The notes under the pieces: generated by a model | Told to the model about the DNA's origin: nothing | Databases searched by the model: none | Seen by the model: the letters and a program-made list of their open reading frames with translations, nothing else | Shown: one piece after another, positions 1-64,000 of the stretch | Layout: every line of letters starts with the position of its first letter | Position numbering within the stretch: the first letter of the stretch is position 1 | Made by a program: the position numbers and the translations under genes | Origin: Microbacterium sp. TPD7012 | GTDB taxonomy: Bacteria; Actinomycetota; Actinomycetes; Actinomycetales; Microbacteriaceae | Assembly (NCBI RefSeq): GCF_003075395.1 | Contig: NZ_QDFV01000003.1 | Span: forward strand, 124,685-188,684 | Length of the DNA: 64,000 nucleotides | Reading direction: 5' to 3'

Positions 1-292
1 AGAGTACGCCGACTACCTCGGCGAGGTCATCACCACGCTCCGGAACTCGGGTGTGCGCGCCGAGCTCGACACCTCGGACGACCGGATGCAGAAGAAGATC
101 CGCAACCACACCACCGGCAAGGTGCCCCTGTTGCTGATCGCGGGGGAGCAGGACCGCGCCGCCGGCACCGTCTCGTTCCGCTACCGCGACGGCACGCAGG
201 AGAACGGCGTCCCGATCGCGGATGCCGTCGACCGCATCCGCGCGGCGATCGACTCGCACGCACTCGTGCAGACAGCAGGGGACCTGGCGTGA
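1..292 (+). CDS. thrS: threonine-tRNA ligase, C-terminal fragment
   Basis: Partial gene; the 5' part lies before the window, and the frame is open from base 2. The last 96 codons match the C-terminal anticodon-binding domain of threonyl-tRNA synthetase: a [18 protein letters not shown] stretch followed by a [10 protein letters not shown] strand and a terminal helix. The full enzyme charges tRNA-Thr in the cytoplasm. The catalytic core and editing domain cannot be seen here. Identification rests on this domain and on the following HIT gene, which is also next to thrS in Mycobacterium. Confidence 0.85.
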
Positions 293-315
293 CCCTTCGA
301 CAGGTGCAGGGATCC
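293..315. repeat. diverged half-copy of the GGTCCCTGAGCCTGTCGAAG-type repeat
   Basis: The 23 bases right after the thrS stop match the right arm of the inverted repeat at 933-953, extended by two C on its left, at 20 of 23 positions. The copy contains the AGGGA that sits 7 nt before the GTG of the HIT gene, so it may serve as that gene's Shine-Dalgarno sequence. No opposing arm is present here. Confidence 0.55.
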
Positions 316-319
316 CGCG

Positions 320-853
320 GTGGCTGAGCTGGAGGATGCGGGGCGCCTCGTCGGCGTACCGGACGAGTTCCAACGGCTGTGGACCCCGCACCGGATGGCG
401 TACATCCAGGCGGGGCCGGAGCCGCTGCGCGACGAGTGCCCGTTCTGCGAGGCGCCGAAGCATGCGGATGCCGATCGATTGATCGTCGCGCGCGGGGAGA
501 CGGCCTACGTGCTGCTGAACCTGTTCCCGTACAACTCCGGTCACTTGCTGGTGTGTCCGTATCGCCACATAGCGACGTACGACCAGGCCACGCCCGAAGA
601 GGTCGCCGAGATCGGTGCGCTCACGCAGACCGCGATGCGCGTGCTGCGGGACGTGTCGCGCTGCGACGGGTTCAACCTCGGCATGAATCAGGGCGCCGTG
701 GCGGGCGCCGGCGTCGACGGCCACCTGCACCAGCACGTCGTGCCGCGGTGGACGTCGGACGCCAACTTCTTCCCGATCATCGCCAAGACCAAGGCGCTGC
801 CGCAGCTGCTCGGCGAGGTGCGCGAGGCCGTCGCGGACGCCTGGCCACGCTGA
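320..853 (+). CDS. HIT-family nucleotide phosphorylase/hydrolase (Ap4A phosphorylase-like)
   Basis: A 177-residue histidine-triad protein. The triad signature HLHQHV is at residues 135-140 (H135, H137, H139), and a CPFC pair at 40-43 is a possible zinc-binding site. The HIT fold hydrolyses or phosphorolyses dinucleoside polyphosphates such as Ap4A, a by-product of aminoacyl-tRNA synthetases, so its place next to thrS makes sense. The mycobacterial neighbour of thrS (Rv2613c) is an Ap4A phosphorylase, and this looks like the same family by inference. The GTG start gives an N-terminus of usual length, with a modest AGGGA Shine-Dalgarno supplied by a repeat remnant. The expected downstream pgsA is absent; a repeat and convergent pdxY follow. 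Confidence 0.85.
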   Translation: MAELEDAGRLVGVPDEFQRLWTPHRMAYIQAGPEPLRDECPFCEAPKHADADRLIVARGETAYVLLNLFPYNSGHLLVCPYRHIATYDQATPEEVAEIGALTQTAMRVLRDVSRCDGFNLGMNQGAVAGAGVDGHLHQHVVPRWTSDANFFPIIAKTKALPQLLGEVREAVADAWPR

Positions 854-903
854 CCGCGTTTCGTCCCGTCGCTTCGCCCCTCGCTCGACGACCGGCGGAT
901 GCG

Positions 904-953
904 GGGTCGCTGAGCCTGTCGAAGCGTCTGCCCTTCGACAGGCTCAGGGACCC
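904..953. repeat. REP-like inverted repeat / probable bidirectional terminator
   Basis: Two 21-nt arms (904-924 and 933-953) are reverse complements with one mismatch, around an 8-nt loop. The arm core TTCGACAGGCTCAGGGACC resembles a palindromic repeat I know from many Microbacteriaceae genomes. It lies between the convergent HIT gene and pdxY, where a hairpin could stop transcription from both sides. There is no T-tract. Confidence 0.8.
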
Positions 954-965
954 AAGGTCCTCAGG

Positions 966-981
966 GACCCGACGTCGGGTC
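966..981. repeat. perfect 16-bp palindrome next to the repeat
   Basis: GACCCGACGTCGGGTC is a perfect palindrome that begins 13 nt after the inverted repeat and ends 7 nt before the pdxY stop. It may be part of the same terminator unit or a separate protein site. The sequence between, GGTCCTCAGGGACCC, looks like another broken repeat arm. Confidence 0.6.
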
Positions 982-987
982 TGACGC

Positions 988-1839
988 TCAGCGCACCTGG
1001 CGCGCGGTGAACTGCATCCGAGGGTTCGCGTAGAACTCCTGGGCCTCGACGAGTTGCAGCTCGCGCTCTCCGGAGTCGAGCGTCGCCTTGAGCAGGTCGT
1101 AGACGCTGGATGCCGTGCGCTCGAGCGCGACCTGCGCGCTGCCTCTCTCGACATAGTGCGCGGTGAACAGCGCAGCCGTGACGTCGCCGGAGCCGTTCGC
1201 CTTCATCGGCAGATGCGGCGTCTGCACGATCCAGGCGCCCTGGTCGTCGACGGCGAGCATCTCGATGGTTCCCTCTTCGCGGTCGGGCCGCTCGACGCTC
1301 GTGACGAGCACCGTCCGGGGGCCCATCGCGCGGGCGAGGTCGACCGAGGCGAGAGTCGACTCGAGCGTGTCCGGCTCGGTGTCGGTGAGGAACCCGAGCT
1401 CGAACTGGTTCGGTGTGATGATGTCGGCCACCGGCACCACGCGCTCGCGCAGCAGCACCGGGATCGCCGGCGCGACGAAGCACCCGGACTTCGCGTTGCC
1501 CATGACGGGGTCGCACGCGTAGACGGCGTTCGGGTTGGCGGCCTTCACGCGCGCGACGGCGTCGATGATCACGTCGCCGATGCCCTCTCCGCCCTGGTAG
1601 CCGCTGAGCACCGCATCGACCTGCCCGAAGACGCCGCGCTCCTCGATGCCGGTGATGACCTCGCGCACGTCGTCGGGCGCGATCAGCGGTCCTCGCCACG
1701 CGCCGTATCCGGTGTGGTTGGAGAAGTTCACCGTGTAGACGGGCAGCACCTCCACGCCGATGCGCTGCAGCGGGAACACTGCTGCGGAGTTTCCGACGTG
1801 ACCGTAGGCGACGGCCGACTGGATGGAGAGGATCTTCAT
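988..1839 (-). CDS. pdxY: pyridoxal kinase PdxY
   Basis: A 283-residue ribokinase-fold kinase that phosphorylates pyridoxal to PLP in the salvage pathway. It starts MKILSIQS as PdxY/PdxK proteins do. Visible motifs are LSGYQGGE (78-85), CDPVMG (109-114), TPNQFE (142-147) and the ATP/catalytic motif NGSGD (215-219) with catalytic D219. The length is normal. It is transcribed away from the regulator gene's far end on the same strand, 46 nt downstream of the MocR-type regulator, so the two may be co-transcribed. With pdxST just across the divergent promoter, salvage and de novo PLP synthesis sit side by side. Confidence 0.93.
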
Positions 1840-1885
1840 TCTCCGATCCTTTCATTCAAGGCGGCCCGGTGTCCGCGGCGGGTGG

Positions 1886-3190
1886 TCAACGCACGGCGGC
1901 GACGAGGTCGGCCACGAGCGTCGCGGCATCCTGGTCGTCGAGGTCGTGCACGGTGAGGCGCAGATGGTGGGAGGGCTCGGCGCGATCATCGAGGGCGAAC
2001 TCGTCGCCGGTGCGGGCGAGCCAGCCGCGCCGCATCAGGCGCTCGGCGACGATCCTCGCGGGCTGCGGCAACTCGACCCAGAGGCTCAGCCCATCGGATG
2101 CCGGCGCCTCGATGCCCTGTTCCCGCAGACGCGCGGAGAACGCGGCGTTCCGCTCCGCGTAATGGGCGGCTGCGGCGGCGACCTCGGCGGTCACCGCCTC
2201 GTCCGTGAGCTGCGTCAACGCGAGGCGCTGCAGCAGATGGCTGACCCAGGTGGTGCCGGGACTCAGACGCATCGCCAGCCGCTCGGCGGTCTCGGCATCG
2301 GTCGCGGCGATCGCGAGGCACATGTCGGGTCCCAGGAACTTCGACACCGAGCGCACGAGGGCGAACCGGCGGTGCTCCGGACCGATGAGCGACTCGTAAG
2401 GCCGCTGCGAGAGCATCGAGAAGTGATCGTCCTCGATGATCAGCACGTAGGGGTGATCGGCCAGCACGGTCCGCAGCTCGGCTGCGCGCGCGGCGGAGAG
2501 ACTCGCGCCGGTCGGATTCTGCGCGCGCGGTGTGCAGATGACGGCACGGACACCCGCGTCCAGCGCCGCGCGCAGCCCGTCGACCGTCATGCCCTGCTCG
2601 TCCACCGGCACAGCGACGGCACGGTAGCCGCCGAGCCGCACGGTGTGGATGCTGGCGAGGAAGCACGGATCCTCGAGGGCGACGGCGTCGTCGCGCATCA
2701 GCGCCTGCGCCAGAAGTCGCTCGACCGCATCGACGGCGCCGCTTGTGATCGTCACGCGGAATGCGGCGTCGAGATCGGCTGCCACCCACTTCCGCGCCCA
2801 GTCGTCGAGATCGCGGTCGATGACGGGCTCGCCGTAGAGCACGGGGCGGCTGGCGATGTTCATCAGTGCGGGGGAGGGATCGGGGATCAGCCGCGGATCC
2901 GGATTGCCGGTGCCGACGTCGCGCAGCACGGTGTCGGCGGCGTAGCCCTCCTGCGGGACGGATTCATGGCCGGTGACGACGGTTCCTGCACGACCGCGCG
3001 AGATCACCAGGCCCGCCTGGGCCAGCTGCCGGTAGGCGGCGACCGCGGTGTTCCTGTTGACGCCGAGTCGTGCGGCGAGCTCGCGCACGGGAGGCAGCGG
3101 GCTGCCGGGACGCAGGATGCCACGGTCGCGGAGTCCGCGCACGCTGTCGGCGATGTCGGCCGCCGTGGTTCCTGTGATCTCGTCGCTCAT
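1886..3190 (-). CDS. pdxR: MocR/PdxR-type GntR regulator with aminotransferase-like domain
   Basis: A 434-residue fusion of a GntR winged helix (about residues 10-75, with [17 protein letters not shown]) and a fold-type I aminotransferase domain (about 95-430). The effector domain keeps PLP-binding landmarks: NPTGAS at 225-230, EDDHF at 253-257 and the Schiff-base lysine K284 in SVSKFLG. MocR proteins sense PLP this way, and PdxR members control pdxST. The divergent pdxS-pdxT and adjacent pdxY fit that role strongly. The function as activator or autorepressor is inferred from the family. The ATG is preceded by GGAGGG, and an upstream TAGAAT -10 overlaps the proposed operator. Confidence 0.88.
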
Positions 3191-3205
3191 GTGCCCTCCG
3201 GACCG

Positions 3206-3244
3206 ATTCTAGGTCGTTTCGGACAGTGCTATGTTTGGCCTAGA
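3206..3244. promoter_or_regulatory. divergent pdxR/pdxS control region with PdxR-like box pair
   Basis: The 90-nt gap between pdxR and pdxS holds TCTAGGTC (3208-3215) and its near inverse GGCCTAGA (3237-3244), 29 bp apart. Read on opposite strands the sites are AAACGACCTA and GTTTGGCCTA, which resemble the AAAGTGGWCTA box that I recall for corynebacterial PdxR. A TAGAAT -10 for pdxR (3211-3206, minus strand) overlaps the first box, so binding there would block pdxR itself. TATGTT (3230-3235) is a possible pdxS -10. Confidence 0.55.
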
Positions 3245-3280
3245 TCAATTCAGACTTTGGTGCACCCGACAGGAGTCCTC

Positions 3281-4174
3281 ATGACCGCCCAGACCACCAC
3301 CGGATCCTCGCGCGTCAAGCGCGGCCTCGCAGAGATGCTCAAGGGCGGCGTCATCATGGACGTCGTCACCGCGGACCAGGCGAAGATCGCCGAGGATGCC
3401 GGCGCCGTCGCCGTCATGGCGCTCGAGCGCGTTCCGGCCGACATCCGTGCGCAGGGCGGCGTCTCGCGGATGAGCGATCCCGACATGATCGACAGCATCA
3501 TCGACGCCGTCTCCATCCCGGTGATGGCGAAGGCGCGCATCGGGCACTTCGTCGAAGCGCAGGTCCTGCAGGAGCTCGGTGTCGACTACATCGACGAGTC
3601 GGAGGTGCTCTCGCCGGCCGACTACGTGAACCACATCGACAAGTTCGGCTTCAAGGTCCCCTTCGTCTGCGGCGCCACCAACCTCGGCGAGGCTCTCCGC
3701 CGCATCAACGAGGGTGCCGCGATGATCCGCTCGAAGGGCGAGGCCGGAACCGGCGACGTCTCCGAGGCGATGAAGCACATCCGCAAGATCCGGGGCGAGA
3801 TCGCCGCTCTGACGGCCCTCCCGAAGGACGAGCTGTTCGTGGCGGCGAAGGAGCTGCAGGCGCCATACGACCTCGTCGCCGAGATCGCCGAGACCGGCAA
3901 GCTCCCCGTGGTGCTCTTCGTCGCGGGTGGCGTCGCGACGCCGGCGGATGCCGCGATGATGATGCAGCTCGGGGCCGACGGCGTGTTCGTGGGCTCGGGC
4001 ATCTTCAAGTCCGGAAACCCTGCCGAGCGCGCGAAGGCGATCGTGAAGGCCACCACGTTCTTCGACGACGCGAAGGTCATCGCGGAGGTCTCGCGCGGCC
4101 TCGGCGAGGCGATGGTGGGCATCAACGTGACCGATCTGCCCGCTCCGCACCGCCTCGCCGAGCGTGGCTGGTAG
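3281..4174 (+). CDS. pdxS: pyridoxal 5'-phosphate synthase subunit PdxS
   Basis: A 297-residue lyase subunit that makes PLP from ribose 5-phosphate, glyceraldehyde 3-phosphate and ammonia. Both catalytic lysines are visible: K84 in VMAKARIGH and K152 in [10 protein letters not shown]. The [19 protein letters not shown] phosphate-binding segment follows. The ATG is chosen because AGGAG lies 5 nt upstream and the protein then begins MTAQTTTGS; the frame stays open upstream, but that part is antisense to pdxR. It overlaps pdxT by 11 nt, and PdxT supplies ammonia to the 12+12 complex. Confidence 0.97.
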
Positions 4175-4772
4175 TCCCCGGGTCGGCGTCCTCGCGCTGC
4201 AGGGCGACGTGCGCGAGCACGCCGCCCTGCTCGCGGAGCTGGGCGCCGACGTCACGCTCGTCCGCCGCCCCGAGGAGCTGGCGGCCGTCGACGGCCTCGT
4301 GATCCCGGGTGGCGAATCCAGCGTGATCGACAAGCTGTCCCGGATCTTCGGGATGCAGGAGCCGATCCGAGCCGCGATCGCCGCGGGGATGCCGATGCTC
4401 GGCACCTGCGCCGGACTCATCATGCTCGCCGACACGGTCGTCGACGCGATCGACGGGCAGGAGTCGTTCGGCGGCATCGACGCCGTGGTGCGGCGCAACG
4501 CCTTCGGCAGGCAGGTCGAGTCCTTCGAGGCCGAACTCGCCGTCGCGGAGCTCGGACCGGATCCGGTGAAGGCCGCCTTCATCCGCGGTCCCGTCGTCGA
4601 ATCCGTCGGACCCGGCGCGGAGATCCTCGCGGCGCTGCCGGACGGACGCGTCGTCGCCGTCGAGCAGGGCGGCCTGCTCGGGCTGAGCTTCCACCCCGAG
4701 ATCACGGGGGAGACCCGCTTCCATCGGCGGTTCCTCGACCGGGTACGCGCCGTCACCGCGGCAGCCGCCTAG
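4164..4772 (+). CDS. pdxT: pyridoxal 5'-phosphate synthase glutaminase PdxT
   Basis: A 202-residue class I glutamine amidotransferase that releases ammonia from glutamine and channels it to PdxS. The triad is complete: nucleophile C82 in GTCAG, then H177 and E179 in FHPEIT. The family signature PGGESS is at 48-53. The GTG start lies inside the last codons of pdxS (11-nt overlap), which suggests translational coupling. The 3' end overlaps the convergent decarboxylase gene by 4 nt, so the two stop codons interlock and no terminator can lie between them. Confidence 0.96.
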
Positions 4773-6148
4773 ATCGCGACCAGTCTGCGGATCGCCGCGA
4801 CCGTGAGCTCGATGTCGCCGGGGGTCGTCGCCCACGACGACATCGAGCAGCGCAGCGACGCCCTCCCGCGCCACTCCGCGCCCGTGACGGCTGCCGTCCC
4901 GTCGTGCAGGATCGCCTCGCCCAGCGCCCGGGTCGCGGCATCCGATCCGGCCCGGAACATGACCTGCGTGTAGTCGACCTCGTTGAGGACCTCGATCTCC
5001 TCGATCGAGGCGAGACCCGCCGCCATCGCGACCGCGTTCTCATGCAGGCGGTCGATGAGGCCCGCGACCCCGGAGCGTCCGAGGCTCCGCAGTGCCGCCC
5101 AGGCCGGCACACCGCGGGCGCGACGCGAGAGCTCGGGCGTGACATCCCAGGGATCGAGGCCGGAGTAGATGAGGTAGTCGCCGCCGGTCCGGAAGGCCGC
5201 GATCGAGTCGGCAGGGTCGCGCACGATCGCCATTCCGCAGTCGTAGGGCACGTTCAGCGTCTTGTGCGCATCGGTCGCCCACGAATCCGCCTGCTCCATC
5301 CCGGTGGTGAGCCGACGCAGGTCTTCGGATGCCGCGGCCCAGAGCCCGAATGCGCCGTCGACGTGCACCCAGGCTCCGTGCTGCTTCGCGAGGGGGATCA
5401 GCGCCTGGAAGTCGTCGAACGCCCCCGTGTGCACCTCACCGGCCTGCAGGCAGACGATCAGCGGTCCCTCGCCGTCACCGAGCGCGCGCTCGAGGGCATC
5501 CGGCCGCATCCTGCCCTGATCGTCGGAGTCCACGACCGTCAGCTCCGCGCGCCCGATGCCGAGGAAGCGCGCGGCGCGGTCGATCGAGCCGTGCCGATCC
5601 GCGCCGACGACGAAACGCAGCGGGGGAGCGTCTCGCACGCCCCTCTCTGCGATGTCCCATCCCGCGCGCGCCATGACCGCGTGACGCGCGGTGGCGAGGC
5701 AGGTGAAGTTCGCCAGCTGACCTCCCGTCACGAAGCCGACACTCGCGGATGAGGGGAGCCCGAACAGTTCCAGCATCCATCCACCGGCCACACGTTCCAT
5801 CGCGACGGTCGCGGGTGTGAGCGTGGACGAGCCGGAGTTCTGGTCCCACGCGGAGACGAGCCAGTCCGCGGCCAGGGCGGCCGGATGCGTGGCACCGATC
5901 ACGAAGCCGAAGAAGCGGCCGCCGGGGATGGCAACGAGACCGGGCTCCGCGTGCTCCGCCATCTCGTCGATCACCTGTGCCGGGTCGGTGCCGGCCGCCG
6001 GCAACGGTCCGCCGAAGGCAGTCAGCATCTCGTCGAGGGCCGCCCGCGGCCAGACCGGTCGGTCGTCGAGCGTCCCCAGGAATTCCGTCGCACGGCGGTG
6101 TGCGGCGTTGAGCGCACGGGTTCTGTCGTCGAGGCCACTCTGGTCCAT
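4769..6148 (-). CDS. PLP-dependent group II (aromatic-type) decarboxylase family protein
   Basis: A 459-residue fold-type I enzyme of the pyridoxal-dependent decarboxylase family (the aromatic amino acid / glutamate decarboxylase group). Evidence: TGGQLAN at 141-147, HVDGA at 262-266 (the Asp pairs with the PLP ring nitrogen) and the Schiff-base lysine K296 in DAHKTLN. The N-terminal [19 protein letters not shown] and NSGSSTLTPA segments are also typical. The substrate cannot be read from the sequence. The ATG at MDQSGLDD is preferred; the frame is open further upstream but runs through the neighbouring hydrolase. Placing a PLP enzyme beside the PLP synthase genes may be meaningful. Its stop overlaps that of pdxT. 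Confidence 0.85.
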   Translation of the reverse strand: MDQSGLDDRTRALNAAHRRATEFLGTLDDRPVWPRAALDEMLTAFGGPLPAAGTDPAQVIDEMAEHAEPGLVAIPGGRFFGFVIGATHPAALAADWLVSAWDQNSGSSTLTPATVAMERVAGGWMLELFGLPSSASVGFVTGGQLANFTCLATARHAVMARAGWDIAERGVRDAPPLRFVVGADRHGSIDRAARFLGIGRAELTVVDSDDQGRMRPDALERALGDGEGPLIVCLQAGEVHTGAFDDFQALIPLAKQHGAWVHVDGAFGLWAAASEDLRRLTTGMEQADSWATDAHKTLNVPYDCGMAIVRDPADSIAAFRTGGDYLIYSGLDPWDVTPELSRRARGVPAWAALRSLGRSGVAGLIDRLHENAVAMAAGLASIEEIEVLNEVDYTQVMFRAGSDAATRALGEAILHDGTAAVTGAEWRGRASLRCSMSSWATTPGDIELTVAAIRRLVAI

Positions 6149-6192
6149 GGGGTCAGGACTACACCCGCGAGCCGTCGCGCACCAGACGATGA

Positions 6193-6879
6193 TCAGTCGA
6201 CGCGTCGGTGGGAGAGCAGCCACTCGTAGAACCGGGGATTCTCGTACGTCTCGGTCCAGGAATCGTGGCCGACGCCCGCGTAGCTCGTGAACCGCACGTC
6301 GGCGCCGAGTGACCGGAGTTCGCTCACGATCTGCTCCGTGGCGGAGATCGGCACGACATCGTCGGCGTCGCCGTGGAACGCCCAGACGGGCAGGTTCCGG
6401 ATCGGCGCAGCACTCTGCAGCCACAGCCCGCCGCAGATGGGGGCGATGGCGGCGAACCGATCGGGGTAGCGCACCGCGAGGCTCCAGGTTCCGTAACCGC
6501 CCATGCTGAGTCCGGTGACCGCGATGCGCGCCGGATCCACGCGGTGCGCCGCGACGGCCTCGTCGAGCAGCCCGGCCAGCGTCGAGAGCTCTGCGACCCA
6601 CTGACTCGATTCGGGGCACTGGGGGGTGACGAGGATGAAGGGGAAGTCTCGGCCGGCATCCGCCAGCTTCGCCGGGCCGTGCAGCGCGGCGAGGTCGAGG
6701 TCGTAACCCCGTTCGCCCGAGCCATGCAGGAACAGCACGAGCGGCCAGCGCCTGTCCGAGTCGGCGTCGTAGTCGTCCGGCAGATGGACCAGATATCGCA
6801 AGGTGTCGGCTGGTGTCGGTTCGTCGTCGCGCACCTCGGATGAGCGGAGGACCGGGGTGATGTGTCGGGATCTGCGCAT
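6193..6879 (-). CDS. alpha/beta hydrolase (predicted esterase/peptidase)
   Basis: A 228-residue single-domain alpha/beta hydrolase. The nucleophile elbow GLSMGG has S125 at 123-128, the oxyanion-hole segment is FLHGSGERG at 50-58, the acid is probably within HGDADDVVP (169-177), and the base is H205 in GVGHDSW. The set resembles the predicted-peptidase/phospholipase-carboxylesterase group. There is no signal peptide, so it is probably cytoplasmic. The ATG is chosen over an in-frame GTG 18 nt upstream because GGAG lies about 6 nt before it. It is 44 nt upstream of the decarboxylase on the same strand, so the pair may form a unit. Substrate unknown. Confidence 0.82.
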   Translation of the reverse strand: MRRSRHITPVLRSSEVRDDEPTPADTLRYLVHLPDDYDADSDRRWPLVLFLHGSGERGYDLDLAALHGPAKLADAGRDFPFILVTPQCPESSQWVAELSTLAGLLDEAVAAHRVDPARIAVTGLSMGGYGTWSLAVRYPDRFAAIAPICGGLWLQSAAPIRNLPVWAFHGDADDVVPISATEQIVSELRSLGADVRFTSYAGVGHDSWTETYENPRFYEWLLSHRRVD

Positions 6880-6910
6880 ATCTCCATCCTGTGCCACTCG
6901 CGCGGTTCGT

Positions 6911-6916
6911 TAGACT
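6911..6916 (+). promoter_or_regulatory. -10 element of the yebC promoter
   Basis: TAGACT within GTTAGACTTGAC. The same 12-mer occurs upstream of rpsD (24515-24526). It leaves a leader of about 45 nt before the yebC ATG. No clear -35 is seen. Confidence 0.5.
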
Positions 6917-6967
6917 TGACGATGCCCTGGGTGCGAACTCCGGGGCGGATACGACGAGCGGAGACTA

Positions 6968-7729
6968 ATGTCCGGGCATTCCAAGTGGGCGACCACGAAG
7001 CACAAGAAGGCCATCATCGACTCCCGCCGGGCGAAGTCGTGGGCCAAGCTCATCAAGAACATCGAGGTCGCGGCCAAGCTCGGCGGCGCTGACCTGGCCG
7101 GAAACCCGACGCTGTTCGACGCGGTGCAGAAGGCGAAGAAGACCTCTGTTCCCAAGGACAACATCGACCGCGCGGTGAAGCGCGGTGCGGGCATCGGCGG
7201 CGAAGCCGTCGAGTACCTGTCGATCATGTACGAGGGGTACGGCCCCAACGGCGTCGCCCTGATGATCGAGTGTCTGACCGACAACAAGAATCGCGCGGCC
7301 GCTGAGGTGCGCACGGCTCTGAGCCGCAACGGCGGCACCCTCGCCGACCCCGGCAGCGTCGCGTACAACTTCAGCCGCAAGGGCGTCATCGTCGTCGGCT
7401 CCGAGGGTACGACCGAGGACGACGTGATGATGGCGGCGCTCGAGGCGGGTGCGGAGGAGATCGAGCCGCACGCCGAGGGGTTCGAGGTCATCACCGAGGC
7501 GCATGATCTGGTCGCGGTCCGCAGTGCGCTGCAGGAGGCCGGGATCGACTACGAGTCCGCCGACGTCGAGTTCGTCCCGAACCTCAAGGTCGAGATCGAC
7601 GCCGACACCGCTCGCAAGATCTTCCGTCTCATCGATGCGCTGGAGGACAGTGAGGACGTGCAGAACGTGTTCACGAACTTCGACCTCTCGTCCGAGGTGC
7701 AGGCGGAGCTGGAGAACGACGACGCCTGA
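6968..7729 (+). CDS. yebC: YebC/PmpR-family (TACO1) protein
   Basis: A 253-residue YebC/TACO1 protein, recognised by the N-terminal [21 protein letters not shown] signature (positions 1-20 shown in part), the [16 protein letters not shown] segment and overall length. Members have been described as DNA-binding regulators and, more recently, as factors that help ribosomes through difficult sequences. Which role applies here cannot be seen. The context upstream of ruvCAB is the widespread bacterial arrangement. The start is fixed by the conserved N-terminus. Confidence 0.95.
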
Positions 7730-7763
7730 GGCGAGCCTGACGCTCCTCGTCGGGCGTCCGGCT

Positions 7764-7769
7764 TAGCCT
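7764..7769 (+). promoter_or_regulatory. -10-like element 6 nt before the ruvC start
   Basis: TAGCCT, then GGGGGA, then GTG. If used as a -10, transcription would begin at the start codon, giving a leaderless ruvC mRNA. The spacer is also purine-rich and could act as a Shine-Dalgarno in a longer transcript. Confidence 0.5.
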
Positions 7770-7775
7770 GGGGGA

Positions 7776-8336
7776 GTGACCTCCTCCCTGCGCGTCCTCG
7801 GCATCGATCCCGGCCTCACCCGGTGCGGTGTCGGGGTCGTCGACGTCGACCGCTCCCGCCGCGGGACGCTTGTGCACGTGGGGGTCATCCGCTCGTCTCC
7901 GGATGCCGAGATCGGCGACCGTCTCGCGATCGTCGCAGCCGGCATCCGCGAGGTGATCGCCGAGCATCGACCGGATGCCGTGGCTGTCGAGCGCGTGTTC
8001 GCGCAGCAGAACACCCACACCGTGATGGGCACGGCGCAGGCGAGCGGCGTCGCGCTGCTGATCGCGGCGGAATCCGGGCTTCCCGCCGCCACGCACACGC
8101 CGAGCGAGGTCAAGGCGGCGGTCACGGGGTACGGCTCCGCCGACAAGCGCCAGGTGCAGGCCATGATCGCCCGCATCCTGCGCCTGGACGCCCCGCCGCA
8201 GCCGGCGGATGCGGCGGATGCTCTCGCGATCGCGCTGTGCCACGCCTGGCGCCGGGGAGGTGCGGTCGCCACGCAGGGGGCGCTCACACCGGCGCAGCGC
8301 GCCTGGGCTGCCGCAGAGCGTGTCGCTCGAACATAG
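7776..8336 (+). CDS. ruvC: crossover junction endodeoxyribonuclease RuvC
   Basis: A 186-residue Holliday-junction resolvase. The four catalytic acids of the RNase H-like fold are visible: D11 in [11 protein letters not shown]72 in VERVF, and D145 and D148 in DAADAL. It cuts four-way junctions after RuvAB branch migration. The GTG start gives the usual N-terminus 10 residues before D11. It is the first gene of the compact ruvC-ruvA-ruvB set. A TAGCCT -10-like element sits 6 nt before the start. Confidence 0.96.
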
Positions 8337-8351
8337 CTACGAGTGACGCCG

Positions 8352-8357
8352 TAGGCT
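8352..8357 (+). promoter_or_regulatory. -10-like element 6 nt before the ruvA start
   Basis: TAGGCT, then GAGGGG, then ATG, the same layout as at ruvC. It could give a leaderless ruvA transcript within the ruv cluster. Confidence 0.5.
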
Positions 8358-8363
8358 GAGGGG

Positions 8364-8984
8364 ATGATCTCCTCTCTGCACGGCGTCGTCCTGCACACGA
8401 CGCCCGACCAGGTCGTCGTCGAGGTCGGCGGCGTCGGCTTCTCCGTGGCCGTCCCGACCGATGTGGCTCACACGGCGACGGTGGGAGAGCGGCTCCAGCT
8501 GCACACCAGCCTCATCGTCCGCGAGGACTCGCTCGCGCTGTACGGGTTCGCCGAGCGCGACGAGCTGGAGATCTTCGGGTTGCTGATCAGCGTCACGGGC
8601 GTCGGTCCGAAGTCGGCGCTGGGCGTCCTGTCGCATCTGACGGTCGATCAGATCGCCGAGGCCGTGACGTCCGAAGACGATGCACCCTTCCGGCGCGTGT
8701 CCGGCATCGGGCCCAAGACCGCCAAGCTCATCGTGCTGCAGCTGGCCGGCAAGGTCCATCCGACGTCGACGCCGAAGCGGACCGCGGCATCGGCCGGCAC
8801 CGACGTCGTCTCCCAGGTCGCTGCCGCGCTCGTGGGCCTCGGCTGGTCGGAGCGCGTGGCTACCGAGGCGGCGACGCAGACCGCTGCCGATGCGACGGAT
8901 GCCGAGCGCGGCTCTGTCGCGTCGCTCCTGCGGCGCACGCTCGCCGTGCTGGGACCGGCTCAGGGAGGCCAGGCGCGTGTCTGA
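8364..8984 (+). CDS. ruvA: Holliday junction branch migration protein RuvA
   Basis: A 206-residue junction-binding subunit. It begins MISSLHGVV with the OB-fold domain I (1-65), followed by the helix-hairpin-helix motifs with [13 protein letters not shown] (about 78-90) and [13 protein letters not shown] (about 113-125). The C-terminal domain III (about 155-206) contacts RuvB. It overlaps ruvB by 8 nt. Length and domain order are normal. Confidence 0.96.
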
Positions 8985-10002
8985 CGCCCGCGATGCCACC
9001 GAGCCCGTCGACGACACCGAGCTCGCGATCGAGGGCGCACTGCGCCCCGCGAGCCTCGACGAGTTCGTCGGTCAGCAGAAGGTCCGCGGGCAGCTCCAGC
9101 TGCTCCTGGAGGCGGCCCGCATCCAGAGCCGACCCGCCGATCACATCCTCCTCGCAGGCCCTCCGGGTCTCGGCAAGACCACGCTCGCGATGATCGTCGC
9201 GCACGAGAGCGACCGACCGCTGCGACTGTCCAGCGGGCCCGCGATCCAGCACGCCGGCGATCTCGCCGCGCTCCTGTCGAGCCTCGTCCCCGGCGAGGTG
9301 CTGTTCATCGACGAGATCCACCGGATGGCCCGCTCCGCGGAGGAGATGCTGTACCTCGCGATGGAGGACTATCGCATCGACATCATGGTCGGCAAGGGCG
9401 CCGGCGCGACCAGCATCCCGCTCGAGCTCGCGCCGTTCACGCTGGTCGGTGCGACGACCAGGTCGGGTCTGCTGCCCAATCCGCTCCGCGACCGCTTCGG
9501 GTTCACCGGACACCTCGAGTTCTACGACGAGCGAGAGCTCGAGCAGGTCATCGAACGGTCGGCGATCGTGCTGGGCGTGGAGATCCCCCAGGACTCGCTC
9601 GCCGAGATCGCCCGACGCTCCCGGGGCACACCCCGCATCGCGAACCGCCTGCTCCGGCGCGTGCGCGACTATGCCCTGGTGCACGGCGACGGCTCGGCGA
9701 CGATCCACGACGTCCGCGCCGCGCTCGAGCTCTACGACGTCGACGCGATCGGTCTCGACCGGCTGGATCGTGCCGTGCTGGAAGCACTCGTCCGGAGGTT
9801 CCGCGGCGGCCCTGTGGGACTCAGCACGCTCGCCGTCGCGGTCGGAGAAGAGGGCGAGACCGTCGAGAGCGTCGTGGAGCCCTACCTCGTCCGCATCGGC
9901 TTCCTCGGACGGACACCGCGGGGCAGGGTTGCCATGCCGGAGGCGTATGCGCACCTCGGAGTGGCCCACCCCGACGGGGCGCTTCGCCTTGATGACCTAT
10001 AA
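8977..10002 (+). CDS. ruvB: Holliday junction branch migration helicase RuvB
   Basis: A 341-residue AAA+ motor. Walker [10 protein letters not shown] is at 61-69 and Walker B with DEIH at 112-115. The sensor region [17 protein letters not shown] and the C-terminal winged helix ([15 protein letters not shown] onward) complete the enzyme. The GTG start inside ruvA (8-nt overlap) gives the typical 20-residue lead before the [13 protein letters not shown] motif. Its TAA stop is embedded in the TATAAT -10 of the next transcription unit. Confidence 0.96.
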
Positions 10003-10003
10003 T
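9998..10003 (+). promoter_or_regulatory. -10 element of the yajC-secDF promoter
   Basis: A consensus TATAAT that includes the ruvB stop codon TAA (10000-10002). It gives yajC a leader of about 70 nt and would allow expression of the Sec accessory genes apart from ruv. No good -35 is visible. Confidence 0.6.
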
Positions 10004-10077
10004 CGCTGAAGACTTCCCCCCGGATACCTCTGTGCGCCCAAAGGCTGGTGCGTGCACCTGAGAAAGGCGCTTCCCCC

Positions 10078-10479
10078 ATGCCCATGGAATTCATCCTCTT
10101 CGGCCTTCTGGCCGTTCTCCTCGTCTTCATGATCTTCAACACGCGCAAGCGCACGAAGCAGATGAAGGCCGAGCAGGAGGAGAAGGCGACCAAGACCGTC
10201 CCCGGCGTCAAGGTGCTGCTGCAGGGCGGGATCTACGGGACGATCGTCGCGTACGACCCCGAGGACCTCGATTCCCCGGCGCTCGTCGAGATCGCTCCCG
10301 GCACCATCATCGAGGTGCACAGCCAGGCCATCCTCCGCATCGTGGAGCCCAAGGACGTCGTCGTCGAGGAGCCCGCGGTCGTCGAGGACGACGTGGTGGC
10401 CACCGAGACCGATGCTCCCGCGATCGAGACCACCGAGGAGACGCGTGCGCGTCTCGAGCGGGACGCAGACGACAAGTAA
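10078..10479 (+). CDS. yajC: preprotein translocase subunit YajC
   Basis: A 133-residue inner-membrane protein of the SecDF-YajC complex. One membrane helix (about residues 4-20, ILFGLLAVLLVFMIF), a basic KRTKQMK segment and the conserved VKVLLQGGIYGTI strand region (about 43-56) identify it; the tail is acidic. An in-frame GTG start is possible 30 nt upstream, but this ATG has a purine-rich AGAAAGG about 11 nt before it and puts the helix at the N-terminus, as the family requires. secD and secF follow. Confidence 0.92.
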   Translation: MPMEFILFGLLAVLLVFMIFNTRKRTKQMKAEQEEKATKTVPGVKVLLQGGIYGTIVAYDPEDLDSPALVEIAPGTIIEVHSQAILRIVEPKDVVVEEPAVVEDDVVATETDAPAIETTEETRARLERDADDK

Positions 10480-10534
10480 GACCGCCGCCAGCGCTGCCTC
10501 TCGCATCTCCGGCATCTCAGAAAGCTGAACACAC

Positions 10535-12301
10535 GTGGCTTCATCCTCTCCGGTCCGTCACGCCTGGCGGGTCCTCCTCGGCCTGCTCCTCGTGACGGGC
10601 GTGCTCTTCGGCATCAACTCGCTGGGCGTCTACCTCATCAAGGACGGCAACGGGGAGGCGGCGAGCTCGTGGACGCCGGAACTCGCCCTCGACCTGCAGG
10701 GCGGCACGCAGATCGTCCTGAGCGCCGAGACCGAAGACGGCGCTGCCCCCTCGTCTGAGCAGCTCGACCAGGCCGCGGCGATCATCCGTCAGCGTGTCGA
10801 CGCATCGGGTGTCGCCGAGGCCGACATCACGACCGAGGGCGGACAGAACATCGTCGTCCAGATCCCCGGTGTCGCCGACGAGCAGACCCGCGAGCGGATC
10901 CAGTCGAGTGCTCAGCTCGAGTTCCGCCCGGTGCTGGCCACCAACGCGGCCACCACGGACTTCGTCGGCGAGGACGGCAACTCCACGCCGTTCCCGTCGC
11001 CCGATCCGTCGCTCAACGCGACGCCGACCACCGAGCCCACCGACCCCAGCGACCTGGCCTGGGTGACCGAGAAGCTTGCCGCGGAGTTCCAGGCGTATGA
11101 CTGCGCCAACCCGGACAACGACCCGGCGCGCGCGCCGAAGGACGAGCCGCTCATCGCGTGCTCGCCCGACGGAGCCCAGAAGTACCTGCTCGGCCCGGCC
11201 GAGCTCGACGGCACGGCCATCACCGACGCGGCCGCCGGTCGCGACCCCAAGTCGGGAGCCTGGCTCGTCCAGCTCACGATGAGCGGCTCCGGCGGAGACG
11301 CCTTCGGCGTCGTCAGCACGCGCCTGAACCAGAACCGCATCGACGGACTGTCGCCGCGGGACCAGTTCGCGTTCGTGCTCGACGGCAGCGTCCTCAGCGC
11401 CCCGCGGATGAACGGCGTGATCCTCGACGGTCGGCCGAGCATCTCGGGCAGCTTCACGCAGGAGAGTGCGACGACCCTCGCGGACCAGCTGAAGTTCGGC
11501 GCTCTGCCGCTGAGCTTCACCGTGCAGAGCTCCGACACCATCTCCGCGACCCTCGGAACGCAGCAGCTGCAGATCGGCCTGATCGCCGGCCTCATCGGAC
11601 TCGCGCTCGTGGCCATCTACTCGCTCATCGTCTATCGAGCGCTCGGCTCGGTGATCATCGCCTCGATCGCCGTGATGGCCGTGCTGACCTACATCATCAT
11701 CTGCATCCTGGCCTGGCGACTGGGCTTCCGCCTGTCGCTCGCCGGCGTCGCGGGTCTCATCGTGTCGATCGGATTCACCGCCGACTCGTTCATCGTCTAC
11801 TTCGAGCGAATACGAGACGAGCTCCGCGACGGCAAGTCGATCACCTCGGCCGTGGAAGACGGCTGGGGTCGCGCCAAGCGCACGATCTACATCTCGAAGT
11901 CGATCAACATCCTCGCGGCGGTCGTCCTGTACATCCTCGCGGACTCGACCGTGAAGGGCTTCGCGTTCACGCTCGGCCTCACGACCCTGATCGACGTCTT
12001 CATCTTCGTGATCTTCACGCACCCCGTGATGCAGCTCCTCGCGCGAACGAGATTCTTCGGCGGGGGACACAGGCTGTCCGGTCTCGACCCCGAGGCGCTC
12101 GGCGCGGTCTACCGCAGTCGGTCGCAGTTCCGTGAGGTGTCGACCGTCACCACCGGCCGCGGGGCGAAGAACGCCCGCGCGAGAGGTGAGGCCGACCGTC
12201 GTCAGACGATCGCCGAGCGGAAGCGCGCAGAAGCCCTGGCGGGGGAGAGACCTGCCAACGCCGACAGTTCGACCAAGGGAACCGGGGAGGGAGACGCCTG
12301 A
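10535..12301 (+). CDS. secD: protein translocase subunit SecD
   Basis: A 588-residue RND-type membrane protein that, with SecF, uses the proton gradient to help release secreted proteins from SecYEG. One membrane helix is at about 12-34, then LALDLQGGTQIVL (50-62) starts the large periplasm-equivalent domain. Five helices follow between about 345 and 505, including FTADSFIVYFERIRDEL. The 40-residue acidic/Pro/Thr stretch around 150-180 is an extra loop typical of actinobacteria. The C-terminal 75 residues are charged and cytoplasmic. The GTG start has AGAAAG upstream. It overlaps secF by one base (TGATG). Confidence 0.95.
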   Translation: MASSSPVRHAWRVLLGLLLVTGVLFGINSLGVYLIKDGNGEAASSWTPELALDLQGGTQIVLSAETEDGAAPSSEQLDQAAAIIRQRVDASGVAEADITTEGGQNIVVQIPGVADEQTRERIQSSAQLEFRPVLATNAATTDFVGEDGNSTPFPSPDPSLNATPTTEPTDPSDLAWVTEKLAAEFQAYDCANPDNDPARAPKDEPLIACSPDGAQKYLLGPAELDGTAITDAAAGRDPKSGAWLVQLTMSGSGGDAFGVVSTRLNQNRIDGLSPRDQFAFVLDGSVLSAPRMNGVILDGRPSISGSFTQESATTLADQLKFGALPLSFTVQSSDTISATLGTQQLQIGLIAGLIGLALVAIYSLIVYRALGSVIIASIAVMAVLTYIIICILAWRLGFRLSLAGVAGLIVSIGFTADSFIVYFERIRDELRDGKSITSAVEDGWGRAKRTIYISKSINILAAVVLYILADSTVKGFAFTLGLTTLIDVFIFVIFTHPVMQLLARTRFFGGGHRLSGLDPEALGAVYRSRSQFREVSTVTTGRGAKNARARGEADRRQTIAERKRAEALAGERPANADSSTKGTGEGDA

Positions 12302-13290
12302 TGCCTTCCATGAATGAGTTCGGCAACAACCTGTACTCGGGGAAGACCTCTTTCCCGTTCGTCGGCAAGCGCCGGCTCTGGTTCATCATCGCGATCGTGC
12401 TCGTCGTCGGCTCGGCGCTCGTGCCGCTGATCCGCCCGATCCAGTTCTCGATCGAGTTCACCGGCGGGTCGCAGTTCACGGTGCAGGCACCGGACAGCCT
12501 CGACCAGGAGGCGGCGACTGCCGCCGTGCAGTCGGTCGTGCCTGGCGCGGCCACCAAGGTCGTGGTCGTGAGCGACCGCGACATCCGGGTGCAGACCGAT
12601 CAGATGAGCGCCGACGAGACGCAGCAGGTCGCTGCGGCCCTCGCCGACGCGTACGAGGTCGATGCCGCCGACGTGACGTCGTCGTTCATCGGTCCGGCCT
12701 GGGGTGAGAACGTCACCAAGCAGTCGCTGTGGGGCCTGGCGATCTTCCTGGCGCTGACCTTCCTCATCCTCGCGATCTACTTCCGCACGTGGAAGATGTC
12801 CGCCGCGGCGATCATCGGTCTCCTGGACGTGCTCGTGATCACGGTCGGCGTCTACGCGCTGGCCGGCTTCGAGATCTCGCCCGCCGCCGTGATCGGCTTC
12901 CTGACGATCCTCGCGTACTCGCTGTACGACACCACGGTCGTGTTCGACAAGATCCGCGAGAACACCACCGAGGACGGGGAGAAGTCCGCCCGGCTGTTCG
13001 GAGAATCCGTCAACCTCGCCGTGAACCAGACACTCGTGCGATCGATCAACACCTCGGTCGTCGCGGCTCTGCCCGTCGGCGCGGTGCTCTTCATCGGCGC
13101 CTTCTGGCTCGGCGCCGAGTCGCTCACCGACATCTCGCTCTCGATCTTCGTCGGCATCCTCGTCGCGACGTACTCGACGCTGTTCGTCGCCGCTCCGCTC
13201 TACTCGCTGTTCCGCGAGAACGAACCGCAGCTGAAGGAGCGGGACGCCCGCATCCGCGAAGCCCGCAGCAAGGCGTCCGTCGACGCCTGA
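12301..13290 (+). CDS. secF: protein translocase subunit SecF
   Basis: A 329-residue partner of SecD. Helix 1 at about 27-46 is followed by SIEFTGGSQFTV, the SecF signature. Five more helices run from about 140 to 305 and include YDTTVVFDKIREN. The first ATG (TGATG junction with secD) gives MPSMNEFGNN; a second ATG three codons in is also possible. A 6-bp GC hairpin (13303-13319) lies just downstream. Confidence 0.95.
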   Translation: MPSMNEFGNNLYSGKTSFPFVGKRRLWFIIAIVLVVGSALVPLIRPIQFSIEFTGGSQFTVQAPDSLDQEAATAAVQSVVPGAATKVVVVSDRDIRVQTDQMSADETQQVAAALADAYEVDAADVTSSFIGPAWGENVTKQSLWGLAIFLALTFLILAIYFRTWKMSAAAIIGLLDVLVITVGVYALAGFEISPAAVIGFLTILAYSLYDTTVVFDKIRENTTEDGEKSARLFGESVNLAVNQTLVRSINTSVVAALPVGAVLFIGAFWLGAESLTDISLSIFVGILVATYSTLFVAAPLYSLFRENEPQLKERDARIREARSKASVDA

Positions 13291-13302
13291 TCGTTCCCTC
13301 TC

Positions 13303-13319
13303 GCGGGAGCTCGTCCCGC
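13303..13319 (+). terminator. short hairpin after secF
   Basis: GCGGGA (13303-13308) pairs with TCCCGC (13314-13319) around a 5-nt loop. There is no T-run. It may attenuate secDF transcription before the relA promoter. Confidence 0.35.
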
Positions 13320-13329
13320 ACAGCACGCG

Positions 13330-13335
13330 TAAGAT
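13330..13335 (+). promoter_or_regulatory. -10 element of the relA promoter
   Basis: TAAGAT lies 24 nt before the relA ATG. A transcript starting about 7 nt later would carry GGGAAGG as the ribosome binding site. Confidence 0.45.
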
Positions 13336-13359
13336 GAGAAGATTCGGGAAGGTGAATGG

Positions 13360-15612
13360 ATGGCGGAGCCGCAGACGTCGTCGCAGGGATCCAGTCTGCG
13401 ACGACTGGTGCCCCGCATCTTCTCGCGCGCGTCCAGGATCAACGACCTCGACAACCTGATCCGCACCGTCCGTGCCAACCACCCCCGAGGTGACTTCCCG
13501 GTCATCGAGCGCGCCTACGCGGTCGCCAAGGAGAAGCACGAGGGCCAGAAGCGTCAGAGCGGCGAGCCGTACATCACGCATCCGCTCGCGGTCGCGCAGA
13601 TCCTCGCCGAACTGGGGCTGGGCCCGCGGGCGATCGCCGCAGCCCTGCTGCACGACACGGTCGAGGACACGGGCTACGCGCTGACCGATCTCACGGCCGA
13701 GTTCGGCGACGAGGTCGCGATGCTGGTCGACGGCGTCACCAAGCTCGACAAGGTCAAGTACGGCGAGAGCGCTCAGGCCGAGACCGTCCGCAAGATGATC
13801 GTCGCGATGTCGAAGGACATCCGCGTGCTCCTGATCAAGCTCGCCGACCGCCTGCACAACGCGCGCACCTGGGGTTTCGTCCCGCCGGAGAAGGCGGCGA
13901 AGAAGGCCAAGGAGACGCTCGAGATCTACGCGCCGCTGGCCAACCGACTCGGCATCCAGGCCATCAAGTCCGAGCTCGAGGACCTCTCGTTCGCGGTGCT
14001 GCACCCGAAGATCTACAACGAGATCCACAGTCTCATCGCGCAGCGCACGCCGCAGCGGGAGAAGTACCTCGGCCAGGTCGTCGAGGAGATCGACGAGGAT
14101 CTGCGCGATCTCCGCATCCGCGGCAAGGTCGTCGGACGCCCGAAGCAGCTGTACTCCGTCTACCAGAAGATGGTGATCCGGGGTCGCGAGTTCGACGACA
14201 TCTACGACCTGATCGGGATCCGGGTGCTCGTCGCCTCGGTCCGTGACTGCTACGCGGTGCTCGGTGCGATCCACGCCCGGTGGACGCCGCTGCCCGGCCG
14301 GTTCAAGGACTACATCGCGACGCCGAAGTTCAACCTGTATCAGTCGCTCCACACCACGGTGATCGGGCCAGCGGGTCGCACGGTCGAGATCCAGATCCGC
14401 ACGCACGAGATGCACCAGCAGGCGGAGTATGGTGTCGCCGCGCACTGGATGTACAAGGAGCGGATGAACGGCGGCGGCAAGACCGAGGTCCGCGCCTCCG
14501 ACACCGACATGGCCTGGCTCGCCCACATCTCCGACTGGCAGGCCGAGACGGCCGACCCGGGTGAGTTCCTCGACTCTCTGCGCTTCGAGATCGGCGCCAA
14601 GGAGGTCTACGTCTTCACGCCGAAGGGGCGTGTGATCGGTCTGCCGTCCGGTGCGACACCCGTGGACTTCGCGTACGCCGTGCACACCGAGATCGGCCAT
14701 CGCACGATGGGCGCGAAGGTCAACGGACGCCTCGTGCCGCTGGAGTCCGAGCTGAAGAGCGGCGACGTGGTCGAGGTGTTCACCTCGAAGAACCCGGATG
14801 CCGGCCCCAGTCAGGACTGGCTCGGATTCGTGGCGAGCACCCGCGCACGGAACAAGATCCGCGGCTGGTTCACGAAGGAGCGTCGCGAAGAGGCGATCGA
14901 ACAGGGCAAGGAGGCGATCGCTCGGGCGATGCGCCGGCAGAACCTGCCGCTGCAGAAGCTGATGAGCCAGGATTCCTTCGCGGAGGTCGCCCACCAGCTG
15001 CACTACGAAGACGTCTCTGCCCTGTACGCCGCCGTCGGTGAGGGACACGTCTCGACGCAGTCCGTCCTCGAGAAGGTCACCGCGCTCGTCGCGGCGAGCG
15101 ACCCGGCGACCGGCACCATCGACCTTCCCGGGAGCGTCCCCACCCGCGAACCGCGTTCGGGCGACTCGGGCGTCCTGGTCCGCGGAGCCGCCGACATCCT
15201 GGTCAAGCTCGCGAAGTGCTGCACCCCGGTTCCGGGCGATGCGATCGTCGGCTTCGTGACGCGCGGCAGCGGCGTCTCGGTGCACCGTGCGGACTGCGTC
15301 AACGTCAAGGCGCTGAGCGCCGAGCAGGACCGCTTCGTCGACGTCTCCTGGGCGCCGACGACGAAGAGCGTGTTCCGCGTGCAGATCCAGGTCGAGGCGC
15401 TGGATCGCTCCGGTCTGCTCTCCGACGTGACGAGGGTGCTCAGCGAGCACCACGTCAACATCCTGTCGGCGACGGTCACGACCAACGACGAGCGCCTCGC
15501 GCTGAGCCGGTTCGTGTTCGAGATGGGCGATGCCGTGCACCTCGATCGCGTGCTGAACGCGGTGCGGAGGATCGACGCGGTCTACGACGTGTACCGCGTC
15601 ACCTCGTCCTGA
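13360..15612 (+). CDS. relA: bifunctional (p)ppGpp synthetase/hydrolase Rel
   Basis: A 750-residue RSH enzyme that makes and destroys the starvation alarmone (p)ppGpp. Domains in order: HD hydrolase (about 50-200, with H98-D99 in LLHDTVED), synthetase (about 225-365, with YDLIGIRVL and HTTVIGP), TGS (about 414-475, VYVFTPKGRVIGLPSG), a helical/zinc-finger-like segment with KCCTPVPGDAI, and a C-terminal ACT domain (about 670-750). The synthetase motif is RFKD (314-317), the RXKD type of bifunctional Rel, not the EXDD type of monofunctional RelA. The ATG follows GGGAAGG. Its end overlaps the convergent AbiEi-like gene by 14 nt. Confidence 0.96.
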   Translation: MAEPQTSSQGSSLRRLVPRIFSRASRINDLDNLIRTVRANHPRGDFPVIERAYAVAKEKHEGQKRQSGEPYITHPLAVAQILAELGLGPRAIAAALLHDTVEDTGYALTDLTAEFGDEVAMLVDGVTKLDKVKYGESAQAETVRKMIVAMSKDIRVLLIKLADRLHNARTWGFVPPEKAAKKAKETLEIYAPLANRLGIQAIKSELEDLSFAVLHPKIYNEIHSLIAQRTPQREKYLGQVVEEIDEDLRDLRIRGKVVGRPKQLYSVYQKMVIRGREFDDIYDLIGIRVLVASVRDCYAVLGAIHARWTPLPGRFKDYIATPKFNLYQSLHTTVIGPAGRTVEIQIRTHEMHQQAEYGVAAHWMYKERMNGGGKTEVRASDTDMAWLAHISDWQAETADPGEFLDSLRFEIGAKEVYVFTPKGRVIGLPSGATPVDFAYAVHTEIGHRTMGAKVNGRLVPLESELKSGDVVEVFTSKNPDAGPSQDWLGFVASTRARNKIRGWFTKERREEAIEQGKEAIARAMRRQNLPLQKLMSQDSFAEVAHQLHYEDVSALYAAVGEGHVSTQSVLEKVTALVAASDPATGTIDLPGSVPTREPRSGDSGVLVRGAADILVKLAKCCTPVPGDAIVGFVTRGSGVSVHRADCVNVKALSAEQDRFVDVSWAPTTKSVFRVQIQVEALDRSGLLSDVTRVLSEHHVNILSATVTTNDERLALSRFVFEMGDAVHLDRVLNAVRRIDAVYDVYRVTSS

Positions 15613-16150
15613 GGTCCAGACGCTCCAGCGCCGCGAGACCCACGCGGCTCCCCGGCACGCGTCGGAGGGAGCGGAGCACGGGTGCCGTCTCCGCGGGGAG
15701 TCCGGGGCGGAGCAGCGCCAGGCGCTCCATCCACGCCTGCATCCGGGGATCCCTGTGCAGGGCGGTGGCGAGATCGAGCATCGTGCGCGCGGGCGTCGAG
15801 ACGGCGATCCCGCCGATCAGCTGCATGTCGGGTGCGGGCAGCACCGTGTCGTGGAAGACGAGGCGCGCGCTCGTGCGCGGACGAAGGCGTCGGTCCACCG
15901 CGCGCTTGACGTGGTGGACCGACGGGGCCGCATCACCGGCGCCGTGGATCCACGCCGCCGTCGGTCCCGACGCCGCTGTTCCCGGATGCACGAAGACGGC
16001 GACGGATGCCGCGCGGAGATCGGCTGTCTCGACCAGGTCGGCCGGCGCATAGGCCTCGCCGATCTCGAACACGTGCCCGTCGATGCGGGCGGCACTCAGC
16101 TCCGCCTGGCTCAGGCGGGCGCCGGGCACATACAGGAACGCGGGGTGCAT
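15599..16150 (-). CDS. AbiEi-like orphan protein of the actinobacterial type IV antitoxin family
   Basis: A 183-residue protein that I place with moderate confidence among the AbiEi-like proteins common in actinobacteria. Clues are a Gly-rich AAWIHGAGDAAPSVHHV segment (about 68-84) and a GGIAVSTPARTMLDLATAL segment (about 127-145). No nuclease motif and no neighbouring AbiEii-type toxin are present, so it is solitary or functionally separate. The ATG (or the GTG just before it) lies inside a perfect hairpin and has no clear Shine-Dalgarno. Its 3' end overlaps relA by 14 nt on the opposite strand. It might equally be called a conserved hypothetical protein. Confidence 0.5.
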   Translation of the reverse strand: MHPAFLYVPGARLSQAELSAARIDGHVFEIGEAYAPADLVETADLRAASVAVFVHPGTAASGPTAAWIHGAGDAAPSVHHVKRAVDRRLRPRTSARLVFHDTVLPAPDMQLIGGIAVSTPARTMLDLATALHRDPRMQAWMERLALLRPGLPAETAPVLRSLRRVPGSRVGLAALERLDLRTR

Positions 16151-16180
16151 CACGCCAGTGTGGCGTGATGCACCCCGCGT
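16138..16180. repeat. perfect 20-bp inverted repeat covering the start codon of the AbiEi-like gene
   Basis: Arms 16138-16157 and 16161-16180 are exact reverse complements around a 3-nt loop. On the minus strand the second arm reads TGGCGTGATGCACCCCGCGT and contains the ATG. The hairpin starts 34 nt after the DUF349 stop, so it could end that transcript, hide the next start codon, or be an operator. No T-tract follows. Confidence 0.9.
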
Positions 16181-16214
16181 GCGAGCGATCGCGGTCGACC
16201 TGTGGAGAACCGGG

Positions 16215-17567
16215 TCAGCCGCCCAGTGCGCTGAGCCAGGTGCGTCGAGCCTCGAGCGCATCGGCGGCAGCCTTCGCCGCCTTCTTGTCGCCGGCCTTCT
16301 CCGCCGCCGCGAGCTCGGCCTCGAGCTTCTCGATCGCCTCGAGCAGCTGCGAGCTCATGTCATTGGCGCGGGCCTTGGTCTCGGGGTTGTTCTTCTTCCA
16401 GTCGACCTCTTCGCGCGCCTTCAGAGCCTGCTCGATGACGCGGAGGCGGTCGTCCAGAGCGCGCTCCTTCTCCCGGGGGAAGACGCGTCCGATCTCGTCC
16501 CACTGCTGCTGGATGCGGGTGAGCAGCGCGCGGGCGCGCTTGATGTTCGACTCGTCGGCGACGGCCTTGGCCTCTTCGAGCAGGGCCTGACGGGCCTCGA
16601 TCTTCGGGCCGGACTCGGCCTCCTCGGCGGCGGCCTGCTCGGCGCGAGCGGCGTAGAGGGCGTCTCCTGCCGCCTTGAACTTCGCCCAGAGCGCGTCGTC
16701 GGCCTTGCGCCCGGCACGGCCGGCTGCCTTCCACTCGTCGAGCAGGTTGCGGTAGGCGGGGATGCCGTCGGTGCCGCGCGGGGCGAGAGCCTCTGCGCGC
16801 TCCACCAGACGGGACTTCGCGTCTCGAGCGACCTTGTGGGTGTCGTCGAGCTCGGAGTAGAAGGCGCGTCGCTGCTTGTCGACGACGGCGCGAGCATCGC
16901 GGAATCGCTTCCAGAGCTGCTGCGAGATGCCCTTCGACAGGCGAGGGCCGGTCTGCTGCTGCGCCTGCCAGGCGTCGAACAGCTCGCCGAGCTCGGCCGT
17001 GACCTGCTTCCACTGGACCTTGCTGAGGTCGCGCCCGGCGATCGCCTCGGCGCGCTCGACGAGGACGGTCCGCTCGGCGATCGCCTTGTCGACGAGCTCC
17101 TTCGCCTGCTGCGCCTCCTGCTCCGTGGCCTCGGAGAGCGATGCGGTGAGGGCGTTCAGACGGTCGCGCAGACCGGCGAGGTCTCCGACGGCGGCGGCAT
17201 CCGTCGCCTCGTCGATGAGGTGACCGGCCTGCTTGGCGAGATCGCTCGCGGACGCCCCGCCCGACTGCTGACGCTGCTCGAGCGCGTGCACCTTGAAGGC
17301 GATGTCGTCGAACTTGCGCACGAAGTAGGCGAGCGCTTCGTCGGGGGTCCCGTCGGGGTACTGGCCCACCACGCGCCAGGCGTCGCCCTCGCGCACCTCG
17401 ACGGTGCCGTCTTCGGACACGCGGCCCCATTCGGCGGACGACGACGAGGATGCCGGGGCCGGAGCGACCGGCGGCACGACGGCCGGTGTCGGCGCCTTCC
17501 GGGGCATCGGCACGGCGGGGGGTGCGGGAACGGGGGGAGTCGGCTTCGACGGCTCGGTGGCAGACAC
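16215..17567 (-). CDS. DUF349 domain-containing protein
   Basis: A 450-residue, highly helical protein with repeated DUF349 units. A low-complexity Pro/Ala/Ser-rich N-terminus (1-45) is followed by a short beta-like segment (WGRVSEDGTVEVREGDAW) and then helical repeats, each with the pattern LWxxFxxAxDxxYxxR. Examples are QLWKRFRDARAVVDKQRRAF and ALWAKFKAAGDALYAARAEQ. The C-terminus is a charged coiled coil. Function is not established for the family. The GTG start is preceded by AAGGAG at 7 nt. A TAGGCT -10 on the minus strand (17624-17619) is a candidate promoter in the gap shared with nirB. Confidence 0.85.
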   Translation of the reverse strand: MSATEPSKPTPPVPAPPAVPMPRKAPTPAVVPPVAPAPASSSSSAEWGRVSEDGTVEVREGDAWRVVGQYPDGTPDEALAYFVRKFDDIAFKVHALEQRQQSGGASASDLAKQAGHLIDEATDAAAVGDLAGLRDRLNALTASLSEATEQEAQQAKELVDKAIAERTVLVERAEAIAGRDLSKVQWKQVTAELGELFDAWQAQQQTGPRLSKGISQQLWKRFRDARAVVDKQRRAFYSELDDTHKVARDAKSRLVERAEALAPRGTDGIPAYRNLLDEWKAAGRAGRKADDALWAKFKAAGDALYAARAEQAAAEEAESGPKIEARQALLEEAKAVADESNIKRARALLTRIQQQWDEIGRVFPREKERALDDRLRVIEQALKAREEVDWKKNNPETKARANDMSSQLLEAIEKLEAELAAAEKAGDKKAAKAAADALEARRTWLSALGG

Positions 17568-17658
17568 GGTGATTCTCCTTGCGCGGTAAGGCCGCGGGAG
17601 GCGGAAAGGACGAGGCTCAGCCTAGTACGCCCGCGGGTTGCCGGTGAGGCCCGCCGTT

Positions 17659-17707
17659 CTCACATCATCGTTACCGATCTGTGAGGAGATCGTTCGACGG
17701 GTGAAAC
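17659..17707 (+). promoter_or_regulatory. GlnR-box-like array upstream of nirB
   Basis: Five 5-mers lie exactly 11 bp apart: CTCAC (17659), GTTAC (17670), GTGAG (17681), GTTCG (17692) and GAAAC (17703). The actinobacterial GlnR consensus is GTNAC-n6-GAAAC repeated; the second and fifth match fully and the others partly. TATCGT at 17741-17746 is a possible nirB -10, which would put the array at about -46 to -94, a position for activation. The 216-nt gap (17568-17783) holds nothing else that I recognise. Confidence 0.55.
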
Positions 17708-17783
17708 ATGCAGCGTCCTCTCCGAGAAACACGGCGCTCCTATCGTCGCCAGCACGACAGTTCCCCCGGTCGACAGGAGCCCC

Positions 17784-20363
17784 ATGAACGACACCGCATC
17801 CACGCCGCACGAGATCCTGGTCGTCGGAGCGGGCATGGTGGCGCATCGATTCGTGGAGAGCCTGCTCAGCCGCGCCGACGCGGATGTGCGTGTCACCGTC
17901 ATCGGCGACGAGGGGCGCGGGCCATACGACCGCGTGGGGCTGACGAGCTTCTTCTCGGGCGCCACCCCGGACGACCTCGAACTCGACCGCTCGGTCTTCC
18001 GCGACGCGCGGGTGCGTCTGATCCAGAACGATCGCGTCCTGCGCATCGATCGCTCCGCCCGCTCGGTGCGCACGCGCTCGCGTCGCAACTACGACTACGA
18101 CACGCTCGTGCTCGCCACCGGCTCCTACGCCGCCAGGGTGGCCGTGGACGGCGCCGATCTCCCCGGCTGCTTCGTCTACCGCACGCTCGACGACGTGCAG
18201 GCGCTCCGGGACTTCGTCTCCCGGCGGGCGAGCGCGCTCGGCCGCCCTCTGCGCGGCGCGGTCATCGGCGGCGGCCTGCTGGGCCTGGAGGCGGCGGGTG
18301 CGCTCCAGGGGCTGGACGTCGACACCACGGTCGTGCAGTACTCGGACCGCCTGATGTCGGCGCAGCTCGATCAGGCCGGTGGCGGCATGCTGAAGCGTCT
18401 GCTCGAGGCCCGCGGCATCACGGTGCGCACGCAGGCACGGACGACGAGGCTCGACCCGGACGAGTCCGGGGCGGTCACGGCACTGGAGTTCCAGGACGGC
18501 TCGTTCCAGCGGGCCGATGTCGTCGTGTTCACGGTCGGCGTGCGCCCGCGGGACGAGTTGGCGCGAAACGCCGAGCTGGAGGTGCACCCGCGGGGCGGTG
18601 TGCTGATCGACGAGCGGTGCTCGACGTCCGACCCGAACATCCTCGCGATCGGCGAGGTCGCCAACTTCGACGACCGATGCGTCGGCCTCGTGGCTCCGGG
18701 GTACGCGATGGCGGAGGTCGCGGCCACCCGGCTGCTCGGAGGAGACGCAGGCTTCCCCGGCTACGACGAATCCGCCAAGCTCAAGCTCTCGGGTGTCGAC
18801 GTGGCGAGCTTCGGCGATGCGCTCGCCCGTACCCCCGACGCGCTCGACGTCGTCTACGCCGATCCCGTGGCGGGCGTCTACAAGAAGCTCGTGCTCTCGG
18901 ACGACGCGCAGACGCTGCTCGGCGGCATCCTCGTCGGCGACGCGAGCGCCTACGGCTCGCTGCGGCCGCTCGTGGGTGCCAGGCTCGGTGCCGATCCGTC
19001 GGCCTACCTGCTGCCGGAAGGGGGCAACGCCGCACCGATGGGGGAGCTCCCGGACGAAGCCGTCGTGTGCTCGTGCTCCAACGTCTCGGCGGGGCGGATC
19101 CGCCAGGCCGTGCACGAGGAGGGCTGCCGGGATGCGGCGGCCGTCAAGGGGTGCACGAAGGCGGGCGCGACCTGCGGCTCGTGCGTGCTGATGGTCAAGA
19201 AGGTGGTCGGGCAGGAGCTCACCAAGCTCGGCCAGACGGTGTCGAACGCGCTGTGCGAGCACTTCGACATGTCGCGCCGTCAGCTGTTCGACGCCGTGCG
19301 GATCGCCGAGCTGTCGACGTTCAGCTCGATCGTCGAGCGCTTCGGACGCGGTCGCGGCTGCGACATCTGCAAGCCCGCGATCGCCAGCATCCTGTCGGGA
19401 CTCGTCGGCCAACACGTGCTCGAGGGCGAGAACGCCACGCTCCAGGACACCAACGATCACGTGATGGCGAACATGCAGAAGGACGGCACCTACTCCGTCG
19501 TCCCGCGGATGCCGGGCGGCGAGGTGACGCCGGACGGCCTGTTGGCGATCGGGCAGATCGCGAAGGACTTCGCCCTGTACACGAAGATCACGGGCGGTCA
19601 GCGCATCGACATGTTCGGCGCGCGTCTGGAGCAGCTGCCGCTGATCTGGGAGCGGCTGGTGGATGCCGGCTTCGAATCCGGTCACGCCTACGGCAAGTCG
19701 CTGCGCACGGTGAAGTCGTGCGTGGGGTCGACCTGGTGCCGCTACGGCGTGCTGGACGCGGTGGGCATGGCCGTGAAGCTGGAGCTGCGGTACCGCGGGC
19801 TGCGCGCACCGCACAAGCTGAAGCTCGGTGTCTCGGGATGCGCGCGGGAGTGCGCGGAGGCCCGCTCGAAGGACGTAGGGATCATCGCGACGGAGAACGG
19901 GTGGAACATGTACGTCGGCGGCAACGGCGGCTTCACGCCGCGGCACGCGCAGCTGCTCGCGTCGGAGCTCGACGACGAGGGTCTGATCCGCGCGATCGAC
20001 CGGTTCTTCATGTACTACATCCGCACGGCCGATCGGCTGCAGCGCACGGCTCCCTGGTGCGAGGAGGTCGAGGGAGGACTCGACGGCCTCCGGTCCGTGA
20101 TCTTCGACGACAGCCTCGGGATCTGCGACGATCTCGACGCCGCGATGGCGCTGCACGTGGAGCACTACGAGGACGAGTGGGCCGCGACGCTGAAGGATCC
20201 CCAGAAGCTCGAGAGGTTCCGCTCCTTCGTCAACGCGGCGGACACCCCTGACCCGTCCCTCGGGTACGTGGCCGAGCGCGGGCAGATCAGGCCGGCGACG
20301 GCCGAGGAGCGACGTTCGGGCGCGGTCCTGATCGCCGGGACGGCACTGGAGGTACGACGATGA
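17784..20363 (+). CDS. nirB: nitrite reductase [NAD(P)H] large subunit
   Basis: An 859-residue cytoplasmic enzyme that reduces nitrite to ammonium. Domains in order: FAD/NAD(P)-binding pyridine nucleotide-disulfide oxidoreductase (1-400, VVGAGMVAHRFVE near the start); two BFD-like [2Fe-2S] segments (about 427-470 with CSCSN, CTKAGATCGSC; about 489-535 with CDICKPA); and the sulfite/nitrite reductase ferredoxin-like and catalytic parts. The siroheme/[4Fe-4S] cysteines are CVGSTWC (about 642) and GVSGCARECAEA (about 682). AGGAG lies 7 nt before the ATG. It overlaps nirD by 4 nt (ATGA). Confidence 0.97.
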   Translation: MNDTASTPHEILVVGAGMVAHRFVESLLSRADADVRVTVIGDEGRGPYDRVGLTSFFSGATPDDLELDRSVFRDARVRLIQNDRVLRIDRSARSVRTRSRRNYDYDTLVLATGSYAARVAVDGADLPGCFVYRTLDDVQALRDFVSRRASALGRPLRGAVIGGGLLGLEAAGALQGLDVDTTVVQYSDRLMSAQLDQAGGGMLKRLLEARGITVRTQARTTRLDPDESGAVTALEFQDGSFQRADVVVFTVGVRPRDELARNAELEVHPRGGVLIDERCSTSDPNILAIGEVANFDDRCVGLVAPGYAMAEVAATRLLGGDAGFPGYDESAKLKLSGVDVASFGDALARTPDALDVVYADPVAGVYKKLVLSDDAQTLLGGILVGDASAYGSLRPLVGARLGADPSAYLLPEGGNAAPMGELPDEAVVCSCSNVSAGRIRQAVHEEGCRDAAAVKGCTKAGATCGSCVLMVKKVVGQELTKLGQTVSNALCEHFDMSRRQLFDAVRIAELSTFSSIVERFGRGRGCDICKPAIASILSGLVGQHVLEGENATLQDTNDHVMANMQKDGTYSVVPRMPGGEVTPDGLLAIGQIAKDFALYTKITGGQRIDMFGARLEQLPLIWERLVDAGFESGHAYGKSLRTVKSCVGSTWCRYGVLDAVGMAVKLELRYRGLRAPHKLKLGVSGCARECAEARSKDVGIIATENGWNMYVGGNGGFTPRHAQLLASELDDEGLIRAIDRFFMYYIRTADRLQRTAPWCEEVEGGLDGLRSVIFDDSLGICDDLDAAMALHVEHYEDEWAATLKDPQKLERFRSFVNAADTPDPSLGYVAERGQIRPATAEERRSGAVLIAGTALEVRR

Positions 20364-20740
20364 CCGGTCTGATCGCGGAGGAGACCCTGGTGCGCATCTG
20401 CGCGATCTCCGACCTCGAGGTCGAGCGCGGGCGCGCGGCGCTGCTCGGCAGCGAGCAGCTGGCGCTGTTCCTGCTCGCCGACGGCACGGTGCACGCCGTG
20501 TCGAACCTCGATCCGTACAGCGGCGCGAACGTGATCTCCCGCGGCATCGTGGGGACCAGGGGAGAGGCGCCGACGGTCGCGTCGCCGTTGCACAAGCAGG
20601 TGTTCGACCTGCGCACCGGGGCGTGCCTGGAGACGCAGGGGAAGCCGGATGCGTCGTTGCGGGTGTACCCCGTCCGGGTGACGGCCGACGGGGTGCATGT
20701 CGACGTCGCGGGGGCTGCCGCCGGGGAGGACGGCGCATGA
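20360..20740 (+). CDS. nirD: nitrite reductase small subunit NirD
   Basis: A 126-residue Rieske-fold subunit of the assimilatory nitrite reductase. It has the beta-rich Rieske-like layout with ALLGSEQLALFLLADGTVHAVSN, NVISRGIVGTRGE and SPLHKQVFDLRTG, but the iron-sulfur Cys/His ligands are absent, as is normal for NirD. It overlaps nirB upstream and cobA downstream by 4 nt each, so translation of the three is probably coupled. Confidence 0.95.
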   Translation: MTGLIAEETLVRICAISDLEVERGRAALLGSEQLALFLLADGTVHAVSNLDPYSGANVISRGIVGTRGEAPTVASPLHKQVFDLRTGACLETQGKPDASLRVYPVRVTADGVHVDVAGAAAGEDGA

Positions 20741-21552
20741 TGTTCCGGTTCCGTCGGAGGAGGACGGCAGGATCGTGGACGAGCGGCGGATCGACGCGTG
20801 TGGGGCGCGTCGATCTCGTCGGCGGCGGACCGGGGCCCGCCGATCTGATGACCCTGAGGGCCCATCGTCTGCTCGCCGAGGCCGACGTGGTGGTCGCCGA
20901 TCGGCTGGGTCCGGCGGACGAGGTGCGGGCGCAGCTCGGTCCTGAGGTCATCGTCATCGACGTCGGCAAGCGTCCGGGGCATCACCCGGTGCCGCAGGCG
21001 CAGATCAACGCACTCCTCGTCGACCATGCGCGGGCGGGAAGGCGCGTCGTGCGTCTGAAGGGGGGCGATCCCTTCGTCCTCGGTCGTGGAGGCGAGGAGG
21101 TGCTCGCCTGCGAGGCCGCGGGCATCCCCGTCTCGGTGACACCCGGGGTGAGCAGTGCGATCTCCGTGCCCCAGGCGGCCGGCATCCCGGTGACGCATCG
21201 CGGCGTGGCATCCGCCCTGCACGTGGTGAACGGCCAGGGGCCGTTCACCGACAGCACCCTGTCGTCGCTCGCCGACCCGTCCGTGACCACGGTCGTGCTG
21301 ATGGGCGTGGCCGCGCTCCCTCGGCTGGTCGATGCGGCGCTCCGACACGGCATCCCCGTCGATCGTCCGGTCGCGGTCGTCGAGAACGGGCACACGCCGC
21401 GACAGCGCACGGTGCGCAGCACCCTGGGCGCTATCGTGGCCGACGCAGAGGAGGCCGCCGTGGTCAATCCCGCCGTGATCGTGATCGGCGACGTCGCACG
21501 CGCCGGACTGCTGCTGCCCACGACGTCGCAGTTCGCGGAGAGCTCGGCGTGA
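20737..21552 (+). CDS. cobA: uroporphyrinogen-III C-methyltransferase
   Basis: A 271-residue SAM-dependent enzyme that methylates uroporphyrinogen III to precorrin-2, the precursor of the siroheme needed by NirB. Signatures are VGGGPGPADLMTLRA, the SUMT motif VVRLKGGDPFVLGRGGEE and VTPGVSSAISVP. The ATG follows GGGGAGG by 7 nt; a second ATG directly after is possible. The first 25 residues are basic and Arg-rich and precede the catalytic domain. No CysG-type oxidase/chelatase part is fused, so siroheme must be finished by a protein encoded elsewhere. Confidence 0.94.
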   Translation: MMFRFRRRRTAGSWTSGGSTRVGRVDLVGGGPGPADLMTLRAHRLLAEADVVVADRLGPADEVRAQLGPEVIVIDVGKRPGHHPVPQAQINALLVDHARAGRRVVRLKGGDPFVLGRGGEEVLACEAAGIPVSVTPGVSSAISVPQAAGIPVTHRGVASALHVVNGQGPFTDSTLSSLADPSVTTVVLMGVAALPRLVDAALRHGIPVDRPVAVVENGHTPRQRTVRSTLGAIVADAEEAAVVNPAVIVIGDVARAGLLLPTTSQFAESSA

Positions 21553-22676
21553 CGAACACACCCACACTCGACTCCGCGCTGGCCGGCTGCACGATCATCG
21601 TCGCCGCCGACCGCCGCTCGGTCGACCTCGCGACGGCGCTCGAGCGGAGGGGAGCACAGGTGCATCGTGCTCCCGCGCTCAGCATCGTCGCGAACGCGGA
21701 TGACGCGGAGCTGATGCTCCGGACCGAGCAGCTCATCTCCGCGCCGCCGGACATCGTCGTCGTCACGACCGGCGTCGGGTTCCGCGGGTGGATGGATGCC
21801 GCGCACGAGCACGGTCTCGATGAGCGCATCGGCGCGGCGCTGCGCGGTGCGCACTTCGTCGCCCGCGGACCCAAGGCGCACGGCGCGATCCAGCAGGCAG
21901 GGTTCACCGCCGACTGGGTCGCGGAGTCGGAGACCTCCGCGGAGGTCGGCGAGTATCTGCTCGCCTCGGGGATCTCGGGCAAGCGGATCGTGGTCCAGCA
22001 CCACGGCGCCGGATCCGACGGGCTCGATGAGCTGCTGACGGAGGCCGGTGCCGAGGTCGTCAGCGTGACGGTGTATCGCTGGGGACCGCCGCCCGACCCC
22101 GAGGTGGTGCGCCGGTCGGCCCGCCAGGCGGGCGCGGGCGAAGCGGATGCCGTGCTCTTCACCTCCGCTCCCGGAGCCGCCTCCTGGCTCGCCGTCGCCG
22201 AGGAGGCGGGAGTGCTCGACGACATCCGTCGCCGTGCCGCGACCGGCAGACTGCTCCTCGCCGCGGTCGGCCCCATCACGGCGGGACCGCTGCTGTCGGC
22301 CGACCTGGAGACGACGATCGCGGACCGCGGGCGCCTCGGATCACTCGCCCGCTGTGTGATCGCGCATTTCGGCGGCGGCCGTGCGCCGTCGCTGGAGACG
22401 GATGCCGGGCGCCTCGAGGTGCGCAGCGGCGGAGTCCTGATCGACGAGCGCTTCGTGCCGCTGTCGCACACGGCCGCGCGCCTCATCGAGGCGCTGTTCG
22501 TCGCGGGCGGCCGCGTGCTCTCGCGTGCGGAGATCGGACGCGTCCTCCCCGGCAGCGACCGCAACGGCCACGCGGTCGAGGTCGCCGTGGCCCGGCTCCG
22601 GGAGTCGCTGTGCGGCGCGGAGCTCGTGCAGACCGTCGTGAAGCGCGGTTATCGGCTCGCGGTCATCGAGTACTGA
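21549..22676 (+). CDS. HemD-winged helix fusion (NnaR-like nitrite assimilation regulator)
   Basis: A 375-residue protein with a uroporphyrinogen-III synthase-like domain (about 10-270; TSAPGAASWLAVAEEAGVL is a HemD signature region) and a C-terminal OmpR/PhoB-type winged helix (about 285-375; LIDERFVPLSHTAARLIEAL, then VEVAVARLRESL and VKRGYRLAV). The same architecture is found in NnaR, which works with GlnR on nirBD in Mycobacterium and Streptomyces. The location as the last gene of nirB-nirD-cobA fits that role. Whether the HemD part is still an enzyme cannot be judged. The GTG start overlaps cobA by 4 nt. Confidence 0.85.
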   Translation: MTNTPTLDSALAGCTIIVAADRRSVDLATALERRGAQVHRAPALSIVANADDAELMLRTEQLISAPPDIVVVTTGVGFRGWMDAAHEHGLDERIGAALRGAHFVARGPKAHGAIQQAGFTADWVAESETSAEVGEYLLASGISGKRIVVQHHGAGSDGLDELLTEAGAEVVSVTVYRWGPPPDPEVVRRSARQAGAGEADAVLFTSAPGAASWLAVAEEAGVLDDIRRRAATGRLLLAAVGPITAGPLLSADLETTIADRGRLGSLARCVIAHFGGGRAPSLETDAGRLEVRSGGVLIDERFVPLSHTAARLIEALFVAGGRVLSRAEIGRVLPGSDRNGHAVEVAVARLRESLCGAELVQTVVKRGYRLAVIEY

Positions 22677-22698
22677 CCGGACGCGGAGTCGTGACCGG

Positions 22699-23001
22699 CT
22701 ACTCCGCCGGGGTGTCCGAGGGGATCGGAACCGGGGTCTCGACCGGCGCCTCGGTCGGCGCGGTCGTCGGCTCGACGGTCGGCGTCGGCGTGGGCTCAGG
22801 AGCGGTGACCTGCGCATGCACGACCTGGCTCGCGATGGCGGCGAGGACGATGACGGAGCCGGCGATCGCCGCGATGGCGTTGTCGCGCGTGCGGCGACGG
22901 ATCTGCCCCTGATGCCAGATCGTGCGCGCGGTGTGCAGACGGGTGCGGCGCTCGGCCTGAACGCGCTCCTGCCGGGTGCTCCTCGAACCGCGTGCGGCCA
23001 T
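22699..23001 (-). CDS. small membrane protein with Pro/Thr-rich tail
   Basis: A 100-residue protein of unknown function. A basic N-terminus (1-40, many Arg) precedes one membrane helix (about 42-62, AIAAIAGSVIVLAAIASQVV) and a 38-residue extracytoplasmic tail built from Pro-Thr-Glu repeats. The layout suggests a single-pass protein with its tail outside. The ATG at MAARGS is preferred because GGGAG lies 8 nt before it; an in-frame ATG 15 nt upstream lacks a Shine-Dalgarno. It lies convergent to the hemD fusion and divergent from rarA. It is real by codon bias and by having a start, helix and tail in sensible order. Confidence 0.65.
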   Translation of the reverse strand: MAARGSRSTRQERVQAERRTRLHTARTIWHQGQIRRRTRDNAIAAIAGSVIVLAAIASQVVHAQVTAPEPTPTPTVEPTTAPTEAPVETPVPIPSDTPAE

Positions 23002-23102
23002 GCCTCGATCTCCCATCCGTGCGACGGTGCGTCACGTCGCCTCAGAGCCTACCGTCGGCGGCGGGGTGCGTTGAGCGTCACCCGAGTGTCGTGACCCGCC
23101 AG

Positions 23103-23108
23103 TAGCCT
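23103..23108 (+). promoter_or_regulatory. -10-like element 6 nt before the rarA start
   Basis: TAGCCT, then GGTGGG, then ATG. This is the same layout as at ruvC, ruvA and hisE and implies a possible leaderless mRNA. Confidence 0.5.
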
Positions 23109-23114
23109 GGTGGG

Positions 23115-24485
23115 ATGACGTCCCCTGCCGCGCTGCTCTCCGGGCAGACGCCTCTCGCCGTGCGCATGCGCCCGGTCTCCCTCTCCGAGGTCGCCGGGCA
23201 GCGTCATCTTCTGCGATCGGGCTCGCCGATCGTGGCACTCGCCGACCCGGAGGCGACGTCGCCGGGTGCGGTGTCGATCATCCTCTGGGGTCCTCCCGGC
23301 ACGGGCAAGACCACTCTGGCTCAGGCGATCGCCCGTTCCTCCGGGCGCCGCTTCGTCGAGCTCTCGGCGGTCACCGCCGGCGTGAAGGACGTGCGCGAGG
23401 TGATGCAGGAGGCGATCACCCAGCGCGACCTCTACGGTCAGACGACGATCCTCTTCCTCGACGAGATCCATCGGTTCACCAAGGCCCAGCAGGATGCGCT
23501 GCTCCCCGGGGTCGAGAACGGCTGGGTCATCCTGATCGCGGCCACGACGGAGAATCCGTCCTTCTCGGTGATCTCCCCGCTGCTGTCGCGGTCGCTTCTG
23601 CTCACGCTGCAGCCGCTCACCGACGACGACATCGGCCTGCTGGTCGACCGGGCGGTCGGCGACGCGCGCGGTCTGAACGGTGCCGTCGCGCTGAGCGATG
23701 AGGCGAGGTCCGCGCTCATCCGACTCGCGTCCGGCGATGCCCGTCGTGCGCTCACCGGTCTCGAAGCCGCCGCCGCGGTGGCGCTCTCGCATGCGGCCGA
23801 CGCCCCGGCGAAGGGCAGGAAGAAGAAGGACTCCGAGGCGAGTGGTGCGCCGGCGGTCTCCGCCGACGACGTCTCGCAGGCCGTCGACAAGGCGCTGCTG
23901 CGCTACGACCGTCAGGGCGACGAGCACTACGACGTCATCAGCGCGTTCATCAAGTCGATCAGGGGTTCCGACCCGGATGCCGCGCTGCACTACCTCGCCC
24001 GCATGATCGAGGCGGGGGAGGACCCGCGGTTCATCGCGCGGCGCCTCGTGATCTCGGCATCCGAGGATGTCGGTCTCGCCGACCCGCAGGGCCTCGTCAT
24101 CGCGGTCGCCGCCGCCGACGCCGTCGCGTTCATCGGAATGCCGGAGGGGCGCATCCCGCTGGCCGAGGCGACGGTGTACCTGGCGACGACGGCGAAGTCG
24201 AACGCCGCGTACGTCGGCATCGACGCCGCGATCGCCGACATCCGCAAGGGCGGCTTCGGCCGGGTGCCCGTGCATCTGCGCGACGCGCACTACCCCGGCG
24301 CGAAGCGGCTCGGCCACGGCAAGGGCTACGTCTACTCGCACGACAGCGAGTACGGCATCGTGCCGCAGCAGTATCTGCCAGACGAGCTCGACGGCCGGCG
24401 GTACTACGAGCCGAAGACCCTCGGAGCCGAGCGCGACGTCGCCGCCCGCCTGGAGCGGATCCGCCGCATCCTCGGCGATCGCTGA
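23115..24485 (+). CDS. rarA: replication-associated recombination protein RarA (MgsA)
   Basis: A 456-residue AAA+ clamp-loader-like ATPase acting at stalled replication forks. Walker A GPPGTGKTT is at 59-67, Walker B FLDEIHRF around D116-E117, and sensor 1 is in AATTENPSFSV. The C-terminal tetramerisation region has RLVISASEDVGLADP and GYVYSHDSEYGIV, both diagnostic of RarA. A short Lys-rich insert (about 234-250, KGRKKKD) separates the ATPase and C-terminal parts. The ATG is the only start consistent with the N-terminus. Confidence 0.95.
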   Translation: MTSPAALLSGQTPLAVRMRPVSLSEVAGQRHLLRSGSPIVALADPEATSPGAVSIILWGPPGTGKTTLAQAIARSSGRRFVELSAVTAGVKDVREVMQEAITQRDLYGQTTILFLDEIHRFTKAQQDALLPGVENGWVILIAATTENPSFSVISPLLSRSLLLTLQPLTDDDIGLLVDRAVGDARGLNGAVALSDEARSALIRLASGDARRALTGLEAAAAVALSHAADAPAKGRKKKDSEASGAPAVSADDVSQAVDKALLRYDRQGDEHYDVISAFIKSIRGSDPDAALHYLARMIEAGEDPRFIARRLVISASEDVGLADPQGLVIAVAAADAVAFIGMPEGRIPLAEATVYLATTAKSNAAYVGIDAAIADIRKGGFGRVPVHLRDAHYPGAKRLGHGKGYVYSHDSEYGIVPQQYLPDELDGRRYYEPKTLGAERDVAARLERIRRILGDR

Positions 24486-24516
24486 GCTGCCTTCATCGAG
24501 CCGACCGGCGATCTGT

Positions 24517-24666
24517 TAGACTTGACCGGCTCGAAACCGAGTTTTCGGGCATCTCCTCGTTCACACCCCACCTGGCCGGTGCCCCGGCGTGCGCTCCCAG
24601 GCAGAACGCGGACGATACGTCCGTGAGTCGCGAAAGACGCGACCACGTCATCGGAAGGACAGCTTC
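24517..24666 (+). promoter_or_regulatory. rpsD promoter and structured leader
   Basis: TAGACT (24517-24522) within GTTAGACTTGAC is the likely -10. The leader of about 140 nt contains a CTCG-AAAC-CGAG hairpin near its 5' end, a CGGAC/GTCCG hairpin (24609-24623) and a GTCGCG/CGCGAC hairpin (24627-24643). The last ends 9 nt before the GGAAGGA ribosome binding site. A long folded leader suggests autoregulation by S4, but I do not recognise a described S4 leader class. Confidence 0.5.
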
Positions 24667-25296
24667 GTGACCACGAAGTCCCAGGACCGCCGCAAGGTGC
24701 GTCTCAGCCGCGCCCTCGGCGTCGCTCTCACCCCGAAGGCCGCCCGCTACCTCGAGAAGCGTCCGTACGCTCCGGGTGAGCACGGCCGCACCAAGCGCAA
24801 GGCCGACAGCGACTACGCCGTCCGTCTGCGTGAGAAGCAGCGTCTGCGCGAGCAGTACGGCATCCGCGAGAAGCAGATGCGCAACACGTTCAACGAGGCT
24901 CGTCGTCACGACGGCCTGACCGGTGAGAACCTGGTCGAGCTCCTCGAGATGCGTCTCGACGCGCTCGTCGTGCGTTCGGGCTTCGCCCGCACCACCGCGC
25001 AGGCTCGCCAGCTCGTCGTGCACCGTCACATCCTCGTCGACGGCCAGCTCGTCGACCGCCCGTCGTTCCGCGTGAAGCCGGGTCAGCTCATCCACGTCAA
25101 GCCCAAGAGCGAGGGCACCGAGCCCTTCCAGGTGGCGGCAGCCGGCGGTCACGCCGAGGTGCTTCCCCCCGTTCCCGGCTACCTCGAGGTCGAGCTCGAC
25201 AAGCTCCAGGCTCGTCTGCTCCGTCGTCCGAAGCGCGCCGAGGTCCCCGTGACCTGTGAAGTGCAGCTCGTCGTCGAGTACTACGCAGCTCGCTGA
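24667..25296 (+). CDS. rpsD: 30S ribosomal protein S4 (uS4)
   Basis: A 209-residue primary-binding protein of the small subunit. The RPYAPGEHGRTKRK and LREKQRLREQYGIREKQ segments and the S4 RNA-binding domain (about 98-160, LLEMRLDALVVRSGFA, RPSFRVKPGQ) are clear. The N-terminus lacks the zinc-binding cysteines found in many S4 proteins, so this is the cysteine-free form. The GTG is chosen because GGAAGGA lies 7 nt upstream and the start MTTKSQDRRKVRLSRALG matches actinobacterial S4. It is a single-gene unit with its own promoter and a strong terminator. Confidence 0.96.
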   Translation: MTTKSQDRRKVRLSRALGVALTPKAARYLEKRPYAPGEHGRTKRKADSDYAVRLREKQRLREQYGIREKQMRNTFNEARRHDGLTGENLVELLEMRLDALVVRSGFARTTAQARQLVVHRHILVDGQLVDRPSFRVKPGQLIHVKPKSEGTEPFQVAAAGGHAEVLPPVPGYLEVELDKLQARLLRRPKRAEVPVTCEVQLVVEYYAAR

Positions 25297-25316
25297 TCCA
25301 GCGATCGAGTAATTCG

Positions 25317-25348
25317 CAGAAGGCGTCGGGGCAACCCGACGCCTTCTG
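25317..25348 (+). terminator. rho-independent-type terminator of rpsD
   Basis: A perfect 14-bp stem, CAGAAGGCGTCGGG (25317-25330) with CCCGACGCCTTCTG (25335-25348), is closed by a GCAA tetraloop and followed by TCGTTT. It begins 20 nt after the rpsD stop. Confidence 0.88.
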
Positions 25349-25406
25349 TCGTTTCCGCCTACGATGGAGAAACCGCGCCTTCGCGGATAGAGGCAAGGAT
25401 GGTGAC

Positions 25407-25595
25407 ATGAAGAGCTTGCGATGGTTCGTGTTCGGTCTGATCGGCGGCTTCGTCGTCGCTCATTTCATGGACAAGGACCCGCGGGGTCACGACATCCTCG
25501 CCGAGGTCGATGCCCGGATCAACGGATTCACGGCTGCCCTCGGCGATGCCTATCGCGAGCAGGAGGCACGGCTCACGGAGCCGGGCAAGAACTGA
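25407..25595 (+). CDS. small membrane-anchored protein between rpsD and alaS
   Basis: A 62-residue protein of unknown function. One membrane helix (about 5-22, RWFVFGLIGGFVVAHFM) is followed by a charged helical tail (DILAEVDARINGFTAALGDAYREQEARL) that may form a short coiled coil. AAGGATGG precedes the ATG. A gene of this kind between rpsD and alaS is, as far as I recall, usual in Microbacteriaceae. It is probably in one transcript with alaS, 52 nt downstream. Confidence 0.75.
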   Translation: MKSLRWFVFGLIGGFVVAHFMDKDPRGHDILAEVDARINGFTAALGDAYREQEARLTEPGKN

Positions 25596-25647
25596 ACCCT
25601 CGCTGCGCCTCGGCGCGGCATTCTCACGCAAGGACACCCGGCACTCT

Positions 25648-28308
25648 ATGAAAACTGCGGAGATCGCGCAGCGCTACCTCGATTTCTTCGAGAAGAACGA
25701 CCACGTCATCGTCCCGTCGGCCTCTCTGGTCAGCGACGATCCCTCCCTGCTGTTCACGGTGGCCGGCATGGTGCCGATGATCCCGTACCTGACCGGCGTG
25801 GTGCCTGCACCCCACCCCCGGATCGCGGACGTGCAGAAGTGCATCCGCACCAACGACATCGAAGAGGTCGGTCGGACCGCTCGGCACGGCACGTTCTTCC
25901 AGATGCTCGGCAACTGGTCGTTCGGCGACTACTTCAAGGAAGGCGCCATCCGCTACGCCTGGGAGCTGCTCACCAGCTCCGAGGCCGACGGCGGCTACGG
26001 ATTCGACGAGAAGGACCTCTGGGTCACCGTCTACGAGACCGATGACGAGGCCGAGGCGATCTGGCGCGACATCATCGGGCTGAAGCCGGAGCGCATCCAG
26101 CGGCTCGGCCGCGCCGACAACTACTGGAACACCGGCCAGCCCGGTCCCGGCGGCCCGGACTCCGAGATCTTCTTCGACCGCGGACCCGCGTACGGCAACG
26201 ACGGCGGACCAGCCGCGGACGACTCCCGGTTCCTGGAGATCTGGAACCTGGTCTTCATGCAGGACTTCATCGAGAACATCCGCAGCAAGACCGAGTTCGA
26301 CATCGTCGGCGAGCTGCCGATGAAGAACATCGACACCGGCATGGGTCTCGAGCGCGTCGCGTTCCTCAAGCAGGGCGTCGACAACATGTACGAGACCGAT
26401 CAGGTGCGCCCCGTGCTCGACCGCGCGGTCGAGCTGTCCGGACGCCGCTACGGCGCGTCCCATGAGGACGACGTGCGCTTCCGCGTGATCGCCGATCACG
26501 TGCGCTCCTCGCTCATGCTGCTGTCCGACGGCGTGCGGCCGTCGAACGAGGGCCGCGGATACATCCTTCGCCGCCTCATGCGGCGCACGGTGCGCGCGAT
26601 GCGTCTGCTCGGCGTCGACGAGCCCGTCTTCCCCGAGCTCTTCGCGACATCGCGCGACGCGATGAAGTCGGCCTACCCGGTGCTCGAGAAGGACTGGTCG
26701 ACGCTCTCCGCGTCCGCCTTCGCCGAGGAGGAGACGTTCCGGCGCACGCTCGTGGCGGGATCGACCATCCTCGACCTCGCGCTCGATCAGACGAAGCAGG
26801 GCGGGGGCAAGACGCTCAGCGGCCCCGAGGCGTTCCTGCTGCACGACACGTACGGCTTCCCGATCGACCTCACGCTCGAGGTCGCCGAGGAAGCAGGGCT
26901 CGACGTCGATCGTGCCGCTTTCGACTCGCTCATGCAGGAGCAGCGTCAGCGGGCCAAGGCCGACGCGCGCAACCGCAAGCGCCAGCTCGCGGACGTCTCG
27001 GTCTACCGTGATCTCCGTGCGCTCGGCGAGACCGGCTTCGACGGCTACACCGCGCTCGAGGTCGAGTCGCGCATCCTCGGCATCCTGGTCGACGGCGCCG
27101 TCGTGCGCAGTGCGTCGGAGGGGCAGATCGCCGAGGTGGTGCTCGCCGAGACGACGCTGTACGCGGAGTCGGGCGGTCAGGTGGCCGACAAGGGCACCAT
27201 CGTCGGCCCCGGGTTCGAGCTCGAGGTTCTCGACGTGCAGCGTCCGGTTCCCGGTCTGATCAGCCACACCGTGGAGGTCACGCGGGGCACCGTCGCCGTG
27301 GATGACGCCGCGACGACGGTCGTTGACGCCGCGAACCGGCGTGCCGCGCGCCAGGCCCACTCGGCGACGCACCTCGTGCACGCCGCCCTTCGCGACACCC
27401 TCGGACCGACGGCCACGCAGGCCGGCTCCCTGAACCGCGCCGGGTACATGCGTTTCGACTTCTCGTGGTCGCAGGCGCTCTCGGGCGAGACGCGCTCCGA
27501 GATCGAGGAGATCACCAACCGCGCCGTGCAGGACGCCCTCGAGGTGACCACGCGCATCGTCTCGCTCGACGAGGCGAAGGAGGCCGGCGCGATGGCCCTC
27601 TTCGGCGAGAAGTACGGCGACGTGGTCCGCATGGTCGACATCGGCGGCCCGTGGTCCCGTGAGCTGTGCGCGGGCACCCATGTCGGCACCAGTGCGGAGA
27701 TCGGTCTGGTCAGCGTCGTCGGAGAGTCGTCCGTCGGCGCATCCAACCGTCGGATCGAAGCCCTCGTCGGCGCGGACGCGTTCCGTGAACTGGCGGCGGA
27801 GCGGGCACTCGTGTCGCAGCTCACCGCCTCGCTGAAGACGCCGCGCGAGCAGCTGCCCGAGCGGATCGCCGATCTGGCAGCAAGTCTCAAGGCCGCCGAG
27901 AAGCGCATCGCGCAGTACGAGGCGAAGGAGCGCGCCGGTCAGGTGCCGGCCATCGCCGATGCCGCGCAGCGTGTCGGATCCTTCCTCATCGCCGCGCAGT
28001 CGCTCGGCGAGGTCGCCTCGGCCGACGATGTGCGAGAGCTCGTCCTCGGTGTGCGCGACCGTCTCGGGTCCGAGGCCGCGGTCGTCGCTCTCGGTGCTGT
28101 CGTGGGCGGACGGCCGGTCGTCGTGGTCGCGACCAACGATGCCGCCCGCACCGCGGGTGCCAAGGCCGGTGTGCTCGCCAAGCGAGCCGCGGGTGTGCTC
28201 GGCGGCGGAGGCGGCGGTCGTGACGACGTCGCACAGGGCGGTGGTACGGACGCTTCGGCGCTCCCCGCTGCGCTGGAGTCCGTCTCTCAGGAGCTGCACG
28301 CCGCGTGA
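25648..28308 (+). CDS. alaS: alanine-tRNA ligase
   Basis: An 886-residue class II aminoacyl-tRNA synthetase. The aminoacylation core begins MKTAEIAQRYLDFFE; motif segments include GNWSFGDYFKEGAI and the glycine-rich NIDTGMGLERVAF. The editing domain carries the zinc ligands H571 and H575 (HSATH) and C674 and H678 (CAGTH). A C-terminal coiled coil and the Gly-rich C-Ala domain (VLGGGGGGRDDVAQGG) end the protein. The frame is open further upstream, but this ATG matches the family N-terminus. The AAGGA upstream is rather distant (13 nt). It overlaps ruvX by 4 nt. Confidence 0.97.
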   Translation: MKTAEIAQRYLDFFEKNDHVIVPSASLVSDDPSLLFTVAGMVPMIPYLTGVVPAPHPRIADVQKCIRTNDIEEVGRTARHGTFFQMLGNWSFGDYFKEGAIRYAWELLTSSEADGGYGFDEKDLWVTVYETDDEAEAIWRDIIGLKPERIQRLGRADNYWNTGQPGPGGPDSEIFFDRGPAYGNDGGPAADDSRFLEIWNLVFMQDFIENIRSKTEFDIVGELPMKNIDTGMGLERVAFLKQGVDNMYETDQVRPVLDRAVELSGRRYGASHEDDVRFRVIADHVRSSLMLLSDGVRPSNEGRGYILRRLMRRTVRAMRLLGVDEPVFPELFATSRDAMKSAYPVLEKDWSTLSASAFAEEETFRRTLVAGSTILDLALDQTKQGGGKTLSGPEAFLLHDTYGFPIDLTLEVAEEAGLDVDRAAFDSLMQEQRQRAKADARNRKRQLADVSVYRDLRALGETGFDGYTALEVESRILGILVDGAVVRSASEGQIAEVVLAETTLYAESGGQVADKGTIVGPGFELEVLDVQRPVPGLISHTVEVTRGTVAVDDAATTVVDAANRRAARQAHSATHLVHAALRDTLGPTATQAGSLNRAGYMRFDFSWSQALSGETRSEIEEITNRAVQDALEVTTRIVSLDEAKEAGAMALFGEKYGDVVRMVDIGGPWSRELCAGTHVGTSAEIGLVSVVGESSVGASNRRIEALVGADAFRELAAERALVSQLTASLKTPREQLPERIADLAASLKAAEKRIAQYEAKERAGQVPAIADAAQRVGSFLIAAQSLGEVASADDVRELVLGVRDRLGSEAAVVALGAVVGGRPVVVVATNDAARTAGAKAGVLAKRAAGVLGGGGGGRDDVAQGGGTDASALPAALESVSQELHAA

Positions 28309-28778
28309 GCGGGTTCCGCCGCGGGGTGCGCCTCGGCATCGACGTGGGCCGTGCTCGGGTCGGTGTGGCGCGATCCGACCCCGATGGGATGCTCGCCGTG
28401 CCCGTGGAGACCGTTCCCCGCGACGACCTCTCGATCGACCGCATCGTCGAGATCGCCGGAGACTACGACCTCCTGGAGTTCGTCGTCGGACTTCCGGTAA
28501 ACATGCAGGGGGCGGACACGCCGTCGACGACGGATGCGCGCGAGTTCGCCGCCGCGCTCGGCCGGCGCAGCGGTGCGCCGGTGCGGCTGGTGGACGAGCG
28601 CCTCAGCACCGTCACCGCCCATGCGGCGCTGCGGTCCTCCGGGCGATCACAGAAGAAGTCTCGTAGCATTGTTGATCAGGTCGCCGCCGTGGTGCTGCTG
28701 CAGCAGGCGATCGACACGGAGAAGAGCACCGGAAACCCGGCCGGTGCCACGATCCCGGTTGACGAGGAGCCCGCCTGA
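28305..28778 (+). CDS. ruvX: Holliday junction resolvase-like protein RuvX (YqgF)
   Basis: A 157-residue RNase H-fold protein of the YqgF family, linked to 16S rRNA 5'-end processing and also called a putative resolvase. Catalytic-type acids are seen in LGIDVGRARVGVA, FVVGLPVNMQG and LVDERLSTVTA. The GTG start overlaps the alaS stop by 4 nt. The mltG gene follows after 2 nt, so alaS-ruvX-mltG look co-transcribed. Confidence 0.92.
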   Translation: MSGFRRGVRLGIDVGRARVGVARSDPDGMLAVPVETVPRDDLSIDRIVEIAGDYDLLEFVVGLPVNMQGADTPSTTDAREFAAALGRRSGAPVRLVDERLSTVTAHAALRSSGRSQKKSRSIVDQVAAVVLLQQAIDTEKSTGNPAGATIPVDEEPA

Positions 28779-28780
28779 AC

Positions 28781-30268
28781 ATGTCCGAACGCGAGAGTGC
28801 TTCCCCCCAGCACGATCCGGGCGCCCGCCTGGGCGACCTGTTCGAGAATCTGCCCGCCCCGACACGTCAGATCCCGACCGTCGACAACAGCGCCCCGACG
28901 CCGGGTTCGCGCCGCGCCGCGCGCGAGGCCGCCGGTCGGCCCTCGGAGTCGCACGACTCGGCGGGCTCGCCGGGTTCGGAGTCGACGAGCGAGGATTCCG
29001 CCAACACGGAGCCTGCGCGCCGCGAGCCCTCTGCCGCGGACGCCCTCTTCGCCTCCGCAGCGTCGCCGCAGCAGGATGCATCCGCCTCAGCGGCGACGTC
29101 TCCGAAGTCGACTTCTCCCGACCCCGCCCCGCCACTGGGCGGCGGGCTGGACGATCTCTTCGCTCCGCATGAGGAGCACCCCGCCGCCCGGCGGCCGAAG
29201 AAGAAGCGGCGAACCGGCTGCCTGATCGCCCTGGCCATCGTGCTGGTGATCGTGGGAGGTCTGGCCGCCGGCGGAGTCTGGGCCTGGAACACATACGGCG
29301 ACAAGATCAGCGAGGCGCTCGGCTGGGGCGGTGCCGCCGATTGGGAGCCCGGCATCGCGACGGGCGAGGTGATGGTCACGATCCGCGAGGGCGACACCGG
29401 AGGACCGGTGTCGACCGCTCTCTACGATGCGGGCGTGACCAGGACCGAGGACGTCTTCTACGACTACCTCATCAACGAGAACCTCGCCGTGACGTTCTAC
29501 CCCGGCATCTATCGGCTGCAGGAGAAGATGACGGCCGAGGCCGCTCTCGCCGCTCTCAAGGACGAGAAGAACAAGCTCGAGAACACGGTGTCGATCACCG
29601 AAGGCGGGACGATCGCCTCGTCGCTGGCGAACATCGCCGAGACGCTCGGCATCCCGCTCGCGGACTTCGAGGCCGCTGTGGCCGATCCCGCGGCCTACGG
29701 CGTGTCCGCACCGTCTCTCGAGGGATGGCTCTTCCCCGCGATCTACACCTTCGATCCCGAGGTGACGGCGAAGCAGGTCATCCAGCGGATGGTCGATCGC
29801 ACGCGGGAGTCGCTCGCCGCGGCAGGGGTCCCGGACGACGAAGCGGAGCGTGTGCTGACCATCGCCTCGATCATCGAGCGCGAAGGCCGCCTGGACGACT
29901 TCGCCAAGGTGTCGCGGGTGATCCAGAACCGCCTCGACATCGACATGCTCCTGCAGATGGACTCGACGGCTCAGTACGGCTACGGCTCGCTGCACGAGGG
30001 CGTCGTGTCGAGCTCGGCCGAGGCACTCGCCGACGACAACCCGTGGAACACCTACGTCCACACGGGACTCCCGGTCACGCCGATCGCGAGCCCGAGCGAC
30101 GCGGCGATCGACGCGGCGATGAACCCGGCCGACGGGCCGTGGCTCTACTTCGTCACGGTCAACCTGGCCACGGGCGAGACCCAGTTCTCCGAGACCCTCG
30201 CCGAGCACGAGCAGGGTGTGGAGAAGTGGCGCGAGTGGTGCCGTGCCAATCCCGACGGCGGTTGCTGA
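28781..30268 (+). CDS. mltG: endolytic murein transglycosylase MltG
   Basis: A 495-residue membrane-anchored YceG-like enzyme that cuts nascent glycan strands. A long cytoplasmic Ser/Pro/Asp-rich tail (1-140) precedes KKKRRTG and one helix (147-169). The LysM-like part (VTIREGDTGGPVSTALYDAGV) and catalytic domain follow, with catalytic glutamate E366 in IIEREGR and a downstream NRLDIDMLLQMDSTAQY motif. The extended cytoplasmic tail is a common actinobacterial feature. aroE starts 4 nt after its stop. Confidence 0.93.
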   Translation: MSERESASPQHDPGARLGDLFENLPAPTRQIPTVDNSAPTPGSRRAAREAAGRPSESHDSAGSPGSESTSEDSANTEPARREPSAADALFASAASPQQDASASAATSPKSTSPDPAPPLGGGLDDLFAPHEEHPAARRPKKKRRTGCLIALAIVLVIVGGLAAGGVWAWNTYGDKISEALGWGGAADWEPGIATGEVMVTIREGDTGGPVSTALYDAGVTRTEDVFYDYLINENLAVTFYPGIYRLQEKMTAEAALAALKDEKNKLENTVSITEGGTIASSLANIAETLGIPLADFEAAVADPAAYGVSAPSLEGWLFPAIYTFDPEVTAKQVIQRMVDRTRESLAAAGVPDDEAERVLTIASIIEREGRLDDFAKVSRVIQNRLDIDMLLQMDSTAQYGYGSLHEGVVSSSAEALADDNPWNTYVHTGLPVTPIASPSDAAIDAAMNPADGPWLYFVTVNLATGETQFSETLAEHEQGVEKWREWCRANPDGGC

Positions 30269-30272
30269 GCCG

Positions 30273-31085
30273 GTGACCGCCTCGTATCTCGCCGTCTGGG
30301 GAGACCCGATCGCGCACTCGAAGTCGCCTGCGCTGCACGCGGCCGCCTACCGTGTGCTCGGTCTCGACTGGGAGTACGGGCGACGGCAGGTCGATGCGGC
30401 GGCGTTCGCCGAGGCCCTCGACGGGCTCGACGCCCGGTGGCGCGGCCTGTCGCTCACCATGCCCTTGAAGGAGGAGGCGTTCCGTGCCGCCGCATCGCGT
30501 GATGCGCATGCTGAGCTGACGGGCGCCGTGAACACGCTGCTGCTCGGCGACGCCATCGCCGGCTACAACACGGATGTCGGCGGCATCGTCGACGCGCTGG
30601 CCGAGGCGGGGATCACCGAGACGCGCTCCGTGCGCATCCTCGGTGCCGGCGCCACGGCGGCATCCGCGCTCGTCGCCGCCGCCGATCTGGGAGCGGAGAG
30701 CGTCGAGATCTCGGCGCGCCGCCCGGAGCGCGCTGCCGGTCTCATCGCTCTGGGGGAGCGCATCGGCATCTCCGTCGAGGCACGCCCGCTCGACGATGTC
30801 GCGGCCGAGACCGATCTGACCATCGCGACGCTCCCGAGCGGAACCGTTCTTCCCGAGGGTGCCGCGTCGGCCTTGGCCGCGCGAGGGGGCGCGCTGTTCG
30901 ATGCGGCCTACGCCCCCTGGCCGTCCGCCCTCGCGGCGGCATGGGGCGGTGCCACCGTGGTGTCCGGACTCGGGATGCTGCTGCATCAGGCCGTGCGCCA
31001 GATCAGGATCTTCCATCACGGCGACCCGTCGACGGCGCTGCCCGACGAGGCCGCTGTGGTGGCCGCCATGCGCGCCGTGCTCTGA
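30273..31085 (+). CDS. aroE: shikimate dehydrogenase
   Basis: A 270-residue enzyme reducing 3-dehydroshikimate to shikimate. Substrate-binding SKS is at 16-18 ([10 protein letters not shown]), catalytic K66 is in LTMPLKEEA and D101 in YNTDVGG; the nucleotide-binding loop is [11 protein letters not shown]. The GTG directly after the mltG stop is chosen, since it gives the usual N-terminus; the frame is open upstream inside mltG. It is the first of the aro genes, and a SAM-like or other extra domain is absent. Confidence 0.93.
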
Positions 31086-31147
31086 TCCGGAGGGTCCCGA
31101 ACGAAACGCGGCGCAGGACAGGCCTGATCGCATGGGAGACTGGAGCA

Positions 31148-32377
31148 ATGCTCCGCGTGCTCACGGCCGGCGAATCGCACGGCCCAGAACTCATCGCCGT
31201 CATGGAGGGTCTGCCCTCCGGCGTGCCGGTGTCGTCCGAGGCCATCCAGGCCGATCTCGCCCGCCGCAAGCTCGGCTACGGCCGCGGCTCGCGGATGAAG
31301 TTCGAGCAGGACGAGCTGTCGATCTCGGGCGGCGTCCGCCACGGCAAGACCCTCGGCAGCCCGATCGCACTGCGCATCGGCAACACCGAGTGGCCGAAGT
31401 GGATCGAGGTCATGAACCCCGAGCCCGTGGAGCTCACCGACAAGTCCCGTGGTCGCAGCGCCCCGCTGACGCGTCCGCGTCCCGGGCACGCCGACCTCGT
31501 CGGCATGCAGAAGTACGACTTCGACGAGGCGCGTCCGATCCTCGAGCGCGCGAGCGCCAGGGAGACCGCCGCCCGGGTCGCGCTCGGCGCGATCGCCCGC
31601 TCCTTCCTCGGCGAGCTCGGCATCCGCCTCGTCAGCCACACTCTCTCGATCGGACCGGTCCGGGTGCCCGAGGGCTCGGCGCTCCCGACCCCGGACGACG
31701 TCGACGTGCTGGACGCCGATCCGCTGCGCTGCTTCGACCCCGCGACCTCCGCGCTGATGGTCGCCGAGGTCGACGACGCGAAGAAGGACGGCGACACGCT
31801 CGGCGGCATCGTCGAGGTGCTCGCGTACGGCCTCCCGCCGGGCCTCGGCTCGCACGTGCACTGGGACCGCCGCCTGGACGCCCGTCTCGCCCAGGCGCTG
31901 ATGAGCATCCAGGCCATCAAGGGCGTCGAGGTCGGCGACGGCTTCGAGACGACGCGCCGACGCGGCTCGGCCGCTCACGACGAGCTGTTCGCCACGGCCG
32001 ACGGGATCTCTCGTGGCTCCGACCGGGCCGGCGGCACGGAGGGCGGCATGTCGACCGGGACGGTGCTGCGCGTCCGCGCGGGCATGAAGCCCATCGCGAC
32101 GGTCCCGCACGCACTGCGCACGATCGATGTGGCGACGGGGGAGGACGCGACCGCGCACCACCAGCGCTCCGACGTCTGCGCCGTTCCGGCCGCCGGAGTC
32201 GTGGCGGAGGCCATGGTCGCTGTCGAGCTCGCCCGCGCCGTGCTGGAGAAGTTCGGCGGCGACAGCGTCCGCGAGACGCGTCGCAACCTCGAGGGGTACC
32301 TCGCGGGCATTCCGGCGGAGCTGCGCACGACTCCCGCGTCCGAGGCGGCGCTCATCGCGCATGACGAGCGCGACTGA
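31148..32377 (+). CDS. aroC: chorismate synthase
   Basis: A 409-residue FMN-dependent enzyme converting EPSP to chorismate, the branch point to Trp, Phe, Tyr and folate. Signatures are [17 protein letters not shown] at the N-terminus, [41 protein letters not shown] and [13 protein letters not shown]. The ATG follows GGAGACTGGAGCA, which nearly matches the -10-like layout seen at ruvC. It overlaps aroK by 17 nt. Confidence 0.96.
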
Positions 32378-32879
32378 CCCGCTCACGCTGGTGCTGGTGG
32401 GCCCGATGGCCGCCGGCAAGACCAGCGTCGGCAGGCGCGTGGCGCGCCGGTTGAGCGTGCCCTTCATCGACACCGACAAGCGGATCGTCGCCGCGCACGG
32501 CCCGATCCCGATGATCTTCGCCGAGCACGGGGAGCCGCATTTCCGCGAACTGGAGCGCGCCGCTGTGGCCGCCGCGCTGTCGGAGGGCGGGGTGATCTCG
32601 CTCGGCGGCGGCGCGGTGACGGATGCCGGCACGCGCGCGCTCCTGCGACAGCATCCGGTCGTCTTCCTGACGGTGAGCGCGGATGCGGTGGCCGATCGCA
32701 TCCGCGGCGGGAGCCGTCCGCTGCTGGCGGGGGAGGACCCTGTGGACCGCTGGATCCGGATCTTCGAGGAACGGCGCGACTGGTACGACGAGGTGGCCTC
32801 GACGACGTTCGACACGTCGCGACGCCCGATGCAGAGGATTGCCGACGAGATCGTGGCATGGAGGAGAGAACAGCGATGA
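32361..32879 (+). CDS. aroK: shikimate kinase
   Basis: A 172-residue P-loop kinase that phosphorylates shikimate. Walker [10 protein letters not shown] is at 14-22, the shikimate-binding FIDTDKRI at 35-42, FRELE at 61-65, and GGGAVTD near 81-87. The LID region carries RGGSRPLL. The ATG lies within the end of aroC, so translation is probably coupled. The stop overlaps the aroB ATG (ATGA). Confidence 0.93.
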
Positions 32880-33964
32880 GCACGACGACCATCAGTGTCA
32901 CGGGGAACGACGAGTACGACATCACCATCGGACGGGGTGTGCTCGATCAGGTATCGGCCGCGCTCGCGCCGACCGTGCGCAAGATCCTCGTGGTGCACCC
33001 TCCGACGCTCGCCGCTCGCGCCGCCGAGCTGCGCGACCGTCTGCTCGCCGACACCGAGAACGGACAGCGCGAGGTGCTTCTCGCCGAGATCCCGGATGCC
33101 GAGCAGGGCAAGCGCGTCGAGGTGGCGGCCTTCTGCTGGCAGGTCATGGGACAGGCGGACTTCACCCGCAGCGATGCCGTGATCGGCTACGGCGGAGGCG
33201 CGGTGACCGACCTCGCGGGCTTCGTGGCCGCGACGTGGCTGCGCGGGGTGCAGCTCATCCAGGTGCCCACGACGGTGCTCGGACTCGTGGACGCGGCTGT
33301 CGGAGGCAAGACGGGCATCAACACCGCCGAGGGCAAGAACCTCGTCGGCGCGTTCTGGGCGCCGGCCGCGGTCATCGGCGACCTCGACGAGCTCGCCAGC
33401 CTCAGCCCGAACGAGGCCACCGCCGGTTTCGCGGAGGTCGTGAAGGCGGGATTCATCTGGGCGCCGGAGATCCTCGACATCGTCGAAGCGGATCCCGCGC
33501 GGGCCGTCGACCCGACGACCGAGGAGTTCCGCCGCGCCGTCGAGCTCGCCATCGACATGAAGGCCAAGGTCGTCTCCGACGACTTCCGCGAGGCGGGCCT
33601 CCGCGAGATCCTCAACTACGGCCACACCCTCGGTCACGCGATCGAGCACGCGGAGCGCTACCGCTGGCGGCACGGCGCGGCGGTGTCCGTCGGCATGCTC
33701 TACGCGGCGGAGCTCTCGCGTCTGGCGGGGCGTCTGTCCGACACCGCGGCCGAGCGGCACCGGACCGTGCTGGAATCCCTCGGCCTGCCGACCACGTATC
33801 GCGCCGGTGCGTGGCCGCAGCTGCTCGCGACGATGCAGCGCGACAAGAAGAGCCGCGGCGGGATGCTCCGCTTCATCCTGCTCGACGACATCGCGAAGCC
33901 CACCGTGCTGCAGGCCCCCGACGAGTCGCTGCTCTTCGCCGCCTACCAGGAGGTCGGTGCGTGA
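32876..33964 (+). CDS. aroB: 3-dehydroquinate synthase
   Basis: A 362-residue NAD+ and metal-dependent enzyme that forms 3-dehydroquinate from DAHP. Visible are the nucleotide-binding GYGGGAVTDLAGFVAATWLRG, the VPTTVLGLVDAAVGGKTGIN segment and metal ligands in NYGHTLGHAIEH. The start at MSTTTIS is chosen over an ATG 18 nt upstream because GGAGGAG lies 9 nt before it. It overlaps the GNAT gene by 4 nt (GTGA). Confidence 0.95.
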   Translation: MSTTTISVTGNDEYDITIGRGVLDQVSAALAPTVRKILVVHPPTLAARAAELRDRLLADTENGQREVLLAEIPDAEQGKRVEVAAFCWQVMGQADFTRSDAVIGYGGGAVTDLAGFVAATWLRGVQLIQVPTTVLGLVDAAVGGKTGINTAEGKNLVGAFWAPAAVIGDLDELASLSPNEATAGFAEVVKAGFIWAPEILDIVEADPARAVDPTTEEFRRAVELAIDMKAKVVSDDFREAGLREILNYGHTLGHAIEHAERYRWRHGAAVSVGMLYAAELSRLAGRLSDTAAERHRTVLESLGLPTTYRAGAWPQLLATMQRDKKSRGGMLRFILLDDIAKPTVLQAPDESLLFAAYQEVGA

Positions 33965-34512
33965 GCATGGTCATCCGGCGCGTGCGCGCGGACGAGGGGG
34001 AGCGGGTCCGCGATCTGCGCCTCGACGCGGTCCGCGACCCGGACGCCTCCATCGCGTTCCTGCACTCCTACGAGACGGAGGCGGCGCACCCGGACGAGTT
34101 CTGGCACGATCGTGCCGCGAACGCCGCCGAGGGTGACGGCGTGGCGCAGTTCGTCGCCGAGCGGGATGCCGAGTGGGTCGGCACCGTCACGGTGATCCGG
34201 TGGAAGGCGGGTGAGACGGACCACCACGGGCGCGAGGTCTCCGTCGCCCGCGGCGATGTCGTCGGCGTCTTCGTGCGTTCCGAGAACCGGGCCGGCGGCA
34301 CGGTCGATGCGCTGCTCGGCGCGGCGGCTGAGTGGGCGCGCTCTCTGGGCGACGCCGCGCTCGTCCTCGACGTGCACGTCGACAATCAGCGGGCCCAGGG
34401 CGCGTATCGCCGCGCGGGATTCGTCGAGACCGGCCTGCGCTTCACCGGATCCATCGGACCCGAGCTCGAGATGAGCCGTCCGCTCGTGTCCGCGGATAGT
34501 GTGTCATCGTGA
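33961..34512 (+). CDS. GNAT-family N-acetyltransferase
   Basis: A 183-residue Gcn5-related acetyltransferase. Acetyl-CoA binding motif A is VVGVFVRSENRAGGTVDALL (VxVxxxxRxxGxGxxL-like), followed by LVLDVHVDNQRAQGAYRRAGF, the usual motif B. The acceptor is unknown. It sits between aroB and aroQ with 4-nt overlaps on both sides, so it is translated with the shikimate genes, although it has no known role in that pathway. The GTG at MSMVIRR and an ATG two codons later are both possible starts. Confidence 0.85.
   Translation: MSMVIRRVRADEGERVRDLRLDAVRDPDASIAFLHSYETEAAHPDEFWHDRAANAAEGDGVAQFVAERDAEWVGTVTVIRWKAGETDHHGREVSVARGDVVGVFVRSENRAGGTVDALLGAAAEWARSLGDAALVLDVHVDNQRAQGAYRRAGFVETGLRFTGSIGPELEMSRPLVSADSVSS
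34497..34502 (+). promoter_or_regulatory. -10-like element 6 nt before the aroQ start
   Basis: TAGTGT, then GTCATC, then GTG, inside the last codons of the GNAT gene. Here the 6-nt spacer has no Shine-Dalgarno character, so if aroQ is expressed on its own, a leaderless mRNA is the natural reading. Confidence 0.4.
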
Positions 34513-34949
34513 CCGCGAATCCGCGCCTGCTCCTCGTGAACGGCCCCAACCTCAACCTGCTCGGCACGCGTGAGCCCGAGGTGTACGGCACGGCGACTCT
34601 CGCCGACGTCGAGCGTCTGACCGCCGAGGCCGCCGGTGCGCTGGGTTACGACGTGCGTGCGATCCAGAGCAATCACGAGGGCGTGCTCATCGACGCCATC
34701 CACGCGGCACGCGAGGACTGCGTCGGCATCGTCATCAACCCCGGCGGGCTCACGCACACCTCGGTCGCGCTCCGCGATGCGCTCACGGGTGTGGCGCTCC
34801 CGTTCGCCGAGGTGCACATCTCCGACGTGTACGCCCGCGAGGAGTTCCGTCACCACTCCTACCTCCACGATGTCGCCGCCGTGCGTGTGATCGGCCGGGG
34901 GATCGACGGCTATGCCGACGCCGTGCGGGAGCTCGTCGGCTCGCTCTGA
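34509..34949 (+). CDS. aroQ: type II 3-dehydroquinate dehydratase
   Basis: A 146-residue dodecameric dehydratase of the shikimate pathway. Signatures are VNGPNLNLLGTREPEVYG (10-27) with catalytic Tyr in the flexible loop, IQSNHEGVLIDAIH, INPGGLTHTSVALRDAL, and VHISDVYAREEFRHHSYL carrying the catalytic-loop histidine region. The enzyme is shorter than, and unrelated to, type I AroD. The GTG overlaps the GNAT stop by 4 nt. Confidence 0.96.
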   Translation: MTANPRLLLVNGPNLNLLGTREPEVYGTATLADVERLTAEAAGALGYDVRAIQSNHEGVLIDAIHAAREDCVGIVINPGGLTHTSVALRDALTGVALPFAEVHISDVYAREEFRHHSYLHDVAAVRVIGRGIDGYADAVRELVGSL

Positions 34950-34983
34950 GACGTCCGTTTCCGGGCCGCGCCCGCGCATCCCG

Positions 34984-34989
34984 TAGAAT
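34984..34989 (+). promoter_or_regulatory. -10 element of the efp-nusB promoter
   Basis: TAGAAT, 71 nt before the efp ATG in the 111-nt gap after aroQ. The leader contains GGCC/GGCC complementary blocks that may form a loose stem. Confidence 0.5.
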
Positions 34990-35060
34990 CGACTGTCGGC
35001 CCTGCCTGTATCGCGCGGGAGAGGCCGGCCCCACAGACTCAGGAACGGAACTCTCAGCGC

Positions 35061-35621
35061 ATGGCATCTACCGCAGACATCAAGAACGGCGTCGTTCTCA
35101 GCATCGACGGACAGCTCTGGAACGTCATCGAGTTCCAGCACGTCAAGCCCGGCAAGGGCGGCGCGTTCGTGCGGACCAAGCTGAAGAACGTCGTGTCCGG
35201 CAAGGTCGTCGACCGCACCTACAACGCGGGCGCGAAGATCGACATCGAGAACGTCGACCGCCGCGACTTCACCTACCTGTACGCCGACGGCGACAGCTTC
35301 GTCTTCATGGACACCTCCGACTACGACCAGATCACCGTCGGTGCGGCGACCGTGGGCGACGCGAAGAACTTCCTGCTCGAGAACCAGCAGGTCACGATCG
35401 CGCTGAACAACGGCAACCCGCTGTACATCGATCTGCCCGCCTCCGTCATCCTCGAGGTGACGTACACGGAGCCCGGTCTGCAGGGCGACCGCTCGTCGGC
35501 CGGCACGAAGCCCGCCACCGTCGAGACCGGCTACGAGATGCAGGTCCCGCTGTTCGTCGAGACCGGCACCCGGATCAAGGTCGACACCCGCACGGGTGAC
35601 TACCTCGGCCGCGAGAAGTAA
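35061..35621 (+). CDS. efp: translation elongation factor P
   Basis: A 186-residue three-domain factor that relieves ribosome stalling at polyproline. The KOW-like N-terminal domain ends in the loop [12 protein letters not shown], with the conserved tip lysine K32. The OB domains follow, with YMDTSDYDQ-like and [11 protein letters not shown]-like segments (here FMDTSDYDQ and [14 protein letters not shown]). No EpmA/EpmB-type modification gene is nearby. It is in one transcript with nusB 3 nt downstream. Confidence 0.96.
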
Positions 35622-35624
35622 GGC

Positions 35625-36035
35625 GTGAGCGCCCGCACGAAGGCGCGTAAGCGCGCTCTCGACATCCTCTTCTCCGCCGACGTCCGCGGCGACGACCTCT
35701 CGGTCACCCTCGCCGCCGAGGCGAAGCGCGCCGCGAGCGAGCCCGCGCGCGAAGCCTCCTGGCTGTACGCCCGCGAGATCGTGGACGGCATCATCGACCA
35801 GCGCGACGAGATCGACGAGCAGATCACCACGCACAGCCGTGACTGGAAGCTCGAGCGGATGCCCGCGGTCGATCGCGCCCTGCTCCGCATCGGCGTGTGG
35901 GAGATCCTGCACAACGACGCGGTGCCCACGGCCGTGGCCATCGACGAGGCGGTGGAGCTCGCCAAGGAGTTCTCGACCGACGATTCCGGTGCTTTCGTGC
36001 ACGGCGTCCTCGCCCGGGTCGCCCGCGCCTCCTGA
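35625..36035 (+). CDS. nusB: transcription antitermination factor NusB
   Basis: A 136-residue all-helical NusB that supports rRNA antitermination. Recognised by ARTKARKRALDILFSADVRG at the N-terminus (positions 3-22 in part), ERMPAVDRALLRIGVWEIL and VAIDEAVELAKEFSTDDSGAFVHGVL. The GTG start 3 nt after the efp stop fits the family length. In related actinobacteria the pyr operon comes next; here a four-gene insert separates them. Confidence 0.94.
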   Translation: MSARTKARKRALDILFSADVRGDDLSVTLAAEAKRAASEPAREASWLYAREIVDGIIDQRDEIDEQITTHSRDWKLERMPAVDRALLRIGVWEILHNDAVPTAVAIDEAVELAKEFSTDDSGAFVHGVLARVARAS

Positions 36036-36089
36036 TCGGTTCGTCCGAGTCGCGGTCTCCATGTCGGATGCCGCGGGAAGGATACGGGC

Positions 36090-39000
36090 ATGCCCGCACC
36101 GCACGTCGACCTCCGCGACCTCATGCAGATCACGGACGCCGGTGGGTACGCGCGCGGGCTCGCGTACTTCCGTGAAGGGAACGTGCTCGACCTCGTCTGG
36201 GACGAGGACCTGCAGGAGCTCGAAGGCCATGTGAAGGGCAGCCAGGGCGCGCAGTACCTGGTCGAGGTCGGCTTCGTGTCGTCGAACGGCAAGCGGCATG
36301 TCCGATCCACGCGGTGCTCGTGCCCCGTGCGTTCCGCCTGCAAGCACGTCGTCGCCGCCCTGCTCGCCTCGAACGTCCACGAGTACTCCCAGCAGAGCGG
36401 CGCGCGAGTCGTCGAACCTGCCGTGGCCGCTCCCGCCCCCGCGCCCCCTGCCGCGCCCTCCTGGCGTGCGCTGGTCGATCCCGCGGTCACCGCGCAGACC
36501 CGTGCGCTGGCGCTCGGGGTGGAGCTGCGACACCGTGAGCCGCGCGGCGACAATCACTGGGCACCGCGTGCCGTGCGACCGGCGACGCCCAGAGACCTCG
36601 CCCGGTCGACCGGCGAGCTGCTCCTGGCGATCCGACCGCTGATGCGCAGCCAGCAGACCGGTGCCTGGATCCAGGGGCACGCCGGCTGGGACACGGTGCG
36701 ACGGGACGCGGCGCAGTTCGGGCGCAGCCAGACCCGCTGGTTCGGCGATCTGCTCAGCATCTCGCGCGACTCGCTGCTCTCCGGCAACGCCGGCGACTGG
36801 CTGGTCGTCGACCAGATCGAGTCGGGACTCCTGTGGGGACACCTGCGCGCGGGTGCGGCTCTCGGCATCCCGATGGTGACCAGTCAGAAGAACGCCACCG
36901 TGCGCCTCGCCCATGCGGCGGAGATCTCGGCGACGATCGCCCGCGACGACGGCGGCGCATTGACGGTCGCCGCGGATGCCACGATCGACGGTCAGCAGGT
37001 CTCCGCGTCCTCCGTGCATCCGATCGGCCGATCCGGGGTGTACTCAGCGGTCCTCATGGGCAGCCGGATGCAGATCACTCTCGCCGAGGTGCCGCTCAGC
37101 GACCAGGTGCGGGCTCTCCTCGAGGCGCCGCGGCCCATCGTGGTCCCGGCCGATGAGGAGGAGGCGTTCGTCACCGAGGCCTACCCGCTGCTCGCGCGGC
37201 GCACGGCCGTGCAGACGGTGGGCGACGTCGCACTGCCGGAGATCCCCGCGCCGGAGCCCGTGCTGAACGTCGCCTTCGAACGCGGGGATGTCGTCAGCTA
37301 CTCGTTCGCCTGGTCGTACCGCGGATTCGGGACGGTGCCGTTCGCGGCCGGTCGGACCGCTGTCCGCGATCCGGAGGCCGAGGCGGCGCGGCGTGCCCAG
37401 CTCGAGACAGTCTGGCACGAGCACACGACGAACCGGTTCGCGCCCTCGGGCTCGTTCCACGACATCGACGCTGCGGCTTTCGTCGCCCAGGTCGTGCCCG
37501 CGTTCGAGGCTGCCGGGGTCACGGTGGTCACGACCGGCACGCGCAAGGAGTACCGCGAGCTCACCGGCGTTCCCGAGGTGACGGTCTCGACGGTCGAGAC
37601 GACGGATTCCGACTGGTTCGATCTGGGGATCATCGTGACGATCGACGGGCGGAGCATCCCGTTCGGGCCCCTGTTCACGGCGCTCAGCAGAGGGAAGAAG
37701 AAGCTGCTGCTCTCCGACGGCGGCTACTTCACCCTCGATCATCCGGCGCTCGATCGTCTGCGCGAGCTCATCGAGGAGGCGGGCGAGCTCGACGAGTGGG
37801 AGACCGGTCCGCGGATCAGCCGCTACCAGACCGATCTCTGGGAGGAGTTCGAGGATCTCGCCGACGAGGCGCAGCCGGCGGTGAGCTGGCGCTCGACCGC
37901 CGAGGGCCTCCGCCAGGCGACCGGCGTGCCCGCGACGCCCGTGCCGCCGTCGCTCCGCGCCGAGCTCCGTCCGTACCAGAAGTCAGGGTTCGACTGGCTG
38001 GCCTTCCTCTGGGCGCATCGGCTGGGCGGGATCCTGGCCGATGACATGGGGCTCGGCAAGACCCTGCAGCTGCTCACCTTCGTGCAGCACACGCGCGACC
38101 GGGGCGAGCGGCGGCCGTTCCTCGTGCTGGCTCCGACCTCGGTGCTGAGCACCTGGAAGACCGAGGCGGCCCGCTTCACGCCCGAGCTGCGGGTGGCGCT
38201 CGTCGACACGACGAGCGGAACGCGTCGCGGTTCGCTGACGGATGCCGCCGCCGGGGTCGACGTCGTCGTGAGCTCCTACACGGTGGCGCGACTCGACGAG
38301 AAGGAGTTCGCCGGCGTCGAGTGGGCGGGGCTCATCCTCGACGAGGCCCAGTTCGTGAAGAATCCGAAGACGAAGCTGCATCGGGCGATCTCGACGTTCC
38401 GCGCGGACGTGACGTACGCGGTCACGGGCACTCCGATGGAGAACAGCCTCTCCGACCTGTGGTCGCTGCTGAAGCTCGCCGCTCCCGGTCTGTTCCCGTC
38501 GGCGCGCCGGTTCCGCGATCGGTACATCCAGCCGATCGAGAAGGGCAAGGTCCCGGAGAACGAGGAGGGCGGCGAGTACCGCCGTCGTCGCCTCGAGCAG
38601 CTGCGCCGCCGCATCCGTCCGCTCATGCTCCGCCGCACGAAGGAGATCGTCGCAGCCGACCTGCCGCCCAAGCAGGAGCAGGTGCTCGAGGTGGAGCTGA
38701 GCCCCGCCCACCGCGCCCTCTATGACGTGGTGCTGCAGCGCGAGCGCCAGAAGGTGCTCGGACTGCTCGACGATCTGGATCGCAACCGCTTCATCGTGTT
38801 CCGCTCCCTGACCCTGCTGCGGATGCTGAGCCTCGCCCCGGGACTGGTCGACGAGAACGACCCCGACATCGGCTCGAGCAAGCTCGACACCCTGCTCGAG
38901 AGAGTCGTGGAGCTGCAGGCCGAAGGGCACAGGGCGCTCGTTTTCAGCCAGTTCACCTCGTTCCTCGACCTCGCTGCCGCCCGCCTCGACGCCGCCGGCA

Positions 39001-39380
39001 TCCCCTACGCCCATCTCGACGGGTCTACCCGCCGCCGGCAGGACGTCGTCGACGGGTTCCGGTCGGGGGAGCAGGTCGTGTTCCTCATCAGCCTGAAGGC
39101 CGGCGGATTCGGACTCACCCTGACCGAGGCCGATTACGTGTTCCTGCTCGACCCCTGGTGGAACCCGGCCGCCGAGGCGCAGGCGATCGACCGCACGCAT
39201 CGCATCGGCCAGACCAGTCAGGTCTTCGTGTACCGCATGATCTCGGCCGGGACGATCGAGGAGAAGGTGCGCGAACTGCAGCAGCGCAAGGCCCGCCTCT
39301 TCACGGCAGTGATGGACGACCAGGAGCTGTTCGCCCAGTCCCTCACAGCCGACGACATCCGCGGCCTCTTCGACGACTAG
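36090..39380 (+). CDS. SWIM zinc finger SNF2-family helicase
   Basis: A 1096-residue protein. An N-terminal SWIM zinc finger has CSCPVRSACKH (C76, C78, C84, H86); SWIM domains bind nucleic acid or protein. A middle region of about 500 residues has no motif that I know. The C-terminal SNF2 motor has motif I DDMGLGKT (about 651-658), motif II DEAQ (about 751-754), GTPMENSLSDLWSL, and motif VI QAIDRTHRIGQ (about 1030-1040). SNF2 proteins remodel protein-DNA complexes; HepA/RapA relatives recycle RNA polymerase. The exact role is unknown. GGGAAGGA precedes the ATG. It appears monocistronic within an accessory insert. Confidence 0.9.
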   Translation: MPAPHVDLRDLMQITDAGGYARGLAYFREGNVLDLVWDEDLQELEGHVKGSQGAQYLVEVGFVSSNGKRHVRSTRCSCPVRSACKHVVAALLASNVHEYSQQSGARVVEPAVAAPAPAPPAAPSWRALVDPAVTAQTRALALGVELRHREPRGDNHWAPRAVRPATPRDLARSTGELLLAIRPLMRSQQTGAWIQGHAGWDTVRRDAAQFGRSQTRWFGDLLSISRDSLLSGNAGDWLVVDQIESGLLWGHLRAGAALGIPMVTSQKNATVRLAHAAEISATIARDDGGALTVAADATIDGQQVSASSVHPIGRSGVYSAVLMGSRMQITLAEVPLSDQVRALLEAPRPIVVPADEEEAFVTEAYPLLARRTAVQTVGDVALPEIPAPEPVLNVAFERGDVVSYSFAWSYRGFGTVPFAAGRTAVRDPEAEAARRAQLETVWHEHTTNRFAPSGSFHDIDAAAFVAQVVPAFEAAGVTVVTTGTRKEYRELTGVPEVTVSTVETTDSDWFDLGIIVTIDGRSIPFGPLFTALSRGKKKLLLSDGGYFTLDHPALDRLRELIEEAGELDEWETGPRISRYQTDLWEEFEDLADEAQPAVSWRSTAEGLRQATGVPATPVPPSLRAELRPYQKSGFDWLAFLWAHRLGGILADDMGLGKTLQLLTFVQHTRDRGERRPFLVLAPTSVLSTWKTEAARFTPELRVALVDTTSGTRRGSLTDAAAGVDVVVSSYTVARLDEKEFAGVEWAGLILDEAQFVKNPKTKLHRAISTFRADVTYAVTGTPMENSLSDLWSLLKLAAPGLFPSARRFRDRYIQPIEKGKVPENEEGGEYRRRRLEQLRRRIRPLMLRRTKEIVAADLPPKQEQVLEVELSPAHRALYDVVLQRERQKVLGLLDDLDRNRFIVFRSLTLLRMLSLAPGLVDENDPDIGSSKLDTLLERVVELQAEGHRALVFSQFTSFLDLAAARLDAAGIPYAHLDGSTRRRQDVVDGFRSGEQVVFLISLKAGGFGLTLTEADYVFLLDPWWNPAAEAQAIDRTHRIGQTSQVFVYRMISAGTIEEKVRELQQRKARLFTAVMDDQELFAQSLTADDIRGLFDD

Positions 39381-39388
39381 CGCGTCGC

Positions 39389-39404
39389 CCCGACCACCGT
39401 CGGG
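39389..39404 (+). terminator. weak hairpin after the SNF2 gene
   Basis: CCCGAC and GTCGGG pair around a CACC loop, 8 nt after the stop. There is no T-run, so this is a weak candidate. Confidence 0.3.
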
Positions 39405-39450
39405 TCGAGTATTCACGGCTGGTCTCCGCGGGCGCCCAGGAGGCCGTCGG

Positions 39451-39456
39451 TAGACT
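39451..39456 (+). promoter_or_regulatory. -10 element of the MBL-Rieske gene promoter
   Basis: TAGACT, 28 nt before the ATG. It leaves a short leader with the GAGAGGAA ribosome binding site. Confidence 0.5.
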
Positions 39457-39484
39457 CTTACGGTTCACTTTCGAGAGGAATGCA

Positions 39485-41062
39485 ATGCGGATCACGGGAC
39501 TCGGCCACGCCGGGATGTTCATCGAGACGGTCGGCGGGAACATCATCTGCGACCCCGTCCTCGGACCCTCGTTCTATGGATCCTGGTTCCCGTTCCCGGA
39601 CAATCGCGGCCTCGACTGGGAGCGCTTCGGCCGTGAGGCCGACTTCCTCTACATCTCGCACCGCCATCGCGACCACTTCGACCCGAAGCTGCTCGAGCGG
39701 TACATCCGTAAGGACATCGAGGTGCTGCTGCCGGAGTACCCGATCGACGATCTCGAGCAGGACATCCGCGCGCTCGGGTACACGAACATCACCTACGCGC
39801 CGGCGGGGGAGATCATCCACCGCGGCGAGCTGAAGATCATGATCACGCCGCTGCGCGCCCCGAGCGACGGCCCGATCGGCGACTCCTCGCTGAGCGTGGA
39901 CGACGGCACCGCATCCGTTCTGAACCAGAACGACTCGCACCCCCTCGACCTCGAGAAGCTGCTGGGCTTCGGCAAGCCGGATGCCTACTTCACGCAGGTC
40001 TCGGGCGCGATCTGGTGGCCCATGGTCTACGACCTGCCGCTCGACGCCAAGCAGAACTTCGCGAAGCTCAAGCGCGACGCGCAGAACAAGCGGGCGATGT
40101 ACTACATCGAGAAGGTCGACGCGACGCACGTCTTCCCGATGGCCGGCCCGCCCATGTTCCTGCGGGACGACCTGTTCGACTTCAACGGCGTCGGCAGGAA
40201 CGGCGAGTCGATCTTCACCGACCAGAAGCAGTTCCTCGCGCACATGAAGGAACTCGCTCCGCAGTACGACGGTCACCTGTTCGTCCCGGGGACGGTCGTG
40301 ACCGTCGAGGGTGCGTCGGTGAGCACCGAGCAGTCCCTCTACACCGAGGCGGAGATCGCCCACATCTTCGATGAGAAGTGGGACTACCTCGAATCGCAGC
40401 GGGCCAGCAGGCAGCAGGAGATCCGCGACGAGGAGGCCTCGCGCGCCGAGATCATCCCGCCTGCTGAAATGCTCGAGACCCTCAAGGCGTGGTGGGAGCC
40501 GCTGCTGAAGAAGTCGCGCACCATCCGGCTCGGCGTCGGAGGATGCGTGAGGTTCAAGATCGGCGAGCTCGACATGGTGGTCGACTTCCCGCGGGCGAAG
40601 GTCCGTGAATACGCGGGGGAGGAGTGCATCTACTGGTACACGATCCCCGCCGATCTCGTCTCGACCAACATCCGCGACCGCGAGATCGACTGGTCGAACT
40701 CGATCTTCCTCTCGATGCAGTTCCAGGTGGGTCGCAGCGGCAAGTTCAACGAGTTCCTGACGACGTTCCTCAAGTGCCTGTCGGTCGACCGCATCGAGTA
40801 CGTCGAGAACTGGTACCAGGAGCAGACCGATCAGACCGAGGATGCCGAGGTCGGGGACTGGCTCGTGCAGCGTCGCTGCCCGCACCTGCGCGCCGACCTC
40901 ACGAAGACGGGGAAGGTCGACGAGGACGGCGTCCTCACCTGCAGCATGCACGACTGGAAGTGGGACCTGAACACCGGTCGGTGCCTGACCACGAGCGGCC
41001 ACCCGATCCGCTCGTCGAAGATCGACGAGGTCATCGAGGGAGCCCTTCGCCCCGCAGTGTGA
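39485..41062 (+). CDS. metallo-beta-lactamase fold / Rieske [2Fe-2S] fusion protein
   Basis: A 525-residue two-domain protein. The N-terminal UlaG-like MBL domain has the metal motif HRHRDH (59-64) and ends near residue 290. The middle region is acidic and helical. The C-terminal Rieske domain has the full cluster motif C465-X-H467...C486-X2-H489 (CPHLRAD, CSMH). CMP-N-acetylneuraminate hydroxylase combines these two domains in the opposite order, so a redox or hydroxylase role is conceivable, but the substrate is unknown. Strong GAGAGGAA Shine-Dalgarno. It is neither fused to nor overlapping any neighbour, with its own promoter. Confidence 0.85.
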   Translation: MRITGLGHAGMFIETVGGNIICDPVLGPSFYGSWFPFPDNRGLDWERFGREADFLYISHRHRDHFDPKLLERYIRKDIEVLLPEYPIDDLEQDIRALGYTNITYAPAGEIIHRGELKIMITPLRAPSDGPIGDSSLSVDDGTASVLNQNDSHPLDLEKLLGFGKPDAYFTQVSGAIWWPMVYDLPLDAKQNFAKLKRDAQNKRAMYYIEKVDATHVFPMAGPPMFLRDDLFDFNGVGRNGESIFTDQKQFLAHMKELAPQYDGHLFVPGTVVTVEGASVSTEQSLYTEAEIAHIFDEKWDYLESQRASRQQEIRDEEASRAEIIPPAEMLETLKAWWEPLLKKSRTIRLGVGGCVRFKIGELDMVVDFPRAKVREYAGEECIYWYTIPADLVSTNIRDREIDWSNSIFLSMQFQVGRSGKFNEFLTTFLKCLSVDRIEYVENWYQEQTDQTEDAEVGDWLVQRRCPHLRADLTKTGKVDEDGVLTCSMHDWKWDLNTGRCLTTSGHPIRSSKIDEVIEGALRPAV

Positions 41063-41070
41063 GAGAGCTG

Positions 41071-41098
41071 GTACCACCTCGCCATCGAGTGGTACATT
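41071..41098 (+). promoter_or_regulatory. vapBC operator and overlapping -10 element
   Basis: The inverted repeat GTACCAC (41071-41077) and GTGGTAC (41089-41095) has an 11-nt spacer. The second arm runs into TACATT (41093-41098), a -10-like hexamer exactly 6 nt before the vapB ATG. Binding of the antitoxin complex here would cover the promoter, as expected for VapBC autoregulation. The transcript would be leaderless. Confidence 0.6.
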
Positions 41099-41104
41099 TG
41101 CGGC

Positions 41105-41362
41105 ATGGCGACGACACTCCCTCGCATTCAGGTGACCCAGAGCCCGGAGCTTGCCGCGGGCCTCGAGCTCGCCGCACAGGAATGGCCGGGAGCTTCGCGG
41201 TCTGAACTGGTGGCCCGTCTCGCTGAGAGCGGCGTGGAAGCGCTCACGGCGAAACGCGCGGCTCGACGCGCCGAGCGTCGCAAGGTTCTCGAGGAGACGA
41301 GAGGCAAGTACCGATATCCTCCTGGCTATCTCGCGGAACTGCGTGAGGACTGGCCGGAGTGA
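41105..41362 (+). CDS. vapB: VapB-type antitoxin
   Basis: An 85-residue small protein directly before and overlapping (4 nt) a PIN toxin. The N-terminal LPRIQVTQSPELAAGLELAAQ region looks like a ribbon-helix-helix (CopG/MetJ-like) DNA-binding segment. A basic helix (AKRAARRAERRKVLEETRGKY) follows, and the C-terminal PPGYLAELREDWPE probably blocks the toxin. It lacks a Shine-Dalgarno and appears leaderless. Its function is assigned from partner and layout, not from a diagnostic motif. Confidence 0.75.
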   Translation: MATTLPRIQVTQSPELAAGLELAAQEWPGASRSELVARLAESGVEALTAKRAARRAERRKVLEETRGKYRYPPGYLAELREDWPE

Positions 41363-41739
41363 TCGTGCTCGATGCCAACGTGCTCATCTCCTTCTGGGCC
41401 GAGGGCGACGCCCACGCGGCAGATGCGTTCGAGATACTCGACACTGAGGAGGATCTGGTCCTGCACCCCGTGACTCTCGCCGAAACGCTGGTGTGGCCTG
41501 TCCGCGAGCAGCGCGAGAGCGAGGCGCTCGAGGATCATGCCAGGCTCGGAGTCGAACGTCTCACGCCTGCGACGGATGAACCCCTCAGGGTCGCTCGCCT
41601 CCGCGCCGAGACCGGACTCAAGCTTCCCGACGCCTATGTCCTCGCCGCAGCGATCATGCTCGGCGCCACCCTCGCCACCTTCGACCGGCGGCTGGCCGAC
41701 ATCGCCCGCGAACGCGGTGTCGAGGTCGTCGGAGCCTGA
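41359..41739 (+). CDS. vapC: VapC-type PIN-domain RNase toxin
   Basis: A 126-residue PIN-domain protein. The acidic active site is complete: D5 (VLDANVL), E42 (LAETLVW), D91 (LPDAYV) and D109 (TFDRR). VapC toxins cut tRNA or rRNA at one site; the target cannot be told. The GTG start overlaps vapB (GTGA), so toxin translation depends on the antitoxin. This looks like an intact, typical TA pair in the accessory insert before the pyr operon. Confidence 0.85.
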   Translation: MIVLDANVLISFWAEGDAHAADAFEILDTEEDLVLHPVTLAETLVWPVREQRESEALEDHARLGVERLTPATDEPLRVARLRAETGLKLPDAYVLAAAIMLGATLATFDRRLADIARERGVEVVGA

Positions 41740-41749
41740 GCCGCTCCGA
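41729..41749 (+). terminator. hairpin over the vapC stop codon
   Basis: TCGGAGC (41729-41735) and GCTCCGA (41743-41749) pair perfectly around a 7-nt loop holding the vapC stop codon. The pyr -10 follows at once. Possible terminator between vapC and pyr. Confidence 0.4.
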
Positions 41750-41755
41750 TAGACT
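41750..41755 (+). promoter_or_regulatory. -10 element of the pyr operon promoter
   Basis: TAGACT directly after the vapC hairpin. Transcription would start near 41762, giving a leader of about 48 nt that consists almost entirely of the PyrR site. Confidence 0.55.
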
Positions 41756-41770
41756 GAAGCCACAAGCAAC

Positions 41771-41801
41771 CTTTAACACCGTCCTGTGAGGCGGAGAAGG
41801 G
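41771..41801 (+). promoter_or_regulatory. PyrR-binding RNA element overlapping the ribosome binding site
   Basis: The leader reads CTTTAACACC-GTCCTGTGAGGC-GGAGAAGGG. This matches the PyrR anti-antiterminator consensus from Bacillus (TTTAA, then RTCCNGNGAGGC, then AAGG), with CCTT/AAGG closing the stem. No terminator/antiterminator pair follows. The GGGAG ribosome binding site (41799-41803) overlaps the 3' edge, which fits repression of translation as shown for Mycobacterium smegmatis PyrR. Confidence 0.8.
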
Positions 41802-41809
41802 AGCGGCTG

Positions 41810-42340
41810 ATGAGCGCACGCACCGTGCTGCACGAAGCCGACGTATCGCGGGCTCTGACCCGTATCGCGCACGAGATCCTCGAGTCGAATCGAGGGGCTG
41901 AGAACCTCGTCCTGCTGGGCATTCCGACCCGCGGCGTCACTCTCGCCCACCGCCTGTCGCGCCTGATCGGCGAGATCGCGCAGACCCCGGTCGCCGTCGG
42001 CGCGCTGGACGTCACGCTGTTCCGCGACGACCTGGCCAAGCACCCGACGCGGTCCCCGCACCCGACCGAGATCCCGGACGGCGGGATCGACGGGAAGACG
42101 GTCGTGCTGGTCGACGACGTGCTCTTCTCCGGTCGCAGCATCCGCGCGGCGCTCGACGCGATCCAGTCGATCGGACGACCGGCCGTCGTGCGGCTCGCGA
42201 TCCTCGTCGACCGCGGTCATCGCGAGCTCCCGATCCGGCCCGACTTCATCGGCAAGAACATCCCCTCCGCCCGCTCCGAGCGGGTCAACGTGCGCCTCAC
42301 CGAGAACGACGGGGCCGAGGAGGTGACGATCGGCGAATGA
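41810..42340 (+). CDS. pyrR: bifunctional pyr operon regulator / uracil phosphoribosyltransferase PyrR
   Basis: A 176-residue type I phosphoribosyltransferase fold. The PRPP motif is [20 protein letters not shown], with the flexible loop and [26 protein letters not shown] and NVRLTE segments of PyrR. It senses UMP and binds pyr leader RNA. The ATG at MSARTVLHE is chosen over an upstream in-frame GTG, because GGGAG is 6 nt before it and the family begins this way. First gene of the pyr operon, it overlaps pyrB by 4 nt. Confidence 0.95.
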
Positions 42341-43302
42341 GACACCTCCTCGACACCCGCACGCTCGACCGGGCGACAGCCCTCCGCATCCTCGACATCG
42401 CCGAGGACATGTCCGACACCCAGTCCCGCGAGGTGAAGAAGCTCCCGACGCTCCGCGGCAAGACGGTCGTGAACCTCTTCTTCGAGGACTCGACCCGCAC
42501 CCGCATCTCCTTCGAGGCTGCCGCCAAGCGCCTCTCCGCGGACGTGATCAACTTCGCGGCCAAGGGCTCGAGCGTCTCGAAGGGCGAGAGCCTGAAGGAC
42601 ACGGCGCAGACCCTGGAGGCCATCGGCGCGGATGCCGTCGTCGTGCGTCATCCCGGATCCGGCGCCCCGCAGACGCTCGCGACCAGCGGATGGATCTCGG
42701 CCGGTGTGGTGAACGCCGGCGACGGCACGCACGAGCACCCGACGCAGGCGCTGCTCGACGCCTTCACGATCCGCAAGCGCCGCTTCGGCGCCGACTGCCG
42801 CGGGCGCGATCTCGCCGGACTCCGGATCGTCATCGTGGGCGACGTGCTGCATTCGCGGGTCGCGCGCTCGAACGTCTGGCTCCTCACCACCCTCGGCGCA
42901 TCCGTGACTCTCGTCGCTCCGCCGACGCTCGTGCCGCAGAACGTGTCGCTCTGGCCGGTCCGGGTCGTCTTCGACCTCGACGAGGCACTGGCGGAGGGGC
43001 CGGACGCCGTGATGATGCTGCGGATCCAGCTCGAGCGGATGAACGCGGCGTATTTCCCGACTGAGCGGGAGTATTCGCGCCGCTGGGGGCTCGACGCACG
43101 GCGTGTGGCCGGGCTCCCGGACGGTAGCATTGTCATGCACCCCGGACCCATGAACCGTGGACTGGAGATCTCCTCCGAAGCAGCCGATTCCGACCGCTCG
43201 ACGGTGCTGGAGCAGGTCACCAACGGAGTGTCCGTCCGCATGGCGGTGCTGTACCTGCTGCTGGCAGGAGAACGAGACGACGAACGAGGGGGAGACCTGT
43301 GA
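42337..43302 (+). CDS. pyrB: aspartate carbamoyltransferase catalytic subunit
   Basis: A 321-residue enzyme joining carbamoyl phosphate and aspartate. Carbamoyl-phosphate binding motif STRTR is in [13 protein letters not shown] (about 50-62), the 80s loop has [11 protein letters not shown], and the aspartate side has HPGPMNRG. No regulatory subunit gene pyrI is near. Overlaps of 4 nt on both sides tie it to pyrR and pyrC. Confidence 0.96.
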
Positions 43303-44603
43303 GCGAGACCCTCGTCATCACCGGTGCACAGCTGCTCGGTGCGGAGAGCGCCGACATCATCGTCGAAGGCGGTGTCATCACCGAGATCGGCAGCGGCCTG
43401 AGTCGCGCAGGTGCACGCGTCATCGACGCCGACGGACTCGTCGCACTGCCGGGCCTCGTCGACCTGCACACGCATCTGCGCGAGCCCGGCTACGAGGCAT
43501 CCGAGACGATCCTCACCGGCACGAGGGCGGCGGCGGCCGGCGGTTTCACGGCCGTCTTCGCCATGCCGAACACGTCGCCGGTCGCCGACACGGCGGGCGT
43601 GGTCGAACAGGAGCTCGCGCTCGGCGAGGCCGCCGGATACGCCACGGTGCAGCCCATCGGCGCCGTCACGGTCGGCCAGAAGGGCGAGCGTCTCGCCGAG
43701 CTGGGGGCCATGGCCACCTCCCGGGCGCAAGTGCGCGTCTTCAGCGACGACGGCTTCTGCGTGTTCGACCCGCTGATCATGCGCCGGGCCCTCGAGTACG
43801 TGAAGTCCTTCGACGGCGTGATCGCGCAGCACGCGCAGGACCCGCGGCTCACCGAGGGCGCGCAGATGAACGAGGGGACCGTCTCGGCGGAGCTGGGTCT
43901 CGCCGGATGGCCCGCGGTCGCGGAGGAGTCGATCATCGCCCGCGACGTGCTCCTCGCCGAGCACGTCGGTTCGCGGCTGCACGTGTGCCACCTCTCGACG
44001 GCCGGATCGGTCGACATCATCCGCTGGGCCAAGAAGCGCGGCATCGCGGTCACCGCCGAGGTGACACCGCACCACCTGCTGCTGACCGATGAGCTCGTGC
44101 GCGGCTACGACGCGCGCTACAAGGTCAACCCGCCGCTGCGGCGGGAGGAGGACGTGCTGGCCGTGCGTGAAGGACTCGCGGACGGCACGATCGACATCGT
44201 CGCGACGGATCACGCCCCGCACCCCAGCGAGCACAAGGCCTGCGAGTGGCAGGCGGCCGCGAACGGCATGGTCGGCCTCGAGAGCGCGCTGCGCGTCGTA
44301 CACCAGTCGATGGTGCAGACCGGGCTCATCGGCTGGGCCGACGTGGCCAGGGTCATGAGCGCGGCTCCCGCGCGCATCGGACGGCTCGCCGGACACGGAA
44401 CGCCCCTCGAGGTCGGGGCTGCCGCGCAGATCACCCTCTACGACCCCTCGGTCGCCGGTGTCTTCACGGAAGCCGACCTCCACGGGCGCAGCGTGAACTC
44501 GCCGTACCTCGGTCGCGCGCTCCCCGGACGGGTCGAGTTCACCGTCCATGGCGGCACGCTCACGGTCGACGGCGGCGCGGTCGTCGAGGAGCTGAACGCG
44601 TGA
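43299..44603 (+). CDS. pyrC: dihydroorotase
   Basis: A 434-residue amidohydrolase closing carbamoyl aspartate to dihydroorotate. Metal ligands H57 and H59 lie in [10 protein letters not shown]; further ligands are in [10 protein letters not shown] and the ATDHAPH segment. The FSDDGFC segment corresponds to the site of the bridging ligand in type I enzymes. The C-terminal beta sandwich is present. The GTG start overlaps pyrB by 4 nt. Confidence 0.95.
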
Positions 44604-45109
44604 CGCGCGAACTCGCCATCGCGATCATGATCGCCGTGGCCGTGCTCATCCTGCTCGCGATGCTGTTCGCGTGGCGACGACGACTGCGCCGGGACTCCGG
44701 TCTCACCGCACCGCTCGGAGTCCCGGAGCACGCGGAGGTCGCCCGCCGCGACGAGGTGCTGTACGTCTCGACGACGCGACACGACCAGCCGCTGGAGCGG
44801 CTGGCGGTCTCGCCGCTGATCTACCGCGCCCGCGGTGAGCTCGCGGTCACGGATCGGGGTGTCGCGCTCTGCCTCGACGGCGCGCCGACGGTGTTCCTCG
44901 CCTCGTCCCGCCTCGTGCACGTCGACAGGGCCACCGTCACGATCGATCGCGTCGTCGAGCCGGGCGGGCTCATCCGCATCGCCTGGAACGTCGACGACGA
45001 CACGGTCGTCGACTCCTACCTGCGCCTCGCCACCGGCGACCCGAAGAACCTCATCTCTGAACTGCAGCGGCTCGTTCCCGCTGCCCCCGACACAGGAGCC
45101 ACACGATGA
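44600..45109 (+). CDS. membrane-anchored PH-like protein of the pyr operon
   Basis: A 169-residue protein with one N-terminal membrane helix (about 3-23, [22 protein letters not shown]), an RRRLRR stop-transfer segment, and a soluble beta-rich domain. It lies between pyrC and carA with 4-nt overlaps on each side, just as an uncharacterised membrane protein (Rv1382) does in Mycobacterium. Conservation of this position suggests a role linked to pyrimidine synthesis or complex anchoring, but none is known to me. The GTG start is set by the overlap and by the helix position. Confidence 0.75.
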
Positions 45110-46251
45110 CCTCCCTGCCCGAAACCGCCGTCCTCGTCCTGGAAGACGGCACCCGCCACACCGGTCGTGCGTACGGCGCGCGCGGTCGCACCCTCGGCGA
45201 AGTGGTGTTCGCGACCGGCATGTCCGGCTACCAGGAGACGATCACCGACCCGTCGTACGCCGGTCAGATCGTCCTGCAGACCGCACCCCACATCGGGAAC
45301 ACCGGCATGAACGACGAGGACGCCGAGTCCCGCCGTATCTGGGTCGCCGGCTACATCGTCCGCGACCCCTCTCGCGTCGTCTCGAACTGGCGCGCGAACG
45401 CATCCCTCGACGAGGTGCTGCTGAACGACGGCATCGTCGGCATCAGCGGGATCGACACGCGCGCGATCACCCGTCACATCCGCTCGGCCGGATCGATGCG
45501 CGGCGGGGTCTTCTCCGGCGCGGATGCCGCTCTCGACGCGGAGGAGCAGCTGCGCATCGTCCGCGAGGCACCCGAGATGGCAGGGCGGAACCTGTCCGCC
45601 GAGGTGTCGGTGGACGTCGCGACCGTGACGACCGCGATGGGACAGCGGGTCGGCAACCTCGCGGTCCTCGACCTCGGGGTGAAGCAGGCCACGATCGACA
45701 ACCTGGCCGCCCGCGGCTTCGAGGTGCACGTTCTCCCGCAGAACGTGACGATCGACGAGATCCGCTCGATCGACCCGGTCGCCGTCTTCTACTCGAACGG
45801 CCCCGGCGATCCTGCCGCATCCGGCGATCACGTCGAGCTGCTGCGCGCGGTCCTCGACGACGGCCTCCCGTTCTTCGGGATCTGCTTCGGCAACCAGCTG
45901 CTCGGCCGTGCTCTCGGGCTCGGCACCTACAAGCTGCCGTTCGGTCACCGCGGCATCAACCAGCCGGTCCTCGACAAGACCACGGGCCGCGTCGAGATCA
46001 CGGCGCACAACCACGGCTTCGCGGTGGACGCCCCGCTGGAGGGGACGTTCGACAGCCCGAACGGCTACGGCAAGGTCGAGGTCAGCCATGTCGGACTGAA
46101 CGACAACGTGGTCGAGGGCCTCCGGGCGCTCGACATCCCCGCCTTCTCGGTGCAGTACCACCCCGAGGCCGCCGCGGGCCCTCATGACGCCAACTACCTC
46201 TTCGACCGGTTCCGCGACCTGGTCATCGCGACTCAGAAGGACAGCAAGTAA
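45106..46251 (+). CDS. carA: carbamoyl-phosphate synthase small subunit
   Basis: A 381-residue glutaminase subunit. The N-terminal CarA domain (1-150; [19 protein letters not shown]) is followed by a class I amidotransferase domain with nucleophile C260 in [10 protein letters not shown] and the His-Glu pair in YHPEA. It provides ammonia to CarB. It overlaps the upstream gene by 4 nt and carB by 1 nt (TAATG). Confidence 0.96.
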
Positions 46252-49200
46252 TGCCCAAGCGCGACGACATCAACTCCGTCCTCGTCATCGGATCCGGTCC
46301 GATCGTCATCGGTCAGGCCTGCGAGTTCGACTACTCCGGCACCCAGGCGTGCCGCGTGCTCCGCGAGGAGGGCGTCCGGGTCATCCTGGTCAACTCCAAC
46401 CCTGCCACGATCATGACCGACCCCGACTTCGCCGACGCGACGTACATCGAGCCGATCACCTGGCAGGTCATCGAGACGATCATCGCGAAGGAGCGTCCCG
46501 ACGCGATCCTCCCGACCCTCGGCGGGCAGACGGCGCTCAACGCCGCGATCGAGCTGCACAACCACGGCATACTCGAGAAGTACGACGTCGAGCTCATCGG
46601 CGCGAGCTTCGAGGCGATCAACAAGGGCGAGGATCGTCAGATCTTCAAGCAGCTGGTCCTGGATGCCGGCGCCGACGTCGCCGACTCCCGCATCGCCCAC
46701 ACGATGGACGAGGTGCTCACGGCGGCCGATGAGCTGGGCTACCCGCTCGTCGTGCGCCCCAGCTTCACGATGGGCGGCCTGGGGTCCGGATTCGCGTACG
46801 ACGAGAGCGACCTCCGCCGCATCGCCGGCGCGGGGCTGCGCGACTCGCCGACCACCGAGGTCCTCCTGGAGGAGTCGATCCTCGGCTGGAAGGAGTACGA
46901 GCTCGAGCTCATGCGCGACACCGCCGACAACACGGTCGTCGTCTGCTCCATCGAGAACGTCGACCCGGTCGGCGTCCACACGGGAGACTCGATCACGGTC
47001 GCACCGGCTCTGACGCTCACCGACCGCGAGTACCAGAAGCTGCGCGACATCGGCATCGACATCATCCGCGCCGTGGGCGTCGACACCGGCGGCTGCAACA
47101 TCCAGTTCGCCGTCAACCCCGAGAACGGGCGCATCATCGTCATCGAGATGAACCCGCGCGTCTCCCGGTCGAGCGCCCTCGCCTCCAAGGCGACCGGCTT
47201 CCCGATCGCGAAGCTCGCAGCCAAGCTCGCGCTCGGCTATCGCCTCGACGAGATCCCGAACGACATCACGGGAGTCACCCCGGCGAGCTTCGAGCCCACG
47301 CTCGACTACGTCGTGGTGAAGGTGCCGCGATTCGCGTTCGAGAAGTTCCCGGCCGCTGACGCGACGCTGACGACGACCATGAAGTCGGTCGGCGAGGCGA
47401 TGGCGATCGGTCGCAACTACGCGACCGCGCTGCAGAAGGCGCTCCGTTCACTCGAGAAGCGCGGTTCGAGCTTCCACTGGGGCACGGAGGAGCGCTCGCT
47501 CGAAGAGCTCCTGGAGATCTCGAAGATCCCGACGGACGGCCGCATCGTCACGCTGCAGCAGGCGCTTCGCAAGGGCGCGACCGTCGAGCAGGCATTCGAC
47601 GCCACGGCGATCGACCCCTGGTTCCTCGACCAGATCGTGCTGATCAACGAGGTCGCCGAGATCGTGCGCACGGCGCCCGAGCTGGATGCCGCGACACTCC
47701 GCTACGCGAAGGAGCACGGCTTCTCCGACGCGCAGCTCGCCGAGCTCCGCGGCACGACGGAGCCCGAGGTCCGCGGCGTCCGTCACGGTCTCGGCATCCG
47801 CCCGGTCTACAAGACCGTGGACACGTGCGCGGGGGAGTTCCCGGCTCTGACGCCTTACCACTACTCCAGCTACGACTTCGAGACGGAGGTCGCCCCCTCC
47901 GAGCGCACCAAGGTCGTCATCATCGGCTCGGGCCCGAACCGCATCGGGCAGGGCGTCGAGTTCGACTACTCCTGCGTGCACGCCTCGTTCGCGCTGTCGG
48001 ACGCCGGGTTCGAGACCGTCATGGTCAACTGCAACCCGGAGACGGTCTCGACGGACTACGACACGTCCGACCGCCTGTACTTCGAGCCGCTGACGCTCGA
48101 GGACGTGCTCGAGGTCCTCGACGCGGAAGCCGCGAGCGGCACGATCCTCGGCGTCGTCTGCCAGCTCGGCGGACAGACCCCGCTGGGACTCGCCAAGGGG
48201 ATCGAGGCGGCCGGCTACACCGTTCTCGGCACCAGCCCCGCCGCCATCGATCTCGCCGAGGAGCGCGAGCTGTTCTCGCGCCTGCTCGACGAGGCGGGGC
48301 TCGTCGCCCCGCGCAACGGCACCGCGATCGACGTCGAGGGTGCCGTGCGCATCGCTGAGGAGATCGGCTACCCCGTGCTCGTGCGCCCGAGCTTCGTGCT
48401 CGGCGGCCGCGGCATGGAGATCGTCTACGACACGGCATCGCTGCGCGACTACTTCGTGCGCACCGCCGGCGAGGTCGTCATCGAGGAGGGCAAGCCCCTG
48501 CTCGTCGACCGCTTCCTGGACGATGCGATCGAGCTCGACGTCGACGCGCTGTACGACGGCACCGACCTCTACATCGGCGGCGTCATGGAGCACCTCGAGG
48601 AAGCCGGCATCCATTCCGGCGACTCCAGCTGCACGCTCCCTCCGGTCTCACTCGGACGCACCGATGTCGACCGTGTGCGCGAGGCGACCCTCGCCATCGC
48701 CGAAGGCGTGGGCGTGCGCGGCCTGCTGAACGTGCAGTTCGCGATCAGCGCCGGCGTGCTCTACGTGATCGAGGCGAACCCCCGCGCCAGCCGCACGGTG
48801 CCCTTCGTGTCCAAGGCGCTCGGCATCCCGATGGCGAAGGCCGCGAGCCGCGTCATGACCGGCTCCACGATCGCGGAGCTGCGTGCCGAGGGCATGCTGC
48901 CGCAGCAGGACGGCTCCCGCGTCCCGCTCGGCGCCCCGGTCGCGGTCAAGGAGGCTGTGCTGCCGTTCAAGCGCTTCCGCACGGCGGACGGCAAGACGGT
49001 CGACTCCGTGCTCGGCCCGGAGATGCGCTCCACGGGTGAGGTCATGGGCATCGACCGCGACTTCCCGACGGCCTTCGCGAAGAGCCAGGCAGCGGCCTAC
49101 GGCGGCATGCCCACCTCGGGCACCGTGTTCATCTCGGTCGCCGACTCCGACAAGCGCGCGGTGATCCTGCCGGCGCACCGCCTGCAGCAGCTCGGCTTCA

Positions 49201-49538
49201 CGATCGTGGCGACCGAGGGCACCGCCGAGATCCTCTCGCGCAACGGCATCGCGGTGACCGTGGTGGAGAAGTACAGCGAGACCCAGGAGTCCGGCGCGAA
49301 GAACATCGTCGACCTGATCAACGAGGGTGCGATCGACATCGTCGTGAACACGCCCTCCGGTGGTGCGGCCCGTGCCGACGGCTACGAGATCCGTGCGGCG
49401 GCGGTCGCTGCCGACAAGGCGCTGTTCACCACGATGGCGGTGCTCGGCGCCGCCGTCAGCGGTATGGATGCCGCGCACGAGGGCTTCCAGGTGAAGAGTC
49501 TGCAGGAGTATGCGATCGATCGGGCGGCAGCGCTGTGA
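46251..49538 (+). CDS. carB: carbamoyl-phosphate synthase large subunit
   Basis: A 1095-residue enzyme made of two homologous halves. Each half begins with a biotin-carboxylase-like domain ([21 protein letters not shown] near the N-terminus; [21 protein letters not shown] near residue 557) and has an ATP-grasp core ([34 protein letters not shown]). The oligomerisation domain lies between them. The C-terminal MGS-like domain (about 955-1095) would bind allosteric effectors. Full normal length. Confidence 0.97.
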
Positions 49539-50380
49539 GTCAGAGCTTCGGTGCGAGGGTCCGCGGGGCGCTGGACGCCCGCGGTCCCCTCTGCGTCGGC
49601 ATCGACCCGCACGCCGAGCTGCTCGCCGCGTGGGGCCTCGGTGATGACGCCGCCGGGGTGCGCGAGTTCGGGCTGCGCACCGTCGATGCCGCCGCGGGGC
49701 GCGTCGGGGTCGTGAAGCCGCAGGTCTCGTTCTTCGAGCGCTTCGGATCGCAGGGCATCGCGGCGCTGGAAGACGTGCTCGCAGCGGCCCGCGCCGCCGG
49801 ACTGCTCGTCATCGCCGACGCGAAGCGCGGCGACATCGGTTCGACCATGGACGACTACGCCCGCGCCTGGCTGACGCCCGGCGCGCCTCTGGAAGCGGAT
49901 GCCCTCACGGTGAACCCGTTCCTCGGCGTCGGAGCGCTCGACGGCACGTTCGCCCTCGCGGCGAAGCACGAGAAGGGCGTGTTCGTGCTCGCGGCGACCA
50001 GCAACCCCGAGGCCGCGGGCGTGCAGCGTGCGATCGGGGCCACCGGCCTGACGGTGTCGGCGGAGATCGTCGGCGAGGTGTCGGCGCGCAACGCGGGCCT
50101 GGTCGAGCCCGGGGCGTGGGGGAGCTTCGGCTTCGTCATCGGCGCGACGGTCGACTGGGATCAGGCAGGCATCACGCCGTTCGGCCCGATCGCCCCCATC
50201 CTGGCGCCCGGTTTCGGCACCCAGGGGGCGACGCCCGCCGACCTCCGCGCACGCTTCGGCACGATGGCGGATGCCGTGATCGCCAGCGAGAGCCGCAGCA
50301 TCCTCTCCGCCGGTCCTGAGGGTCTCGCCGCGGCGATCTCCCATCGCGTCGCCGAGTATCGGGAGGTCGTCGGTGTCTGA
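49535..50380 (+). CDS. pyrF: orotidine 5'-phosphate decarboxylase (type 2)
   Basis: A 281-residue enzyme making UMP. The catalytic motif is [15 protein letters not shown] (around 92-106), and the segment [17 protein letters not shown] is typical of the larger type 2 enzymes found in mycobacteria and myxobacteria. [17 protein letters not shown] corresponds to the phosphate region. The GTG start overlaps carB by 4 nt. It completes the biosynthetic run except for pyrD and pyrE, which are not in this window. Confidence 0.94.
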
Positions 50381-51284
50381 ACCGCTTCGGACCGTTCCCG
50401 AGGTCGACCGCGCGGCGGCCGCACGCCGGGCCGTCGAGCGCCGACGCGCCAGGGCGTCGCTGAAGCGCGATCTCACGATGCGCGTCGTGGCACCGCAGAC
50501 GGTGCTGCATCGCGCCACCGCGGATGCGGACTCGGTCGAGGGATCCATGCGGATCACCGACTTCCTGCTCGCTCTCCCCGCCATCGGCGCCGGGAAGCGC
50601 GATCGCGTGCTGGAGGAGCTGCACATCTCCCCGGTCAAGCGTCTCGGCGGGCTCGGCGCCCGTCAGCGCGTCGTGCTGGAGACCTGGCTCGATTCCCGCT
50701 TCCCGGTGCTCGAGCCGCGCGGCGCACGCAGCCGTCTGCTCGTGCTGGCCGGTCCCACGGCGGTCGGCAAGGGCACCGTCGCGGCCCACATCCGTGAGCA
50801 CAATCCCGAGATCCACCTCTCGGTGTCGGCGACGACCCGGCCTCCGCGGCCGGGTGAGATCGACGGCGTGCACTACTTCTTCGTCGATGACGCCGAGTTC
50901 GACCGCCTGATCGCCGACGACGAGCTCCTCGAGTACGCGGTGGTGCACAACCGCTCCCGCTACGGCACGCCGAGGGCGCCGATCGACGCGGCGCTGGCCG
51001 AAGGCAGGACCGTTCTGCTGGAGATCGACCTGCAGGGTGCCCGGCAGGTGCGACGCGCCGAGCCGGCCGCCACGCTCATCTTCCTGCTCCCGCCGAGCTG
51101 GGACGAACTGGTGCACCGCCTGGTCGGGCGGGGCACCGAGGAGGCGGAGGAACGCGCCAGGCGACTGCGCACCGCCAAGGTCGAACTGGCCGCCCAGAAC
51201 GAGTTCGATCACCTCATCGTGAACGAGGACGTCGCCGCCGCCGCCCGTGAGGTCGTAGAATTGTCCTCAGGCTCTGCGCGCTGA
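50373..51284 (+). CDS. gmk: mIHF-guanylate kinase fusion protein
   Basis: A 303-residue protein. Residues 1-108 match the mycobacterial-type integration host factor (mIHF): basic helix [18 protein letters not shown], then [17 protein letters not shown] and [20 protein letters not shown]. Residues 120-303 are a complete guanylate kinase with P-loop GPTAVGKG (127-134), the GMP-binding [18 protein letters not shown], and [12 protein letters not shown]. In Mycobacterium mihF and gmk are separate neighbours in the same place; here they are one frame. No stop or internal start with a good Shine-Dalgarno is evident between them. The GTG overlaps pyrF by 8 nt. Confidence 0.92.
51256..51261 (+). promoter_or_regulatory. 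-10 element of the rpoZ promoter inside gmk
   Basis: TAGAAT within the last codons of gmk gives a leader of about 85 nt before rpoZ. Weak evidence without a -35. Confidence 0.4.
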
Positions 51285-51349
51285 GTCACCTTCGCGCGCC
51301 TTTGCACCGTCTTCGCGACGAACCCGTCGCCTGATCTGGAGGTCCCACC

Positions 51350-51607
51350 ATGGCCGGACACCACACCAAGGGCATCATCGATCCCCCCATCGACAACCTT
51401 CTCGACCGCGTCGACTCCAAGTACGAGCTCGTGATCTACGCCGCCAAGCGCGCGCGCCAGATCAACGACTACTACTCCGACCTGCACGAGGGCAACCTCT
51501 TCGACAACGTCGGCCCGCTGGTCGACTCCTCGGTCGAGGACAAGCCGCTCACCATCGCGCTGCACGAGATCAACGAGGACAAGCTCCGCCTGCGTCACGC
51601 AGAGTGA
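51350..51607 (+). CDS. rpoZ: DNA-directed RNA polymerase omega subunit
   Basis: An 85-residue omega subunit that assists assembly of the beta' subunit. It contains the conserved [25 protein letters not shown] region (residues 12-36 in part) and a C-terminal [20 protein letters not shown] lies 8 nt before the ATG. It follows gmk as in most bacteria, and a hairpin terminator follows it. Confidence 0.95.
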
Positions 51608-51614
51608 TATTCGA

Positions 51615-51646
51615 GACCGCGGCGCCGCACTGTCGGTGCCGCGGTC
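51615..51646 (+). terminator. hairpin between rpoZ and metK
   Basis: A 13-bp stem, GACCGCGGCGCCG (51615-51627) with CGGTGCCGCGGTC (51634-51646), has one G-U wobble and a 6-nt loop. No T-run follows, an I-shaped terminator of the kind common in actinobacteria. CAGAAT directly after (51647-51652) may be a metK -10. Confidence 0.7.
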
Positions 51647-51697
51647 CAGAATGGGGGCAACACCCCTCCCACCGTCCGTCCCCGTTCTGGAGCACCG

Positions 51698-52891
51698 ATG
51701 AGCGCGCTGCGTCTGTTCACGTCCGAGTCCGTCACCGAAGGGCACCCGGACAAGATCTGCGACCAGATCTCCGACAGCATCCTCGACGGGCTCATCGCGA
51801 AGGACCCCGGTTCCCGGGTCGCGGTGGAGACGCTCGTCACGACAGGCCTCGTGCACGTCGCCGGTGAGATCCGCACCGAGGCGTACGTCGACATCCCGAC
51901 GATCGTGCGACAGGTCGTCAACGGCATCGGCTACACGTCGAGCGAGACCGGCTTCGACGGCGACTCCTGCGGTGTCAGCATCTCGGTCGGCGAGCAGTCC
52001 ACCGACATCGCGCACGGCGTCGACAACGCGCAGGAGCACCGCGACGGCTCGTCGGTCGATCCGCTCGACGCGCTCGGCGCCGGCGACCAGGGCATCATGT
52101 TCGGCTTCGCCACCAACGAGACGCCGCAGCTCATGCCGATGGCCGCGTGGACGGCGCACCGCATCGCCGAGCGCCTGACCGAGGTGCGTCGCAGCGGTCT
52201 GCTGCCGTTCCTCCGTCCCGACGGCAAGACGCAGGTCACGCTGGGCTACGACGGCTTCACGCCGAAGACCGTCGACGCGGTCGTGCTCTCCACGCAGCAC
52301 CACCCCGACATCTCCCAGGACGAGCTGAAGGCGCAGGTGCGCGAGCACGTCATCGATCCGATCCTCGCGACCACGGGCCTCGACCTGAGCGACGTCACGC
52401 ACTACATCAACCCTGCCGGTCCGTTCGTCACGGGTGGTCCCAAGGGCGACGCCGGTCTCACCGGACGCAAGATCATCATCGACACCTATGGCGGAGCTGC
52501 CCGTCACGGCGGCGGCGCGTTCAGCGGCAAGGATCCGTCCAAGGTCGACCGCTCCGGGGCCTACGCCACCCGCTGGGTCGCGAAGAACGCGGTCGCGGCC
52601 GGTCTCGCCGACCGCCTCGAGGTGCAGGTCGCGTACGCGATCGGCGTCGCGCGTCCGGTCGGTCTCTACGTCGAGACCTTCGGCACCGGCAAGGTGACCG
52701 ACGAGGCGATCATCCGGGCGATCGAGCAGGTCTTCGACCTCCGCCCGCAGGCCATCATCGAGCAGCTCGATCTGCTCCGTCCCATCTACGCGCAGACCGC
52801 CGCCTACGGCCACTTCGGCCGCGAGCTTCCCGACTTCACGTGGGAGCGCACTGACCGCGTCGAAGAGCTGCGCCGCGCCGCCGGTCTCTGA
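51698..52891 (+). CDS. metK: S-adenosylmethionine synthase
   Basis: A 397-residue enzyme making SAM from methionine and ATP. Signatures are [20 protein letters not shown] at the N-terminus (methionine-binding H16-type residue in GHPDK), [12 protein letters not shown], and the loop [19 protein letters not shown]. Length and motifs are normal. In many actinobacteria coaBC lies between rpoZ and metK; it is absent here. priA follows 16 nt downstream. Confidence 0.97.
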
Positions 52892-52907
52892 TGGGGCCTC
52901 GGTCCTC

Positions 52908-54866
52908 ATGACGTCCGAGAGCCGGCGCATCGCGCGCGTGCTCCTCGACTCACCGCTGCCGCAGCTCGACCGTCTGTTCGACTACTCCCTCCCCGCCGAG
53001 CTCGGCGAGGTCCGGCTCGGGGTGCGCGTGCGCGTTCCGCTGCGCACGGCCGGCCGTGTGATCGACGGCTACATCGTCGACATCGACAGGGAGGACGATG
53101 CCGACAGGCCCCTCTCCGAGGTCGACAGCGTCGTCTCCGAGGTCGCCGTGCTGCCCGAGCGCCTGCACCGACTCGCCCGACGCGTCGCCGACCGCGCGGC
53201 AGGGTCCGCCTCCGATGTGCTGCGACTCGTGATCCCGAAGCGGCAGGTGCGGGTCGAGAAGGCCTGGACCGCGGACAGCCCGGTGCCGGTGCTCGATGCG
53301 TCCGCCGTCGAACGGAGTCAGGAGATCCTCGACGTCTACGACGGACTCGTCGCCGTGCTCGACGGAGGAGGACGCGCCGCCGTCGAGGCCGTCCCGCAGC
53401 TGCGTGACGGGGGAGAGGCCTGGTCCCAGCTCCTCGCGGCCTCCGCGACACGGATGCTGGCCGCCGGCCGCTCGTCGATCCTCATCGTGCCCGACCACCG
53501 CGACCTCGATCGGCTGCTCACAGCCCTCGAGGCGCTCGTCCCCGGCGACGCGGTCGTGCGCTACGACTCCCGCCAGACGAACCCCGATCGGTACCGCGGC
53601 TTCCTCCGCACGCTCGAGGAGTCGCCCTGCATCGTCGTCGGGAACCGCTCCGCGGTCTACGCCCCGGTCGAGGCGGGTCTCGTCGCCGTCTGGGACGACG
53701 GAGACCCGTTGCTGGGCGAGCAGCTCGCACCGTACGTGAACGCGCGGGACGCGGCACTGCTCCGTCAGGAGCTCGAGCAGTCGGCGCTGCTCTTCGCGGG
53801 GCACACCCGCACGACCGACGTCGAGCGCCTCATCGCGCGCGGCTGGCTGCAGGACGTGCGCGCGTCCCGTCGCGTGCTGCCGAAGGTCGTGCTCAGCACC
53901 CCGCAGGAGATGGAGCAGCCCGCAGCGCAGCGGATGCCGTCCTCGGCGTTCCTGGCCGCGCGCACCGCCGCGGCGGAGGGGCCCGTCCTGGTGCAGGTGT
54001 CCCGTCCCGGCTTCTCGCCCTCGCTGGTCTGCGCGGAGTGCCGCGCACCTGCCCGCTGCCCGCACTGCGGCGGCCCGCTCGGCGCACGCCACCGCGGCGC
54101 TGTCCCCGTGTGCGGCTGGTGCGGCCGCAGCGCCCGCGCCTGGGTCTGCCCCGCATGCTCGTCGACGAAGCTCCGACTCGCATCCTCCGGGAGCGAGCGC
54201 ACCGCCGACGAGCTCGGGCGCGCGTTCCCCGGCATCCGTGTGATCGTCGCCGACAGCGCGCACCCCGTCGAACGCGTCGACGCCAAGCCCGCGCTCGTCG
54301 TGGCGACACGCGGCGCCGAGCCGCTGGCCGCCGGAGGATACCGTGCCGTCGTCCTCCTGGACGGACCGCGGATGCTCCAGGCACCGGATCTGCGTATCGG
54401 GGAGGCGTGCCTGCGCTGGTGGTCGAACGCGGCGGCCCTCGCCGCTCCAGGAGCCCCGATCCATCTCGTCGGCGTCAGCGGTGCGGTCGGCATGGCCCTC
54501 GCGACCTGGAACCAGGCCGGCTACGCGCGATCCGAGCTCGAGAGCCGTGCGCCACTGCACATGCCCCCGACGGCGCGGGTGGCGCTGGTCGAGGGATCCG
54601 CCGCGGCCGTCTCCCGCGCGCTGGTCGCGCTGGGCGAGCTCGCCCTTCCCGCCGACGCCGTCCTCGGGCCCGTCCCGATCGACTCCGATGATGTCCCGCC
54701 GCGCGTGCGCGCGCTCGTCCGGTTCGGCTACGGCGCAGGCAGCCGTGTCGCCACCGTCCTGCGAGCGGCCGTCGTCGCCGAGGCCGTCGCCGGTCGTCGA
54801 GGCCGCGCGCGCAACGCGAAGAACACGCTCTCGGTTCGTCTCGATATCCTCGATCCAGAGCTCTGA
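52908..54866 (+). CDS. priA: primosomal protein N' (PriA), helicase-degenerate form
   Basis: A 652-residue PriA. The N-terminal 3'-DNA-binding domain (RVLLDSPLPQLDRLFDYSLP onward) and eight zinc-binding cysteines in four CxxC pairs (from about residue 375: CAEC, CPHC, CGWC, CPAC) are intact. The ATPase P-loop GSGKT is missing: the corresponding place reads AAGRSSILIVPDHRDL. The DEEH Walker B site reads VWDDGDP. So it can probably load the replisome as a scaffold but not unwind DNA. This is known for actinobacterial PriA proteins. The ATG has a weak ribosome binding site. Confidence 0.9.
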   Translation: MTSESRRIARVLLDSPLPQLDRLFDYSLPAELGEVRLGVRVRVPLRTAGRVIDGYIVDIDREDDADRPLSEVDSVVSEVAVLPERLHRLARRVADRAAGSASDVLRLVIPKRQVRVEKAWTADSPVPVLDASAVERSQEILDVYDGLVAVLDGGGRAAVEAVPQLRDGGEAWSQLLAASATRMLAAGRSSILIVPDHRDLDRLLTALEALVPGDAVVRYDSRQTNPDRYRGFLRTLEESPCIVVGNRSAVYAPVEAGLVAVWDDGDPLLGEQLAPYVNARDAALLRQELEQSALLFAGHTRTTDVERLIARGWLQDVRASRRVLPKVVLSTPQEMEQPAAQRMPSSAFLAARTAAAEGPVLVQVSRPGFSPSLVCAECRAPARCPHCGGPLGARHRGAVPVCGWCGRSARAWVCPACSSTKLRLASSGSERTADELGRAFPGIRVIVADSAHPVERVDAKPALVVATRGAEPLAAGGYRAVVLLDGPRMLQAPDLRIGEACLRWWSNAAALAAPGAPIHLVGVSGAVGMALATWNQAGYARSELESRAPLHMPPTARVALVEGSAAAVSRALVALGELALPADAVLGPVPIDSDDVPPRVRALVRFGYGAGSRVATVLRAAVVAEAVAGRRGRARNAKNTLSVRLDILDPEL

Positions 54867-54884
54867 CCCTTCCGGAGAACCTTC

Positions 54885-55805
54885 ATGCGCCTCGTCTTCG
54901 CCGGCACACCTGCTGCCGCCGTGCCCACACTGCGACGTCTCTCGACGCTGCACGACATCGTCGCGGTCGTCACGCGCCCCGATGCCCCTCTCGGGCGCAA
55001 GCGGGTGCTGACGCCTTCGCCGGTCGCCCAGGCGGCCGATGAGCTCGGTCTGCCGGTGATCCGTGCGAGCCGGCTCGACGACGACGCGACGGCGCGCATC
55101 ACGGCGCTGCGGCCCGAGCTCGGGGTGATCGTCGCCTACGGCGGCCTGGTGCGCGAGCCGCTGCTCTCGGCTCCGGATGCCGGGTGGATCAACCTGCACT
55201 TCTCCCTGCTGCCCGCCTGGCGAGGAGCCGCGCCGGTGCAGCGTGCGCTGATCGCCGGTGACCGCGAGCTCGGAGCGAGCGTGTTCCAGCTCGTCCCGGA
55301 GCTCGATGCGGGCGACGTGTTCGCCATGCGCACGATCGTGGTCGCGCCGACCGCGACCGCCGAGCAGGCACTCGAGACCCTGGCCCGCGACGGTGCGGAG
55401 CTGACCGCGGAGGTTGTCGACGCGATCGCGAACGGGACCGCCCGCGCCGAGCCGCAGCGAGGAGCGCCCACGCTCGCCCCGAAGCTGACCCTGGTCGACG
55501 GCCTGCTCGACTGGTCGCAGCCCGCTGACGCGGTGTTCGCCCGGTTCCGCGGCGTGACTCCGGAACCCGGAGCGCACACCACCGTCGAGGGTCAGCGGCT
55601 CAAGATCCTCGAGGCGGCCCCGGCGGATGCTGCCGAGCCGGTGGAGCCCGGTCGCATCGTCGGCACGAAGTCGGCCCTGCTGATCGGCACGGCATCCGCT
55701 CCTCTCGCCGTCACGCGCGTGCAGCCGGCGGGCAAGGGCGCGATGAACGCCGTCGACTGGTGGCGCGGGCAGCGCGCCACGGAAGGGCTGCGTGCCGGAT
55801 CATGA
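54885..55805 (+). CDS. fmt: methionyl-tRNA formyltransferase
   Basis: A 306-residue enzyme that formylates initiator Met-tRNA. The catalytic N103 and H105 lie in INLHFSLLPAWRGAAPVQ, the flexible loop has RPDAPLGRKR, and ELDAGDVF includes the active-site Asp. The C-terminal OB domain (about 205-306) binds the tRNA. GGAG lies 7 nt before the ATG. It overlaps rsmB by 4 nt (ATGA). Note that def is not next to it. Confidence 0.95.
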   Translation: MRLVFAGTPAAAVPTLRRLSTLHDIVAVVTRPDAPLGRKRVLTPSPVAQAADELGLPVIRASRLDDDATARITALRPELGVIVAYGGLVREPLLSAPDAGWINLHFSLLPAWRGAAPVQRALIAGDRELGASVFQLVPELDAGDVFAMRTIVVAPTATAEQALETLARDGAELTAEVVDAIANGTARAEPQRGAPTLAPKLTLVDGLLDWSQPADAVFARFRGVTPEPGAHTTVEGQRLKILEAAPADAAEPVEPGRIVGTKSALLIGTASAPLAVTRVQPAGKGAMNAVDWWRGQRATEGLRAGS

Positions 55806-57301
55806 GCCCATCTGAGCAGGGGAGAGCACCGCGACGGACCTCCGGTCGTCAGGGTGTCGGCGCGCGTCCCACGAACACCGGGGACCGCTCGGGACGCCGG
55901 GGACCGACGCGCACCGTGCAGCCGGCGCGACGCGTCGCCTACGACGTGCTGCGCGCGGTGTCCGACTCCGACGCCTACGCGAACCTGCTGCTGCCCTCGG
56001 CCATCGCCGAGGCCGCTCTCTCGCCGCAGGACGCCGCTCTCGCGACAGAGCTCACCTACGGCACGCTGCGGCGCCGCGGGCTCTACGACGCGATCATCGC
56101 GGCGGCAGCCGATCGCGCCGTCGACGGCATCGACCCCGCGGTCCTCGATGCGCTGCGTCTCGCCGTGCACCAGCTGCTGGCGACTCGTGTGGCCTCGCAT
56201 GCGGCCGTCAACGAGTCCGTGAACCTCGTCGCGACGGCAGCGGGACGCGGTGCGGGGAGCTTCACGAACGCCGTGCTGCGGAGGATCGCGCGCGACACCC
56301 CCGAGCACTGGCAGGAGCGGATCGAGGAGGATGCGCGCTCCGACGACGAGCGACTCGCGCTGCGGTCGGCGCATCCGGTCTGGATCATCCGAGCGCTGCG
56401 ACGCGCTCTCGCGGACGAGGGACGCGTGGACGAGCTCGAGGCGCTGCTCGAGGCCGACAACGTCTCACCCGAGGTGACGCTGGTGGCGCTGCCGGGGCTG
56501 GCCGAACCCGTCGACCCCCGTCGGCCCTATGCCGTGACGGCCTTCGCGTCACCCGGCGGCGATCCGCGACGCTCCGTCGAGGCCTCGGGAGGCACCGTCC
56601 GCGTGCAGGACGAGGGCTCCCAGCTCGTCGCCCTCGCTCTGGCGGATGCCGCGCCGATCCGGGCAGGGGAGCGGTGGCTCGACTTGTGCGCGGGGCCCGG
56701 AGGCAAGACCGCCCTCCTTGCGGCCATCGCCCGCGAGCATGGCGCGACCCTCGAGGCGAACGAGGTCGTGCCGACGCGCGCCCGTCTGGTGCGCAACGCG
56801 CTCCGAGCCGTTCCGGGCGAGGTCGTCGTGCACGAACAGGACGGTCGTGAACTGGCCGCGGCGCGGGCGGGAGAGTTCGACCGGATCCTCGTCGACGCCC
56901 CCTGCACCGGCCTCGGCGCGCTGCGCCGCCGTCCGGAGGCGCGGTGGCGCAAGTCTCCGGCCGACGTCGCGGAGCTCGTGCCGCTGCAGGTCGACCTCCT
57001 GACGGCGGCACTGGAGGCTCTCGCGCCGGGCGGCATCGTGGCCTACGTCACATGCTCGCCGCATCTGGCCGAGACCGTCGGCGTCGTGCAGGAGGTGCTG
57101 CGCGACCGTGCCGACATCACCGAGCTCGACGCGAGGTCCGTGATCGCCGACCTCGCCCGGTCGCCGATCGACCTCGCCGATGACGGCCGCGCGGATTCCG
57201 GCAGCGCCCAGCTCTGGCCGCATCGTCATGGCACCGACGCCATGTTCCTCGCGCTGCTCCAGCGCACGGACGCCCCGAACACCGCAGCGAAGGAAGACTA
57301 G
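55802..57301 (+). CDS. rsmB: 16S rRNA m5C967 methyltransferase RsmB
   Basis: A 499-residue NusB/Sun protein. An Arg-rich N-terminus (1-40) precedes a NusB-like domain (about 40-180). The SAM-dependent methyltransferase domain has LCAGPGGKTALLA, DAPCTGLGALRRRPEARW (one catalytic Cys) and VTCSPHLAET (the second Cys). The ATG overlaps the fmt stop. rpe begins 4 nt after its stop codon. Confidence 0.94.
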   Translation: MSPSEQGRAPRRTSGRQGVGARPTNTGDRSGRRGPTRTVQPARRVAYDVLRAVSDSDAYANLLLPSAIAEAALSPQDAALATELTYGTLRRRGLYDAIIAAAADRAVDGIDPAVLDALRLAVHQLLATRVASHAAVNESVNLVATAAGRGAGSFTNAVLRRIARDTPEHWQERIEEDARSDDERLALRSAHPVWIIRALRRALADEGRVDELEALLEADNVSPEVTLVALPGLAEPVDPRRPYAVTAFASPGGDPRRSVEASGGTVRVQDEGSQLVALALADAAPIRAGERWLDLCAGPGGKTALLAAIAREHGATLEANEVVPTRARLVRNALRAVPGEVVVHEQDGRELAAARAGEFDRILVDAPCTGLGALRRRPEARWRKSPADVAELVPLQVDLLTAALEALAPGGIVAYVTCSPHLAETVGVVQEVLRDRADITELDARSVIADLARSPIDLADDGRADSGSAQLWPHRHGTDAMFLALLQRTDAPNTAAKED

Positions 57302-57305
57302 GACC

Positions 57306-57986
57306 GTGGAACTCCCCAGCGCACCCCGCATCAACCCCAGCATCCTGGCCGCCGACTTCGTGAACATGCAGGCCGATCTCGCCAAGATCGCGACCGCTGA
57401 CTTCGCCCACGTCGACGTGATGGACAACCACTTCGTCCCGAACCTCACGTTCGGACCGCAGATGGTGGAGCGCATCCAGGCGACCAGTCCCATCCCGCTC
57501 GACGTGCATCTCATGATCACCGATCCGGACCGCTGGGCTCCGGGCTATGCCGAGCTGGGGGCGGCCAGCGTGACGTTCCATCTGGAGGCGGCGGCGGATC
57601 CGATCGCCCTCGCCCGTCGGCTGCGCGACATCGGGGCTCGCGCCGGCATCGCGATCAAGCCCGACACACCCGCGGAACCGCTGTACTCGGTGCTCGAGGA
57701 GTTCGACCAGATCCTCGTCATGACCGTGGAGCCGGGCTTCGGCGGTCAGGGTTTCATGCCCGAGACCATGCCCAAGCTGCGCGCTCTCGCCGACGAGGCG
57801 CAGCGCCGCGGATCGCAGGTGTGGCTGCAGGTCGACGGCGGGATCTCCGACAGCACGATCGAGATCGCCGCTGCCGCGGGCGCGAACACGTTCGTCGCGG
57901 GCTCGGCGGTCTTCGGCGCCGACGACATCGAGGCCGCTGTCACTCGGCTCAGGGACCGCGCGCGAGCCGGTAGCCTGGAGGGGTGA
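57306..57986 (+). CDS. rpe: ribulose-phosphate 3-epimerase
   Basis: A 226-residue TIM-barrel enzyme of the pentose phosphate pathway. Visible are the N-terminal [17 protein letters not shown], metal/catalytic segments [16 protein letters not shown] and [12 protein letters not shown], and the phosphate loop [10 protein letters not shown] plus AGSAVFG. The GTG start after GGACC is chosen because it gives [12 protein letters not shown]. Its last codons contain the -10-like element of hisE. Confidence 0.95.
57971..57976 (+). promoter_or_regulatory. -10-like element 6 nt before the hisE start
   Basis: TAGCCT, then GGAGGG, then GTG, inside the end of rpe. It could let the his genes be transcribed apart from rpe as a leaderless mRNA; GGAGGG would also serve as the Shine-Dalgarno in a read-through transcript. 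Confidence 0.5.
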
Positions 57987-58246
57987 AGACTTTCGACGAG
58001 CTGTTCGCCGAGCTCAGCGTCAAGGCCGAGACCCGCCCAGAGGGATCCGGCACCGTCGCCGAGCTGGATGCCGGCGTGCACACGATCGGCAAGAAGATCG
58101 TCGAAGAGGCCGCCGAGGTGTGGATGGCATCGGAGTACGAATCCGACGAGGCCGCCGCCGAGGAGATCTCCCAGCTGCTGTACCACCTGCAGGTCATGAT
58201 GATCGCGAAGGGTCTCAGCCTGCAGGACGTCTACCGACATCTGTGA
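57983..58246 (+). CDS. hisE: phosphoribosyl-ATP diphosphatase
   Basis: An 87-residue all-helical MazG-like enzyme for the second step of histidine synthesis. It carries [20 protein letters not shown] and [17 protein letters not shown], the usual metal-binding helices. The GTG start overlaps the rpe stop by 4 nt. It is a stand-alone enzyme, separate from HisI, as in other actinobacteria. Confidence 0.95.
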
Positions 58247-58284
58247 TGCGCTCCGTTCCTCTCCTCTCGAACTGAAGGCCATCC

Positions 58285-59127
58285 ATGCTGCGCATCGCTG
58301 TTCCGAACAAGGGCTCGCTCTCCGAGACCGCCGCCGACATGCTCGCGGAGGCCGGCTATGCCGGTCGACGCGACCCGAAGACCCTGCACGTCATCGACGC
58401 CGAGAACGACGTCGAGTTCTTCTTCCTTCGCCCGAAGGACATCGCCACCTACGTCGGCTCGGGCGCCATCGATGTGGGCATCACCGGCCGGGATCTCCTG
58501 CTGGATGCCCGGATGCCGGGCGCACGGGAGATCGAGGCCCTCGGTTTCGCCGGCTCGACGTTCCGCTTCGCCGCGCCCTCGGGCCGCTACAGCGACGTCT
58601 CGGAGCTCGACGGCCTGCGCATCGCGACCTCGTATCCGGGCCTCGTCGACGCCTTCCTCGATGAGCGGGGAATCGCAGTCGACCTGGTCCCGCTCGACGG
58701 TGCGGTGGAGTCCGCCGTGCGCCTCGGCGTCGCGGACGCCGTCGCCGATGTCGTCGAGACCGGCACGACGCTCCGTCAGGCGGGGCTCGACGTGTTCGGT
58801 CCGGTGATCCTCGAGTCCGAGGCCGTCCTCATCGCCGGTCCGGTCGACGCCGACGGCTCCGAGACGCTGCTGCGTCGGCTCCGCGGCGTGATGGTGGCGC
58901 GTCGCTTCGTGATGATCGACTACGACCTGCCGGTCGCCCTCCTCGACGACGCCGTGAAGATCGCCGGAGGCGTCGAGTCGCCGACCGTCTCGCCGCTCCG
59001 CGACCCCGAGTGGGTGGCCGTGCGGGTCATGGTCGCGCGTTCGCGCGTCAACCACGTGATGGACGAGCTGTACGCGCTCGGCGCGCGCGCCATCCTCGTC
59101 ACCGCCATCCACAACGCGAGGCTCTGA
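58285..59127 (+). CDS. hisG: ATP phosphoribosyltransferase (long form)
   Basis: A 280-residue enzyme, the feedback-regulated first step of histidine synthesis. The N-terminal [23 protein letters not shown] and [10 protein letters not shown] segments bind [18 protein letters not shown]-like (here [14 protein letters not shown]) is the second. The C-terminal 75 residues form the histidine-binding regulatory domain, so this is the long, HisZ-independent form. It is followed by hisF with a 1-nt overlap (TGATG). Confidence 0.95.
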
Positions 59128-59888
59128 TGACTCTCGCCAGCCGCGTCATCCCGTGTCTGGACGTCGCCGACGGCCGCGTCGTCAAGGGTGTCAACTTCGA
59201 GAACCTCCGCGACATGGGCGACCCGGTCGAGCTCGCCCGGCACTACGCCGCGCAGGGTGCGGACGAGATCACCTTCCTCGACGTCACCGCCACGGTCGAC
59301 GCCCGCGCGACGACCTACGACGTGGTGCAGCGCACGGCCGAGCAGGTCTTCGTCCCTCTCACCGTCGGCGGGGGAGTGCGCAGCGTCGATGATGTGGCGC
59401 GACTGCTCTCGGTCGGCGCCGACAAGGTCGGAGTGAACTCGGCCGCCATCGCGCGTCCTGAGCTCATCGGCGAGATCGCCGACCGCTTCGGCGCCCAGGT
59501 GCTCGTCCTCTCGCTCGACGTGAAGCGCGCCGACACGACGCCCTCGGGCTTCGTGGTGACCACGCACGGAGGGCGGACGCAGACGACGCTCGACGCGCTC
59601 GCCTGGGCTCGCGAGGCCACCGAGCGCGGCGCCGGCGAGCTCCTCGTCAACTCGATCGACGCCGACGGCACCAAGGACGGCTTCGACCTCGAGCTCGTGC
59701 GTCTCATGCGCGAGGTCGCCGACGTCCCGGTGATCGCGTCCGGCGGGGCAGGCAAGGCCGCGGACTTCGCGCCCGCCATCAAGGCCGGAGCGGATGCCGT
59801 GCTCGCCGCGAGCGTTTTCCACACCGGCGCGCTGACCGTCGGCGACGTCAAGGACGCGCTGCGCGCGGAAGGGGTGCTGGTCCGATGA
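59127..59888 (+). CDS. hisF: imidazole glycerol phosphate synthase cyclase subunit
   Basis: A 253-residue TIM barrel. Catalytic D12 lies in [25 protein letters not shown] holds the second Asp; phosphate loops are [10 protein letters not shown] and ASGGAGK. It needs HisH, which is not in this window. The ATG is set by the TGATG junction with hisG and the family N-terminus [13 protein letters not shown]. Confidence 0.96.
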
Positions 59889-60244
59889 CATCGGTCGAGG
59901 AGCGCATCGCGCAGGTCGTCTTCAACGCCGACGGCCTGGCACCGGTGATCGTGCAGCAGTGGGACACCCACGAGGTGCTGATGCTCGCCTGGGTCGACGC
60001 GGAGGCACTGCGTCGCACCCTCACATCGGGACGTGCGACGTACTGGTCGCGCTCCCGGCAGGAGTACTGGCGCAAGGGCGACACCTCCGGCAACATCCAG
60101 GTCGTGCGGGAGGCCCGCCTCGACTGCGACGGCGACGCGATCCTGCTCGAGGTCGCGCAGACCGGGCCTGCCTGCCACACCGGCACCCGCACGTGCTTCG
60201 ACACCACCGACCTCGAGGCGACCGTCGGAGCGGGAGAGTCGTGA
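59885..60244 (+). CDS. hisI: phosphoribosyl-AMP cyclohydrolase
   Basis: A 119-residue zinc enzyme for the third step of histidine synthesis. Signatures are [44 protein letters not shown] and the zinc cysteines in [12 protein letters not shown]. It overlaps hisF and the following membrane protein gene by 4 nt each. In Mycobacterium and relatives trpE lies further down before the membrane protein; here there is no room for it. Confidence 0.96.
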
Positions 60245-60828
60245 CCTTCGCCCAGCGCGGTCGTTCGATCTCCGTCTCCGGATTCCTCCTCTCCGGCGCG
60301 ATCGGCATCATCTCGTCCACGCAGACGTGGCTGACGGTCGAACGAGCGGATGCCGGGGAAGCGATCCTCGTGCCCGGTGCGTCGGCCCTCGTCCTGCTCG
60401 CTCCGCTGAGCCTGGCCGTCCTCGCCCTCGGCGCCGCACTCTCGATCGCGGCCCGCGTGCTGCGCGTCGTCTTCGCGGTGCTCGCCGGAGCGGCATCCGT
60501 CTTCCTCATCTGGTCGACGCTGCAGCTGCTCGCCGCCCCGCTCGACGCGGTGGGCCCCGCTGTGACCGACGCCACGGGGCTGGCCGGCGGGGGCGCCCTG
60601 GGCGATGTCGTGGAGGCGGTCGCGCCGACGGCGTGGCCGATCATCGCTCTGGTCGGCTGGGTCATCCTGCTCGCAGCATCCGTCGTCGTCCTCGTGACGT
60701 GGCGGGGCTGGAAGGCCGGTGGCCGCCGCTACCGCACGGATGCCGCCGACGCGGCTCCGCACGACGGTCCCGTCGACGCGGTCGATTCCTGGGACGAGCT
60801 GTCCCGCGGAACCGACCCGACGCGGTGA
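60241..60828 (+). CDS. Trp biosynthesis-associated membrane protein (TIGR02234-type)
   Basis: A 195-residue protein with four predicted membrane helices (about 10-28, 50-72, 75-98, 130-152). The first loop has STQTWLTV, and a charged cytoplasmic tail follows. The family sits beside trp genes across actinobacteria (Rv1610 in M. tuberculosis, between trpE and trpC). Its function is unknown; a role in tryptophan or precursor transport is only a guess. The GTG start is set by the 4-nt overlap with hisI. Confidence 0.8.
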
Positions 60829-60834
60829 CCCCGA

Positions 60835-60840
60835 TAGACT
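60835..60840 (+). promoter_or_regulatory. -10 element before the DUF6704-trpCBA unit
   Basis: TAGACT, 35 nt before the ATG of the HGxxPAAW protein. The leader carries GGAGGAG as the ribosome binding site. No Trp-rich leader peptide or T-box is seen in this gap. Confidence 0.5.
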
Positions 60841-60875
60841 GAACCCGCCCCGCACGTCGTCCCCCGGAGGAGAAC

Positions 60876-61106
60876 ATGACCAACCCGATCGCCGACCCCG
60901 GCCACGGACACTCGCCTGCGGCCTGGACCGCTGTCGTGATCATGCTCGTCGGCTTCACCGCCGGCACCGTCGCGTTCTGCTTCGAGCAGCCGGCCCTCGT
61001 CTGGATCTCCGCGGCTCTCATCCCGATCGGTGCGATCGTGGGCTGGGCGCTGGCCAAGGCCGGTTACGGCGTGAAGGGCCCCAAGTACTCGCCGAAGGCG
61101 CACTAG
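60876..61106 (+). CDS. HGxxPAAW-family small membrane protein (DUF6704)
   Basis: A 76-residue protein with the family signature HGHSPAAW at 10-17 and two membrane helices (about 18-36 and 42-62). It ends in a basic GPKYSPKAH tail. Function unknown. Proteins of this type lie upstream of trpC in many actinobacteria. GGAGGAG lies 5 nt before the ATG. Its stop overlaps the trpC GTG by one base (TAGTG). Confidence 0.85.
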   Translation: MTNPIADPGHGHSPAAWTAVVIMLVGFTAGTVAFCFEQPALVWISAALIPIGAIVGWALAKAGYGVKGPKYSPKAH

Positions 61107-61882
61107 TGGTCCTCGCCGACCTGACGGCCGGCGCTGTCGCAGACGCCGAGCGTCGCGCGCTCTCGCGCCCCCTCGACGTCGTCGAGCGGGAGGCGCTCTC
61201 GCGTCCCGCGGCGAAGGACGCCCTGTCGTTCCTCGCTCCCGCCGAGCAGGTGAAGATCATCGCCGAGGTCAAGCGGGCCAGCCCCTCGCGCGGCGCCCTC
61301 GCCGACATCCCGGACCCCGCCCTTCAGGCATCGCTCTACGAGACCGGAGGAGCCTCCGCGATCAGCGTGCTCACCGAGGAGCGGCGGTTCGGCGGCAGCC
61401 TCGCCGATCTCGAGGCCGTCACCGCCCGTGTGTCCCTGCCGGTGCTGCGCAAGGACTTCATCGCGAATCGCTATCAGGTGCTCGAGGCCAGAGCGGCCGG
61501 AGCCGATCTCGTCCTGCTGATCGTCGCCGGGCTCGAGCCCGCCGTGCTGCAGGATCTCTTCAGCTTCATCACCGAGCTCGGCATGACGCCGCTCGTCGAG
61601 ACGCACTCCGCCGACGAGCTCGAGGCGGCGATCGATCTCGGCGCACCGCTCATCGGCGTGAACGCGCGCGACCTGAAGACCCTCGAGCTCGACCGTGATC
61701 TGTTCGGCCGTCTGGTCGACCGGATCCCGGACACCGCGGTCAAGATCGCCGAATCCGCCGTCCTGACACCTGCCGACGTGGTGCACTACCGCTCCGCCGG
61801 CGCGGATGTCGTCCTGATCGGCGAGGCGCTCGTCACGGGCGACCCCGTCGCAACCCTCAAGAGCTTCCTGGAGGCGAAGTGA
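61106..61882 (+). CDS. trpC: indole-3-glycerol phosphate synthase
   Basis: A 258-residue TIM barrel that closes the indole ring. Visible are [13 protein letters not shown] with catalytic K56, [34 protein letters not shown] and the phosphate loop [10 protein letters not shown]. It is a stand-alone enzyme, not fused to TrpF. The GTG at 61106 shares a base with the preceding stop codon. It overlaps trpB by 4 nt. Confidence 0.95.
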
Positions 61883-63147
61883 GCCTGCGCGATCAGCACG
61901 GACCGTACTTCGGCGAGTTCGGCGGGCGCTACATGCCCGAGTCGCTCATCGCGGCGATCGACGAGCTCACCGTTGCCTACGAGGCGGCGGTGGCCGATCC
62001 CGAGTTCCGTGCCGAGCTCGCCCAGCTCCTGAGCTCGTACGCCGGACGCCCCTCGGCCATCACCGAGGTGCCGCGGTTCGCCGCGCACGCCGGCGGTGCG
62101 CGGGTCTTCCTCAAGCGCGAGGACCTCAACCACACGGGGTCCCACAAGATCAACAACGTGCTCGGTCAGGCCCTGCTCACCAGGCGCCTCGGCAAGACCC
62201 GCGTGATCGCCGAGACCGGCGCGGGTCAGCACGGCGTCGCCACGGCCACCGCTGCCGCGCTGTTCGGCCTGGAGTGCACGATCTACATGGGTGAGGTCGA
62301 CACCGAGCGTCAGGCGCTCAACGTCGCCCGCATGCGTCTGCTCGGCGCCGAGGTCGTCGCTGTGACCTCGGGTTCGCGCACGCTCAAGGACGCGATCAAC
62401 GACGCGTACCGCGACTGGGTGGCATCCGTCGAGACGACGAACTACATCTTCGGCACCGCGGCGGGCCCCCATCCGTTCCCGGCGATGGTGCGCGATTTCC
62501 AGAAGATCATCGGCGAAGAGGCCAGGGCGCAGCTCCTCGACGAGGTCGGCCGCCTTCCCGATGCCGTCTTCGCGTGCGTCGGCGGCGGGTCGAACGCGAT
62601 CGGCATGTTCGATGCCTTCCTCGACGACGAGAGCGTGAAGCTCTACGGCGTCGAAGCGGCCGGCGACGGCGTCGACACCGACCGGCACGCCGCCTCGATC
62701 GAACGCGGACGCCCCGGCGTCCTCCACGGAGCGCGGACCTACGTGCTGCAGAACGGCGACGGTCAGACGATCGAGTCGCACTCGATCTCCGCAGGACTCG
62801 ACTATCCCGGCGTCGGCCCCGAGCACTCCTGGCTGGCCGACATCGGCCGCGCCGAGTACATCCCGGCCACCGATGACGAGGCGATGCAGGCGCTGCGTCT
62901 GCTGAGCCGCACCGAGGGCATCATCCCCGCGATCGAGTCGGCGCACGCCCTCGCCGGCGCACTGCGCGTCGGACGAGATCTCGGTCCGGATGCGATCATC
63001 GCCATCTGCCTCTCCGGGCGCGGCGACAAGGACATGGACACGGCCGCGCGCTACTTCGAGCTGTACGACGAGGAAGCCCTCGCGCACGACGTCGAGGACG
63101 AGAGCGTCGCCGACAAGGCCGCGTCGAAGGGGGAGCCGGAACTGTGA
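61879..63147 (+). CDS. trpB: tryptophan synthase beta chain
   Basis: A 422-residue PLP enzyme that joins indole and serine. The Schiff-base lysine K90 is in HTGSHKINN, the phosphate-binding glycines are GGGSNAIG, and [15 protein letters not shown] is diagnostic of TrpB1. The C-terminus has an extra acidic tail of about 25 residues. GTG start, 4-nt overlap with both trpC and trpA. Confidence 0.96.
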
Positions 63148-63947
63148 GCCGTGTGGAACAGGCCATCGCCGCCGCTCAGGCCGAAGGGCGCAGCGCCTTC
63201 GTCGGCTACCTGCCCGTCGGCTTCCCCGACCTCGAGACCAGCATCCAGGCCGCCATCGCTCTCGCGGAGAACGGCGTCGACATCATCGAGCTCGGCCCGC
63301 CCTACAGCGACCCGGTGATGGACGGCGCGATCATCCAGGAGGCGACGACCCAGGCGCTGGCCGCCGGGTTCACGACCGCCGACCTGTTCACCGCGGTGCG
63401 CGCCATCACGTCCGCGACCGATGCGCCCGTGCTCGTCATGACCTACTGGAACCCGGTCATGCAGTACGGCGTCGACCGCTACGCGGACGACCTGCTCGCC
63501 GCAGGCGGCGCCGGGCTGATCACACCCGACATCACGCCCGACGTCGCAGGGGAGTGGATCGCCGCGAGCGAGCGCACCGGACTCGACCGCGTCTTCCTCG
63601 CCGCGCCGACGTCGACGGATGAGCGCCTGGACCTCGTGGTGAAGTCGTCGACCGGCTTCGTCTACACCGTCTCGACCATGGGCATCACCGGAGAGCGCAC
63701 CGAGCTCGACCGTGCGGCCCGCACCCTCGTCGCGCGCCTCCGCGAGCACGGAGCCACCCGTGCCTGCGTGGGCATCGGCATCTCCACCGCCGAGCAGATC
63801 GCGGGCGTCTCGGAGTACGCCGACGGCGCGATCGTCGGCACCGCGCTCGTCCGCGCGCTGCGCGACGGCGGCATCCCGGCTCTCGCCGAGGTCACCCGAA
63901 ACCTGGCATCCGGCACGTCGTCGGCACGCCCCGATCACGAGAACTAG
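63144..63947 (+). CDS. trpA: tryptophan synthase alpha chain
   Basis: A 267-residue TIM barrel that releases indole from indole-3-glycerol phosphate. Catalytic E49 and D60 lie in [15 protein letters not shown]; phosphate-binding segments [10 protein letters not shown] and IVGTALV follow. Its TAG stop is the first half of a TAGAAT -10 element for the next gene. Confidence 0.96.
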
Positions 63948-63950
63948 AAT
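63945..63950 (+). promoter_or_regulatory. -10 element overlapping the trpA stop codon
   Basis: TAGAAT, 7 nt before the next ATG, again a leaderless layout. The trpA stop codon TAG forms its first three bases. Confidence 0.5.
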
Positions 63951-63957
63951 CGCACTC

Positions 63958-64000
63958 ATGTCCCTCGCGCTCCACAGCACCTTCAACGGCGTGCTCGCCA
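63958..64000 (+). CDS. lgt: start of the next gene, probably prolipoprotein diacylglyceryl transferase
   Basis: Only 14 codons are in the window (MSLALHSTFNGVLA), so the sequence alone cannot identify it. lgt follows trpA in many actinobacteria, and that is the sole basis for the name. There is no Shine-Dalgarno before the ATG, in line with a leaderless transcript from the TAGAAT element. Confidence 0.3.
   Translation, partial: MSLALHSTFNGVLA

Follow-up and report, generated by a model that had tools for sequence, protein, structure and literature searches.

Pentamers upstream of nirB

Is the DNA upstream of nirB in Microbacterium sp. TPD7012 one long array of GlnR half-sites, or does it combine sites for more than one regulator? 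In the window (the whole stretch of 64,000 nucleotides that was analysed, from a host genome of 4.08 Mb) five pentamers, CTCAC, GTTAC, GTGAG, GTTCG and GAAAC, start at 17659, 17670, 17681, 17692 and 17703, with every start-to-start step being 11 bp. The original prediction took them for five GlnR-like half-sites ahead of a possible -10 element at 17741 and of nirB; the positions, the spacing, the hexamer (TATCGT) and the identity of the gene were all exact (Table 1). Scored against GTNAC and GAAAC, whichever fits better at each site, the pentamers carry 1, 0, 1, 2 and 0 mismatches. On its two strands the window holds a single array as good as this one; 40 windows simulated with a first-order Markov model average 0.1. 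Since the motif was chosen after the fact, the array alone is weak evidence, and the reality of the promoter element is argued below from conservation rather than from the rarity of five sites in a row.

Table 1. Features of the nirB promoter and of the genes that follow it (positions in the window).
Feature	Position	Strand	Remarks
Inverted repeat CTCACA-N15-TGTGAG, putative NnaR site	17659..17685	.	Arms 17659-17664 and 17680-17685
GTTAC in palindrome spacer, possible extra GlnR/OmpR-type a-site	17670..17674	+	11 bp before GTGAG
GlnR-type box 1: a1 GTTCG-n6-b1 GAAAC	17692..17707	+	b1 G[ACT]AAC in 48/48 named loci
GlnR-type box 2: a2 GTCCT (weak)-n6-b2 GAAAC	17715..17730	+	b2 in 45/48 named loci
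-10 element TATCGT (TANNNT)	17741..17746	+	10 bp after b2
nirB, nitrite reductase large subunit	17784..20363	+	NCBIfam TIGR02374, 984.6 bits
nirD, nitrite reductase small subunit	20360..20740	+	NCBIfam TIGR02378, above cut-off
cobA-type uroporphyrinogen-III C-methyltransferase (siroheme branch)	20737..21552	+	NCBIfam TIGR01469, above cut-off
nnaR, HemD-like domain + OmpR-type winged helix	21549..22676	+	Pfam HEM4, Trans_reg_C; NCBIfam PRK07239, 393.6 bits

The gene lies opposite a divergent gene for a DUF349 protein and belongs to a predicted nirB-nirD-cobA-nnaR operon. For cobA we chose the ATG that overlaps the nirD stop, inside a long ORF (20623-21552) of which residues 61-293 match TIGR01469. 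The final gene, nnaR, encodes 375 aa, and its domain combination is the NnaR architecture as described in PMC6277429 and PMC11162112; the nearest named relative of the protein, at 94% identity, is from Microbacterium sp. SA39.

The GlnR orthologue that the original prediction pointed to is present in the genome (229 aa, G000:C4:437290-437976; best matches 8hih, 8hig, 4o1i and 4o1h, 'Transcription regulator GlnR'), and an MtrA orthologue is encoded as well. At E <= 1e-60, a search of 73 genomes found GlnR in 66, among them 43 of the 44 from the genus, our own included; the one genus genome lacking a match is 44% complete. Similar arrays also occur where they had been suspected, at glnA and amtB, genes identified by Gln-synt_C and Ammonium_transp matches. 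The glnA promoter reads GTAAC-n6-GAAAC-n6-GACAC-n6-GAAAC-n10-TACTGT, and that of amtB, with two departures from this array, GTAAC-n6-GAAAC-n6-CACGC-n6-GAAAC-n10-CACACT, so that in both a final GAAAC ends 10 bases ahead of a -10-like hexamer. Allowing up to three mismatches, a pattern derived from the two promoters matched the genome only at these two places (0 and 2 mismatches) and the control nowhere; because it was written after both had been read, this measures rarity, not prediction. At amtB (L064, L082) an additional GTAAC-n6-TTCAC further upstream is possibly a third GlnR box.

An NnaR-type palindrome and two GlnR-type boxes

The first and third pentamers, CTCAC and GTGAG, form the arms of the inverted repeat CTCACA-N15-TGTGAG. 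The NnaR motif of M. smegmatis is given in PMC6277429 as ctCAC(a/c)-16N-(t/g)GTGag, beside a GlnR box; the arms in the window match it at 12 of 12 positions, with a spacer of 15 instead of 16. As described in the same paper, binding by NnaR was absent at 2 uM for a mycobacterial site short of one base, and the msmeg_5360 site, which has the full motif, was likewise left unbound by mycobacterial NnaR. The exact palindrome with a spacer of 15 or 16 is present in a single copy in the host genome, the one before nirB, and no second palindrome was seen in the window. A genome search for further NnaR sites with up to two mismatches returned 31 forward matches, the same as the 31 in the control, and bare arms with spacers of 16-18 occurred 7 times in the genome against 5 in the control. 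Over 73 relatives, the exact pattern (spacer 15 or 16) was found in 22 copies in 19 genomes, compared with 5 in a reversed control.

TGTGA and TCACA both occur in this repeat, and we also considered a site for CRP. A CRP-type site is TGTGA-n6-TCACA; here the arms face outwards across a 15-base gap, and this candidate was rejected.

Downstream of the palindrome lie two GlnR-type boxes, in which b1 and b2 are perfect, a1 and a2 have two mismatches each, and one extra base separates the boxes. The second box had been overlooked by the original prediction. It is the GAAAC at 17726, and not the one at 17703, that constitutes the promoter-proximal site, since its n10 distance to the -10 element is the same as in glnA and amtB. 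In two relatives (L012 and L014) the second box reads GTCAC-n6-GAAAC. In the A. mediterranei nas promoter a1, b1 and b2 are required and a2 is not, and the boxes of nasA are separated by 1 bp, according to the review PMC10704036; both descriptions agree with the weakness of a2 and with the additional base found here. We could not find a recognisable -35 element: a sigma-70 consensus pair was sought at 17500-17900 without success, and an ordinary sigma-70 promoter was rejected on that ground. Finally, the gap between the right arm and a1 (17686-17691) reads GAGATC in the window and is GAAAC-like in other lineages; over 41 promoters it carries 1.04 bits per column, above a plain spacer, implying that recognition there may extend beyond the pentamers.

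Conservation of the promoter

To follow this arrangement through relatives we collected 49 nirB upstream regions, 47 from the same genus and 2 from outside it (30 automatic loci plus 19 fetched). CTCACN-N14-17-NGTGA(G/T) was present within 500 bp in 37 of the 49. These, together with four added by the right arm only (L013, L040, L050, L052), made up 41 promoters for a column analysis; L025, L032, L035, L036, L039, L053, L056 and L058 were left out. Information reached 1.65 bits per column in the right arm, 1.54 in a1, 1.68 in b1, 1.68 in b2 and 1.21 in the -10 element, as compared to 0.11 upstream, 0.17 in the gap between b1 and a2 and 0.22 in a2 (flanks and most spacers overall, 0.1-0.6); the rows were mostly picked by the palindrome, making arm conservation partly a matter of construction, and many are close relatives rather than independent. 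At fixed offsets, a1 read GTTCG in 34 of the 41, b1 GTAAC or GAAAC in 38 and b2 GAAAC or GTAAC in 35, while TANNNT was in place in 36.

A second sample came from a protein search for NnaR, which gave 72 named loci, mostly Microbacterium, the other named genera including Cellulosimicrobium, Cellulomonas, Aeromicrobium, Mumia and Tessaracoccus. As all were selected for NnaR, they are no test of whether palindrome and NnaR occur together; the phasing of b1, b2 and the -10 element played no part in the selection. Of the 72, 62 include the start of nirB and no less than 350 bp ahead of it. Within 300 bp of nirB, 48 of these 62 carry CTCAC(A/C)-N15/16-(T/G/C)GTGAG, with a spacer of 15 in 25 and of 16 in 23, and for 33 of these loci the label is Microbacterium or Microbacteriaceae. 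The remaining 843,667 bases of the 62 loci hold 9 palindromes, and when spacers of 8-25 were scanned, only 14 (once), 15 and 16 were seen near nirB. All 48 have G[ACT]AAC at exactly +22 from GTGAG (b1); a second one (b2) follows at +45 in 31 and at +44 in 14, and is absent in 3. TANNNT then lies exactly 15 bp past the b2 start in all 45 loci having b2. The word at a1 is GTTCG in 30, GTTAC in 9 and something else in 9; the nine GTTAC at the same place fit a GlnR a-site exactly, which argues that GTTCG in the window is a1. Among the 14 loci lacking the strict palindrome, 10 scored above the inclusion threshold of the module model and 4 below it.

Further afield, 6 of 20 longer stretches (4 from Microbacterium, 16 from outside the genus) contain a looser palindrome, against 0.23 expected from shuffles; one of the 6 (L098) has no boxes after it. 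The module model scored above threshold in 10 of the 20, and in only 6 of the 16 from other genera.

These data bear on whether the array could have arisen by chance and have no function, as an expectation of about 0.1 such array per window might by itself allow. Over 41 promoters the right arm, a1, b1 and b2 hold 1.5-1.7 bits per column, and the phasing of b1, b2 and the -10 element is fixed in the 48 named loci; chance is refuted for the palindrome, b1 and b2, and we regard a functionless array as next to impossible.

The same alignments show what became of the five half-sites. The pentamers are not all conserved in phase as direct half-sites: GTTCG and GAAAC are kept as a GlnR-type box, CTCAC and GTGAG as arms of an inverted repeat of NnaR type, and GTTAC only locally. 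A single array, with GlnR dimers bound in tandem on all five, would agree with the uniform 11-bp steps, the presence of a GlnR gene and the conservation of GTTAC-n6-GTGAG in the lineage of the window. Such an array is nevertheless very improbable and was rejected: relatives vary between 11 and 12 bp in the distance from the start of CTCAC to that of GTTAC, the inverted repeat is kept in 28 promoters of other lineages in which GTTAC is missing, and b2, conserved in 45 of 48 loci, is omitted. The original prediction thus suspected GlnR rightly and mis-parsed the layout, which would run from an NnaR palindrome through a1-b1 to a2-b2.

GTTAC inside the palindrome

The pentamer in the palindrome spacer follows different rules from the rest. 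Among the 13 promoters of the window lineage it reads GTTAC in 10 and GTTAT in 3, and it is found in none of the 28 from other lineages; its columns average 1.71 bits in the former and 0.16 in the latter. In the window lineage the positions to the left of the word are unconstrained. The word keeps a constant distance from the right arm; from the left arm the distance is 11 or 12, changing with the spacer of 15 or 16. In L108, a named locus of the window lineage with the left arm TTCACA, GTCAC occupies this position. The 48 named loci have GTTAC there in 14, GTTAT in 1, GTCAC in 2 and GTAAC in 1; the two GTCAC and the GTAAC, which come from other lineages, may be chance matches.

One reading is that GTTAC-n6-GTGAG forms a third GlnR box that would share five bases with the NnaR site, in which case the two regulators would be interlocked and not side by side. 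GTTAC persists in three relatives with nnaR missing or truncated and an eroded left arm; the operons of these three are decayed, which counts against interlocking, and the three GTTAT deviate from GTnAC. On balance we find an interlocked third box conceivable, with the odds somewhat against it. GTTAC may alternatively be an MtrA site, or part of how NnaR of this lineage reads its target.

A probable composite NnaR-GlnR promoter

The arrangement as a whole very probably forms the heart of a composite promoter that drives nirB-nirD-cobA-nnaR, depends on activators and uses both NnaR and GlnR. NnaR would bind the palindrome and GlnR would bind a1-b1-(a2)-b2 directly downstream, ending 10 bp before a -10 element that has no recognisable -35 partner. 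The right-arm GTGAG begins 11 bp, or one helical turn, before a1, which would place both proteins on the same face of the DNA. Under nitrogen shortage, when the cell must turn to nitrate or nitrite, NnaR and GlnR would help each other to recruit RNA polymerase, and as nnaR is the final gene of the operon, activation would constitute positive feedback. The anatomy, its conservation, the fixed phasing, both regulator genes and the glnA and amtB arrays are established by sequence. From these we infer binding, cooperativity, the response to nitrogen, transcription as an operon, the feedback and any sensing by the HemD-like domain.

Several observations speak against this composite promoter. The spacer is 15 and not the mycobacterial 16, and in mycobacteria a site one base too short went unbound (as described in PMC6277429); a1 (GTTCG) is two mismatches away from GTNAC; and the strict palindrome is lacking in 14 of the 62 NnaR-carrying loci and is present in a single exact copy in the genome. 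Regarding the first of these, a spacer of 15 is as frequent before nirB as one of 16, suggesting that either NnaR is more tolerant here or its arms are read differently.

The GTnAC words could also be bound by MtrA, or by a different member of the OmpR family (PhoP, for example), that would compete with GlnR and repress. An MtrA orthologue is encoded, the MtrA and GlnR motifs are described as nearly identical and MtrA as binding mycobacterial nirB (PMC6277429), and competition with GlnR is cited for Streptomyces in the review PMC10704036. The b2-to--10 distance, however, equals that in glnA and amtB, and nnaR lies in the operon; MtrA in place of GlnR strikes us as an outside chance, while MtrA as an additional binder alongside GlnR is compatible with both of these observations.

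Comparison with known systems

A switch of the composite NnaR-GlnR kind is already known from Streptomyces and mycobacteria, and its layout can be read here base pair by base pair. Cooperative binding of NnaR with GlnR at the nirB promoter is reported for S. coelicolor (PMC10704036). That promoter (Amin et al. 2012, as presented in PMC10704036, PMC6277429 and PMC11162112) has the same target gene, both regulators and an NnaR site beside GlnR boxes; the likeness is by description, not by site sequence, and in Microbacterium nnaR lies inside the nirB operon. With the M. smegmatis motif (as given in PMC6277429) the palindrome shares its arms and their orientation, and in both a GlnR box follows at near-constant distance; unlike it, the window has a spacer of 15 (15 or 16 in relatives), and its lineage has GTTAC within that spacer. 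Compared with the S. coelicolor GlnR box, (gTnAc-n6-GaAAc)2, and the A. mediterranei nas promoter, both as presented in PMC10704036, a1, b1 and b2 are conserved here and a2 is degenerate or dispensable, and the 1-bp gap of nasA (PMC10704036) recurs; in contrast to the a-b-a-b box, a1 is GTTCG in most Microbacterium and the distance from box to NnaR arm is fixed. The two regulators of this switch are probably bound as neighbours along the DNA.

These results extend the NnaR-GlnR promoter of nitrite assimilation to Microbacterium and also to some loci of Cellulosimicrobium, Aeromicrobium, Mumia, Tessaracoccus and Pedococcus. In our search we found no literature on NnaR in Micrococcales, and Microbacterium and NnaR are co-named in a review, in unrelated places. 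The fixed geometry from NnaR arm to -10 element predicts contacts among both proteins and RNA polymerase. Moreover, orthologous nirB genes naturally come with spacers of both 15 and 16, making the mycobacterial spacing question directly testable.

Decayed operons and additional modules

Three decayed nir operons, L103 (G066), L104 (G002) and L105 (G040), have a shortened nirB, and nirD was not detected in them. NnaR appears in G066 only as a 30% match at the level of HemD, and in G002 and G040 as its C-terminal part only. The left arms of all three are eroded, and parts of the promoter persist. Loss of nnaR alongside loss of the palindrome is no more than suggestive; general decay explains the erosion of the arm as well, as nirB is also truncated in these genomes. 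Separately, in L025 (G023), a fragmented assembly, nirB has an upstream region without the palindrome, and sequence like that of the divergent-gene side joins the b1 region directly; either a deletion or a misassembly would account for this.

In 10 of the 72 named loci an additional palindrome lies past nnaR. In 8 of them (L108, L110, L112, L114, L116, L117, L120 and L123, all Microbacterium) it is followed on the other strand by GTAAC at +22 and GAAAC at +44; the remaining 2 had no match in that orientation. The gene starting at this second palindrome looked alike by eye in the 6 loci inspected; it was a formate/nitrite transporter on testing in L112, and had the look of one by eye in L108, L110, L116 and L120. 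Hexamers at the -10 place are NANNNT, without TANNNT, and the a1 word is GCNNC, making the second module weaker evidence.

In four members of the genus (L032, L035, L036 and L039) a palindrome directly before nirB was not found, and the gene before nirB resembles, by eye, a formate/nitrite transporter. Their longer stretches contain the strict pattern in L094, a model match over the palindrome in L095, and the b2/-10 part only in L093 and L096. These four, together with L018, L020, L021, L026 and L028, carry a second GlnR-type array directly before nirB. It reads GTNAA-n6-GNAAC-n6-N5-n6-GNAAC-n10-TANNNT, a strict pattern present in 9 of the 49 regions and not in the window. As the array lies 6 bases before an ATG, a transcript starting from it would be leaderless.
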